The notes below the pieces were generated by a model. It saw only the letters and a program-made list of their open reading frames with translations. It was not told where the DNA came from and did no database searches. A stretch of DNA of 64,000 nt from positions 371,045-435,044 of the forward strand of contig NHNY01000021.1 in assembly GCA_002786065.1 (NCBI GenBank), written 5' to 3'. This DNA comes from Microcyclospora pomicola (lineage: Eukaryota; Ascomycota; Dothideomycetes; Capnodiales). A program made the position numbers and the translations under genes. Below, one piece after another: positions 1 through 64,000 of this stretch; the first letter of the stretch is position 1; each line of letters starts with the position of its first letter.

Positions 1-460
1 TCACGCATTCGCTCGACCTCTGAGACGTGGTTTTTCTTCTGCTCTTCAAGGAGTCCCTTATGTTGATCTCGTATGGCTTGTAGAGCTGCCCGATGGCTGT
101 CCTCCAGGACAACGATTGCTGCAATATTCTTTTCACTGGCCGCTTTCGCTTCTTTGCGCACTTGCTCGATGTCTCCGACATGATCCTGCTTTTGATTTTC
201 AAGAACTCTCTCATGTCGAACTTGTAGGGTTTGTAAGGCTGCCCGATGATCGTTCTCGAGGACAGCGATCGCTGCAGTGTTCTTGTCACTAGTCGCTTTC
301 GCCTCCTCACGCATTCGCTCGACCTCTGAGACGTGGTTTCGCTTCTGCTCTTCAAGGACTCCCTCATGTTGATCTCGTAAAGATTGGAAGGCTGTCCGAT
401 GGTCGTGCTCTAGGGCAGCGATCGCTGCAGTGCTCTTGGCACTGGCCACTTTCGCCTCTT
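1..460 (-). repeat. Tandem 153-bp coding repeat in the coiled-coil gene
   Basis: The stretch starting at position 1 recurs at 307 with few changes, a spacing of 306 bp (102 codons). A more diverged copy lies between them near 154, giving a 153-bp (51-codon) unit. The repeat keeps the reading frame, so it adds whole coiled-coil modules. Copy number may continue beyond the left edge. Confidence 0.75.
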
Positions 461-3400
461 CACGCTCGCGTTCCCTCATCTCCGAACGTACCCTGTCAAG
501 CTCCGAACTATGCTCCCGCAGTAATTCTTCCTTCGAGTCGTTGTGCTGCTGTTGTACTTGCCTCAAAGCATCGGCATGAGCACTCTCCAGATCTGCAATC
601 ATCATTGCAGTCTGTCCTTCGCTGTCCGCCTTCGTCTCTGCGCGAGCCCGGTCAAGCTCGGTGACGTGATCACGAGCTTGGGCATGCAAGGCACTCCCAT
701 GTTGCTTTGAGAGTTGGTCGAGCGTTTCGCGATGTGCAGTGTCCAGATCAGCAGCCTTGCCATTGGCCGTCTCTATCTGTACGCGTAACTGCTGGAGCTC
801 AGCACTATGACGGACGATTAGCTCTTCATACTGCTCTTGTTTCAGTTTCAGCGCTTCAGCTTGTTCATCGAGTAATTGTGCATTTCGGTGTTTCTCATGC
901 AACGTCTCTGCACGAGACTGGTCAAGCTCGGTGGCGTGATCACGAGTTTGATCGCTCAAGGCCTTTTGATGTTGCTCCTGGAGTTGCTGGAGCGTTTCCC
1001 GTTGTCGGGCCTCCAGATCGGTAGTCTTGCCATTGGCCGCCTCGATCCGTGCGCGTAATTGATGGAGCTCAGCATCATGATGAGCCACTTGCTCTTCAAA
1101 CTGGTCTTGTTGGAGTTTCGATGCCTCAGCTTGTTGTTCGTATTGCTGTTTCGCACGCAAGATAGTTTGGTTCAGACCTGTCACAATCTCATTGTGTGCA
1201 ACAACTCGTTTCTCCAGAACCTTGACGTGTTCCGCATCCTTTGCTGCCATCGCTGTCTCGAAATTCGCGATACTGGCCTGTTCATACCTTTCTTTCTCCG
1301 CCTGCGAGGCTTCGACCTGCTTCTGGAGCGTTTCATCATACTGCTGTTTGGCGTGCGAAATCCTCGCCTTGAGTGTCGAGACGACTTCTATGTGCTTCAA
1401 GGCTCGTTCTTCCGAGCCCTGGGTGTGCTCGGCTTCCTTTACTGCCATGGCGGTCTCGAGTTCGGCGGCGCGGGACTGGTGCTCAGTGACTTGCTCCTGC
1501 ACCTCGCCAAGCTTGGTTTCTAGGCCCTGAACAATTTCACTGTGGCTCTCATGCGCTTGCTGGAGGGCCTTGCGGATGGAATCTACTTTGGCTTCAGAAA
1601 CTTCCCGTTCTCGGCTATGCGCGGCCTGGAGCTCCTCGATCCGGATGGTGTTTTCGTACTTCTCAAGTTCCAGACTTTGTCGCATGCTCTGTACAACAGC
1701 TTGATGTTCCTTGACCATAGACGCCACCTTCTGCTCGGTAGTTTCTTGTTCGCGACTGTGCTTAGATCTTAGCTCTTCGAGGTCGACGGTATGGACCGTC
1801 TTCTCCTTCTCAAGACACTCTCGTAAGCTCTGCACGACTGACCGCTGTTCGTCCGCAAGCGAGGCTGCCTGCATCTCAGCAGATTTCTTCTCTTGGTCGT
1901 GTGCAGCGCGAACGCGTTCAATGTCGCTGTCGTGAGCTTTCCTCGATTCTTCCAGGCTGCTCTCCAAGCTCTGCACCGTCATCTGGTGGTCGTGTATCAA
2001 CTCAGTCGTCATTTGCTTGGCGTCCGCGAGCTCTTGCCCATGTGTCACCCGCAAAGCCTCGACCTGGCCTTGGAAATCTTTCCTCGCGCCCTCTAGGTCG
2101 TCTTGCAAGCTTTTCACTGTCGCCTGGTGGTCGCGGACCAACTCAGTCGTCCGTTCCTCGGCTGCCGCCAGCTCCTGCCCATGCGCCGTCCGCAACGCAT
2201 CGACTTGACCTTCGTGGTCCTTCTTCGCAGCCTCTAGATCGTCTTGCAAGCTTCTCACCTTCGTCTGGTGGCCGCGAACCAACTCAGTCGTTCGTTCCTC
2301 AGCCGCCGCCAGCTCCTGCCCATGCGCCGTCCGCAACGCCTCGACCTGGCCTTCATGATCCTTCTTCGCATCCTTTAAATCGTCTTGCAAGCCTTTCACC
2401 ACCGCATGGTGCTTCTCCATCGATGAATTCGTCCGCTGGGCATGGTCCTGGTGGATCTGCTCGCTTTCCTTGGCATGACTTCGCTGGAGATCGGCAAGCG
2501 AGGTGTCCATCTGCTCCCGAGCCAACTTATGAGCAGTCGTGAGGTCGCGGATCTTTGTCTCGTGTGCGGCTTTGGCCTCCACCAGCTCCTGCCCGTGAGC
2601 CGTCCGCAACGCCTCAACCTGGCCTTCGTGATCCTTCTTCGCATCCTCCAGGTCGTCTTGCAAGCCTTTAACCGCCGCATGGTGCTTCTCCATCAATGTA
2701 TTCGTCCGCTGCGCATAGTCCTGATGATTTTGCTCACTTTCCTTGGCATGACTTTGCTGGAGGTTCGCAAACGAGGTGTCACTCTGCTCCCGAGCCAACT
2801 CATGAGTAGTCACGAGGTCGCGTATCTGCGCCTCGTGTGCGGTTTTGGCCTCGTCTAGCGAGAGTTGCATTTGCTTCTGTACTTCGTCATGCGCACTTTG
2901 CAGGTCGCGTATTTGTTCGTCGTGCCGTGCAATGACGGCTTCGAGTTGCTGATCCTTTTCTTGCCGCATGTCCGCCAGTACCGTCCTTTGTTGCTCGACC
3001 TGGGCCAGTAGCTCTGTACACCTGGACTCATGTTCCAGCTCGAGGTCTTGTCCATTTCGCTTTGCGTCTCGCAAAGCCTTTTGCGCCTCTTCTCGTTCTC
3101 TGCTCACCGCGTCCAGTGTTTCCACCAGCTTCTCCTTCTCTTCCACCAACCGATCGATCCTCAGTTCGGCATTTTCCAGCCATTGTTCTCGCCGCTGCCG
3201 CTCCAGACCCAGCTCCTCCCGCGCTTTCTCCAGCTCCACTTCTCGCTCATCGGGCAGGTCCTCGAAGTCTTCACTCTCGCTCTCTGTCTCCGTTTCGTCT
3301 GGGTCTTTGCTGATGCTGACCTTCCTGCCCAACAGCCCACTGCCTTGGAGCTGCGGTCGCTGTTGCTGCACCTGCTGTTGCTGTAACTCTGCCAATGACT

Positions 3401-3740
3401 CCAGCCGCGCCTGCTCCTGCAATTGCACGAGCTCGTACTTGATCCTCCTCTTCAACGCATCCAGCTCTTGGAAAACCCGCGCAACGGGGACATGATCCGC
3501 GTCTGCCGCAGATTTCCGGGGTCGGAAGATCTGGGCAGAGATGGTGGTCGGCTGGGCGAGTTGCGACGAGGTCGTACGTGGTGCAGCTTGAGACTGGGAA
3601 ATCAGGGTCTTGATGTGGTCGATCTCGCGCGCGAGGGAGCGAGTTCCACCGCTGCCGACGGCATACGAGCTGTGCGAGGAGTTGGGACGTTCGGTGGCAT
3701 CGCTATGCGCGCGACTCGCCGGACGGGCAAGGTAATCCAT
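1..3740 (-). CDS. Large coiled-coil protein, N-terminal part (runs off the left edge)
   Basis: One frame stays open on the minus strand from an ATG at 3740 to position 1, at least 1,246 codons. It opens with a Ser/Thr-rich segment, a Gln-rich stretch (about 3345-3420) and an acidic patch near 3250-3310. From about 3240 onward it is almost uninterrupted heptad-type coiled coil rich in Glu, Gln, Lys, Ala and His, built partly from tandem units (47-residue units near 2098-2520, 51-residue units at 1-460). No catalytic domain is visible. Such proteins are usually structural or tethering proteins (spindle pole, septum, Golgi, motor adaptor), but I do not recognise this one. The same frame is open further upstream to about 3965, just after an acceptor-like TTATAG, so the true start may lie in an upstream exon at 3990-4200. 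The C-terminus is outside the window. Confidence 0.8.
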   Translation of the reverse strand, partial: MDYLARPASRAHSDATERPNSSHSSYAVGSGGTRSLAREIDHIKTLISQSQAAPRTTSSQLAQPTTISAQIFRPRKSAADADHVPVARVFQELDALKRRIKYELVQLQEQARLESLAELQQQQVQQQRPQLQGSGLLGRKVSISKDPDETETESESEDFEDLPDEREVELEKAREELGLERQRREQWLENAELRIDRLVEEKEKLVETLDAVSREREEAQKALRDAKRNGQDLELEHESRCTELLAQVEQQRTVLADMRQEKDQQLEAVIARHDEQIRDLQSAHDEVQKQMQLSLDEAKTAHEAQIRDLVTTHELAREQSDTSFANLQQSHAKESEQNHQDYAQRTNTLMEKHHAAVKGLQDDLEDAKKDHEGQVEALRTAHGQELVEAKAAHETKIRDLTTAHKLAREQMDTSLADLQRSHAKESEQIHQDHAQRTNSSMEKHHAVVKGLQDDLKDAKKDHEGQVEALRTAHGQELAAAEERTTELVRGHQTKVRSLQDDLEAAKKDHEGQVDALRTAHGQELAAAEERTTELVRDHQATVKSLQDDLEGARKDFQGQVEALRVTHGQELADAKQMTTELIHDHQMTVQSLESSLEESRKAHDSDIERVRAAHDQEKKSAEMQAASLADEQRSVVQSLRECLEKEKTVHTVDLEELRSKHSREQETTEQKVASMVKEHQAVVQSMRQSLELEKYENTIRIEELQAAHSREREVSEAKVDSIRKALQQAHESHSEIVQGLETKLGEVQEQVTEHQSRAAELETAMAVKEAEHTQGSEERALKHIEVVSTLKARISHAKQQYDETLQKQVEASQAEKERYEQASIANFETAMAAKDAEHVKVLEKRVVAHNEIVTGLNQTILRAKQQYEQQAEASKLQQDQFEEQVAHHDAELHQLRARIEAANGKTTDLEARQRETLQQLQEQHQKALSDQTRDHATELDQSRAETLHEKHRNAQLLDEQAEALKLKQEQYEELIVRHSAELQQLRVQIETANGKAADLDTAHRETLDQLSKQHGSALHAQARDHVTELDRARAETKADSEGQTAMMIADLESAHADALRQVQQQHNDSKEELLREHSSELDRVRSEMREREREEAKVASAKSTAAIAALEHDHRTAFQSLRDQHEGVLEEQKRNHVSEVERMREEAKATSDKNTAAIAVLENDHRAALQTLQVRHERVLENQKQDHVGDIEQVRKEAKAASEKNIAAIVVLEDSHRAALQAIRDQHKGLLEEQKKNHVSEVERMR
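2090..2720 (-). repeat. Tandem 141-bp coding repeat in the coiled-coil gene
   Basis: A stretch beginning tcgtcttgcaagc occurs at 2098, 2239 and 2380 (141-bp steps, 47 codons) and again at 2653 (273 bp, 91 codons, further on). All steps are multiples of three, so the protein repeat is in frame. The units are 80-90% alike by eye, which points to recent expansion or gene conversion. Confidence 0.75.
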
Positions 3741-5066
3741 CGAAGGATAGAGCCCAGGCGGTAGGACCTTGGGGGTTTCGCGTGAGGACAGCCTCAAGGG
3801 GCGGAGAGCACGCTCATGGCTCTCCTCCCTTGGTCTCCGGCACTGAAGAGGATGCTTAGAGGCGCACGGAGTGCATGTCGAGCTCCCGGGGACAATGTTG
3901 GCGCCCTCCACTGGCTCTGTGTCGGCCCAGATGGCCAGGAATACGTTTCTGCTGCAGTTCGCAGCCTATAACGATAATAAATGTGGTGCTATAAGGATCA
4001 GGTACCTTCAGGTACGTAGCAACTCGTCCAGGAGCTATTGATCGACCCGAGCACGCCTTTTGGCCCACCACTTTCTCGAATGGCAGTTGCAGAAAGGAAA
4101 TTCTCACTGCGGCATCTCCTACGTCTGTATGCTAACTTACAACATCTAACGTCCCATGAAGCTTTGCCGGGAAGCTCAGGCAAGTGCCGAGCGAATGGTG
4201 AAACGCCTACTACAACGGCGACGTTGAGCCCGAGTGGTGAAACCTGAAGCCGTGGTCCTTGCGGAGGTTTTATCTTAATGATCTGAACCGGAACTCTGGG
4301 GTTTTCTGTAAAGAGGCCAATGATGCGAGTGGATTTTAATGAATTGTCGATACGTTATGTCGGCGGCGTTGGCGGGTGAGGCCGAGACGCGAGACACTCC
4401 GACGAGATGCGGTACCACAACGGCCAAGTGCCGGAGGAGTATTGCAGGACTGAGGACGAGATGACGAGAAGGAAGAGCTGGTAGGGATGCCAAAAACAAA
4501 ATCAGGTTGGAGTATTCTCTGTCAGACCGAGAGGAAGGACACAAGCTCATGCAAGAGGTCGGGCTTGTGCCAGCTGTATGATGCTGCATACACAGGTCGC
4601 CGGCTCATCACTGTGCAGGTGTCACACCAGCGGGCGGTGGTGGGCGATCGTGGCCCTATCGGCCGCCTTTCGGCTTCCCGGATTCTGCAAATATACGGTA
4701 CTTATGAATGTAGAAATGAATTTGTGTGTGCCGGAACGTGATAGTGAATGCACCTTCGTCCCTAGGTCTGTACGGTGCCCGGGTAATGTTTTCTAGGTAC
4801 TTGAGCACCTTCAGTCTTACAAAGTGTGGGGGACAGAAACTACCAATACTTTATCACTCAAACATCTTACGATGGGGTAGGTTTCATCTTCATCAACATT
4901 TGGCCTCATAGCCAATGGCTGTCTCGCACAAAGATTCCGCATACGAGCCTCCCAGCAAGAGGGCCATTTCAGCAATACACCATTGTACACCCGGGGTCTC
5001 ATCTACATCATTCGCGTCGTGGGTTCATCATCCCCCCGCGGTATCGTCACATCTCATCTCGTCACA
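3741..5066. other. Intergenic region between the coiled-coil gene and the Chs4-like gene
   Basis: This interval lies upstream of the coiled-coil gene and downstream of the Chs4-like gene, both on the minus strand. Its right part (about 3741-4200, minus strand) may hold one or two short 5' exons of the coiled-coil gene: an open frame runs to 3965, and donor-like GTACCT and GTAAGT sites lie at about 4010 and 4137. I see no other gene. The short ORFs here have no coding character. Confidence 0.4.
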
Positions 5067-8000
5067 TCACATTACCACACAATCAGCCTCATCCTTCTTC
5101 TGGTCCTTGCGGCTCAGTTTGCCGTTCACGGGCGCCGCTTTCTGTTTGGGGTTTCGCTTGAGATCCTCCAGTCGCTCGAGTGCTTTGGGGAATCTGTACG
5201 CTGTGATGTGGGGTGTCAGTGGAAAGCGTGAATGTAGAGATGTTGCGTGGTCCACTTACAAGCTGCACGACCATACCATCGACGAGCGTCCTCCAGGCTC
5301 GCCGGACAGCCAATACCCTGTTCGCTGAAGTAGCCCATAGCGAACATGGCTTTGGCCAGGGGCGGCTCACTGCTCGCCGCTTTGCGCGCCCACAGGTATG
5401 CTTCGGTGTCGTTTTGCTCCAGGATTCCTTCTGCGCCAGTCAGGTACCACCCTGATAGTGCCAGCTCGGCTTGATGCTCGCCCTGTGCAGCGGCTTTGCT
5501 GTACCACTGGATACTAGACCGGTGGTCGAGCGGAAGTCCCAACTGTCCATACTCATACGCCTGACCAAGACGGAACTGACTAGACTTGTATCCAAACCCC
5601 GCGGCCTGCTGGAAAAGCTCGCGCGCATATTTTTCGTCTGCGACGATTTTGTTCCGGATCTGTGGTTTCGTGTTCGCGGTTTCATACAAAGTCCCCAGCT
5701 CGTGTAACGCGTGCGGATTCTCCCGGTCAGCGCGCTCGGCGGAACGCTTGAGCCAGGTGACAGCATCGGCGATGTTTTCCTGCTGGCCAAGTAAACCTTT
5801 GAGCAAGATCATGCCGAGTTTGTACATCGCCGCGACATCTCCAAGAGCGGCTGCCCGTCGATACCATTGCACTGCCTTCGCCAAGTCCTTTCGCGTGCCA
5901 CCACCTTCCTCCGGACCAATCTCACAACAGACGGCAGTGCGATACGCAGCTTGACCATGGCCCGCCTTCGCAGCCGCTTGATAGAGGTTGAAAGCTTCCT
6001 TCGGATCGACCTGGAGGCCCAGCATTCCTGATCCATGGCAATCGGCAAGGTAGAACTGCGCATCTGGATAGCCACCGGTAGAAAGCTTTCTGAGACGCTT
6101 GTAAGCCTCGGACAGGTATTTTTCCCGATTCTTGTGAGTAGTCTTGTTGTCTGCCCTGCCACCTTCGGATGCTAGCACTGAAGCCGCCTCTACAAGCGCT
6201 TTCACATAGATCAAACCCTGCTTGGGGCTGTTCGGGTTCGCGTTCACCATCGCCTGCAATCGCTCAAGCTCAGCACGAGTGATAGGTTTGTTAGGTTGAT
6301 CGACAGAGAGCGCTTCCTTTTGCGTTGCCATCGAAGGGGCGGGAGTGCTTGATGCTGTGGAACTGTTGTTGTAAATCCGAACTGGAGGAGGTTTTGCGGG
6401 TTGTACAGGGGCTTGCTCTATCAAGCCAGGTCTTACTGGCGGAGGATGCCGGGGGAGTGCATCGGGATTGTTCTGCATGTTTTGGCCCCGAAAGTCAGGA
6501 GCAACTCCATTGGCCGATCGAGGTGGCCGAGGGACATCAGTTTGGACAGGAGGCGCGCTATTGACTCTTTGCAGCCCAGGGTCTGACCAAGTAGTTTGTG
6601 TTGAGTTGAAACGGCCAACATCAGGTCGTTGAAGCGGCGGCTGTGGAGGATATCCATTCGCTTGCTGATACCGAGGATCGTGTGCGTTGCCGCCACCATA
6701 AGCTCGCGGCATTCGAGATTGGCCTTGCTGATATGGCATCTGACCGGCATCGTCGAATGATCTGCGTGGAAGGTTTGGCTGCGCATAGGGTGGTTGCGGA
6801 ACCGCATACGGATCAAAAGCAGTACCTTGACGCCGAGTAGGCTGAGGGTGTGCACTTTGAACATGCTGGAGGCCGCCACTGGACTCCTGGAGACCAAAGT
6901 CGAACCCACTGGAGGGTGTTTGACCACGATCTGACATTGCCTGATATGGTTGCCGAGGATCTTGGGAGGATGTTTGGTATGCTCGAGAATTCTGTACCGG
7001 TGGACTGCGTAAGGGAGAGGTGATGGTTTGGCCTGGCGTGAGTGGCATTGGCGGTGGAGGCGCAGACGCAGGTCCATTAGCAAGATGGCGGTCGACAGTC
7101 TGGTTCCGTTTATGCGGCATGGATTTTTGAGAAGTTGCAGCACTGTCAAAATCAGGCATCTCGGACTCGATCTCATCGTCGCGTGACGGGGCAGCCATAG
7201 CAGCAGGCACATCACCTGGAGTGATACGGTCTTCATGGTAATCGTCGTATAGATCCGTGAGACTGACGTGTTTGCTACTGGTTTCTGGTACATGTAGCCC
7301 AGCAGATGATTGAGACGGGACATCCTGATGATATGGTGTGAGAGCACTATGGCTTTGAGCGACGGACGGTCGACGGCTGCCTTGCGCACTGCTGGATCGT
7401 TCTGGCGGGTAAGTTGGGATTGGCGGTTGATGCTCCGTCATAGCAGACTTTTGTGCAAAGTAGGGAGCGTCCTGAATTGATCCCATAGGCGCTCGCTGGT
7501 CCATCGGGCTCTGCTGGCGATAACGAGGGTCACTCTGTCGTGCGCTCTTGTCATAGTACTGCCGATCTTGTGGGTCTGGTCGTGAGCGACTGCCAGGACG
7601 AATGTACTGTGCATCAAGAGGCGGTCGTGGATATTGGTTGGCTGATTCTTGCCGCCCTCTGTGGTTCGAGTCGGGTTGCACATTCTGCTGGCCTGAATGT
7701 AGCTCGGAGTTCTGTCCGTACCGCAGATCTTGCGATTGCTGGTCGCCCGAAGATGCCTGCTGCTTGCTTGTCGGCCGCTGCACATCGCGTAAATCCTGAC
7801 GTGAAGCATGCGAACTCATAGGCTGGGCAGAACTTGCAGACGCCCTTGCGTCATACGAGTGCTCGCGCGAATCTTGCTGGAATGGTAAGTTGTCGCGCAT
7901 CGGTCCAAAAGAGTACGGATTGTGGTCTGTTGGTGGTCTTCGCGGTGGATCAATATCGTGAGAGCGTCGTCCTTGTCCCATCGATGGGTCCGGTGGCATG

Positions 8001-8881
8001 ACCGACATCCCATCTGGTCGGTTGCGACTACCAGGTCGGTTACCCGATGTGATGGGCCTCGGCCTCTCCTCGCTTGATCGATAACCCATAGCACTATCGT
8101 TACCACGGCTGTGGTGATCACGTCTAGGCGCATCCCTTTTGGCGTTATTGAATTTGGGAAAGGCGGTGTCTTGCGCGATCACTTCGTGCGGCTGCTCAGC
8201 ATGTAGTTTGGCCTTCTCATTGGCCTTCCATTCCTCCATGGTGAGCTTCTTTGATTTCTGCTGGGCAATAGGTTCTTGAGCATATCCGTTGCCAAGCGAT
8301 CTGCCTGACGATGGTGGACCACTACTTGGCTGCTCGTAGCGTTCGTACTGCTTGACCGGCGCCTCTTGCTGCATGCCATTTCGTGAATCGACTGGCCTAT
8401 GCTGGTTCTGCGGCTGTACCTGGTAGCCCTGCCTCTCTGCCTGTTGTGGAGGCCGTGGTGGACCTTGCCTGTTGACTTGTCCATAACCTTGTTTGGGTCC
8501 CGGACCCTGTGGCCGTTGATGATAGCGTGGATCATGGGGTCGTCCACTTTGCTGCTGTTGTTTGCTGTGGAGGGATTGAGGGTCTTGCTGCCGCTGGTAT
8601 CCTCTGTCGTAGCCATTGCCGGGATCAGCTTGCTGATGCTGCTGGTCAGCATACCTGTCTTGACCGCCATTCTGCTGCCATCCATATCCCTGATCGTAGC
8701 TCTGATGATAAGTTTGATCGTAACTCTGGTCGTATGCATTATTGTATGTTTGTCCGTAGCCGCTATCGTACTGCTCTTGTGGAGGTGGACGTGTCGGATG
8801 CTGCGCCGGCGCTCGCTGTTGTCCCTGACCATGGTAAGGCCGTCGTGGAGCCTCATAGGCGGCATTGGAATCGTATGCCAT
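5067..8881 (-). CDS. Chs4/Skt5-type chitin synthase activator with Sel1 repeats and CAAX box
   Basis: There are two exons, 5260-8881 and 5067-5200, joined across a 59-nt intron (5201-5259, GTAAGT donor, CACAG acceptor), giving 1,251 aa. Residues 1 to about 865 are a Gln/Pro/Tyr-rich disordered region. From about 930 to 1215 come Sel1-type helical repeats with the typical A-x-x-W/Y-Y-x-x-A-A pattern. Splicing replaces a spurious unspliced tail with a Lys-rich end finishing in CVVM, a CAAX prenylation motif. Yeast Skt5/Chs4, which activates chitin synthase III at the bud neck and septum, also combines Sel1 repeats with a C-terminal CAAX box. The family call is firm. Which of the several filamentous-fungal paralogues this is remains open. 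The start at 8881 has A at -3 and G at +4. Confidence 0.9.
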
Positions 8882-10056
8882 GATCGTAGTGTAAAGCGAC
8901 GGGTGTTCAGGATTTTAATCGCGGTTCGTGGGCCAGCAGCTCCTCAGTTCATGTCCAGCACGACTGACCGGGGCAGGATTGTGCTTTGAATTGTTGCAAT
9001 GACGATCGTTGAAGGGCCGAGACCCTATTCGAGATGCTCGTAGATTCTGAAACAGGTGCCCTGGTTCTTGTCCTCAAGCGCAATGCGTTCTCCGCGTGGA
9101 AAGTAGTTTCCGCATCCGGCGGCGCAAGCTAGAACATGGGCTAGAATGCGCGGCCTGTCTAGTCGACACACAGTCGGCCGGCTCAAGTTGCAATGTGGAC
9201 ACAAAGATAGTTCTCCAGCATATGAGCAGGACAGAGGAGCCCGAAATGCAGGAGTGAAGTCGGTTTGCAGGCTGGAGTCGCGCAGGACATGATCGGACAC
9301 GAGACCTTGACGTTGACGTACCGAAACCATGGGGTTCGATCTCCGCAGGCCCAATCAAAGCGCGTCGCGCCTGTTCGCTTTAGCTTGTTCCTGGCTGTCA
9401 CATGCGTGTCCTGCCGATCTCGTCTCCCCTCCTTTCGCTTAGGTTCCTTCGCATTGCATTCATCCTTTCTCTTCATCAGCCTGGTAGGAAGATAATCAAG
9501 TCGGAATCAAGACGAATGACTCACGCGGATATCAGTATCATACGCAGATCCATAGATTGTTCACGAATCTCACCAGCGTCCAAAACAGACTATAGACTCG
9601 TTATTACGCAGTCAGCGTTGGTATACAATATGCAGGCGAGCTTAACAAATACAGCTCTGCGACGACTAGGGCGACATCACGTTGTTATCACAGTAGAGTA
9701 CGATGAATCAGTACGTGCATTCCAATCGGGCTCTTTGTCATTCCTTTGTGCTATCTGCTATTGCTGCCTGCTATCTTACAAAAATCCCCTTCATCTTTCA
9801 AGGCAGCAAAGCAACAAGCATAGATATCGCATACGCGTCTGAGTCTTTCGATACTTTTTCGTAAGCTCGTTAATCTGCTGGAGCTTGTCATAAACTCGTT
9901 GCATTGCGTTGCGTCGTATTCATCGTGAATTTCGTTTCTTTCGTCATATCATACAAATCTTTCGTCTCCAATGTCGACAGCGTAAAAGAGATCGCCATCG
10001 TGCTAATCTCGTATCCTTGCTGCTTTGAGAATCTGCTGGTTAGACGCGTGCCGTTA
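8882..10056. other. Intergenic region upstream of the Chs4-like gene
   Basis: This 1.2-kb interval is the 5' flank of the Chs4-like gene and the 3' flank of the next minus-strand gene. Several short overlapping ORFs occur at 9025-9480 on both strands, but none has domain-like sequence or consistent frame use. I see no RNA gene or repeat. Confidence 0.5.
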
Positions 10057-13000
10057 TCATTCAGTGACTGGGTTTTGGCGAGCGTAAAAATCGTGAAGGT
10101 GTGGATCGCAGAGTCCAACGGCAGCGCAATCTTTGCACAACATTCGCAAGCATCTCATGTGCTGGCACATCGTCGAGCACATCTTGCAGAGCAACACAGT
10201 GCAGCCTGCGCAGCTGGTCAATGACTTCGCAGGGCAGTTGGAGCAGGTTCCAGTACGAGCCTGATCGGAGGTGGATGTGTCTGGCGAGCTTGCTCCCTGC
10301 TCCTTGTGGCTCATCTCAGTCGGGGATGAGGTAGGTGAGTCTTGGTCAACCTTCTGAGGGCGGATAGTGGAACAATCGCTCGGGGTGGGGGATGCCGCGC
10401 GATCGATCGTTACCATGGTCGCCTCGTCCCCATCTTCCACCACACCATAGACGGCAGAGAAAGGCTGCATGTTGCCGCGCCATGGAGCGTGAATCTGTGT
10501 GTGGCGCCGAGTATCCGATGTAGGTAGTCTCTCTCCACTTGGTAGAGTGAACTGCTGTGCTGGGCCCGTGGCACTGTCCTGAACGGTGTAGGTATCTCCG
10601 TGGTGATGACGAAGGAAGTCATCGATGTGATTATAAATTGGAAAGCCGTTTGGGCGAGGTGCATGAGTCTGTGGTACCTGTCCCGTAGAAGTGGCGCTGC
10701 TGCCACTTGCTTGATCGCGAGAGGCCGACTGTATTGACGAAATTTGACCATGACGAGCCTGTTCTGCTGATCGAGTCGGAGAAGTGTAGGAGAGACGTGT
10801 TTGAATCGGATCGGAACCAGGAAGCTCTGCAATCATACCCTGCTGATATGGCAATGCTGGAACGGGGTGGGAAGGAGAGGGTCCAACAGGATCAGCACCG
10901 CGAGGCGCTGCCGCGATAGCATCCCGTGATGGTGGTGAGGGAACGGGCTGTGATTGTCCGGACGCCTGATCATAGCGGCTGAGGAACGACAAATCCACTG
11001 GATCGGCAGCGGGTAGCTCTGCAATGAAGACATTCTGCGAAGGTAGTGCCGGGAGAGGGATGGTAGGAGGCGGGGAGGGGAAGAATGCGCCGTGAGCTGG
11101 GTACTGGAGGACGGGTGATGGCTGCGGCCCTCCGATGCTACGCAGCACGCTGTCACGATCAGTGAGTAAGACTTGCTTTCGACCGTTCAACGAATCCCGC
11201 GACACCATACGATCGATCGTTGGCTTGGGTCGTTTCGTGATGTTGAGAGGTCTCACAGGGGCATTCGGCGAGCCATAAGAGACTTCAGGCTTCATAGACG
11301 GCCTTGGCGGAACGGCAGGTACCATAGGGCTCACAGCTTCCAACGAATCATGCGAGGTGGTCGGGCTCATCGATGGCCCAGATGGAAGTGCAAACGTTGG
11401 AGGCTTTGGATACTGTGCTGCCGCCACGGGACGAAACAATGGATGGACCATGTCGTTCGGCTGAGTCTCAATCCGCTTCTCTCTCTCTTCGTTGACCTTC
11501 TGGAAGAACTCCTCGTTGCGGAGTGGCTTGAACCGGCGATGAGCCTCGTCAGCTGGAAGTGATTTTGCGCTCTGGTTGATCGCGACAGGATCATGTGGTG
11601 GTGGAGCTGTCACATTGCGAGTCTGCTGGTCTTGCTGGGCTCTGACTCGAAGAGATTCTTTGGGGAGAGGTGTCGTGAAGCTCCGGAGTCGTTGAGCTTG
11701 CGGCGATCTGATATTAAGAGGAGCTGGCACTAGTGGTGAAGGTGGTGATGAGTCGTTCGAGTCGTACGAATAGACTGAGACCGAATCATCGCCACTGAAT
11801 GCAGGACCTGCGCGGCGGATGTGTGGATCAAGAAAACTGACGCGCAACTCGTCTGCATCCTCAGCAGTGATGAGTGTGCTACGTTTCAATGCCGTAGTGC
11901 GTTTGTCAGCGGAGAGTGTGCGGGAGGAGGTGTCGTCTTCGCCCTGGAGGCCACGGTCGCCGTCAGGATAGAAGATGCCCAAGCCACTCGGCTGGAAGTT
12001 GTTCTTGCTACTCTGATAGTCGCCAGTGAGCTTGCGCAACGTCTTCTCGTGCTCTTCATGTGGCTCTCCGACATCGCTTTCAATGTCGTCTGGAAGGCCG
12101 AGTGGGTTGTCAGCAGTAGGCATGTCGAAGTCATCAATCATGCCATGGTACTTGTTCTGCCTCGGGGTGTCGGCTTCGGCAGGATCACGTGTCGCTGCGG
12201 CCGTCACGTCCTCCGGCGACTCACCCTCGAGTAGGGCCATGGTGGCGTTATACCATTGCAATTGCGACATCCGCTGGGCGGATCCTTTGCTGGCTTTTTT
12301 GTCATCTCCCTGCACAGGGTCGTCTTGTCGAGCCACTCTGCACATCTCTTTGTGTGCATCCAAAGCCTTCTCGTACTCAGCCTTGGCTTGTCGTTCTCCC
12401 ACATAGGTGAACATGTCTCTTAGCCCGTTGGGGCCGTTCTCATCCGGCTCTGTCTCCATCACAGCAGCCCCGACCGCCTCAAACTCTTCCTCGGTCAGTT
12501 CAGTCAATGGCTTTTGAGTCACCCAACCGTGCACGCTGCTGCGAGCAATGAGCTTCTTTCCGGTCTTGACATTGGCCTTGTGCTCGGCTTGTTTGGCAGC
12601 CAAAGGATCGATGTCCTTGGTGAGCTTCTGTCTGGCCTTGCCCTCTTTCTTGGCATCACGCTCAGCTTCTTGACGTACACGTTTCTGTGCCCGTGATAGT
12701 GCCTCTTCGTTGCCTTGCTCTGCTGAAGAGGTAGCAGAAGACTTTCCGCCAAATCCCAAGAACGATCTGAGGGAAGTGCTGCTAAACTGATTGCGAAGAC
12801 GAGAAGGGTATGGAAGCAGCGAGTCATTGATCGTTGGTGATGAGACTGGCGTTGGTACCTGGTCTTTGAACTGGGCGAACTTGGCGGGCAGAGGAGGGGG
12901 CGCTAACGGAGAAGTTATCATCACGCCTTCAGCATCTTGTGCTCGCTTGGAAGCTGTCGAGCGTGCTGAGTGAGCCCTGGCACGTGCAACTTCACTTGAA

Positions 13001-13634
13001 GCGCTCAAGGTTTGGGCTGACTTGCTATGCCTCACTCGGCGGATACCGTTGAGCCAGGGGCTACCGACCTTGGACGCAGACGTGGGCTCCGATGGCGAGG
13101 GCGACGGCGCGGGCGGCTCTACCAAAGCCGGCCAGAGGATCTGGCGCTGCAAGATGTCAATATTCCATTCACTCAATTCGTAACTTTACCTTGATGCGTG
13201 TGACGCATCAGGTGAAGATCTGGGAACAGATCGAGCTGCTTGCAAGCACTCTCATGTCATCAACCAAATGGCCATCACAAGCCTATGGTACTTGTCTCTC
13301 ATTCTTGTTTCTTGGTTCCTGTTCCTCGTTCTCGTCTCTCGTTCTTCACCCACCACAATCACGATAGGTGGCGCCGCTGCCGACCGATATTGACACGATA
13401 AAAGCAAAACTGGACGTACCTTTGGCTTTGGTGCCAGGGGGTCCATTCCCCTGACAATGCTCGCGATGGCGGCGCCATCGGGGCGAGGTTCGCCCCGAGG
13501 CTCCATCCTCCGCGGTGCCTTATCTGAAGAAGATGTCAGCATCAACTGCTTCACTGAAGGTGGTATGACAACTTACTTTCTTCACCGGGGGGATCAGTCC
13601 CGGTGAAGGAAGAGCCGTTAGGCTCTGGTGTCAT
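10057..13634 (-). CDS. Large disordered protein with Cys-rich C-terminal motif (unknown function)
   Basis: My model has three exons: 13577-13634, 13420-13523 and 10057-13146, with introns of 53 nt (13524-13576) and 273 nt (13147-13419). All phases agree, giving 1,083 aa. The ATG at 13634 has A at -3. A TTG-initiated reading from 13176 would miss the first two exons. Most of the protein is Pro/Ser-rich and disordered, with a charged helical block rich in Lys, Ala and Glu near residues 180-290. The last 60 residues carry paired Cys motifs (CSNC, CAGC, CKMC, CQHMRC, CKDC, then CDPHLH) that look like a small zinc-binding module. I do not recognise the family. The long second intron is the least certain part of the model. 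Confidence 0.75.
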
Positions 13635-14226
13635 GTTGGTGCTTGTCTGTAATCAAGCTTGTGTGGTGGTCAAGCTCGTTGTGACCGAGCTGGTGTTTGT
13701 GGATGTAGATGAAAGGTGGTGTTGTGCAAAGCAAGCTTCAAGTGAAGGCGAAGCGGCGCCAAGACTTGTGAATATCACGTCAACTTTGGTGTTTCAGGTT
13801 AGATGAGCTCTTCACATGTCAAAGAAGTGCGGGACAAAATTTGCTGGCACATGTCAAAGTGAGGATTGCTGAACGCCAGAGAACAGCTGCAAAGAGACAT
13901 CACACGGAAACGAGCGAACAAACGATATCCTGTAACGACGATGTGAATTGCGTCGTTGCATCTTGAATAGCGTTTCACCAGACGGTGGCCCTGAACTCAA
14001 GTCAGAGCATGATGATCGAAGCACAACCCACGAAGCACGTCGAGGACGATCATGTTATATCTCGAGGACGTTCGTGTTGGTCAAGGCATAGTCTGGAATG
14101 CAAAGTAAGGTAGCTAATCTATCGATCTGTCGTGAATTCATACTCGCGTAGTCACAATCGTGCCCGATGAAGATGAGTCCTTTCCGGACACCACGCATAG
14201 TTCGTGGAGGGCTCGATGGCCGACCT
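13635..14226. other. Intergenic region between UBC13 and the Cys-rich protein gene
   Basis: This 592-bp interval is the 3' flank of UBC13 and the 5' flank of the Cys-rich protein gene. The plus-strand ORF at 13603-13806 overlaps the first exon of the minus-strand gene and looks like chance. I see no repeat or RNA gene. Confidence 0.5.
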
Positions 14227-14789
14227 TTACTGCGCATACAGTCTTGTCCATTCTTTGGCAGTTTTGATGGCCTCTGGTTGGTTTTCCTATGGTTGTGTTA
14301 GTGTGGATGCCAGACGCCAGTAAACTGGAGATCCTGCTCACCTTCCATTGCTTTGCCACCGCTTCGTTCAGGGGGTCTTCTGGATTCGGAGCACCTAGAA
14401 GGGCTTGAATGCTAAGCAGGATGGTTCGGATTTGCAGGGCAGGTGACCAGTTGTTTTTCAGGACATCCAAACAGATTCGGCCCAGACGATCAATGTTGGG
14501 ATGGTAGATTCGAGTAAGGAAGCGTATACGTGGCGGGCACATAGGATAGTCATCTGGGAGGAATAGTTCGAGCTTGAAGATGCCCCCTTCAGACAGATCA
14601 GCAACTGGCAAAGACTTCGTGCCTGACAGTTAAGCACATACCTTCGTAACAGCTTCCACCAGGACCCTCAACTATCACATCGAAATATCTTGCATTGTCA
14701 TCATGTGGAGCTGCCGAAATACCAGGCACTGGCTCGCTCTGTAACCTTTCCGTCTCTTTTATGATTCTCTTTGGCAGTGGAGCACTCAT
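14227..14789 (-). CDS. UBC13: Ubiquitin-conjugating enzyme E2, UBC13 type
   Basis: There are three exons, 14642-14789, 14342-14586 and 14227-14286, with introns 14587-14641 (55 nt) and 14287-14341 (55 nt). The phases fit and the product is 150 aa, the normal UBC13 length. The UBC fold is complete: N-terminal [11 protein letters not shown] helix, FKLELFLP strand, HPN at about 78-80, catalytic Cys88 in GRICLDVLK, and the LLSIQALL and C-terminal WTRLYA helices. UBC13 pairs with an Mms2/Uev partner to build Lys63-linked ubiquitin chains in post-replication DNA repair. The start has G at -3. The gene is intact and not RIP-mutated, although the transposon block begins about 600 bp upstream of its start codon. 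Confidence 0.95.
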
Positions 14790-15222
14790 ATCTGTGGACT
14801 GTATTGGTTGTCGATGTTCGATCGTCGTGTAGCGTGCGATAATGCGCTGTCGTCGCTGTTGTCAAGCGACAATGTAGTCAAGTCGAACTTGATCGGTAAA
14901 GCGACAAAAAGGGTGTACAGCTTCTTTGATGTGAGATGTTTGAATGCGACGACGTCGGGAAAACAGCTGGTGACGATGACGAAGTTACCAGGTGAAGTCG
15001 AAGCGTTTGCTAAGCTCGTCTCCGCATACGACGGAGCTCAATTGCGCTCAGCTCGCTCCCATTGACAATCTGAGATCTCATATGCGAAAGGTGCTTATAT
15101 ATTGACAATGCTTTGACTACACCTTATCAACACCAGCTATAGCTGGCCTCTCGCCGTCCTCTCGCCGTCCTCGCGCCGTCCTTGTTGCCCTCGCTGTCGC
15201 AGTCGTCGCAGTCGTCGAATCA
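14790..15222. promoter_or_regulatory. Divergent upstream region between UBC13 and the integrase-core gene
   Basis: This 433-bp interval separates the start of UBC13 (minus) from the start of the broken integrase-core gene (plus), so it should contain both promoters. A C/T-rich stretch with repeated tcgccgtcc units lies at about 15150-15180. CpA dinucleotides are common here, so RIP has not reached it. The ORF at 14808-15065 has no recognisable features. Confidence 0.5.
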
Positions 15223-15373
15223 ATGGCTCCACTAGCAATCAATCTCGAGCAGTTTCGAGACTTTATCACAGACTATATCGCAACCAGCCACACACAAGCA
15301 GACGTCAAAGAGCAATTGAAAGAGCTATACAATGTAGATGTAACTATTGCTACACTCTAGCGCAGACTCTTAG
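15223..15373 (+). pseudogene. 5' end of a Clr5/integrase-core gene, broken by a retrotransposon
   Basis: An ATG at 15223 opens about 45 codons that read like the N-terminal helix-turn-helix (Clr5-like) part of fungal integrase-core proteins, then meet a TAG at 15358. The frame continues to 15373, where F1 copy A begins. The last five bases, cttag, are the target-site duplication. They recur at 53025-53029, and the gene continues at 53030 in the same frame. This 150-bp part has many CpA and TpG dinucleotides and is essentially free of RIP, unlike the 3' part. Confidence 0.65.
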
Positions 15374-15589
15374 TATAAGGCCCCTTTCCTACCTAAAGTA
15401 AGGTTGAAGTCACGTGTCTCCAGTCTTAGCATGAAGCGACACTTCGGTACGCGACCTGCGCACCTCGTACGCTTTATAGATTATTCTCGGTAGTAACTGT
15501 ATTATACTGTTACTCCCCTATTTCTATGTACTACGCTATCCTTTAGCATCTAGAAGCTATGCCCTAGTAGTCTATTGCTGCCCCTTACA
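15374..15589 (+). repeat. 5' LTR of F1 copy A
   Basis: 216 bp, matching the LTRs at 33818, 46341 and 52809. The first bases read TATAAGG where the other copies have TGTAAGG, a TpG-to-TpA change. Confidence 0.92.
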
Positions 15590-15630
15590 ATTATAATCTA
15601 TCTTTTTAGGAATATAGCCTAGTACACAGG

Positions 15631-16809
15631 ATAGAGGACATTTAGGAGATAGAAGGGCATAGCACCTATAAAAACCCTATAGAGACAACTACAAGCGACA
15701 CTATACAAGACGTAAGCGCGACGCTAGAAGAGCGCTTACGTATCGCGCAGGAAAAGTAGGATTGTCTTATTATGCAACAAGAGCTACAGAGGGTAGAGGA
15801 AGAAGTAGCTATGCTTAAGAGAGGTAAGAGCATCTCTAATAGCCTCCCTAATCATCTCTAAACCAGCTTAGCTATTACTATACTAAGATCCTTAGAACTT
15901 ACTCCGAGTTTAGTAGGAAGCGCTGTATAGTTACTGCGTAAGCGTGCGACTAGCGACGAAGAAGATGATGCGTAACCGCGTTTTAAAAAGCGGGACACTA
16001 AGCTAAAGGACTTAGATAAATACTATAGCAAGAGCATTAAGGAATATCGCAACTATGTGCGCGATGCGGAGCTTACTACTATAAACGCTCTAGGAGCCTT
16101 CCCTATAGAAGAAAACCTTATTACTTAGGCTATATAGTTTCTTAAGGGAGACCCGAAAGAAACCTAGTAGTCGGAGTATAAGCGACTAAAGAGCGCAGGT
16201 GTCGCGCTTAACTAGGAACACTATAAGGCATTTCTACTAGATATCTAGGCAGACCTAGTTAATCGTAGTATAGAGGCAAGCTAGCAATATAAGAAAGCAG
16301 AGCAACAAGAGGGCTAATCTGTAAGGGCCTTCGCTACCTTTCTTAAGATACTAGAAGTGTAGCTCCCCCTATACACTAAGGCGCAACGTATACAGCACCT
16401 GTTCACAGGAATAAGGCTAGAATTAAGGGCTTCTCTCTCTAACTATATAGTGATCCCTAACACAAGGGAGAAATTGATTGCTATCGTAACTACTATAGAG
16501 ACGAACATACGCTGTACTAGAGGCGCACGATTAGGATACGGTCGTATAACTAGAGAGTTATACCGTGGTCCTCGAGTCTCCTAAAGGACTCGAGGGAGTA
16601 GTAAATCGACGTACCTAACTCGCGCGCGCGACGAGCGTCGCGCGCTAGAGCCGCGTAAGTATAACAACGATACAGCTATAGCACCTAAACTAGGCACTTG
16701 TTAGACCTGTAGAGAATTAGGTCACATCTCCCCTAACTGTCTAAAGAAGAGGAAGGGTGGAAATCCTAACAGGACCCCTGTTAACTATGTTAAGGTAGGA
16801 AAAGCCTAA
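15631..16809 (+). pseudogene. gag of F1 copy A (RIP-degraded)
   Basis: Aligned with F1-B gag (34075-35253), this frame has exactly the same length, 392 codons plus stop. The start codon is now ATA (ATG to ATA, a TpG change) and the terminal TGA has become TAA. Many internal TAG codons sit where the less mutated copy has CAG or TGG. The CCHC zinc knuckle lies near 16699-16740. Gag would form the virus-like particle and bind the RNA. It is not functional. Confidence 0.85.
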
Positions 16810-17840
16810 GCGCTTTACAAAGTATAGCTAATGTGTAGCGCAGGGTAATCGAAAAATTATCGGCTATAGAACGCAAGTGTAGCGCGTAACGCGCGTATAG
16901 CAGCGAGACCGCACTTATAGCTATCCTTAATCCTAGTGTAGCTGTTACCCTAATTAATTAAGGGACAGCAGTAGACCTTAGTCTTAACCTAATCTCTAGC
17001 GACCTTCCTACGCTAGGATAGATAGGCGGCGAACGTAAGCATTGTTACGCTACGTACGAGATGCGCGTACGAATAGTAGACAACTATAGTGCGTAGCGCG
17101 ACATAGACTTCGTAGCATACAGGGTAGACCGTAAAGGAAGCGCTCTGCTACTAGGCATACACACCCTCTATAAATATAGTGTTAACCTAGACTGTCTAGC
17201 TTAGACCTTTAGATATAGGCTAAGTAGTAAGGAAGACATCTAATATATAGAGGTAGAAGACTTCGACATAGACGAGGCAGTGTTCCTTAGGCTCGTCGTT
17301 ACTAATATACCTACAGCGTAAGTGCGCGCGACAAGCGACGCACTTCCGCTAGAACTTATAGAGAATGCAGAAGTGTTTAATAGCGACAAGGCATCCTTAT
17401 TGCTATTGTATCGACAAACAGACTATCGAATCGACGTTATAGAAGGTAAGGAGCCCCTATATAGGCCGCTATATAACCTATTAGAGCGCGAACTGCGCCT
17501 ATTGCGCGAGTATCTTAAAGAGAATCTTACAAGCGGTAGGATACGCTATAGCTATAGCCTAGTAGGGGCCCTAATCCTGTTCGTTCCTAAGAAGGATAGC
17601 ACCCTTAGACTGTGTATTAATTATCGTGGTCTAAATGCAGTAACCGTTAAGAATAGGTGCTTGCTACTATTAATCGCAGAGACACTCGATCGCTTATCAG
17701 GCGCATGTTACTATACGACCCTCGATCTTCGAGAGGCCTACTACAGGATTAGAATCAATCCTAGAGATGAATGGAAAACAGCCTTTCGCACCCGCTATAA
17801 GCACTTCGAATACCTAGTAATGCCCTTCGGACTTACGAAC
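16810..17840 (+). pseudogene. pol of F1 copy A, first part (protease and start of reverse transcriptase)
   Basis: A protease-like region is followed by the reverse transcriptase fingers/palm (17322-17840), including the blocks ILFVPKK, TTLDLREAYY and MPFGLTN. It stops at 17840, inside the codons after MPFGLTN, where F2-plus is inserted. The duplication cgaac is at 17836-17840. The reading continues at 48299. Many TAG stops are present. Confidence 0.88.
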
Positions 17841-17983
17841 TGTTATAGTATAACCTGTTATAGGACTTAGTGGTTTGCAGCTAGCTATAGCTGCCTTAGG
17901 CATGACGGGTCTTCCCTTCTTAGCACTGAATTTGAGAACATCAGTTCTACTATATACTACTATTCTTGTCTTTCTCTCTCTAT
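17841..17983 (+). repeat. 5' LTR of F2-plus, left piece
   Basis: The first 143 bp of the 216-bp LTR. It is cut by F3 at tctat (17979-17983) and completed by 30134-30206. Confidence 0.9.
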
Positions 17984-18167
17984 TGTCACGGACGTAACTA
18001 CCTCCGCTAGACGGTCCGCTAGAGGACATATGTAGTTTTCTACTACACAGATAGCAGACCTCAATCACACACATCTTAGAGTTTATTTTGACCACTTTTG
18101 TGTTCCGCTTATGCGCTCCGCCGAGGTCCGCGCGACATACCGCGAGACCCTCTGCCTGACCGCAACA
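17984..18167 (+). repeat. 5' LTR of F3
   Basis: 184 bp, beginning TGTCACGGACG and ending CCGCAACA. It matches 29945-30128 with about eight transitions. The 18168-18400 leader after it holds no recognisable gene. Its first bases should include the primer-binding site, which I could not assign to a tRNA. Confidence 0.9.
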
Positions 18168-18399
18168 ACCTAGTAGCTAGGTTGAACTACCAGTCAATTC
18201 GGACATCCCGATTGGCACCAGTCGTCCGCATACGACACATTCGTAGCCTTTAGCTGCTTACTAACCCTCGCGACCCCGATCGCGACGGTGCTACCGACCT
18301 CTAGTGATTACACTAGGTTACAAGAACGCTTCCGCCTATTACACAGCACACTACGCTACGTATAGTGGCAATACTAACAATTCGCTTTGTTCTAACGGA

Positions 18400-21300
18400 G
18401 TCTTAGCCCGAGTCTACTTTAGAAGGAGCCGAGCTAGTATTTACACCAGTGCTTACTAAGGGACAACTGAAGGCAATTGCCTATTACAATTTTCCTTGCA
18501 CCTTACTGTAACAACTACAGCAGAAGAGCCTTCTACTGATAATTGACTTGTATCGTGGATACAAGTAACTATCTGTTAGAGGAACCACTAAACGTCGAAC
18601 CGGCATCCATGCAATTACTACTTGCTCGCTTTAACAACAAGATTCAGGTCCCCTAGATCTAGCCAGACCTGATAATCCTTGCTTAGCAACTCGCAAACTT
18701 TGCGTACAACGACAACAGAGCAGCCGTCCTCTGCAAAAAAGGTAAGGGAACCGCTTTCCTCGCGAGCTTTGTCTTGTACTATTACCCTAAGGTACTAGGC
18801 TAGCTGTTAAGCCTTGACGCTTCTAGGGATTTCTAATTCCCTAGCGAGTAGCTAGTCGACAGAAGTCTCCTTACGTAGGCTACTAAAGCACTCCGTTAAC
18901 CTTTTCACGACATAGTCTAGACAGCCTACTACAAGGAAGAATTCCCTTAGGTAATCGCTACAGGTGTTATAGCCGACCCTAAGCCTGTCTCGGTGTTAGC
19001 TCCGCAACTAAGCCGTCTAGTTACCAGGTCTTAGAGCGTGGTGCAGTTACGTTCGACTGCTCCCCTAACGAGATCGAGTTCCCCTTAGCAAACTATCGAA
19101 AGGGAAGCGGTAGTGGAAACCACACCAGTTCTGCCCTTATCACCCTCCGGTTTAGTAGAGGAAATACCTCGTTAGGAAGAAGCCTTCTACAGAGCCGAAA
19201 TTGTCCGGCGTTAGACATACGTGCTACTACTAGCTAGTGCACTATCCGACTCGCTAGACAACTCGTACGTACTAGGAGAATCAACTCTACTCAAACGTCG
19301 AGAAGTTCCGCGACCGATTTCAGAGATCTTATTAATCACCTACATTCTACTAGAAGACACTACAGTCCACGGCATAGCAGAACGCGACCGTGACATTCTA
19401 GGAATGTTCTACTGCGAGGAATCCTACGAAACGAGCGCTCCGCTAGCGTAGTTAAGTCGCGCGGAGATTGAGGCTATGTAACACGAACTGCTAATGTTTC
19501 GCGAAAACCTCTGTCTCGATAACGAGGCAGCACGCTTAGAGGCCCCTCGACAGGAACGACGCAGACAGAAACAACCTATCTACAGAGACTATAACGATGA
19601 CCCTCTACTAGGACGTGCTCCACAGGAGACACTACTAGAAGATACGCAAGATCGCCTAACGTAAGATCGCCTAGCGCAAGATCGCTAGGAACGTAACGTA
19701 CGCTATGAACGTGATAACGAGCCAGAGCCATTCTACTGCCCTACTTACTACGAGGAGCGTCGCTGCGACCTTCTAGAGCGCGTTCCTCACTATGAAGGCT
19801 CGCTACTGCCTGTCTAATATGTCATAATGACAGACATACAAACCATTATGCAGAAGATGCTAGCAGAGAATAACGCTGCGCTGTTAAAACAATTGAACAG
19901 TGCTTCTACTTCTACCTAAGCTCTGCCGTCGCAGGACGCTCGCTAGGGACCCTATTAACAGTACAGAGAGGAAGTCTAACACTAGCTAGGGACTTATCGA
20001 GAGCGCCAACCCTAGACCTACACCGAGCGTAAGGGTTACTACCGAGCGTCGCGAGACACTCCTATAGAGCGCGACCGCGTAAGAGTTAGGCCCCTAAGTC
20101 ATTTCGAAGATGAACCTTATAACCGTCATTACAGCTAGGAACATCTACGCGACTATGACCGCGAACCTCTACGCGACTGTCCACACGAATACACTCGCGA
20201 GCTTCCGCGTAACCGCGACTATAGCCTTCCGCCTCGCGAGTACCCTCCTACGGTCCCGTCTATAGGGTTGTTATCTCGACAAGCCGAACTTAGCTACAAG
20301 GACCCCGAATTCAAACCCGACTGTATAGGTTACTTCAATCCGGACCTTTTAAAAGAGTACAGTAAGGGCGAGGTAGTACAACAGGGCAACAAAACTTATT
20401 ACCGCTCGGTACATATGTTCTTGCAAGCTGCTACAGACTACTGTATAGTAGTCCTAGCACATGTAGTAAGGAATGGTCTTAGCTAATGCCTCGTAGGGAC
20501 GGCTACTATTTGGTTTATCTATGTGTTGCCGGGAGAGGTCCGCTAGTAGATCCGCGAAGGCGAGGGGATTGACCGCTAGGAAGGCGAGCTGTTTAAGAAG
20601 TTCAAGATGTCGACGTCGAGAGCAATGGACTTTATAAACAAGCAAGCCTATATATAGGAGTCCGTGCGAAATAGGGACTCCGTGTTATAGTATATCATAA
20701 CTATTATCCGCTATACTAAAGAAGCTAATTTCATAGGTATCGAACAACAACTACTTATAGCATACAAAGGCATTGACCCGGACCTTCGCTACGACATCCG
20801 TAAGCCTACGAGACGAACTACCCTAGACGAGTTCACTAGCGAATGCGAAGCCCACGCAGAAACGTAGGAAGACTAGGCAGCTAAACGAACAGAACGCACT
20901 CGTAAGTACAACAGCAATTTGAACAGCTACGGTCGAGACTACGATAGAGAAGACAACTGTAGGAACTTCGGCCGTAGAGGTCGAGGGACCGCAGGATCTG
21001 AACTACGTAATCGCGACTAGGGTAGGTACCCTACTAACAACCCCTAGTATTCTTATCCCTGTAACAATCACATTTCCTAGTCCTCCGTCCCTTCAAACGT
21101 GAAAGAGAAGGTGACGACGACGGTCGAGATCAATGGTCCAAAGCTGAAGGAAGGGTTTCGTCGAAACGACGAGCGTCCCCAGAATCGCTAGACCGACAAG
21201 AAAGACGATCGCTGCGACGACCGTCGAAGCAACGAGCCGAACGACCGCGTAAACGACAACAGTAGGCGGAACCGTTGGAACAATAGGCCTAAGCGACGTC

Positions 21301-21840
21301 GCGAAGTCAACTATGTGCAGGATAAAGAAGGCGACGGGGCTGAAGAGCAAGAGACGGAAGTCGAGCTAAAAGGAGAAGACACAGAGTCGGACAACTCTAG
21401 TAACCATGAAAATGACGAGGAAGGACACACCTACTTTGTCTCTACTAGCGCTCGGTCGCCTACATTACTGCAGTTGCTCGCTAGACCACTAGCTCTACTA
21501 CAAGCTAAGCTTACTACAGCTATCTAGCTATACACTGCAGCAGGACCTGCAACAATTGACTACAAGGTGTGCTACAACAAGTTCGCCTTAAGGAACAAGC
21601 TCTACGAACATGTTCGGATTAGCTACCCAAAGATAAAAGACAGCAAGCCTTCGTACCCGCTACCGAAGAATCCTAACGTACACCCTAAGAAGAAGCGCTA
21701 CGGAGCTACAACTACGCCGGAGGCTCTGTAGAAGGTAGAGACCAAAACCAAAGTCGATGCTAAACCTAAACCGCGTTATGTGGAGCAGTCTAAGGCAGAG
21801 CCCGTCAAAGGCACTAGTACAGCCTTCCGAAACTACTAAC
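18400..21840 (+). pseudogene. gag part of the F3 gag-pol frame (RIP-degraded)
   Basis: The plus frame with codon starts at multiples of three shows coding character from about 18.4 kb and contains open pieces at 19221-19451 and 20268-20486. The middle (19500-20270) is rich in Arg, Tyr, Glu and Pro. The region near 20268-20900 resembles Gypsy gag (conserved Tyr/Arg, then hydrophobic helices). A basic Arg/Asn-rich segment follows at 20880-21330. No clear CCHC knuckle was found. Frequent TAG stops make the start uncertain. Confidence 0.6.
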
Positions 21841-24800
21841 ACGTCTAAGGCAAGGTAATGCTAATAGAGAACGGTCCTAAACATACAGTGTGCTATAACA
21901 CCGGCACTAGCATAACATTAGCTAACACCAAATAGGTAACAGACAATCGCCTAGACCTCGAGATCAAGACATTGACAGTTACCTTAAATAGAGTGTTAGG
22001 CAAGGGAGCGACAAAGAAATAGGTTCTCTTAGACTTCTTCATCCTAGTGTGGATCGGAAGGCAGCTAATCCTCTACAAGATTACTAGAGAGGTCTACCTA
22101 AAAGACGATCTTACTGCTAACCTTCTCGTAGGTATAGACATACTCGTACTAGAGGAAGTCGTGCTAGACACTACTAACCGCCGAGGTATCATTAGAGGCA
22201 CTCGGACATTCCCTATTGAAGTCCGCAGAAAGTCGAGCGAGATTATACAGAAGACAGTTACAGCCGCCTATCACATAGTAATCCCGCCTCGAAAGCTCGT
22301 TGTAGTACTAGTCCACTTTAATAGGACCCTTCCGACAGATCGAGACTTTATGTTCGAGTCCGAAGGCATTTCGGACCAAGGAGTCACAGCTTACAACTAT
22401 GTAGTAGACGCCTAGTTCTTACAGGCAATGGTTAGAAACGACTCTAACGTACCTGTTACGCTCGGTCGTTATACGAAACTCGGTACACTAGTCGAGTGTA
22501 TGTTCGAAGGTACCTACGCAGTTGATGTAGAAGAACACGGTCTCGCTAGACTTCGGCCTACGCAATCACGCATTAACAGGTCGCTCGAGAGGCAGCATAC
22601 CACGGGAGTCACTATTTACAGGACAGACGAGGCGCATAAGGCACTCGCGAAGATCATTAAGGACCACCTAGATCTATAGCATGATCGTGGCAACATAATC
22701 GATACTCCGCAGGACTAGATGTTGAGGATCCCTCTAATTCCTAACTACTATAACAAAATCCCTAAGCTACGCGTTTACAACCTCGGTGCTCGCGACAAAG
22801 CCGTCGTAGACACCCTCTGCGACGGATTGCAGGGACAAGACAAGCTCGGCTAGACTATACGTGCTACTCTATTTAGCTTCCTAGTTTTCGTGGTGTGGAA
22901 AAAGGTCCCTAATAGCTACAGTGGTTTCGTCGACAAAGGCCGCGCTGTCGTAGACATTAGGGGATTAAACAAGCTGTCCATCCTAGACAGCTACTAGATA
23001 CCTCTCTAAGCGGACATGTTCGCGTTGCTTGCTAGTTGTTCCTACATAAGCACAATCGATATGATATCGTTCTTCTATTAATTTCCTGTCTACCCTAATA
23101 ACTAGCATAAACTCACAGTAAACACTTACCGCGGACAGGAGTCCTTCAAGGTCGCGCTAATAGAGTACTGCAATTCAGTGCAACACGTTCAGCGGACAAT
23201 TGACAATTTCCTTCGACTATGCCGCGACTACGCAAGAGCCTATATCGACGACATAGTCATCTTTTCGAAGACCCTAAAGGAGCATTGCAACCACCTCTGC
23301 CGAGTACTCGACATCCTCGACGCTAAAGGTATGAGCGTTTCCCCTAAGAAGTCATTTCTTAGGTACCCTTCGGCAACACTTTTAGGGCAACATGTTAGTA
23401 GACTTAGGTTGGCCACACACGAGGAAAAGCTTAAGGCGATCACGAGTCTCGAGTTTCCTGCTACACTCTAGAAACTAGAGTACTACATCGGATTGACTAA
23501 CTAGCTAAGAGCTACGGTTCTATACTACGCATAAGTGTCTAGACCACTTTAGCAGGAAAAAACGAGGCTACTAAAAGCAGGGCTAGTCGAGGGAGGCGCA
23601 CGAAAACGTTACGTAGCGAAGACCTTGCTTAGCTTACAACTCTTAATCGAAGGAGCAGATCTACCGCCGACCCTCTAGTTACTAAAAGATTGCTTCAATC
23701 TCCTCTAGTAGCAGTTCAAAGACACTGCAGACGCGATCCTATTCTACCCTGATCCGAACAGGCGCCTCTATATTGACGTCGACTCCTCCTTTAAGTAGGG
23801 AACTAGCGCTATGGTCTATATAGTGATCGGCGACCCTGACCTAGTACTAGAAGATAGAAAGGCGATTTGTTTCCCTCGCTACAAGGTCTAGGTAGTTACC
23901 TTTCTTAGTAAGGCTCTCACACCTACAGAGTCTCGATACTAGCCTACAGAGCTTAAGGTAGGTAGCGTGGTATAGGTCGTGCGAAAGATCCATTACATGC
24001 TCTACGCTAGCCGACACCCTACTACTGTATTCACGGACCATTACGCCGCCGTCGGTTTAACAGCGCATCACTCCCTTACTACTACAACGTCGACCGATAG
24101 GCTAAACCTGAAATTGGTCCGCGCCGCTACCTACTTGTTAGCTTATAGGCTTAATATAGTCTATCGCCCTAGGCAGATCCACCTCGTGCCGGACGCGCTA
24201 AGTAGGCTGCTCGGTAAGAAGTCCACAGAGCGAGCTAACGCAGAGATGCTCGACGTCGACAGGGATGATTAGCACAAAGGAACGACGCCGGTCTTTTACG
24301 TTATGTTGGTCGAAATGGATAGGCAGTTTCGCGAGCGTCTCGCACGAGAGTACGAGCACGACCCGTATTGGTCCAAGGTCCTTTGCATGGTCTTGCGGGC
24401 TTAGGCCAAAAATGCAGCAGACCGAGGGAATGATAACGCCCTAGGGCACTAGCTAGTTCCCTACTATCGAGGCAAGGATCCGTAGAAAGAAGAAGAGTTC
24501 AACAGCCCTTTAGGTATCTTGTTCTTCGAGCGGAACGGCCTATTATACTCGCGAGACACAGAGAATGGACGCGATCGCTTATACATCCCGCAGTCAACGG
24601 TGAAAGAGATCTTCTACTAGGCTTATAACGAGAGGCACTACTAGGGTTTCTATAGAGTCTATGATCGAGTAAGGGAATCCTTTGTCATTCGTCACTTGTT
24701 AAGGCAGCTGAAGAAATACATTCTCTAGTGTCTTATATGTAGGCGAAACGAAACAGTCCGCCACGCTCCATACGGAGAGCTGAACTCTATCTAGCTAAAG

Positions 24801-25958
24801 ATAGAGGTCTTCCGTGAGATGACGATGGATTTTATTATGCTACTTCCCGAGACTAAGAAAGGGAAAAACGCTCTGTTGACAATCACAGATAAGATGTCAA
24901 AACGCAATGCCTTAGTCACTAGCCGCGATGACTGGTCGGCTTCGCAATAGGCGTAGAGATGGTTGGCTAAACTACAGAAGCTCGACTGGCCAATCCCGGC
25001 AGTCATCGTATGTGATCGCGACCCTAGGTTCTTGTCTGGATTTTGGAAGAAGGTGATGTCGCTACTTAGCGTTCGTGTACTCGCGGCTACTGCTTACTAC
25101 CCTTAAACCGATAGACAATCCGAAAGGACTAACCAAACGGTTAAGATAGCGTTACGCTATTTCCTTATAGCGACTACTAGCGACTGGAGCGAATGTCTAC
25201 TATCGCTACAAGCGACGCTAAACAACAGCCGCAACGCTACTACCGGCTACTCACCTAACGAAGTCATCCTTAGCTTCAAAACCAACCTCGATAGCCTTAA
25301 TGTACTTAAGGAACTCCTAGCGCAGGACCTCGCCGCTGTCCGCGGGACCATTCGTAGAGAGATCTAAGACTCCATTGCACTAGCTAATGTATACATAAAA
25401 GAGAGATATGATGCTAAACACAAGCCGCTCTAGCTCTAGGCAGGGGACGAGGTCTTCCTACGTTTGAACTATAGCTACAAGGCTCTAGGCGATCTCCTAG
25501 CTAAACTGTCCTACTAAAGGGAGGGTCTATTCAAAGTACTAGAAAAGGTCGGAAGCCTCGCGTACCGGCTGGAACTCCTACTAGCGTACAAGATCTACCC
25601 TGTTATCTCCGTAGCACAGCTCGAGCTAGCGCCTAAAGGGCGTGATCCGTTTAACAGACAAGCTGATCACGAACCTAGGCCGGTTGCTGCAGCCACCTAC
25701 GAAGATGAGTACGAAATCGAACGGCTAGTTGCAAAGCGAATTACAGTGCGGAAGGGGAAATCGATTACACAGTACAGGGTTAAATAGAAGGGTTAGAACT
25801 TACTACACAACGCTTAGTATAACAAGGACGATCTCCAGTCCGCGCAAGACCTTATCTAAGACTACGAGGACAACCACCCGAACGATGGCGGGATGCGCAC
25901 TCCTAAGCCTCGAGGTCGCCGTCGACAAGGGACCACCTTACACCCTTCGGGGTCGTGA
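21841..25958 (+). pseudogene. pol part of the F3 gag-pol frame (protease, RT, RNase H, integrase, chromodomain)
   Basis: It is in the same frame as gag, with no frameshift between them. A protease-like segment with NTGTS lies near 21900. Reverse transcriptase with an intact YIDD follows near 23240, then RNase H (23750-24220), an integrase with HHCC-like region and core (24600-25300), and a chromodomain-like segment (25704-25860). The frame ends at a TGA at 25956, which is not a CpA-type stop and so is probably the real end. Internal stops are almost all TAG or TAA. Confidence 0.85.
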
Positions 25959-26229
25959 GGCGTACTTAGACGAGCTAGATCTCTGTGAGGAGGTCCAAAC
26001 AATATTCTTCTACTAGCATTGTCTAGTACGCTTCACCTATCTTCGCGAGTTCAAGGGTACCTTAGGTCGTCGCTAAGACTATACATCTTTACGCGCGATG
26101 TTCGCGATTAGCATGTGAATACACAACAAACGTGCCCCTACTACACAGTTTCCAAAATTTCACCTTTACATCATTCAGTTTGCTTCACACACTTCTGCTA
26201 CATTAACACTACCCTTCCTTTATATCTAC

Positions 26230-29200
26230 ACGCGTATACAGACCGCTACTACGCGAGAGATAGCAGCGGCCTCCGCAGAGCGCTAACAGACGGCCGACGG
26301 TTAACAGGGCACACCTAACGCCAAACCACCGACCGCGAGCTCTCCACGACCCTACCCTGCCCCCTAGCCGCTAACAGTACTAGCGAACTAACTGCCACTT
26401 ATTAGACAATTACACTACAGCGTCGCGTCACATCTAAGAGACCTGCAAGGCCTCTAGAGAGACACAATCACCTTCGGCGACGAAGACATTGACGAGATCA
26501 CTGTCCGCTAGTCCTAAGAAGTAACTAGGCAAAAGGTATTACACGACAAGATCATAGCCCTTAGGACCGCTAGCAGAGTCTGTTAACAATATCCGTTCAT
26601 CTATAGGGAACTCGAGCGCTTCGCCCGAGACCTCTACTAGATCGGCGACTTAACTACAGACCACTACAAGCGAGCGATCAAAACGTTCCTTATCCGAGAC
26701 ACACGCTAGTGCCCTGCACCTACTGTACTAGTCTTTTCCTGCCCTAAAGAGGTGGACTACTTATTGCGAGGTTAGTAGAACAAAGCACAGCGATTTTCGA
26801 GCAAGGCTAACGTCGCTAGGGACTTGTCTATCTTCCGTAGTCTTATACCACCACGCGACTATCACTAGTAGCTTAAGCAGTAACGCGAAATCATCCGCGC
26901 AGAGGACTAGGCGACAGTCTACCTTATAGGTTAGCTAAGGCTAGTGGACCAGCTTAACGAAGAATATCCTAACTTCAAGGCGCTGATTAGCTTTTTCCGT
27001 GCGGACCTTATTGCCGATTACGCCTAACTACTTAACTAACAGTAGAGCGTCATCGAAGCTCGCTCTTTTAGACTTGCTACGAGGAACGCGGTGAACGACC
27101 TGGTCGACCTTCGCGGCTGCTTCAATCACGCAGTCCGCTGATTCCTATTGCCACTACTTGTTACCTCTATACAGCTAACAGCGAACACCACTACTATAGC
27201 AGGAGGTTCGAAGGCTTATCTAGTCTTTAAACCAGGAACAACAGACCTAAAGTTAAGGTTCTACAAGATATGGATGGGAGAAAGGAACCTACCACGCACT
27301 ATACCACGCGAGTCGAAAGAGCTCGACATAGAAGCTAATACCGCACAGGTGCCGCAGCGCTCCTACATCGCAGTCCGGTCGATCTTCTACAAGCTAAAGA
27401 ATGCAACCCTAGCGTTCTATTACTTTCTAGAACCTAGCACAATGCTAACCGACTATGAAGTCGGACGTCTGCTAGTTATATGCTACGACCACGACGTGCT
27501 ATTATCCTAATTTCTGTACAAATAGTAGCTATACGTATTTACGGTTAACGGCATAGTCTACCTAGCCCGTAGACAATGCGGGCCACCCTATGTGCTAAAG
27601 GCTCTAAACGGCACATAGCGCTACTTAGTCCTGGCCGGAGCTTACCTTCTATGTAGCAGTAGACATCTATAGGAGATGTTCTACGGTCGCAAACACCAGC
27701 TCGACTAACTTACCTGTAGCGAAGGAAGAAAGCAGTATCTATAGGGTTACCCAAACAGCACGAGGGACTACTTATACACTAAATAGCAGACCCTACACCT
27801 AACGTCTTGCATAGTAGGATACAACAGTTAGCTAGAGGTTAGGTAGGACTTAATCCATTAGCCTACCCACATCGACGATAACCGTATTCCCGTAGACTTC
27901 TAGGAGTTCATCCTCCATCCTACGAACGAGAACAGAGTGCCCTAGGTGGTCCGCCACGCCCTCTAAAGCTACTACTAAAGCGTCCCCGTGCTAATGCAAC
28001 TACTAGGACATAGCCGCTTAAAGCACTCTAAGACGACCGTAGAACACCGCACTACTATCGACACGATTAACGATCTAGTTAGTTCGTATACATTCCTAGC
28101 GGAGATCGCAATGCCACAGAACTTCACACGCTAGTTCGTGGAGGCTGCCCGACAGAGAACCTAGACCGGCCTAACGTCTACGTCGCAGGCCCCTAGCGCG
28201 AGCCACTCTGGAACGAGCGACTAAAACGACACGGGGTACGACAGCGACGAGGTCGCTACGACAGCAATACAGGGCATACACTCGGTCACAGAGATGGCGG
28301 TCTGTGGACTGCTTACGTCGACCCGAAACTTACACATGCGCACCCTCCGCGTAAACGAGGCATTGAAAGAACTTTCAATCTTACTTGCAGGAATCCGACA
28401 TGGCCTTGCAAAGACGCTACAGCTGCTTACAGACGTCTAGAAAGACACTACGCAGTTTACCTATACTACTATAGCGATAATCCTGCGCGACATTGCAGTG
28501 CGCACTGCCTACACCGTTAGTAAGGTAGGCAACGCTCGACTACTAGAAGCGCTGCCAGACCTTATAGTGCTCGAATTTGACCTAGATGGACTAGACGCAG
28601 CGACAGTCACGACAATGCTCTAGGAGAAGACTTCTAACAAGATACGCGAGCTCGCTAACGACATTCCGACCACGGCGCTAGAAGAAGATGACGACGACAG
28701 CGCTAAGGTCGCGTCGTAGTTCGACAAGGACATTCCGTCTGTGAACTTCGTAGGCGCCGTTCTCCTATAGAAAGAGTAGCGAAAGGGACCGGTTCGTACG
28801 ACGAGCGAAGAGGCCACGGTCAACGTTCACGCTAGTAGCTAAACCCCTATTAGCCAGACCCCTAGACAAGCTACTATACTACCAAATCCTTACACTGCGG
28901 GACAACTATACATCGCTTAGCAGTTATTCAAGGCGGAGCCTTAACAGCAGCAGCCGAACCCGCAACTTAACTTACTACATATCGTACTAGGGCAATTCGC
29001 ACAACATTAGTTCCAGTTCGGACAATAACAGTACGGGGTGCTAGGCGGAGGGTTCGGTATGTAGCAGTTACTAGGGTTCGCTTAGCAGATGTAAGGGTGC
29101 CCTCCACAGTACTAGAATCTAATGGTACTACCGTACTAGCACTAAGGGATGTTGCTACTAGGATTCAATACCTAGTACTAGCAGAGTCCCTAGATGTACA

Positions 29201-29958
29201 ACCCTACACCGATACAGCAGCCTATACCTTCGTAGGGTAGTCAATTTAACTAGAGGCCGCCACAGTAGGACAACTAGGACACGGCGTCTACAGCCCGGCA
29301 GCCTGTCAAGCCAAAGGTGTACAAATCCCCATTTATGCAACAGGTTATGTCGCAGACACTAGGGCCATCTCCACACTAAGGACAAATGCAACTGCCGATA
29401 CTCCCTAGTCCTTACTCCTAGCAACCGCAGCCGCAACTCATTTAGGACACCACTTAAAACCGAGTCGAAGACACTACGCAGAACCTGTCCTCGCCGCTGA
29501 GCACTCCGCACAATCCTTAACACATAACAACGCCGCAGTCCTAGAACACGTTAGATACAAGCAACACAGGTCAGCTACACAACTAACCGCAACAGCAGCC
29601 TCCTACGCCGACTGCGAGCGCCAACCCATTAAAGCGACAGGCTAGTTAGGACCTCGGAAAATCCGCCGAGAACACGACTCCCCACAAAAGCGAGCCGAAG
29701 ACCGCCGTACCTGCTAAGACTAAGAAGCCTCGTACGAAGAAGCCTAAAGGGGAGCAACAAGCGACTCGTACGAGCAAACGCGTGCGAGGGGGACCGCTAG
29801 CAGCTGTCGACTAAGACAGGCACGAGGAGGATGCGACAAGAAGGGTTAAGGGTCGATAGAAGACGGAAAAGGATACTAGCTAGAGGAGGCGAGTCTAGAG
29901 ATGGAGCACACCGAGGACGGTGACTGTTAAGAGGGGGGGGAGTTTGTTACGGACGTAA
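26230..29958 (+). pseudogene. Third ORF of F3 downstream of pol, about 1,240 codons, unknown
   Basis: The frame offset by +1 from gag-pol keeps coding character from about 26230 to a TAA inside the 3' LTR at 29956, including a clean stretch at 27148-27510. The N-terminal two thirds look folded and helix-rich. From 28860 to 29700 it is Gln/Pro-rich, and a Lys/Arg-rich end follows. I see no transmembrane segment or envelope motif and do not recognise the protein. It is interrupted only by TAG/TAA stops of the RIP type, so it was probably intact before mutation. Confidence 0.65.
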
Positions 29959-30128
29959 CTACCTCCGCTAGACGGTCCGCCAGAGGACATATGTAGTTTT
30001 CCACTACACAGATAGCAGACCTCAATCACACACATCTTAGAGTTTATTTTAACCACTTTTGTGTTCCGCTTATACGCTCCGCCGAGGTCCGCGCGACATA
30101 CCGCGAGACCCTCCGCCTAACTGCAACA
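29945..30128 (+). repeat. 3' LTR of F3
   Basis: 184 bp, paired with 17984-18167. The purine tract just before it (about 29929-29944) is the likely second-strand primer. Confidence 0.9.
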
Positions 30129-30133
30129 TCTAT

Positions 30134-30206
30134 AGCATGTCTTATATTCTATCTATGTACTTATTGTCCTATCATTAATTATTGTCCTAAGCCAAATGCC
30201 GTAACA
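30134..30206 (+). repeat. 5' LTR of F2-plus, right piece
   Basis: 73 bp completing the LTR begun at 17841; 143 + 73 = 216. It ends GCCGTAACA, where the 3' LTR has GCCGTGACA. Confidence 0.9.
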
Positions 30207-30291
30207 TTACATGCTATTAGCTATCTATAGACACCTAGAAACCTATAGAAACACTACATAGTGCTACTACACTATGAACCCTGTATTAAAC

Positions 30292-31530
30292 TATAGACCC
30301 AAACTCTACCCTATCTTCTTTAGGACACGCTACACTAGGTGGCTTTAACGCTAACCCTAACAGTGGCGCTACTACCTCCTAACTAACCAATCCCTAAGAG
30401 TTCTCCTAGTAGGTCTAGGATGACCCTAATAGAGCATAGACACAGATTTTGGCTATTTAGGGAGTAAGAGATGTAGCTGTAAGGAACCTTACAGATAGTT
30501 AGGCCTATAGAGAGGCCCTACAGGCCGACATTAACGACGCTCGCTAGTAGTTAGCTGCTAAGGAACTAGTTCTCGAACACCTACCTACCTAGCAAGGTGA
30601 CTAGGCCCTAGCTACTACTACTAAGAGGTCTTAAAAGATTGCAGACCTAGACACCTTTAGTAGAGATAGGGACAAATACGAGACTTAGAAGTTCAGTATT
30701 ACACTTAAGTTTAGGGCTAACAGTGACTACTTCCACTCTAAGGACTAGAAAGTAGCCTATGCCATCTTATTCCTTAAGGGCAATGCTATAGCCTAGATGA
30801 CACCCTACTTCTCCTCTAGAGGAGACACTACTATCCTGAACATTAACGAGTTGTTCGCTGCCTTAGATCGTGCCTTTAGCGACCTAGACAGGCAAGGGAC
30901 TGCCTAGAACAAACTAAGAATTCTTCGCTAAAGGAACTAGCCTTTTGTAGACTTCTATGCTAAATTCAGTCGCCACGTTGTCTATACTAGGTACAATAAT
31001 GAGGCTAAGAAGGCACAACTGCTACAAGGTCTTAGCAATAAGCTCTATGCCTTGCTCCTTAATAATAACTACGAGCATCTATCCTACACAGACTTTGTAG
31101 CTCTATGCTAGCGCTTAGATACTCGTCGACAGACCTTTGCTGCCTAGCATTTAGCACTTCTTCGCTCTGCCTAAGGCTAATACCGCTCTGCCAGTGCCCC
31201 CTACAGTGTACTAGCTCGCCTAGCTATAACTACTACTGCTACTATAATCCCTGTACGTATTGCCCCTGTCCCTACAGGCGATAGTACAGTTCCTATAGAC
31301 CTCTCTGTAGCTCGCACTCGCCTAAGGGGCCCCTTAACTAAGGAAGAGAAGGCCTGTCGCTGCACTTAGGGGTTATGCCTCTACTGTGGGAACCTAGGGC
31401 ACATTGCTAGCAACTGCCCTAATCGCCCCTAACCTAGGTTGGTAGCTACTAGTACTACCTTTAGCAACAACACTACTAAGGACAACCCTGCCCTAGCCCC
31501 TAAACAGGGAAACGCCTAGTCCTTGTACAA
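30292..31530 (+). pseudogene. gag of F2-plus (RIP-degraded)
   Basis: It matches the F2-minus gag that starts at 44181. Here the start reads ATA instead of ATG. The CCHC zinc knuckle CLYCGNLGHIASNC is intact near 31378-31419. TAG codons interrupt the frame throughout. Gag would package the element RNA. Confidence 0.82.
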
Positions 31531-31599
31531 AGACGCTCATAAGGACACCCCTAGTTCACATTACTGTCTTTATCCTCTATAAGAATCTAACTAACTACT

Positions 31600-33817
31600 G
31601 TAAAACGTTTTAATAAGGAGTCCCTTATAGATGAACCTATGGTTATTCCTGTCTAGATAGGCACTTAATCAATATTAAATTGCCCTACACTCCTTAACTG
31701 TAGTGCCCTTGCATTAGGATTCATTGATGCTGAACATACGCAATCTTAGAACCTACCCTTACAACTATTAAAGAACCCTCGCCCCCTCGACCTTATTAAC
31801 AGCTTAGAATCTAGCTCCGGCTAGGTGACCTATGTCTGCTACACTACTATATCTATTAGCAATAGAGCCTACCTAGAGAAGGTATCGCTGTTTGTCACTA
31901 AGCTATTAGACTACCCTATGGTTTTAGGCCTTAGTTAGCTAAAGCGTTACAACCTAGCTGTGGACTTCAGCACAAGCACCCTCTACTTCAAATCCAATTT
32001 CTGCAGAGCTAACTGCTTAGTCCGATCCATAACTAGTGCTACCTTGCTATTAACCTAAGCCCCTAAACTACTATGCCTTAAAGTTAGGGCTATTAGTGCC
32101 GCCCCCTTTCGATCTCTAGCTACAAAGACAGGACACTCGCTCTTCGCAGTTACTTTGGCTGATATTAAGAAGGCCCTTAAGCCTAAGACACCTACAGACC
32201 TAGCTACTAAGCTGCCTCTAGAATACTACGAATTCCTTAATGTCTTTTCCTAATAGTTAGTAGACGAGCTGCTACCCTACAGACTATACGACTACAGCAT
32301 TTAACTAACACTAGGAGCAGTACCTCTATTTAGGCCCCTCTACAATATGTTAAGGGATGAACTCCTTGTCCTGAAAAAATACCTTACTAAGAACCTAGAC
32401 AAAGGGTTCATCCGCCCTAGCAGCTCCTCAGCTGCTAGCCCTGTATTATTTGTGCGCAAGCCTAATAGAGGACTGCGATTCTACGTCGACTATTGTAGCC
32501 TGAATGCCCTTACTGTCAAGAACCGGTACCCCTTACCCCTAATCTAAGAGACCCTTAGCCGCCTAGGCAAGGCCAAATACTTCACTAAGCTAGACATTAT
32601 TGTAGCCTTTAACAAGCTACGCATAAAGCAAGGCGACGAATAGCTTACTGCCTTTAGAACCCGCTACAGCCTATACGAGTATACAGTCATGCCCTTCGGA
32701 CTGTCTAACGCACCTAGTTCCTTCTAGCACTACATTAATAACAAACTCTATGATTTCCTAGATCGCTTCGCTACTACGTACATTAACGACATCCTTATCT
32801 ACAGCAACAACCTTAAGGAGCACAGGGAACATGTTAAACTAGTGCTAGAAAGACTGCGTGAGGCAGGTCTCTAAGTAGACATTAACAAATACGAGTTCTA
32901 CGAACAAGAGGTTAAATACCTAGGCCTGATTATTAGTACAGAAGGCATTAAGATAGACCCTAAGAAGATCTCCGCTATTATCGACTAGTCCAAGCCTACT
33001 AACCTTAAGGAGGTCTAGGGATTCCTCGGTTTCGCGAACTTCTATAGAAGATTTATTAGGAGATACTTACATATTGTCGCCCCTTTAACTGCATTAACTA
33101 AAAAGGGCTTACCCTTTACCTAGGGTCCTAAACAGTAACAAGCATTCGAATCTCTGTCTACGAGTTTCTGCACTGCCTCTATCCTATAACACTTCGACTT
33201 TAACCTTCCTACTAGACTAGAGACAGATGCTTCTAATAGAATAACTAGTATAGTACTCCTCTAACAGCACCCTAACTCTCTATAGAAACTAGTTGCCTAT
33301 CTGTCTAAGAAGATGTTACCTACGGAATGTAACTACGACATCTATAATAAGGAACTGCTTGCTATTGTTAAAGCATTCGAAGAATAGAGAGCAGAACTAG
33401 AGGGAGCTGATCAACTAGTTAAGGTCTACTCTGACCACAAAAACCTTACCTACTTTATGAAAACCAAGCTCCTAAACAGACGACAGGCCTGCTAGAGCGA
33501 GTTCCTTTCCCGATTTAACTTCGTGCTTGCCTATATACCTAGATCTCTTAACAGTCGAGTAGACGCCTTGACTAGGAGACTAGGAGATCTCCCTTTAGAT
33601 AGGGGGGATAGTAGAGAGATCGCAACACAGGTAGTACTAAAACCTCATAATCTCGACCCTGCGTTACAAGCACACGCCCTCTAGGCCATTTAAGTAGCCC
33701 TATCTCGCCTTAGTAGACTCTAAACAACACTAGAACCCCTGAATAACGATAGCGAACTTAAGGACAATGTAGTTAACCCTAAAGAACCTACTGTAAACGA
33801 GCTCCTAGAAGAAGCAT
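31600..33817 (+). pseudogene. pol of F2-plus, first part (protease, RT, RNase H)
   Basis: Reverse transcriptase lies at about 32340-32900 with the block [11 protein letters not shown]. The active-site motif reads YIND near 32780 where F2-minus keeps YIDD, a TpG-to-TpA change. RNase H follows to about 33560. F1-B is inserted after agcat (33813-33817), and the frame resumes at 46562. Confidence 0.87.
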
Positions 33818-34033
33818 TGTAAGGCCCCTTTCCTACCTGAAGTGAGGTTAAAGTCACGTGTCTCTAGTCTTAGCATAAAGCAATACTTCGGTGCGCGACC
33901 TGCGCACCTCGTACGCTTCATGGATTATTCTCGGTAGTAACTGTATTATACTGTTACTCCTCTATTTCTGTGTACTACGCTATCCTTTAGCATCTAGAAG
34001 CTACGCCCTAGTAGTCTATTGCTGCCCCTTACA
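33818..34033 (+). repeat. 5' LTR of F1 copy B
   Basis: 216 bp with intact TGTAAGG start and CCTTACA end, the least RIP-mutated F1 LTR in the window. Confidence 0.92.
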
Positions 34034-34074
34034 ATTATAATCCATCTTTTTAGGAACATAGCCTAGTACACAGG

Positions 34075-35253
34075 ATGGAGGACATTTAGGAGATGGAAGG
34101 GCATAGCACCTATAAAAACCCTATAGAGACAACTACGAGCGACACTATACAAGATATAAGCGCGACGCTAGAAGAGCGCTTACGCATCGCGCGGGAAAAG
34201 CGGGATCGTCTTATTATGTAACGAGAGCTGTAGAGGGTGGAGGAAGAAGTAGCTATGCTTAAGAGAGGTAAGAGCATCCCTAATAGCCTCCCTGATCATC
34301 TCCAAACCAGCTTAGCTATTACTACACTAAGATCCTTAGAACTCACTCCGAGTTTAGCAGGAAGCGCCGTATGGTCGCTGCGCAAGCGTACGACTAGCGA
34401 CGAAGAAGATAATGCGCAACCGCGTTTCAAAAAGCGGGACACCAAGCTAAAGGACTTAGATAAATACTATGGCAAGAGCATTAAGGAATATCGCAACTAC
34501 GTGCGCGATGCGGAGCTTGCTGCTATGAACGCTCTAGGAGCCTTCCCTACAGAAGAAAACCTCATTACTTAGGCTATGCAGTTTCTCAAGGGAGACCCGA
34601 AAGAAACCTAGTAGTCGGAGTATGAGCGACTAAAGAGCGCAGGTGTCGCGCTCAATTAGGAACACTACAAGGCATTTCTGCTGGATATCTAGGCAGACCT
34701 AGTTAATCGTAGTATGGAGGCAAGCTAGCAATACAAGAAAGCGGAGCAACGAGAGGGCCAATCTGTAAGGGCCTTCGCTACCTTTCTTAAGACACTAGAA
34801 GCGCAGCTCCCCCTATACACCGAGGCGCAACGTGTACAGCACCTGTTCACAGGAATGAGGCCGGAATTGAGGGCTTCTCTCTCTAACTATATAGTGATCC
34901 CTAACATAAGGGAGAAATTAATTGCTATCGCAACTACTATGGAGACGAACATACGCTGCACTAGAGGCGCACGATCGGGACATGGTCGTATAACCGGAGA
35001 GTCATACCGTGGTCCTCGAGTCTCCTAAAGGACTCGAGGGAGTGGCAAATCGACGTACCCGACTCGCGCGCGCAACGAGCGTCGCGCGCTAGAGCTGCGT
35101 AAGTATGACAACGATACAGCTACAGCACCTAAACTAGGCACTTGTTAGACCTGTAGAGAATCAGGTCACATCTCCCCTAACTGTCTAAAGAAGAGGAAGG
35201 GTAGAAATCCTAACAGGACCTCTGTTAACTATGTTAAGGTAGGAAAAGCCTGA
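34075..35253 (+). pseudogene. gag of F1 copy B
   Basis: The frame runs from the ATG at 34075 to a TGA at 35251-35253, 392 codons, with internal TAG/TAA stops. The longest open piece is 34237-34572. The C-terminal CCHC knuckle lies at 35143-35184, with one TAG between its first two Cys. The gag core resembles the Retrotrans_gag fold of chromoviruses. Confidence 0.85.
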
Positions 35254-38200
35254 GCGCTTCACAAAGCATAGCCAATGTACAGCGCAGGGTAATCGAAAAA
35301 TTATCGGCTATAGAACGCAAGTGTAGCGCGCAACGCGCGCATAGCGGCGAGACCGCACTTACAGCCATCCTTAATCCTAGTGCAGCTATTACCCTGATTG
35401 ATTAAGGGACAGTAGTAGACCTTGGTCTTAACCCAATCTCTAGCGACCTTCCTACGCTAGGATAGATAGGTAGCGAACGCAAGCATTGTTACGCTACGTA
35501 CGAGATGCGCGTACGAATAGTAGACGACCATAGTACGTAGCGCGACATAGACTTCGTAGCATACAGGGTAGACCGTGAAGGAAGCGCTCTGCTGCTAGGC
35601 ATGCACACCCTCCACAAATATAGTATCAACCTAGACTGTCTAGCTTAGACCTTCAGATATAGGCTAAGTAGTAAGGAAGACATCTAATATGTGGAGGTAG
35701 AAGACTTCGACATAGACGAGGCAGTGTTCCTCGGGCTCGTCGTTACCGATACACCTACGGCGCAAGTGCGCGCGACAAGCGACGCACTTCTGCTAGAACT
35801 TACAGAGAATGCAGAAGTGTTTAATAGCGACAAGGCATCCTTATTGCTATCGCATCGACAAACAGACCATCGAATCGACGTTGTAGAAGGTAAGGAGCCC
35901 TTATATAGGCCGCTATATAACCTGTTAGAGCGCGAACTGCGCCTATTGCGCGAGTATCTTAAAGAGAATCTTACGAGCGGTAGGATACGCCATAGCTACA
36001 GCCTAGCAGGGGCCCCAATCCTGTTCGTTCCTAAGAAGGATGGCACTCTTAGACTGTGTGTTAATTATCGTAGTCTAAATGCAGTAACCGTTAAGAATAG
36101 GTGCCCGCTACTATTGATCGCGGAGACACTCGATCGCTTGTCGGGCGTATGTTACTATACGACCCTCGATCTTCGAGAGGCCTACTACAGGATCAGAATC
36201 AATCCTAGAGATGAATGGAAAACAGCCTTTCGCACCCGCTATAGGCACTTCGAATACCTAGTAATGCCCTTCGGACTTACGAACGCACCTACGACCTTCT
36301 AGTCGCACATTAATCGTGCGCTAGTAGGGCTGCTAGACACTGTGTGTGTGGTCTATTTAGATAACATCTTGATCTTCACGTATAGCGAAGATATCGCGAC
36401 GCACTAGCGCGCGGTCAACGAAGTACTTAAGAGACTTAAGCGACACGAACTATACGTGAAATTGTCGAAATGCACCTTCGCTGCGAAGGAAGTATCGTTC
36501 CTAGGCTTCATTGTAAGCACTAAGGGAGTTACTGCAGATGCTTCTAAGGTGGAGACTATTACTACCTAGCTAGAGCCTAAAAGCGTAAAGGAACTGCAGA
36601 CGTTCTTAGGATTCTCGAATTTCTATCGAAGGTTCGTCGCAGGTTACGCGCGCATTACAGCGCCCCTTACAGACCTGCTTAAGGGAAGCAAGGCTTTTAG
36701 CTAGAGCAGCAATGCTTAAGAAGCGTTCGATAGGCTTAAGACTGCCTATTCAACTACGCCTATTATGCGCTACTTCGACCTAGCGCGCAAGATCTGCATT
36801 GAAACAGATGCATCTAGATTTGCGATCTCTAGCATCCTCTTACAGCTGTTTAAGGATGACTAATAGCACCCTATTGCCTTTGTCTTAAGGAAGCTTTAAG
36901 AAGCAGAGAGAAATTGGGAAACTTATGATCAAGAGCTGTTAGCTATTATGTACGCTTTTAAAACATAGCGACATTATGTCGAAGGAGTAAGCTCCTACGT
37001 AGATGTGTACACCGATCATAACAACCTACGCGGTATACGCGCTGTGTAGAAGCTCAACCCGCGTCAAGCACGCTAGGCAGTTTACCTAGCAGCGTTCGAT
37101 TTCAATATCCATCACACTGCTAGAGTTAAGAACCCTGCAGATAGCCCTTCGCGAAGGCCTAATTACTACACTAAAAACTAAGCTATGTAGAGATTGTTGC
37201 TAACATTGCAAAGAAAGCTAGCAGTAATAGCAGAAATCCGGACAATGTCTGAGAGTAGAGCACGAGGATCTACGCCCGAGCAGAGCTCGGTTGTAGACAG
37301 TAAGACGCTAGTCGCACGCCTATGCAGCGCATCACCGATGAACCTAGCTGCTAGCGCCACTAGTTGCAAACAGTGCGTGCCACGCTATGAAGCACGTGTG
37401 CTTGTAAGCGAACTTGCGAAGGATGATTCTAGTGTTAGTGTGAATAGGATCCTTGCGGCTTAGCAAAGGGACGCCTTTGTAATAGAGCGCAGGTCGCACG
37501 CAACGTTAGCGCAGAAGCATCGTAGCAAGGGTAACCCTACATAGAGGGTTAACTAGAATGACCTTTTAAGATTTAAGGGCAGAATCTATGTGCTACTAGA
37601 ATCGAGTATTCGGTAGGAGCTCTTAAAGCAGCACTATGACCATATCATAGCTAGCTATTTCGGCGCAAGTCGTACGCACGACCTTCTTGTAAGAAGCTAT
37701 CATTAGTAGAACGTGCGCAATGATGTAGACGAATATGTCCGTACATGTGCTGTATGCTAACGAATGAAAGTCGAAAGGCAATTGCCTTATAGAGAGCTAA
37801 GTTCCTTACCTATCCCTTCACAACCATTCTTAGAATTAACTATGGATTTTATTACAGGACTACCTCTAGCAAAGCGCGACAACTGCGTATATAATGCGAT
37901 CCTTGTAGTAGTCGACCGCTACTTAAAGATAACTCGATATATCGCTACGAGGAAGGATTAGGATGCAAATGACCTTATAAAACAGTTTTTCAATGAAATC
38001 TGTTGCAAATAGGGAGTACCTTAAGGCATTGTAACTGATCGGGGCCCAACCTTCACATTAAGGTTCTAGAAGGAAATCTGCTTCTAATTGCAGGTTAAGA
38101 GGCGTTTTAGTACTGCTTTCTACCTACAGAGTGATGGATAGACTAAAAGGCAGAACCAGACGCTTAAGCATTACCTGCGCTGCTATTGTAGCGACTGGAT

Positions 38201-38924
38201 AGACTTGATACCCTAAGCCGAATTCTGCTATAACAATTTAAAACATGCAAGCACTGGACAGAGCCCTTTCTTTATTGTCTATAGCATACATGCGAACATA
38301 GGAGATGCCTCTAAGGACAGAGTCATAGAGGGGGAGGTACCCGCAGCCGCAGCGAGAATTGAACGCATGCGCAACGCACGTGAATCTCTCGAGAAACATT
38401 TGCAAGCGGCACAGGAACATCAGCAGAAATGGTTCAATCAGAATCATAGACCTATGTCCTTTAAGCAAGGGGACTTAGTGTTACTAAGCACTAGAAACCT
38501 AAAGCTAGCATCACCAACCCGCAAAATGTCACCTAAATTCGTAGGACCATTTAGAGTGCGCGACGCAGTTAGTGCGCAAGCCTATCGCCTGTAGCTTACA
38601 CTAAAGTATCGTATTTATAATGTATTCTATGTAGGACTGCTTAAGCCATTCTACTAGAGACCTAGGGATTCTGAGCTAGATATAGAGGCACCTACATTAG
38701 TAGATAACGAAGGTTAGGAACAATAGGAGGTAGAAAAGCTCCTTAATCGGCGAATTTATAAGGGAAATAGACAGTACCTAGTACGACAGAAAGGGTACTC
38801 GGAGGTATAGGATACCTAGATAAGTAGCGATAAACTCGATGGTGCGAGCGAGTTACGCCTCGAGTGCAATGCCAGGCTAGACGACACTAGAAAGACTAGC
38901 TAAAATGACAAAGGCACACCTTAG
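35254..38924 (+). pseudogene. pol of F1 copy B (protease, RT, RNase H, integrase, chromodomain)
   Basis: An uninterrupted 203-codon piece (35691-36302) gives the protease/RT junction and RT blocks. The RT active site reads YLDN near 36353, probably YLDD before a TpG-to-TpA change. RNase H follows (36790-37100), then the integrase core (37790-38240) and a chromodomain-like end (38727-38860). The pol stop codon TAG at 38922-38924 coincides with the cttag target of F2-minus, so the nested insertion starts right after it. Stops are of the RIP type. Confidence 0.88.
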
Positions 38925-39140
38925 TGTCACGGCATTTGGCTTAGGACAATGATCAATGATAGGACAATAAGTATATAGATAGAATATAAGACATGCTATA
39001 GAGAGAGAAAGACAAGAATAGTAGTGTGCAGCAGAACTGATGTTCTCAAATTCAGTGCCAAGAAGGGAAGACCCGTCATGCCTAAGGCAGCCACAGCTGG
39101 CTGCAAACCACCAAGTCCTACAACAGGTCATACTATAACA
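38925..39140 (-). repeat. 3' LTR of F2-minus
   Basis: 216 bp. On the minus strand it follows a purine tract (gaaggaggggatag). Confidence 0.92.
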
Positions 39141-39160
39141 CTATCCCCTCCTTCTAAAGG

Positions 39161-42100
39161 CTAAGCTCCTACGAGGCCTAAAGCAAACGAACTGTAGCGG
39201 GGCTTCTAGGGGTACTAACGGTGGAACTCGTTAAGATGCTCCACCAGGGTGTGGACATAGTCCTAAGGTTCCTAGGTCAACTCATCATAACCCTCCTATT
39301 GCACTTTGTAGTGGACACTATTAGGGGAATCCTAGGAGTCCATAATAGCCTGTACCGCGTATTCTGCTATGTCGTCTACATAGGTAGGCGGAGGGGCAGG
39401 GAGTTGTTGTCCTAGGTAGGGGTCGTTAGGACAGGGGCGTAGGAGGTTAACATAGAAGACATTGTAGATCTTTATGCTAGCAGGGAGCTCTAGGCGGTAG
39501 GCTTAGGGGCTGATCTTTGCAGTAATAGTGTAGGGGCCTAGTTGCTTCTAGTCTAGCTTCTTACTTGGCCTAAGGGTCTTAAGGTTGCGGCTACTAAGGT
39601 ATACCCTGTCCCCTACTTAGTAGTTAGGGGCATTCTTTCAGTGTCGATTAGCGTGCTTTTCGTAAATAGCTTAGGCAAAGCGCATCTCTTGTACCAGTGT
39701 CAGTTCTACTTGCTCCATCTTAGTAGCGAAGTCCTGTACAGCAATTGCTTCCTAGTCAGAGCGAGTAACAGTTAAGGTAACTATGTGCTTAGGGGGCTCC
39801 ATTCCAGTTCGAGGGTGTTGTCTATAGTTGGCTAGGAAAGGAGATGCCTTAGTAGTGCTAGAAGTCTAGTTGTTGGCAGAGAATTCCGCTGTAGCTAACT
39901 ACTGAGCCTAGTTATCTTGTAGGTAGTTACAGTAGCAGCGTAGGGTTTGTTCTATAGTAGCGTTAGCGATCTCTGTTTGTCTATCTGTCTAGGGGTAGTA
40001 TGCAGTCGACAAGGTGGAGTTGATTCCTAATAGTTAGCACAGTGTCTTCTAGAAGGACGAGACAAATTAGGTTCCTCTGTCAGAAGTAATTGTTGTTAGC
40101 AGGCTATGTAGCTTCTAGATGTGGTCGTAGAACAGGCGTACTACATAGGGTGTTTTCATGCTCTGACAGGGGATTAAGTGCCGCATTTTGGTCAGTCTGT
40201 CCACAACAACCATAATGTTAGACACTATGTTGCCAGCGACAGTCCTGCTTCAGGGTAGGTCAACAACAAAATCAATAGTGATGTGCTTCTAGCGGCGATC
40301 TAGGGGATCTAGGGGCTTCAAGAGACCATAGTACTTGTCCCTAGATAGTTTAGCCCTATTGCATATCCTGCAGTTGCGATTGAACTGGGCAATGTCGTCG
40401 TGCATGTTGGGCTAGTACTAGTAGCGTTGGGCTAGGTCGTAGTGTTTTGCTTTGCCAGGGTGGCCTGTAGCCGGGGGTTGGTGTGAATCTGTTATAACTT
40501 TGTAGCGAAGGTTTTTGTATTGAGGGACAAAGGTCCTGCCTCTATACTGCAGCTTACCCTGTACTACAGCGTATTCTAATAGAGAGACATCTTCGTAACG
40601 CGGTTCTAGGTCCTAGACTGCCTTGACCAGGCCTTAGGTAAAGGGGTCCTGCTAGTATGCTTCTTCTAGGAGCTCGTTTGCAGTAGGTTCTTTAGGGTCA
40701 ACTGCATTGTCCCTAAGTTCGCTATCGTTATTCAGGGGTTCTAGTGTTGTTTAGAGTCTGCTAAGGCGAGATAGGGCTGCTTAAATGGCCTAGAGGGCGT
40801 GTGCTTGTAACGCAGGGTCGAGATTGTGAGGTTTTAGTACCACCTGTGTTACGATCTTACTACCATCCCCCCTGTCTAAAGGGAGATCTCCTGGTCTCCT
40901 AGTCAAGGCGTCCGCTCGACTATTAAGAGATCTAGGTATGTAGGCAAGCACGAAGTTGAATCGGGAAAGGAACTCGCTCTAGCGGGCCTGTCGTCTGTTT
41001 AGGAGCTTGGTTTTCATGAAGTGGGTAAGGTTTTTGTGGTCAGAGTGGACCTTAACTAGTTGATTAGCTCCTTCCAGTTCTGCCCTCCATTCTTCGAATG
41101 CTTTAATAACAGCAAGTAGTTCCTTGTTATAGATGTCGTAGTTACATTCTGCAGGTAACATCTTCTTAGACAGATAGGCAACTGGTTTCTATAGAGAGTT
41201 AGGGTGCTGTTAGAGGAGTACTGCACTAGTTATTCTATTAGAAGCATCCGTCTCTAGTCTAGTAGGAAGGTTAAAGTCGAAGTGTTATAGGATAGGGGTA
41301 GTGTAGAAACTCGTAGACAGAGACTCGAATGCTTATTGCTGCTCAGGACCCTAGGTAAAGGGTAACCCCTTTTTAGTCAATGCAGTTAAGGGGGCGACAA
41401 TATGTGAGTATCTCCTAATAAATCTTCTATAGAAGTTCGCAAAACCGAGGAATCCCTAGACCTCCTTAAGGTTGGTAGGCTTGGACCAGTCAACAATAGC
41501 GGAGATCTTCTTAGGGTCTATCTTAATGCCTTCTATGCTAATGATCAGGCCTAGGTATTTGACCTCCTATTTGTAGAACTCGCATTTGTTAATGTCTACT
41601 TAGAGACCTGCCTTACGCAGTCTTTCTAGCACCAGTTTGACATGTTCCCTATGCTCCTTAAGGTTGTTGCTGTAGATAAGGATGTCGTCAATGTATGTAG
41701 TAGCGAAGCGATCTAGGAAATCATGGAGTTTGTTATTAATGTAGTGCTAGAAGGAACTAGGTGCGTTAGACAGTCCGAAGGGCATAACTGTATACTCGTA
41801 CAGGCCGTAGCGGGTTCTAAAGGCAGTAAGCCATTCGTCGCCTTGCTTTATGCGTAGCTTGTTAAAGGCTGCAATAATGTCTAGCTTAGTGAAGTATTTA
41901 GCCTTGCCTAGGCGGCTAAGGGTCTCTTAGATCAGGGGTAAGGGGTACCGGTTCTTAACAGTAAGGGCATTCAGGCCACGATAGTCGACGCAGAATCGCA
42001 GTCCTCTATTAGGCTTGCGCACAAATAACACAGGGCTAGCAGCTAAGGAGCTGCTAGGGCGGATGAACCCTTTGCCTAGGTTCTTAGTAAGGTATTTTTT

Positions 42101-42890
42101 CAGGACAAGGAGTTCATCCCTTAACATATTGTAGAGGGGCCTAAATGGAGGTACCGCTCCTAGTGTCAGTTAAATGCTATGGTCGTATAGTCTGTAGGGT
42201 AGCAGCTCGTCTGCTAATTGTTAGGAAAAGACATCAAGGAATTCGTAGTATTCTAGAGGCAGCTTAGTAGCTAGGTCTGTAGGTGTCTTAGGCTTAAGGG
42301 CCTTCTTAATATCAGCCAAAGTAACTGCGAAGAGCGAGTGTCCTGTCTTTGTAGCTAGAGATCGAAAGGGGGCGGCACTAATAGCCCTAACTTTAAGGCA
42401 TAGTAGTTTAGGGGCTTAGGTTAATAGCAAGGTAGCACTAGTTATGGATCGGACTAAGCAGTTAGCTCTGCAGAAATTGGATTTGAAGTAGAGGGTGCTT
42501 GTGCTGAAGTCCACAGCTAGGTTGTAACGCTTTAGCTAACTAAGGCCTAAAACCATAGGGTAGTCTAATAGCTTAGTGACAAACAGCGATACCTTCTCTA
42601 GGTAGGCTCTATTGCTAATAGATATAGTAGTGTAGCAGACATAGGTCACCTAGCCGGAGCTGGATTCTGAGCCGTCAATGAGGTCGAGGGGGCGAGGGTT
42701 CTTCAATAGTTGTAAGGGTAGGTTCTAAGATTGCGCATGTTCAGCATTAATGAATCCTAATGTAAGGGCACCACAGTTAAGGAGTGTAGGGCAATTTGAT
42801 ATTGATTAAGTGCCTATCTAGACAGGAATAACCATAGGTTCATCCATAAGGGACTCCTTATCAAAACGTTTTGCAGTAGTTGGTTGGATT
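39161..42890 (-). pseudogene. pol of F2-minus
   Basis: Minus-strand protease-like region, RT (41927-42127 open piece, YIDD near 41690), RNase H (40979-41161 open piece with SDHKNL), integrase (about 39700-40450) and chromodomain-like C-terminus (about 39200-39360). TAG/TAA stops occur throughout but less densely than in F2-plus. The pol stop lies at 39161-39163. Confidence 0.87.
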
Positions 42891-42929
42891 CTTGTAGAGG
42901 ATAAAGACAGTGATGTGAACTAGGGGTGT

Positions 42930-44181
42930 CCTTATAAGCGTCTTTGCACAAGGACTAGGCGTTTCCCTGTTCAGGGGCTAGGGCAGGGTTGTCCTTAGTA
43001 GTGTTGTTGCTAAAGGTAGCACTAGCAGCTACCAACCTAGGTTGGGGGCGATTAGGGCAGTTGCTAGCAATATGCCCTAGGTTCCCACAGTAGAGGCACA
43101 ACCCCTGAGTGCGGCGACGGGCCTTTTCTTCCTCAGTTAAGGGGCCCCTTAGGCGAGTGCGAGCTGCAGAGAGGTCTATAGGAACTGTACCATCGCCTGT
43201 AGGGACAGGGGCAATGCGTACAGGGATTGTGGCAGCGGTAGTGGTTGTAGCTAGGCGAGCTGGTACACTGTAGGGGGCACTGGCAGAGCGGTATTGGCCT
43301 TGGGCAGAGCGAAGAAGTGCTGAATGCTAGGCAGTAAAGGTCTGTCGACGAGTATCTAAGCGCTAGCATAGAGCTACAAAGTCTGTGTAGGACAGATGCT
43401 CGTAGTCATTGTTAAGGAGCAAGGCATAGAGCTCATTGCTAAGACCTTGTAGCAGTTGTGCCTTCTTAGCCTTATTATTGTACCCAGTGTAGACAACGTG
43501 GCGACTGAATTCAGCATAGAAGTCTGTAAAAGGCTGGTTCCTTTAGCGAAGAATTCTCAGTTTGTTCTAGGCAGTCCCTTGCCTGTCTAGGTCGCCAAAG
43601 GCACGATCTAAGGCAGCGAACAACTCGTTAATGTTCAGGATAGTAGTGTCTCCTCTAGAGGAGAAGTAGGGTGTCATCTAGGCTATAGCATTGCCCTTAA
43701 GGAATAAGATGGCATAGGCTACTTTCTAGTCCTTAGAGTGGAAGTAGTCACTGTTAGCCCTAAACTTAAGTGTAATACTGAACTTCTAAGTCTCGTATTT
43801 GTCCCTATCTCTACTAAAGGTGTCTAGGTCTGCAATCTTTTAAGACCTCTTAGTAGTAGTAGCTAGGGCCTAGTTACCTTGCTAGGTAGGTAGGTGTTCG
43901 AGAACTAGTTCCTTAGCAGCTAACTACTGGCGAGCGTCGTCAATGTCGGCCTGCAGGGCCTCTCTATAGGCCTAACTGTCTGTAAGGTTCCTTACAGCTA
44001 TATCTCTTGCTCCCTAAATAGCCAAAATCTGTGTCTATGCTCTATTAGGGTCATCCTAGACCTACTGGGAGAACTCTTAGGGATTAGTTAGTTAGGGGGT
44101 GGTAGCGCCACTGTTAGGGTTAGCGTTGAAGCCACCTAGTGTAGCGTGTCCTAAAGAAGATAGGGTGGAGTTTAGGTCCAT
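42930..44181 (-). pseudogene. gag of F2-minus
   Basis: The ATG at 44181 is intact. The frame runs to about 42930 with several TAG stops. The CCHC knuckle CLYCGNLGHIASNC lies near 43050-43095. Pol follows in another frame, so a frameshift or separate translation start is likely. Confidence 0.82.
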
Positions 44182-44267
44182 AGTTTGATGCAGGGTTCAC
44201 AGTGTAGTAGCACTGTGTAGTGTTTCTGTAGGTTTCTAGGTGTCTGTAGATGGTCGATAGCATATAA

Positions 44268-44483
44268 TGTCACGGCATTTGGCTTAGGACAATGATCAAT
44301 AATAGGACAATAAGTATATAGATAGAATACAAGACATGCTATGGAGAGAGAAAGACAAGAATGGTAGTATGCAGCAGAACTGATGTTCTTAAATTCAGTG
44401 CCAAGAAGGGAAGACCCGTTATGCCTAAGGCAGCTACAGCTGGCTGCAAACCACTAAGTCCTACAACAGGTCATACTATAACA
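44268..44483 (-). repeat. 5' LTR of F2-minus
   Basis: 216 bp, beginning TGTTATAGTATGACC and ending CCGTGACA when read on the minus strand. Confidence 0.92.
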
Positions 44484-44750
44484 CTTAGAGAGGTAGACTA
44501 AGAGGAAGGCTAAGGAAGCTACTGTAGGTCGTTGTTGCGAAGCTGCGATACCCGAAGATAACTGTTATACGTACGTTAGGGCATTACAGACACATCTAGC
44601 GGACATAGAATTAGAGAAGACAATGATCAAACAGCATAGTATTCAGCCCTAGCTAGCATAACTACTTATATAGGACATAAGCTACCTAAACGCTAACTAT
44701 TAGAGAGCTAGGCGCGGGCCTAGCGTTCTATATGCGCTCCTTATAGATGC

Positions 44751-45663
44751 TTAGGCATCGTTAAAACCATCGAAATCCTTACTCCTATTGTCAGTAGGGT
44801 CCTTACTGTAGTCAGTGGTGCTGCTACCTTCCTTATCACTCCTAGCTGTGTTTCTAGGGGTTCTAGCACCTAGCAGACCCAACTCTTGACGCGCACGTGC
44901 GGCGGCGATAGGGCGGGCAACGATCGGAGCCTCGGCGGCGGCGCGGCGCTCGGCCAAACGGTCCATAGTCTTAGTCATCTATTTGCAGTGTTAGCATCGT
45001 GCGAGCGACGTACGTGCATAGGGCGAACTTACGCCGAAGAGCGTAGCGTTCAAGTTACCTAGGCTGTTGTTAATAGCGACGTTAGAGGCGATTAAGCGAC
45101 GCGTGTTTGCGTTGCTAATGCGCTGCTTAGCTAGGATCAGGCGCAAGTAGTCTGCACTAGTAGTAGGGTTCCTAGTAGCTGCATTCACCTGCTAGCCCTA
45201 GTGTGCTACGCTCAACCTGAGCGCCTAGAGCGAGATAGTAGCGGCTTTCTAGGCACGCGCAAGCTTTAAGCCTATACGCTAGACAGTAGGGTCGTCCTTG
45301 CCTCTAGTACTATTAAGGGTAGCAACAGCTCTGTTATATCTCTTACGAAGGTAGTATAGACGCTCGTAGCGCCTGTACATCTCGGGAGGGATCTGTTCGA
45401 ACGATTAGCGATGCACCTACGCGACTCGTAAAGGAAAAACTTACTAAACCACAGCTGCGATGGCCAGACACACAGTGCTTACACCTAGCTTCCTTAGGCT
45501 TGTTACAGAGCTTGCTCTACTTAGCAATAGAGGAGAAGCACCTAGTGCAGGTAGGAATTTGAGGCTTAGGTGCGTCCTCACGAAGGTCGGTATCGCGCTA
45601 CACGAAGGGCTCTGCGCGATTGACCTAGCGCTTGCTAATGTACTTAGGGAGACTGAAGATCAT
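44751..45663 (-). pseudogene. Antisense spliced gene in F1 copy B, Cys-rich (zinc-finger-like) N-terminus
   Basis: On the strand opposite gag-pol, between pol and the 3' LTR, three exons can be joined: 45445-45663, 45033-45392 and 44751-44978. The introns are 45393-45444 (52 nt, GTAAGT...AACAG) and 44979-45032 (54 nt, GTAAGT, GCTAAC branch, ATAG). All junctions are phase 0, giving 269 codons including the stop. Exon 1 encodes a Cys motif (CTRC, then C, then CKHC, then C) like the zinc-finger motifs of many uncharacterised fungal proteins. Exon 2 is helical and charged. Eight or so in-frame TAG codons have the RIP form. Exon 3 is open. Function unknown. Confidence 0.6.
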
Positions 45664-46340
45664 AATAGGCAATAAGATGCTAGTGCGCTAAACATACGTA
45701 CGATAGGTATAATAATAGTGATGTAGGTGTGTTGCGGATAGACAGAAGAATGTGCTAAACAATCAGGAGGTGTAATGATGTTGTAAGAAGGAACTTCCTA
45801 GGAGGAAGTTTGAAGTTATAAACACAACAACAACAACATTAGCCCTACTACTAGCGCAACGCGCGTCATACCTGCGCACAACAACAACAACGCGTTCGAC
45901 GTAGCAACGCGTATTATAGCCTTACGACGAGGTTTAGGACATGCACATGCGGACTACAGGCATTGCAGACATTAAGGAGACCGTCGATACAGGGGGCACA
46001 ATAAGCGACATAGATGCAACAGCCTGCAGGCTCGAGGAGGTCTATCCCGGCTGCAGACTCGGGCACAAGGCTTGTCGAGGAACCGTTAGCTATACATACG
46101 TGCGAGGCGCGATCGCGAAGCGCGTCGCACTCTACGCGTGTACCGCTCTCGTAGGCCCGAACCACTCCCTAAGGACTCTGACATAGCGAGCTCGTACTGA
46201 GCGAACAGCTGTCGCACATACGTGCGACGAGCGTTTAGGAGACGACCGACTACCGCTTCGATCTCGGCTATCGTAGCTGTAGGATCACTATGTAGGAGAC
46301 CTCTCTTATCCTAGGGACAGGATCTAGGGGGGAGGAGAGT
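45664..46340. other. Noncoding part of F1-B before the 3' LTR
   Basis: This 677-bp stretch is shared with F1-A (52130-52808). It probably holds the promoter of the antisense gene. It contains an inverted repeat AACTTCCT/AGGAAGTT at 45792-45810, CAA-repeat tracts near 45822-45895, and the purine tract before the LTR. The ORFs at 45914-46186 overlap on both strands and have no recognisable features. Confidence 0.5.
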
Positions 46341-46556
46341 TGTAAGGCCCCTTTCCTACCTAAAGTGAGGTTGAAGTCACGTGTCTCTAGTCTTAGCATA
46401 AAGCGACACTTCGGTACGCAACCTACGCACCTTGTACGCTTTATAGATTATTCTTAGTAGTAACTGTATTATACTATTACTCCCCTATTTCTGTGTACTA
46501 CGCTATCCTTTAGCATCTAGAAGCTACGCCCTAGTAGTCTATTGCTACCCCTTACA
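46341..46556 (+). repeat. 3' LTR of F1 copy B
   Basis: 216 bp, TGTAAGG...CCTTACA, followed directly by the duplication agcat and the continuation of F2-plus pol. Confidence 0.92.
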
Positions 46557-46561
46557 AGCAT

Positions 46562-48057
46562 ACTAGCAGGACCCCTTTACCTAAGGCCTAGTTAAGGCAG
46601 TCTAGGACCTAGAACCGCGTTACGAAGATGTCTCTCTGTTAGAATACGCTATAGTACAGGGTAAGCTACAGTATAGAGGCAGGACCTTTGTCCCTAAATA
46701 TAAAAACCTTCGCTACAAAGTTATGATAGATTCACACCAACCCCTAGCTATAGGCTACCCTAGCAAAGCAAAACACTACGACCTAGCCTAACGCTACTAG
46801 TACTAGCCTAACATGCACAACGATATTGCCTAGTTCAATCGCAACTGTGGGATATGCAATAGGGCTAAACCATCTAGGGACAAGTACTATAGTCTCTTAA
46901 AGCCCCTAGATCCCCTAGATCGCTACTAGAAGCATATCACTATTAATTTTGTTGTTAACCTACCCCGAAGTAGGACTGTCGCTAGCAATATAGTGTCTAA
47001 CATCATAGTTGTTATGGACAGACTGACCAAAATGCGATACTTAATCCCCTATTAGAGCATGAAAACACCCTATGTAGTACGCCTGTTCTATAACTATATC
47101 TAGAAGCTGTATAGCCTGCTAACAACAATCACTTCTAACAGAGGAACCTAATTTGTCTCGTCCTTCTAGAAGACACTGTGCTAACTATTAGGAATCAACT
47201 CCACCTTGTTAACTGCATACTACCTCTAGACAGATAGACAAACAGAGATCGCTAACGCTACTATAGAACAAACCCTACGCTGCTACTATAACTACCTACA
47301 AGATGACTAGGCTTAGTAGTTAGCTACAGCAGAATTCTCTGCTAACAACTAGACTTCTAGCACTACTAAGGCATCTCCTTTCCTAGCTAACTATAGACAA
47401 CACCCTCGAACTAGAATAGAGCCCCCTAAACACATAGTTACCTTAACTGTTACTCGCTCTGACTAGGAAGCAATTGCTATATAGGACTTCGCTGCTAAGA
47501 TAGAGCAAGCAGAACTAACACTAGTACAAGAGATGCGCTTTGCCTAAGCTGTTTACGAAAAGCACGCCAATCGATACTAGAAGAATGCCCCTAACTACTA
47601 AGTAGGGGACAGGGTATACCTTAGTGGCCGCAACCTTAAGACCCTTAGGCTAAGTAAGAAGCTGGACTAGAAGCAACTAGGCCCCTACACTATTACTATA
47701 AAGATCAGCCCCTAAGCCTACCGCCTAGAGCTCCCTACTAGCATAAAGATCTACAATGTCTTCTATATCAACCTCCTGCGCCCCTATCCTAACGACCCCT
47801 ACCTAGGACAACAACTCCCTGCCCCTCTGCCTACCTATATAGATGATATAGCAGAATACGCGGTACAGGCTATTGTAGACTCTTAGGATTCCCCTAATAG
47901 TGTCTACTACAAAGTACAATAGGAGGGTTATGATAAGTTGACCTAGGAACCTTAGGACTATGTCTACACCCTAGTAGAGCATCTTAACGAGTTCTACTAT
48001 TAGTACCTCCGGAAGCCCTACTATAGTTTGTTTGCTTTAGGCCTCGTAGGAGCTTAG
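46562..48057 (+). pseudogene. pol of F2-plus, second part (integrase, chromodomain)
   Basis: It continues the frame interrupted at 33817. Integrase zinc-binding and core regions lie at 46680-47450, and a chromodomain-like C-terminus at about 47870-48000. It ends at a TAG (48055-48057) just before the purine tract and 3' LTR. It matches F2-minus 39161-40670. Confidence 0.86.
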
Positions 48058-48077
48058 CCTTTAGAAGGAGGGGATAG

Positions 48078-48293
48078 TGTCATAGTATAACCTATTGTAG
48101 GACTTAGTAGTTTGCAGCTAGCTATAGCTGCCTCAGGCATAACAGGTCTTCCCTTCTTAGCACTAAATTTAAGAACATTAGTTCTACTACATACTACTAT
48201 TCTTGTCTTTCTCTCTCTATAGCATGTCTTATATTCCATCTATGTACTTATTGTCCTATCATTGATTATTGTCCTAAGCTAAATGCCGTGACA
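48078..48293 (+). repeat. 3' LTR of F2-plus
   Basis: 216 bp, followed by the second copy of the duplication cgaac, after which F1-A pol resumes. Confidence 0.92.
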
Positions 48294-48298
48294 CGAAC

Positions 48299-50950
48299 GC
48301 ACCTGCGACCTTCTAGTCGCATATCAATCGTACGCTAGTAGGGCTGCTAGACACTGTGTGTGTGGTCTATTTAGATAACATCTTAATCTTCACGCATAGC
48401 GAAGATATCGCGACGCACTAGCGCGCGGTTAACGAAGTACTTAAGAGACTTAAGCGACACGAACTGTACGTGAAATTATCGAAATGTACCTTCGCTACGA
48501 AGGAAGTATCGTTCCTAGGCTTTATTATAAGCACTAAGGGAGTTACTACAGATGCTTCTAAGGTAGAGACCATTACTACCTAGCTAGAGCCTAAAAGCGT
48601 GAAGGAACTGCAGACGTTCTTAGGATTCTCGAATTTCTATCGAAGGTTCGTCGTAGGTTACGCGCGTATTATAGCGCCCCTTACAGACCTACTTAAGGGA
48701 AGCAAGGCTTTTAGCTAGAGCAGCAATGCTTAAGAAGCGTTCGATAGGCTTAAGACTGCCTATTCAACTACGCCTATTATGCGCTACTTCGACCTAGCGC
48801 GCAAGATCTGCATTGAAACAGATGCATCTGGATTTGCGATCTCTAGCATCCTCTTATAGCTGTTTAAGGATGACTAATAGTACCCTATTGCCTTTGTCTT
48901 AAGGAAGCTTTAAGAAGTAGAGAGAAATTAGGAAACTTATAATTAAGAGCTGTTAGCTATTGTATACGCTTTTAAAACATAGCGACATTATGTCGAAGGA
49001 GCAAGCTTCTACGTGGATGTGTACACCGATCATAACAACCTACGCGGCATACGCGCTATGTAGAAGCTCAACCTACGTTAAGCACGCTAGGCGGTTTACC
49101 TAGTAGCGTTCGATTTTAATATCTATTACACTGCTAGAGTTAAGAACCCTGTAGATAGCCCTTCGCGAAGGCCTAATTACTACACTGAAAACTAAGCTGT
49201 GTAGAGATTATTGCTAACATTGCAAAGAAAGCTAGCAGTAATAGCAGAAATCCAGACAATGTCCGAGAGTGGAGCACGAGGATCTACGCCCGAGCAGAGC
49301 TCGGTTGTGGATAGTAAGACGCTAGTCGTACGCCTATACAGCGCATTACCGATAAACCCGGCTGCTAGCGCTACTAGTTGCAAATAGTGCGTGCTACGCT
49401 ATGAAGTACGTGTGCTTATAAGCGAACTTACGAAGGATGATTCTAGTGTTAGTGTGAATAGGATCCTTGCGGCTTAGCAAAGGAACGCCTTTGTAATAGA
49501 GCGCAGGTCGCACGTAACGTTAGCGCAGAAGCATCGTAGCAAGGGTAACCCTATATAGAGGGTTAACTAGAATGACCTTTTAAGATTTAAGGGCAGAATC
49601 TATGTGCTACTAGAATCGAGTATTCGGTAGGAGCTCTTAAAGCAGTACTATAACTATATCATAGCTAGCTATTTCGGCGCAAGTCGTACGCACGACCTTC
49701 TCGTAAGAAGCTATTATTAGCAGAACATGCGCAATAATGTAGACGAATATGTCCGTACATGTGCTGTATGCCAATGAATAAAAGTCGAAAGGCAATTGCC
49801 TTATAGAGAGCTAAGTTCCTTGCCTATCCCTTCACAACTATTCTTAGAATTGACTATAGATTTTATTACAGGACTACCTCTAGCAAAGCGCGACAACTGC
49901 GTATATGATGCGATCCTTATAGTAGTTGACCGCTACTTAAAGATAACTCGATATATCGCTGCGAGGAAGGATTAGGATGCAAATGACCTTACAAAGCAGT
50001 TTTTCAATGAAATCTGTTGCAAATAGGGAGTACCTTAAGGCATTGTAACTGATCGAGGCCTAACCTTCACATCAAGGTTCTAGAAGGAAATCTGCTTCTA
50101 ATTACAGGTTAAGAGGCGTTTCAGTACTGCTTTCTACCTACAGAGTAATAGACAGACTAAAAGGCAGAACCAGACACTTAAGCACTACCTACGCTGCTAT
50201 TACGTAGCAGAGCAGAGCGACTAGATAGACTTGATACCCTAAGCCGAATTCTGCTATAACAATTCAAAACATACAAGTACTAGACAGAGCCCTTTCTTTA
50301 TTGTCTATAGCACGCATACGAACATAGGAGATGCCTCTAAGGACAGAGTCATAGAGGGGGAGGTACCCGTAGCTGCAGCGAGAATTAAACGCATACGCAA
50401 CGCACGTGAATCTCTCGAAAAACATTTGCAAGCGGCACAGGAACATTAGTAGAAATGGTTCAATTAGAATCATAGACCTATGTCCTTTAAGTAAGGGGAC
50501 TTAGTGTTACTAAGCACTAGAAACCTGAAGCTAGTATCACTAACCTGCAAAATGTTACCTAAATTTGTAGGACCATTTAGAGTGCGCGACGTAGTTAGTG
50601 CGCAAGCCTATTGCCTGTAGCTTACACTAAAGTATCGCATTTATAACGTGTTCTATGTAGGACTGCTTAAGCCATTCTACTAGAGACCTAGGGATCCTAA
50701 GCTAGATACAGAGGCACCTACATTAGTAGATAACGAAGGTTAGGAACAATAGGAGGTAGAAAAGCTCCTTAATCGGCGAATTTATAAGGGAAATAGACAG
50801 TACCTAGTACGATGGAAAGGGTACTCGGAGGTATAGGATACCTAGATAAGTAGCGATGAACTCGATAGTGCGAGCGAGTTACGCCTCGAGTGCGATGCTA
50901 GGCTAGACGACACTAGAAAGACTAGCCAAAATAACAAAGGCACACCTTAG
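48299..50950 (+). pseudogene. pol of F1 copy A, second part (RT palm, RNase H, integrase, chromodomain)
   Basis: It continues from 17840. The RT active site again reads YLDN near 48367. RNase H, integrase and the chromodomain-like end follow, with the stop TAG at 50948-50950. A short insertion (cgtagcagagcag) near 50203 is absent from copy B. RIP-type stops are denser than in copy B. Confidence 0.86.
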
Positions 50951-51213
50951 AGAGGTAGACTAAGAGGAAGGCTAAGGAAGTTACTATAGGTTGTTGTTAC
51001 GAAGCTACGATGCCTGAAAACGACTATTATACGCACGTTAGGGTATTCACAGACACATCTAGCGGACACAAAATTAGAGAAGACAATGATCAAACAGCAT
51101 AGTATTTAGCCCTAGCTAGCATAACTACTTGTATAGGATATAAGCTACCTAAACGCTAACTATTAGAGAGCCAGGCGCGGACCTAGCGTTCTATATACGC
51201 TCCTTATAGATGC

Positions 51214-52129
51214 TTAGGCATCGTTAAAACCACCAAAATCCTTACTCCTATCGTCAGTAGGGTCCTCACTATAGTTAGTAGTGCTGCTACCTTCTACATT
51301 ACTCCTAGCTGTGTTTCTAGGGGTTCTAGCACCCGGCAGACCTAACTCTTAACGCGCACGTGCGGCGGCGATAGGGCGGACAACGATCGGAGCCTCGGCG
51401 GTAGCGCGGCGCTCGGCCAAACGGTCTATGGTCTTAGTTATCTATTTGCAGTGTTAGCATCGTGCGAGCGACGTGCGTGCATAGAGCGAACTTACGCCGA
51501 AGAGCGTAGCGTTCAAGTCACCTAGGCTGTTATTGATAGCGACGTTAGAGGCGATTAAGCGACGCGTGTTTGCGTTGCTAATACGCTGCTTAGCTAGGAT
51601 CAGGCGCAAGTAGTCTGCACTAGTAGTAGGGTTCCTAGTAGCTGCATTCACCTGCTAGCCCTAGCGTACTACGCTTAACCTAAGCGCCTAGAGCGAGATG
51701 GTAGCGGCTTTCTAGACACGCGCAAGCTTTAAGCCTGTACGCTAGACAGCAGGGTCGTCCTTGCCCCTAGCACTATTAAGGGCAGCAACAGCTCTATTAT
51801 ATCTCTTATAAAGGTAGTATAGACGCTCGTAGCGCCTATACATCTTAGGAGGGATCTGTTCGAACGATTAGCGATGCACCTACGCGACTCGCAAAGGAAA
51901 AACTTACTAAACCATAGCTACGATAGCTAGACACACAGTGCTTGCACCTAGCTTCCTTAGGCTTGTTACAGAGCTTGCTCTACTTAGCAATAGAGGAGAA
52001 GCACCTAGTGTAGGTAGGAATTTGAGGCTTAGGTGCGTCCTTACGAAGGTCGGCATCGCGCTATACAAAGGGCTCTACGCGATTAACCTAGCGCTTGCTA
52101 ATGTACTTAGGGAGACTAAAGATTATAAT
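51214..52129 (-). pseudogene. Antisense spliced gene in F1 copy A (degraded)
   Basis: This is the counterpart of the copy-B antisense gene at an offset of about 6,465 bp. The start ATG has become ATA and there are more TAG codons. Exon 2 still contains the open 65-codon stretch 51454-51651, nearly identical to that in copy B. The intron splice sites are recognisable. See the copy-B entry for structure. Confidence 0.55.
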
Positions 52130-52808
52130 AGGCAATAAGATGCTAGTGCGCTAAACGTGCGTACGATAGGTGTAATAATAGTAATGCAGGTACGTTACGA
52201 ATAGATAGAAGAATGTGCTAAACAATTAGAAGGTGTGATGATGTTGTAGGAAGGAACTTCCTAGGAGGAAGTTTGAAGTTATAAACATAACAATAACAAC
52301 ACCAGCCCTACTATTAGCGCAACGCGCGTTATACCTACGCACAACAACAACAACAACGCGTTCGACGCGGCAACGCATATTATAGCCTTACAACGAGGTT
52401 TAGGACATACATATAGAGACTACAGGCATTATAGACATTAAGGAGACCGTCGATACAGAGGGTACACAATAAGCGACATAGATGTAGCAGCCTATAGGCT
52501 TAAGGAGGTCTATCCTAGCTACAGACTTAGGCACAAGGCTTGTTAAGGAACCGTTAGCTACATATACGTGCGAGGCGCGATCGCGAAGCGCGTCGCACTC
52601 TACGCGTGTACCGCTCTCGTAGGCCCGAACTACTCCCTAAGGACTCTGACATAGCGAGCTCGTACTAAGCGAACGGCCGTCGCACATGCGTGCGACGAGC
52701 GTTTAGGAGACGACCGACTACCGCTTCGATCTCGGCTATCGTAGCTGTAGGATCACTATGTAGGAGACCTCTCTTATCCTAGGGACAGGATCTAGGGGGG
52801 AGGAGAGT
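52130..52808. other. Noncoding part of F1-A before the 3' LTR
   Basis: Homologous to 45664-46340, with the same inverted repeat and CAA tracts. No gene seen. Confidence 0.5.
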
Positions 52809-53024
52809 TGTAAGGCCCCTTTCCTACCTAAAGTGAGGTTAAAGTCACGTGTCTCTAGTCTTAGCATAAAGCGACACTTCGGTACGCGACCTACGCACCT
52901 TGTACGCTTCATAGATTATTCTTAGTAGTAACTGTATTATACTGTTACTCCCCTATTTCTGTGTACTACGCTATCCTTTAGCATCTAGAAGCTACGCCCT
53001 AGTAGTCTATTGCTACCCCTTATA
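52809..53024 (+). repeat. 3' LTR of F1 copy A
   Basis: 216 bp. The final bases read CCTTATA where others have CCTTACA. The duplication cttag follows at 53025-53029. Confidence 0.92.
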
Positions 53025-53029
53025 CTTAG

Positions 53030-55687
53030 CATAGTCTGTAGTGTCGCTGCTGTCGAAGCCTATAGATGATCCCGAGCTACACGCTGTTATCTTACACTAC
53101 TTCTATGTCCTTTAGCTTACAGATGCGGAGAGTCTGCGACTGCTTAGCTATAAGGGGATCTAGCTCTCTATAGCCTCGCTACGCAGGTTGCGCGCGAAGC
53201 TAGGTCTTAAGAAGCAGGTACTAGCTAGCTAGTACTAGGAAGATCGAGAGCGTCTAGCAGCGCTGTTAAAGGAAGAGCTTAACAATAGCCGCTACGAGAG
53301 TCTTAGCAGGAGGCAGCTATATCGATATATAAGGCAGCATCACAACGTAGTTAACTAGTACGTAGTCAACTATTGCGCGGTGCTTGTTACAGCCTATCGC
53401 TGTATACTGAAGTCTATAGGGATCGCCTGTACGACGTAGCTGTCTAACTAGATCCTGCTAGACTCGAGCTACGGACTCGTAAAGCAAAGGTCTACTATAG
53501 TACTATAATTGTGCTAGGACTAAACTACGCTTAGTCTATAGACGCGTACTACAAGTTTAAGCACTAGGGGATCTAAATCTACGCAGCAGTTGACGTGTAT
53601 TCACGCCATATTATCTAGCTATATTGTAGCATTACTAGCCGTACAGCAATCTCCGTACTCGCGTAGTACCTTACTACTGTTATAAAGGGAGGATTAATCC
53701 CTATAGAAATCCGGAGCGATTAGGGCGCAGAAACTACTACAGCTAGAGATGCTTACTTCGCGATTAGCAAGGAGCTACGTCGGAGAGCTAGTAGCGAGGA
53801 GCTGCAATTCAGTAACTGCTTTCGCTATAGCACAAGCAAGCAGAACTAGCGTATTAAGACCTTCTAGGGTTAGATAGCACAGGGTAGTCTAAATCGATAG
53901 CGTGACGCTTTCCTGGCTATAAGCGATTACTACGAGTACGACAGAGAGGCGCTTATAGACCGGATTGCGCTTATCTTTGTGTATGTGCCTATTATCCGTG
54001 CCGAAGCAGCTGCTTTTGTTAACCTATAGAACAACTATAAGATCCGTAAGCAGTCAAATCGGAGCTATTATATCCCTAGTGTGCTATATGTTCTTTATTA
54101 CTACCCCTAAGAGTCTAATAGCGAGCAGTACAGCATTGCGGTTAATATAGGCCATCCGAGTCTACTACAACTAAAAACTTAGATTAGCGGTTTTAGTGCG
54201 ACCCCCCTACTAGCTTACTAATCCTCCCTATGTGCCTCTCTGCTAATACATATCGCAGATATCGACGAATACCTACTAATTAAGACCCTGACCTTCTATT
54301 AAATCGTGCTGCGAGACGCGCAATATCCGGAGGTTATTAATAGCAGTAATCTTAACGTTGCTAATAGCCGTCGTCTTCATCAATCCGTGTACCTTACGCT
54401 CCGCGAGGCTCTAACGAGCTACTAGCTTAGCAGTAAGCTACTAGTGCTAGCGGAATCCGATAAGCTATATGCGCCCTAGCGGACACGACTAGGGGAGCTC
54501 TATTAGCGCTCTTATTGCAGCTCACCGCCTTAGTGTCCTTAATGCCGAGTATCGAGGTCTAGGGATATATAGCTATATATTAATAGCATCTACTACCCTT
54601 CGCTAGCTTGCACAACGCGACCCTATCCCTTACGAGCTCGCACAACGCTCTTCTATAGCTCGCAATGCCTTTATAGTCGGATCTATGTCCTTCTAACTAT
54701 CGGATCTATAGCTAGCGTCACCTAACTAATCGATTTTGCCCTCAATATAGTGCTGCTAACAGCGTGCTTAGTCTACTAGCAACGAGTGTGTCTACGCCGC
54801 CCTTATTAGACGATAGAGGTTCGTATACTACGTTTAGCGCTCGCTAACCGACTCTCGCGGAGAACCATCGCTAGCGTAGGTTTATAAGGATGCTCCTACT
54901 AGTCGCAATAGCAGCGTTACTACCGCTCTTATAGCGCGTTATAGCCGCACCTGTTACTAGCCAGTACGTAACAGCGACTCGCGTACTAGCTCCTACAGCT
55001 TATAGTCCTACTGCGACCTTCAACCTCTCTGTCTATATACAGGAAGTCACTATCGTCAAGGTTAGGGGCAAGCTAGACAAGTAGCACTAGGGCACATAGG
55101 TGTTATATAGCTAGTTTAGCACTAGCTATCGAGAGGATCAGCTCGCGCAGTTGCTTTGTAGTGAGGGTCAATCGCTAATTGACTTCTTCCTTAGCCAAAC
55201 TAAGGATGATGTTATTAGCTATCTAAGTGTGTTACTTAACGGCTACCGCAGCTACTACTTCGTTATAGGGTGGAATAATAACACTGCTACACTAATCAAG
55301 ATCACTACCGCGACTACAGAGCGAGCCCTCGACAAGCTAATCCCCTTTCGGAGACCAAGGACTAATGTCTACGACGTCAAGATATCTATTAAGAAGGACG
55401 ACGAGCGAGCTACCGTAGCTGTAGCCTTTGTTAGCCGGAGTCTCGTAGCGAGCGCGTTGCGAGCGCGCGCGAGAGAGCAATATAACCTGCCGAGCCGTCT
55501 AAGCACACAGAATGGCGCGCTAGATAGCATCGAACCCTTAAGCCCCTTAGCTAAGCGAGAGCTAATTCCGCGAGTCAAACCGGAGCTAGAGAAGCTATCT
55601 ATACTAGTAGCTAGCAGCACTACTAGCCGCAGTGCTGCTACTACTATCGACGTTGCTTTAGATAGTAATAGTAACACTTCTAGCTAG
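53030..55687 (+). pseudogene. 3' part of the Clr5/integrase-core gene (DDE-type), RIP-degraded
   Basis: It resumes the gene cut at 15373. First comes a second helix-turn-helix-like region, then the integrase core: SIDAYY with the first Asp at 53541, a strand IYAAVDVYSRHII, and IRSD with the second Asp at 53718. The third acidic position (53856-53858) is now AAG (Lys), which a TpG-to-TpA change of GAG would explain. The frame shifts near 53340-53420 and again before 55151-55687 suggest introns or indels. The last 178 codons are open and end at a TAG that belongs to the adjoining transposon end. The family is widespread in fungi with unknown function. Its rve-like core suggests descent from a transposase or integrase. 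Confidence 0.7.
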
Positions 55688-55701
55688 AGGCCACCACGGG
55701 G
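55685..55701 (+). repeat. Left terminal inverted repeat of the hAT-like element
   Basis: 17 bp, paired with 63927-63943 with one mismatch. Its TAG serves as the stop codon of the truncated integrase-core gene. Confidence 0.8.
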
Positions 55702-56049
55702 AGGGGATTCCCCAACCCGTAGGAAGTGGGTTAGGTTGGGGATTCGCCCTAAACTATAATTGGGGTTCTTCCTACTATTTTGGGGCAACCCAATTTTTGG
55801 GTTGCCCCAAAAATTCCCCATGATTCCTCCTTTAGAATAGACTAAAACCGTTTAGGCACTAAATAGTGTAGATCACTTACATAATCGGCGCTTCGCTGCC
55901 AATCACCTGCCAATCACGTAACTGTCAAGATTTTGGTCTTGTAATCTTTACTAAGGGTCTTTAGAATGCCAATCACACTGCCAATCACACTATTGTAAGA
56001 TAACTGCAAGACTCGGTGTTCACGCTATATACGCTCTACACAATGAAAG
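55702..56049. other. Left subterminal region of the hAT-like element
   Basis: It contains repeated TTGGGG and CCCAA motifs, an inverted repeat around 55776-55819 (ttggggcaaccc / gggttgcccc) and four TGCCAATCAC motifs at 55897, 55908, 55967 and 55979. No gene. Confidence 0.65.
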
Positions 56050-59000
56050 CTAATCTTGGGAGTATCTTGAGCTACGTGGGGAGACGCGGCGCTGGGAACT
56101 TGATGGCGATGTCCTTCTTGTTTGGGTAGTCGAAGGGGTAAGGTGGCTTGAGAGTTCAGCAGCACGACGATCATCCTCGTCGTCGCTGATACAGTCGTGC
56201 GCTAGTATCTGGTTAAGATCTTTGAGTGTTTCAGTATAGTCCTGCTGAACATCATCCTGAGTAAGAGGATCGTCTAATAGCTTTTGCATCTCCTGGTCGA
56301 TATCCTCTGCTGCTGCTATAAGACGATGGCGTGTCATCATAAGCGCAGTAAAGGTTACTGCACTGTACTTGCGGTTGTAACGAGACTGGTGTCGCGCAAT
56401 ACTGAACGTTCTCTCAACACCAACACTAGAAGCAGGAATACAGTGAATGTCCTGTGCCATCTTCGCAATAGTTGGAAACTCGCTAGTAAGCATTCTCCAC
56501 ATCTTCAAGACATCAGTAGTCTGATCTCGCTTATGAAGAGCTATAGATGTTAGTATATAAGTAGATAAGGGATGTAAGTACTAACCAAACTGCTTGTATC
56601 AGTCAAGCTCGTTGTCTGTAGTTGTTTTGGTTGGAGAATAAAGGGAGTCGTGTAAAAAGTCGTCAAGGCTATGTACAGGGGCCGACTCTGTACTAGTAGA
56701 CTGTGGCTGGACAGTAACTGCCTTATGATAATGGGTCCAATACAGACTCTCCAGTTTTGCCCAGTATTGCGTTCGATAGGCTGTTCCTCGCCAAGCTGGT
56801 CCTTTCCAAAAGATATCTTTTATTGCTGGATTAAGTAAAACAGCCATACCATATAGGTCACCAAGCGCGTCAATTGCCTTCGAATAATACTTCCTGAGCT
56901 TGTCTTCAGCACTATTGAGGGCTTGAAGCATATGTCGCTTCCAAGGAATCTTCTTAGGGCGTAGCTTGTTTCGAGCACTCTCAATCATATCGAACAGTCG
57001 ATTGTAGAAGCTGAAGGCCAGGTGTAGAGACGGGCCCTTTGTCTTACCAATAAGGGTAGTACATAAGGCAAATGGTCGCGCTAGGCTAAGAAGATAGTCA
57101 ATTTGTTTCCAGTGTAGTGGAGAGAGCGTAAGCCAGCGAAGCTTAGTAGAAGCGATGTACCGGTCTACTACAGGTCGAAGTTGACGGAAGCGAAGGAGCA
57201 TTGTAGTAGTAGAGTCCCAGCGAGTCTTGACGTCCATCAGCAATCTTAAGGGGACCTTAGATGTAGAGCTAAGCTCTATATTCTTCTGAAGGTTTAAGAA
57301 AGCCTCAACTCTTTGATCGCTAGCGTTCACATAGACAGTGATGTTGCGAACCTACGTAAAGGTTAGATTTGCGAATTACTATGCCAATCACCCTGCCAAT
57401 CACCCTGCTAATCACTAATCTCACTGCAGCTCTCGAACATATGCCAATCACCTGCCAATCACAGTACTGGACTACACCTATAAGACTGATTTGCGAAAGT
57501 GTACTGACCTTATAGAGTAAGAGAGCGATGTCTGACTCAGTTTCTTCGCTATGAAGCTTCTTGTAGCCTTGAAGGGCCTTCGCTTCTTCCCAGACTCTGA
57601 TTGGATCTTCATTGTCTGGTGTGAGCTTTAGTGTTGAAAAAAGGTCCCCAATCGAGAGTTGAAAGACATGGGCAAGACAGGGAACATGCTCGATATTTCC
57701 GAGTTGAGATGGGATGGTTCCATAATCTTCAAGCTCGTCTAGGACGAGCTCGCCAGAAGCAGACGTCAGGGTGATAGAGGGTGTTGGTATTGTAACGTGT
57801 AGCTGACTCTGAGACTCTAGAATAGCCTCTGAACTGAATACTAATTAGCTAAGTCTGAACAAGAACAGTGTTTACTTACATTGAAGCGTGTAGCGTCTTA
57901 TTATTTGACGCGTTGTCAGTTGTAATAGTAACCACTTTGTTTGACAGTTTGAAAGTATCAATAATGTCCTGAACAAGGGCAGCAAGTGAGGAACCAGTAT
58001 GTCGACCTTCGATAAGGGGAAAGCCTAGCAGTTCCTCGTGAAATGACCAATTGTTGTCGATCCAGTAGGCTTTTATAGCTAGAAAAGACTGGTGGAGTGT
58101 CCTGTTGCTCCACGCGTCTAAAGCAAGTGAAACGCGTCTAACATTGTCGAGACTAGCTGCAATAGCTGCTGTAGCTTCATCAGCTGAGCCAATAACCCTA
58201 CGACGGATTGTAGAGGCGGATAAAAACACAGGGGCCTCATAGAAGCAGTGGTAACTGCTCCTGACTGTTGGATGCTCGAAAAAAGAGAGAGGAAGCCCTG
58301 TAGCGACGATCATTTCTACCTGGCACTGATCAAAGTCACTAGGCGCTAACGCGTGCGAGTTGTCGATCTTACGCTTCTTTCGAGTCTGTGACCTTGTTAG
58401 CACATGATAAAAGAGCGTGATTGGCAGTGTGATTGGCACTAGAAGATTAAGCTCTAGAGCTATATATAACGGTGATCTAGGTGTAATAAGGTGTGATTGG
58501 CAGTGATTGGCATCAGACACTTACTGTGTGTAACAGCTTTTGTGTAACATCATCGTGTGAAAGCCCCTTTCGCTCTGCTACTGCTCGACAGGCGCGACTT
58601 TGTATATGATCGCTCATAGAGCTTGTGCCATTGCCCAGACCAGGATGAGAGACTGTTTGATCGCATATTCGACATATAACACGTGGTTCGTAGGTCGTCT
58701 GGGTGATACCTTCCTCGAAGTAGTCCCAGACTGGAGCAGTCTTTTTTGAGCCCCATTTCACTGGGAAGCTCTTATATTGCTTGTGCTTGGTCCTTCCTGC
58801 AGGCTCCCACCAGCCTTGACGCGTCAGATCCTCGAATGCCTGCTTGTAGCGCTCTCGCCAGAGAAAGCAGGTACCCCTAGTTTTGAAGAAAACTGTCTGA
58901 TTAGTTGATCTCGTTGGCGTTGAAAATGTTGTACTAGATTGCTGGGTTACTGAGCGTGTATATGATTGCTGGCTGAATGAATGGTTCCTCGAGACCTGTG

Positions 59001-59136
59001 GGCTAGGACTAGCAGCAATACGCGTCTTCGAGCGTGTCGATTGAGAGGGAGTAGTTTGATCTTGTGAGATAGGTTGCTGAGAAGGACTTTGTAGAAAGCT
59101 TGACATTGTGTAAGACAACATAGCATGTCGAAGCAA
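56050..59136 (-). CDS. hAT transposase with BED finger, one in-frame TGA
   Basis: Five exons: 58525-59136, 57880-58385, 57509-57833, 56586-57351 and 56050-56540. The introns are 139, 46, 157 and 45 nt, every junction is in phase, and the total is 2,700 nt (899 codons plus stop). Residues about 105-183 form a BED zinc finger (C155, C158, H177, C183). The RNase H-like core shows LALDAWS, TTDNASNN and CLAHVFQL. The C-terminal dimerisation region has SVGVERTFS. It should cut and rejoin the terminal inverted repeats. A single TGA at 56599-56601, near the end of exon 4, breaks the frame (ancestral Arg or Trp codon). It is not in RIP context. Introns 1 and 3 carry four TGCCAATCAC-type motifs each. 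Whether readthrough, a missed splice form or a real null explains the TGA is open. Confidence 0.88.
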
Positions 59137-59556
59137 GAAGAGAGAAAAGACTTAGCAGAACTCATGTGAAGAAACAGTTAACATTAGGAAAATTAGAATA
59201 TTCATCAGATTTAGGGTTGAGGTTAAGTGATCGGCAGTAAACCCTAGCGCTTAAGCCTAAAGAAGTAAAGAATATCTCGTTCAGCTTCGGCACTTACTAC
59301 TCTGGTAGCTAGCGACCGTTAAGATAATCAAATAACGTTTTTTAGCGTATTATCTAGGCGCTATAGATGCAACGCGGCTCACGCTTTATACTTACTCTTA
59401 GACCCTTACTACAGCTACACTCTTAATCATAGCCAGGAAGGTCCTGAAGGTATCAACATTTCAGTAGCAGAGCGTGCTATGTACTATACAGCCATTGTTG
59501 CTCCTCCACACATTGTAGCGTCTTTAACGCGTGATTGGCAGGTGATTGGCAGGTTC
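59137..59556. other. Upstream region of the transposase gene
   Basis: 420 bp between the transposase start and the 3' end of the next minus-strand gene. It has two GTGATTGGCA motifs (59531, 59542) just after that gene's stop codon. No other feature seen. Confidence 0.5.
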
Positions 59557-60739
59557 CTAATCCTCCTCACCCTCCTCACCCTCACGCAGAAGACGCAGCT
59601 CCGCCCCAGACAGACTCAGAACCTCCATGAGCGCCGCAGCCCTAGTAGTGTACACGTTTGGCAGCAATGCCGCCATCTCGAACGTTCCCTCGTCAATTGG
59701 GTTTGCGACTAGGTGATATAGCGCCTTAGCTTCAGCGCTAGACTGCATCACTCCAAAAGCATCTGGCTGGGGTGTGAAACCGTTGCCCTCATAGTCGTAA
59801 TAGAATGTCCATAGCCAGCGAAAGCCTGGAATCAACCTCCTTTCACCCCAGATGACAGCAGCTTCATCGTTCCACGTGATGACATTGCGGATGATGGCTC
59901 TCTCAGCGTCTGTGAAAATATGGTGTGGCTGAGGAGTCCTGCCCAGAGTAAACGCCTAGAAGCTTGTTAGTGCCAATCACACTGCCAATCACACTGCCAA
60001 TCACATACCCTAGCGCCATCTTTCCCAAGCAGCGTCTTCCAGCATGCAGCAACAATTCGGACATGCTTCTGGCTGCCTTTGTGTAGATCCAGTCTTTGGA
60101 GCATCTTCAGAACCCCAAACTTCTTCTTAACCTCGTTACAAGCATCGTGCCAGTAAGCATGAACGTAACCCCAGTGAGCTTTAGCTGTCTCTTCACGCGC
60201 CTTCTGCAGACGTCTAGACATAAGAGCAGGCAGGTCATCTTCAGTGTCATCCTCATTTTCCCAGCCACCTTGCAGATCAGCGTCAAGTAGGTCGAAATCA
60301 CGATCGGCAGAGGGTTCCAGCCAGACAGCATCACTATCAGCCATAGTTGCAGCCTTCTCAGCTTCTAGACGTTCCTCAGCTTCGGTAGCGCTAAATAAAG
60401 TTAGCTAGCAATACTAACAGTTAAACTAAGTTTAACTTACCGTTGAGCAATGATCGTAGCTTTCTGAGCTTCCAGAGCAGCCTTCTGGGCAGTAGCATTC
60501 ATTGCTTTGAAGCTTTCAGTCGTCTTCAGCTTGTTGTTGGCGCGCCAGACTGCGGTGTTCGTAGCTCTCAATGCTTTCTCCCTAGCAGCTTTTTCTACAC
60601 TCAGATTGTTGCGACGGATCATTTCGCGTATAGCATTGTAGTTGGTGGACCTAGGGGCGGCCTGCGCTGTACGATCGATCAGAGCACTTGTTCTGGCCTT
60701 CTTACTCGGTCCGGGGCTTGGAGAATGAGAGCGCTTCAT
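59557..60739 (-). CDS. Accessory gene of the hAT-like element, unknown function
   Basis: Three exons: 60441-60739, 60009-60390 and 59557-59955. The introns are 50 nt (60391-60440, GTAAGT...TTTAG) and 53 nt (59956-60008, GTATGT, CACTAAC branch, TTCTAG). Phases agree, giving 359 aa. The ATG at 60739 has A at -3. The protein starts with a basic Ser/Pro segment containing a likely nuclear signal (PSKKAR), then a long Ala/Glu/Lys helix (residues 50-120, coiled-coil-like), an acidic stretch near 145-160, and a folded C-terminal half rich in Trp and aromatic residues ending in a Glu-rich tail. I do not recognise a family. The second intron is largely made of three TGCCAATCAC motifs. It could be a DNA-binding partner of the transposase or a histone chaperone-like protein, but that is a guess from charge and context. 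Confidence 0.78.
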
Positions 60740-61392
60740 GTTTGCAGGGTGAAGTGTGATTGGCAAGTGATTGGCAAGAGATGGGCAGCCTAAGAGCGTG
60801 TTCTGGTGAAAGGTACAGAGTGAAGCGACACTCCAGCAGCCAAGGTCGAAATTGCTCGACTTTTCTCGTTTTTCAGCGTTTGCAGCTTCCAGACGTACGC
60901 AAGGCAGCGATTCATGCGAACAGGGCCGAAGAGTGATTGGCAAGGTGATTGGCAACGAAATGGGGAAGGCGTGATGAGGGATGTAGTGAAGTGAAAATTT
61001 CAGGCGGCAAGTGCGGGGTGGCTGCCACTAGCGCGGCGCTAGCGGCGCGCTAGTGGCGGAACCGTTCCGCTTTCACATGTGAATCCCCTTTCTGATACTT
61101 TCGATCATTACCACGATCTTTCTCACACTATAGCCTAAGAAAGGGTGTAGCGACCATCTGTGTGATTGGCAGCGTGATTGGCAATATTAATAAATAAACA
61201 AAATCAAAAGTAAGCGATTTAAGAACCAGTTTTAAAGCGTGATAATAGGGATATCACTAGCGTAGATCTAGCGTGATTCTCAACATATGTAAGCTTTTAT
61301 TCTTAGATTGCTTCTCCTCTTCCCTCTCCTTCCCTCTCTCTCTGATTTCTGACCTCCTCTACCATTCCTTATCAGCTATTAATCCCTCTACA
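60740..61392. promoter_or_regulatory. Divergent promoter region between the accessory gene and H3-like gene 1
   Basis: 653 bp between divergent start codons. It carries three pairs of GTGATTGGCA (60755/60767, 60933/60945, 61163/61175), a GC-rich 12-bp inverted repeat (61024-61035 / 61046-61057) and a pyrimidine-rich tract (about 61314-61378) just before the H3-like ATG, as is common in well-expressed fungal promoters. Confidence 0.6.
61024..61057. repeat. GC-rich inverted repeat in the divergent promoter
   Basis: Two 12-bp arms, GCCACTAGCGCG and its reverse complement, separated by 10 bp. The loop (gcgctagcgg) repeats the core of the arms. It could form a hairpin or bind a dimeric protein. 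Confidence 0.7.
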
Positions 61393-61921
61393 ATGCCGCC
61401 TCTTACACCTGCATCTACTGCATTGTCTTCTAGCAATGGTATGTAATTTATGCCTTCTTTTAACACACCGATCTTCTAACTAACGAAAAAAATTAGCTAT
61501 CATACGTAAAGGGCGCACGAAACTTGTAGCAAAACGCAGTGTCAAGTTCCCTTTAAAACGACCTCGTATGGGACAGCAGTCTCAGTCACGAAAAAAGCGA
61601 AGACTTAAGCCTGGCACTGCTGCATTACGCGCTATTCGACAGATCCAGAAAACGACCGTTCTATGTATACCGCGCCTTCCCTTTTCGCGTCTTGTACGTG
61701 AGATAATGTCAGATATATCATCAGAGGGTCAGCTTCGCATTCAAGGCTCTGCGTTAGGAGCCTTACAGGAAGCTGCGGAGGCATTTCTTATAACAGAGTT
61801 CGAGATGTCCTTACTCGCGACCCTCCACGCAAAACGCGTCACGATGGCAGTTAAGGACATGCGCCTGATCCGGATGCTCCGACATAGGATGAATGGCGAC
61901 CCATACTACGAGCTAGACTAG
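61393..61921 (+). CDS. Histone H3-like protein 1 (CENP-A-like), transposon-encoded
   Basis: Two exons, 61393-61438 and 61497-61921, with a 58-nt intron (GTATGT, CTAAC, AATTAG), giving 156 aa. The ATG has A at -3. A basic N-terminal tail of about 50 residues without the canonical H3 sequence is followed by a full H3 fold: KPGTAALRAIRQIQK (alpha-N), PRLPFSRLVREI (alpha-1), [13 protein letters not shown] (alpha-2), LHAKRVT and KDMRLIRMLR (alpha-3). Loop 1 (12 residues between REI and the alpha-2 start) is two residues longer than in canonical H3, and QEAAEAFL is typical of centromeric H3. It is expected to pair with H4 in a nucleosome. The C-terminal extension DPYYELD is unusual. It is divergent enough that it is not the host CenH3 by default, but that has to be tested. 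Confidence 0.88.
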
Positions 61922-62784
61922 TGTAAGCTCCTTTTATTCACATGTATATATTACCTAATTGCTAACATTCTTTTCTAGCTTTACTTTGAGATCGTCTCTA
62001 TTACTAGTGCCAATCACTGCCAATCACACCTTCCACATGTACTGTTCCTTGCTATCTACAGAAATTCATTTTCGCGTAACCTAACGACTTTGTGTAGCCC
62101 CTTATGAGCTAAAAATCACTCTTTACTGCCAATCACTGCCAATCACACCTAGTATGTATACGAAATTTTTATACCCGCTATAAGCAAAAGAACTAAATTT
62201 CTCCTTCTAGAAAGTTGTAAAACGATTATTAGTACGTCCTTTCGAGCTCTTGTTGTCGATATAGTGCTCTTAAGCTAACTATCCTCTCCCTAGAGCTTTT
62301 CAGATTTTTCGGTTTATTTTCAAGTTACCCAAAAGCGACAAGTGTCTACAACAGCCTTATTTCGCGCGCTATGCGCTCACACTGCCAGATGTCGCGGGAT
62401 TCAGCGTCATACACTGCCAATCACAAAGCCAATCACTCTCAGCGGTTTTGGAAAAAACATCCCAGGCTTCACTTCAGGCATGTGACGGTTCGCTTACCTG
62501 ACCAATCAGAGGTCGCCACGTGATTACCCCGCCCCAGCCACCCAATTTTTATGACGTCACCGCCTCAACGTTCCACCAGTCATCACCTTCACTTTGACAA
62601 ACCCCTGCACATCCTTTTGACAAGCTGCCCTACATTGCTGCCAATCACTGCCAATCACACCTGCTGCCCCGCTGTCGTTCCTCGCATCGCCAGACACTGC
62701 GAAACCCATCAAAACTCGTCCGCCATCTACATACCTGCCAATCACTTGCCAATCACAATCCTGGGTACCTCACACTCCCACACA
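61922..62784. promoter_or_regulatory. Region between the two H3-like genes
   Basis: 863 bp containing nine exact TGCCAATCAC motifs (62008, 62018, 62127, 62137, 62415, 62639, 62649, 62736, 62747) and one variant at 62427. A separate CCAAT box and a CACGTG box lie near 62500-62522. The last motif pair ends about 28 bp before the ATG of H3-like gene 2. No RNA gene or additional ORF supported. Confidence 0.6.
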
Positions 62785-63463
62785 ATGGCCGACGCCAATC
62801 CACCACCCGCGACCACCCAGCAAGACGGCGAGACCCCTTCGACGCGCATCCGGGTCGACGCATCACCCATCAAGCGTACTGCAGTCAGGAGACAGACAGG
62901 CTTCAAATCTACAGGCGGAAAGGGTCCAAGAAAGACTCTCGCTCCAAAAAAGTCTAAGACAGTCCGTAAGAGGCTCACACAAGGTCGTGACTGGGTGCCT
63001 TTCAACAAGATCCCTGGAAAGTACAGGAAGAACAAGCATGGACAGAAGAAAGCTATCAGGCCAGAGCGTGAGTAATAGTGATTGGCATAGTGATTGGCAC
63101 TTACTAACTTGTGTTTAGTCTCTCAAATCAAAGAGATTCGCCACTTTCAGAAGAGTGTCTCACTTCTCATCCCGAGAACGCCTTTTGCTCGTCTCGTCCG
63201 TGAGATTGGCCTGGGTTACAAGTTCGATCTCAGGTTCCAGGCTAGCGCGCTTGAGTGTCTTCAGGAGGCTGCAGAGGCGTTCTTGGTTCGAGTCTTCGAG
63301 AGTAAGTCGTCTGTTTAGCTTCTAGTTCTTTTACTTAGCTAATCCCCTGTTTCTAGTGACGAACCTGCTTGCTATTCACTCGAAGCGTGTCACTATCCAG
63401 CAGAAAGACATGCAGCTACTTAAGCTTCTTATGGAGAGCCCTGTAAGGATGGACGGCAATTGA
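62785..63463 (+). CDS. Histone H3-like protein 2 with H3-type tail, transposon-encoded
   Basis: Three exons: 62785-63067, 63119-63301 and 63357-63463. The introns are 51 and 55 nt, phases agree, and the product is 190 aa. The ATG has A at -3 and G at +4. After a 30-residue leader the sequence [19 protein letters not shown] (residues 35-53) mirrors the canonical H3 tail around Lys9, Ser10, Lys14 and Lys18, with Arg8 replaced by Phe. A 45-residue basic linker follows, then the H3 fold: [53 protein letters not shown]. Loop 1 has canonical H3 length. The usual RPGT motif before alpha-N is missing. Intron 1 contains two GTGATTGGCA motifs. It would join nucleosomes or compete with host H3 modifiers, by inference. 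Confidence 0.88.
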
Positions 63464-63926
63464 GGCTAGACTAGGCTAGGCTGTTTGCTTAGTTAGGCTC
63501 CTAGTAGCAAGGTTGGCTACTAAACAACAATGATACCCATATAGTAGCGTAGATAGCTACTAAAAACCGATGATACCCACTATATCGTAATGCCTTGTGT
63601 CTTATAAACTATCTCCTACACGTGATATAAGCAGCACTGTGATTGGCACTGTGATTGGCACTGTGATTGGCATTCGAAATAGCGTTAGTATAAACGTTTC
63701 ATACTAGTATGTAAGATTAGCGTCTAACCTTCCTTTTAGAGCTAGCGTAGCTTCTAACGCTCTAACGGTCATTCCCCAATTTCTATTAGGGTAACTTCCC
63801 CAATTAAACCCAAATTCAGGACCGGGGACCCGAATAACATGGGTCCCCGCACAATATAGAGGTTAAATAGAAGAACCCAAACAATTGGGTAAGCCCCAAA
63901 TTTTCCTCCCCCTCCGCCCCAACCCG
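63464..63926. other. Right subterminal region of the hAT-like element
   Basis: It holds three GTGATTGGCA motifs (63639, 63651, 63663), a short tandem repeat (about 63500-63600, tagctactaaa...gatacccat units) and, toward the end, CCCCAA/CCCAA-rich sequence and an inverted repeat ggggaccc...gggtcccc (63814-63848). No gene. Confidence 0.65.
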
Positions 63927-63943
63927 CCCCATGGTGGCCTCTA
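63927..63943 (-). repeat. Right terminal inverted repeat of the hAT-like element
   Basis: Reads TAGAGGCCACCATGGGG on the minus strand, paired with 55685-55701 (one mismatch). Confidence 0.8.
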
Positions 63944-64000
63944 GGGCCGGTCGTCTTAGGAGTCGTTACCTCCTTCTTGTCGTCGTCTCTTAAGTAGCGA
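63944..64000. other. Right flank of the hAT-like element
   Basis: 57 bp outside the right inverted repeat. An open frame reads through most of it on the plus strand before a TAG, but it is too short to identify, and I cannot show it continues the integrase-core gene. Confidence 0.3.

Follow-up and report, generated by a model that had tools for sequence, protein, structure and literature searches.

Two divergent histone H3-like genes inside a hAT-superfamily transposon of Microcyclospora pomicola

The stretch of DNA analysed here, referred to as the window (64,000 nucleotides of contig NHNY01000021.1 of Microcyclospora pomicola), carries near its right end a hAT element of 8,259 bp (positions 55685-63943) with matching inverted ends, inside which lie two readable genes for histone H3-like proteins, H3a and H3b. 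The element is read as a cut-and-paste transposon that combines the two H3-like genes with a BED-finger transposase, a central protein of 359 amino acids and an array of a 10-bp motif; in this anatomy our confidence is high. The H3 genes are more likely to be long-kept genes of the element, probably coding for anti-silencing variant histones, than recent passengers: Their sequences speak with moderate force for a long retention by selection, and they faintly hint that the products might take the place of host H3 in nucleosomes at the element or close to it. Silencing by H3K9 methylation would thereby be weakened, so that the element could be expressed and could move out of DNA that is RIP-mutated and presumably heterochromatic. 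Bound by the BED finger of the transposase or by the central protein, the motif array would mark the DNA of the element. Taken as a whole, long-kept H3 genes acting against silencing are the best explanation at hand, and one to which we give about even chances. Should selection have kept these genes, part of the very nucleosome that silences transposons would be encoded by a transposon, and two small proteins would offer a direct test of how mobile DNA escapes heterochromatin.

The outer ends of the element are formed by a left terminal inverted repeat, TAGAGGCCACCACGGGG, at 55685-55701 on the forward strand, and a right one at 63927-63943 on the reverse strand; their consensus TAGAGGCCACCA(C/T)GGGG stands in opposed orientation at 55685 and 63943 and agrees with the short terminal inverted repeats of the hAT superfamily. 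The 8 bp preceding the left end (CTTCTAGC, 55677-55684) are a target-site duplication, that of the C14 insertion, with its partner on contig C2. A search of the assembly (23.37 Mb, 58 contigs) turned up the element's right half 11 times and its left end 7 times; since the 57 bases that follow the window copy (63944-64000, beginning with the target duplication GGGCCGGT) are the flank of the insertion site on contig C3, the right halves represent 10 distinct right junctions, not 11. In a comparison of the 8 bases flanking each left end with those flanking the right ends, all seven left junctions found had a right partner, six with exact duplications (C14/C2, C47/C3, C10/C30, C22/C42, C36/C46 and C6/C47) and one (C37/C12) with a single RIP-type base difference; left partners for the right ends of C4, C7 and C56 (3 of the 10 distinct right junctions) were not found in the assembly. 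Insertion sites number at least 10. One of three joined sites was searched for in uninterrupted form: With a single duplication left between them, the joined C22 and C42 flanks are 90% identical over 599 of 600 bases to uninterrupted DNA, both at C6 and at C1. By these target duplications and the uninterrupted relative site, a mobile insertion of the hAT superfamily enclosing both H3 genes is established.

The transposase gene occupies 56050-59121 on the reverse strand in five predicted exons (59121-58525, 58385-57880, 57833-57509, 57351-56586 and 56540-56050). Its product, scanned against Pfam with an X at its one stop, contains a BED finger (zf-BED, E 8e-5) and a hAT dimerisation domain (Dimer_Tnp_hAT, PF05699, E 1.1e-13), the latter at the C-terminus as in other members of the superfamily. 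The hAT transposase that the initial annotation had placed beside the H3 genes is thus present, but its frame, in the single assembled middle part of the element, is broken by one in-frame TGA near 56600; the copy on contig C37 does not have this TGA, but is ruined by RIP with 35 other stops. Between the transposase and the H3 genes lies the gene of the central protein (359 amino acids; 59557-60739 on the reverse strand; predicted exons 60739-60441, 60390-60009 and 59955-59557), for which there was no significant Pfam match and, in one search with 7999 candidates scored, no homologue at E values up to 10. Viral contigs contained no confirmed relative of the central protein or of H3b.

Both H3 genes lie on the forward strand: H3a (156 amino acids) at 61393-61921 with exons 61393-61438 and 61497-61921 and one predicted intron, H3b (190 amino acids) at 62785-63463 with exons 62785-63067, 63119-63301 and 63357-63463 and two predicted introns, all introns being predicted from splice sites alone. 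The start of H3a (61393) and the stop of H3b (63463) fall exactly where the initial annotation had set them, and its description of two readable, predictedly spliced H3-like genes inside hAT inverted repeats was borne out by the terminal repeats, the transposase domains and the Pfam Histone family (PF00125), which both proteins match far above the cut-off (E 6.8e-26 for H3a and 2.2e-30 for H3b). In a search of solved structures, the best matches of either protein were H3 chains. H3b also passes the NF-Y-type family PF00808 narrowly (21.8 versus a cut-off of 21.4 bits), which is put down to the shared histone fold. The AlphaFold model of H3a exon 2 (140 residues, alignment of 20 rows) contains four helices in the order of H3, and Foldseek places it with H3 chains of nucleosomes; with a pLDDT of 65, a pTM of 0.33 and TM-scores of 0.32-0.35 by query the model adds little.

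The two proteins are strongly divergent. Identity to Schizosaccharomyces pombe H3 in one alignment is 46% for H3a and 52% for H3b, and between the two genes, over 96 fold codons, synonymous sites are saturated (pS 0.876) at a pN of 0.361, in line with the earlier statement that neither is a recent copy of the host H3 gene. In comparison with 18 sequences (7 H3, 10 CenH3 and the host CenH3), H3a keeps 35 of 44 invariant versus 16 of 48 other positions (p 9e-6), H3b 29 of 44 versus 24 of 48, which is not significant (p 0.14). Residues H113, R116, D123, R69, R72 and R83 are retained in both. Three positions invariant in the 18 sequences are altered in both proteins as well, namely D106, which is Met in either, and A127 and R129, which lie near the Asf1 and H3-H3' interface; in addition, both have Pro at R63, where the compared sequences themselves vary. 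The canonical H3/H3.3 tail ARTKQTARKSTGGK is absent from H3a and preserved only in part (14 residues) in H3b, which by manual count has approximately 18 residues more than canonical H3 between the tail and the alpha-N helix. H3a has a loop 1 longer by two residues and no recognisable K9 region, and H3b reads GFKS where H3 has ARKS. Both K9 methylation and HP1 depend on ARKS for recognition; with this context altered in H3b and unrecognisable in H3a, a replacement of host H3 by these proteins would weaken silencing by H3K9 methylation.

The homologue search with H3b covered 5.8 billion proteins. Among the best 120 of its 1155 matches there was no close orthologue: The top ones (P0001-P0003) contain two H3 units in one chain, and the single-unit matches are approximately 50% identical, those examined being canonical H3 or H3 gene models. 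For H3a, the closest relatives among the matches examined (from the best 120 of 6370, below the top matches P0121-P0146) were P0149, with 65% identity over 62% of the query, and P0150, labelled a centromeric H3-like protein in its source, with 54% over 82%. A tree of 39 rows (H3a, H3b, the host CenH3 and 36 proteins chosen by hand from 238 listed) groups H3a with the metagenomic proteins P0149 and P0150 (97/87, starred), with Pseudogymnoascus VE00_05105 (P0222) placed next to these three (86/85, unstarred); H3b stands with P0099 near canonical H3 on a long branch (93/82, unstarred), and the host CenH3 groups with Elasticomyces (87/84, unstarred), which points tentatively to a Dothideomycete. 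The Met at position 106 is not exclusive to H3a and H3b, being shared by P0150, P0156 and P0222, while P0149 has Ala. All four are divergent H3-like proteins and could be further transposon-borne H3s. In AU tests, a tree holding H3a and H3b together was not rejected (p 0.137), nor was one holding both with P0149 and P0150 (p 0.309), so that the sequences speak neither for nor against a shared ancestry of H3a and H3b.

The grouping of H3a with the host CenH3 and its neighbour was rejected (p 0.026). H3a resembles fungal CenH3 (CENP-A) in being a divergent H3 with a longer loop 1, but the host has a CenH3 gene of its own, found once, on contig C34 and apart from H3a and H3b; neither of the two is therefore the host's only CenH3, one of the findings that the initial annotation had named as speaking against its proposal. 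Genes for host CenH3, H2B and, by reading, H2A.Z were matched in the assembly, as was a divergent H4-like gene (C55:472028-472496), and no match was obtained there for canonical H3 and canonical H4 genes, which keeps the companion condition, that one of the two be the host's only H3, from being settled as cleanly. As canonical H4 went unmatched along with H3, an assembly gap or masking is the likely cause.

Histone-carrying hAT elements have been described before, so that the statement of the initial annotation that no such class is established did not hold: Two reports contradict it (PMC3538342 and PMC6710886), and a literature search over titles and abstract openings brought up no other paper on H3-carrying transposons. 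From Pyrenophora tritici-repentis, Manning et al. 2013 (PMC3538342) described a hAT element with terminal inverted repeats, transposase, central ORF and one H3-like gene (H3L), present in 10 long and 16 short, nearly identical copies; H3L was reported to be neither H3 nor CenH3, to have insertions in the amino-terminal tail and to be represented among ESTs. In Pseudocercospora fijiensis, Dhillon et al. 2019 (PMC6710886) described an H3-carrying hAT element of approximately 9.5 kb, with hundreds of copies and with extra H3-like copies inactivated by RIP, and they reported related cases from a further five species; an element has one or two H3-like sequences, the second of which has a 16-residue insertion. 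In their account the Pyrenophora case is independent, with no nucleotide similarity, and its H3-like proteins cluster nearest to the original H3s.

Judged by its anatomy, the present element belongs with these H3-carrying hAT elements. Their defining feature, an H3-like gene between terminal inverted repeats that is amplified with the element, was found in 11 of 11 right halves. The Pyrenophora element is smaller (5.6 kb, with a 2.3-kb short form) and has one H3-like gene, against 8,259 bp and two here; the available description, on which the comparison is based, mentions no motif array, and the extra ORF beside the transposase is likened to the 359-aa gene by its anatomy. The elements of Pseudocercospora fijiensis, Cercospora and Sphaerulina share with the present one 8-bp target duplications and a RIP context. 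Where two H3-like sequences occur in Pseudocercospora, one has the 16-residue insertion, as H3b has approximately 18 extra residues; in contrast, introns are reported as absent in PMC6710886, its authors found no dimerisation domain and could identify no other domains and no direct or inverted repeats in the element, whereas introns are predicted and a hAT dimerisation domain is present here. No protein of the Pyrenophora or Pseudocercospora elements was recognised among the best 120 matches listed in each of three protein searches. Against the published elements as described, new features are the readability of both H3 genes, the parallel changes at invariant sites, the saturation of synonymous sites in genes whose protein is half conserved, and the private motif array.

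The closest competitor to retention by selection, which we hold possible though clearly the less probable reading, is passive transduplication: H3 genes captured by chance would ride along without function and drift. It is near the published interpretations for both Pyrenophora and Pseudocercospora (PMC3538342, PMC6710886), since H3L 'may have undergone drift' and, in Pseudocercospora, the capture of an intron-less transcript or retrocopy was inferred, and it would account for the strong divergence of both proteins from H3 and for the lack of a significant excess of conservation at the invariant positions of H3b. Passive cargo fits poorly, however, with two open frames and plausible introns in genes whose synonymous sites are saturated, and with the far stronger preservation of invariant than of other positions in H3a. 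Moreover, two gene models that look unspliced (P0026 and P0030) indicate an intron of fungal H3 that is no more than one codon away from the first intron of H3b, which argues against a retrocopy origin of this gene. The recurrence of H3-like genes in hAT elements of different orders, and of a two-H3 arrangement with one insertion-bearing member both in Pseudocercospora and here, likewise speak against chance, as far as the published descriptions extend. Long-kept element genes with an anti-silencing role, for which the ESTs of the Pyrenophora H3L are a further point, are favoured over passive cargo. Published work treats H3 in hAT elements as repeated accidental capture; the present pair is readable in both members, deeply different from each other and changed at the same unusual residues.

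The motif array extends from 55897 to 63672 and comprises 37 exact copies of GTGATTGGCA/TGCCAATCAC. They form 18 clusters, of which 15 are pairs, 2 are triples and 1 is a single copy beside a one-mismatch copy, with a spacing of 10-12 bp and one orientation per cluster. All copies of GTGATTGGCA in the 64-kb window lie inside the element. The clusters occupy introns and intergenic stretches, none of the 18 falling into the 4,809 predicted coding bases (p 1.5e-7), and are found near both element ends in opposite orientation. In the assembly, the exact tandem motif has 100 matches, all of them on the 16 contigs with element sequence, compared with 0 for the reversed control; within this assembly the tandem form is confined to the element, and it is new relative to the published H3-carrying hAT elements as described. 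RIP has affected the motif copies (24 of 75 sites) about equally to other element DNA (207 of 676). From its arrangement, the array is a putative binding array for an element protein. TGATTGG is a CCAAT box; a CCAAT-binding host factor is kept only as a lead, since the tandem motif is element-specific, and a literature search on this idea found no report. A more far-reaching version of the preferred reading may be formulated, which we consider doubtful: The H3-like genes would be core genes and not cargo of an old fungal hAT lineage that includes the Pyrenophora and Pseudocercospora elements, and the two variant H3s, the private 10-bp address motif and a motif-binding protein would together build element-specific nucleosomes resisting H3K9 methylation. 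With two readable histone genes and a repeated motif of its own, the present element offers a way to learn whether elements of this kind make chromatin for themselves.

The element lies among RIP-affected DNA. The composite RIP index was positive in all 17 adjoining flanks (10 right, 7 left; 0.08 to 1.90), unlike the element itself, for which it was not positive; of five comparison loci around host histone-fold genes, four were negative and the fifth reached 0.06. Set against these five loci, the flank pattern is taken as evidence neither for targeting nor for its absence. The H3s do not shield every copy: Between the window and the heavily mutated C37 copy there are 260 differences, and 243 of them are C-to-T or G-to-A transitions. 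CpA is the context of 116 among the 121 C-to-T transitions, and TpG that of 115 among the 122 G-to-A transitions.

The flanks and the motif clusters bear on a second alternative, which we rate as improbable, that the H3s serve transposition itself by compacting the element or its excised form near the motif arrays or by steering insertion to heterochromatin. Element-specific clusters at helical spacing, including the opposed sub-terminal ones, and the positive RIP index of all adjoining flanks would suit such a role; yet the motifs are spread through the whole element and not just near its ends, RIP-mutated insertion sites fit selection against genic insertions equally well, and to our knowledge no hAT element needs a histone of its own. 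Equally improbable appears a genome-wide poisoning, in which the H3s would titrate host H4 or Asf1 or act as dominant negatives and so loosen silencing everywhere: The alteration of A127 and R129 in both proteins and the multiplicity of element copies are consistent with it, but H113, D123 and R116 are kept, as expected for an H3 that forms nucleosomes. For the preferred reading, H3 genes retained by the element against its own silencing, the RIP-ruined C37 copy and the stop in the assembled transposase count as points against, and the contrast between RIP-positive flanks and the element as a point in favour.

The assembly of the element is imperfect. The window copy is a chimera, since the partner of its left target duplication lies on C2, whereas the 57 bases at its right are those of the C3 flank. 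Contig breaks recur at the same two positions of the element (window 56534 and 61181), from which a collapse of the element in the assembly is deduced; its middle is assembled only in the window and, to about 61270, in C37, which crosses the break at 61181 and stops before H3a, leaving the window as the sole assembled run from the transposase into the H3 genes. Both H3 genes are nevertheless present in 11 of 11 assembled right halves, free of stops in each and followed by the same terminus and then by 10 different flanks, and at seven sites the paired target duplications link the end with the transposase and the end with the H3 genes as parts of one insertion. It is therefore hardly credible that the H3 genes adjoin the hAT element merely through a misjoin, in spite of the chimeric right flank, the recurrent breaks and the single continuous run. 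The right halves differ at 4 of 2,763 positions, all outside the H3 genes; C12 shows no RIP apart from three RIP-type changes among its final 14 bases, while its partner C37 is approximately 5% diverged by RIP. Sequence distant from the unique flanks is probably assembly consensus, and the near-identity of the copies, which in part reflects this consensus, is not usable for dating the expansion. A linkage to telomeres, considered on account of matches at the same offset in several contigs, was dropped, as the contigs break inside the collapsed element.

Three further observations concern the surroundings of the copies. On contig C37 (93543-106168), approximately 7.2 kb of inserted DNA interrupt the RIP-mutated copy of the element, the two matches overlapping by 5 bases (window 57572-57576), like a 5-bp duplication of retrotransposon type. 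In the window, the RIP index is high throughout the approximately 40 kb to the left of the element (16001-55684), at 0.68 to 1.56 in tiles of 4 kb; this stretch adjoins a normal region of 55% GC at about 1-14 kb. At the left end of the window (1-2852), there are tandem repeats of 141 to 273 bp with periods all divisible by 3, perhaps repeated coding sequence.
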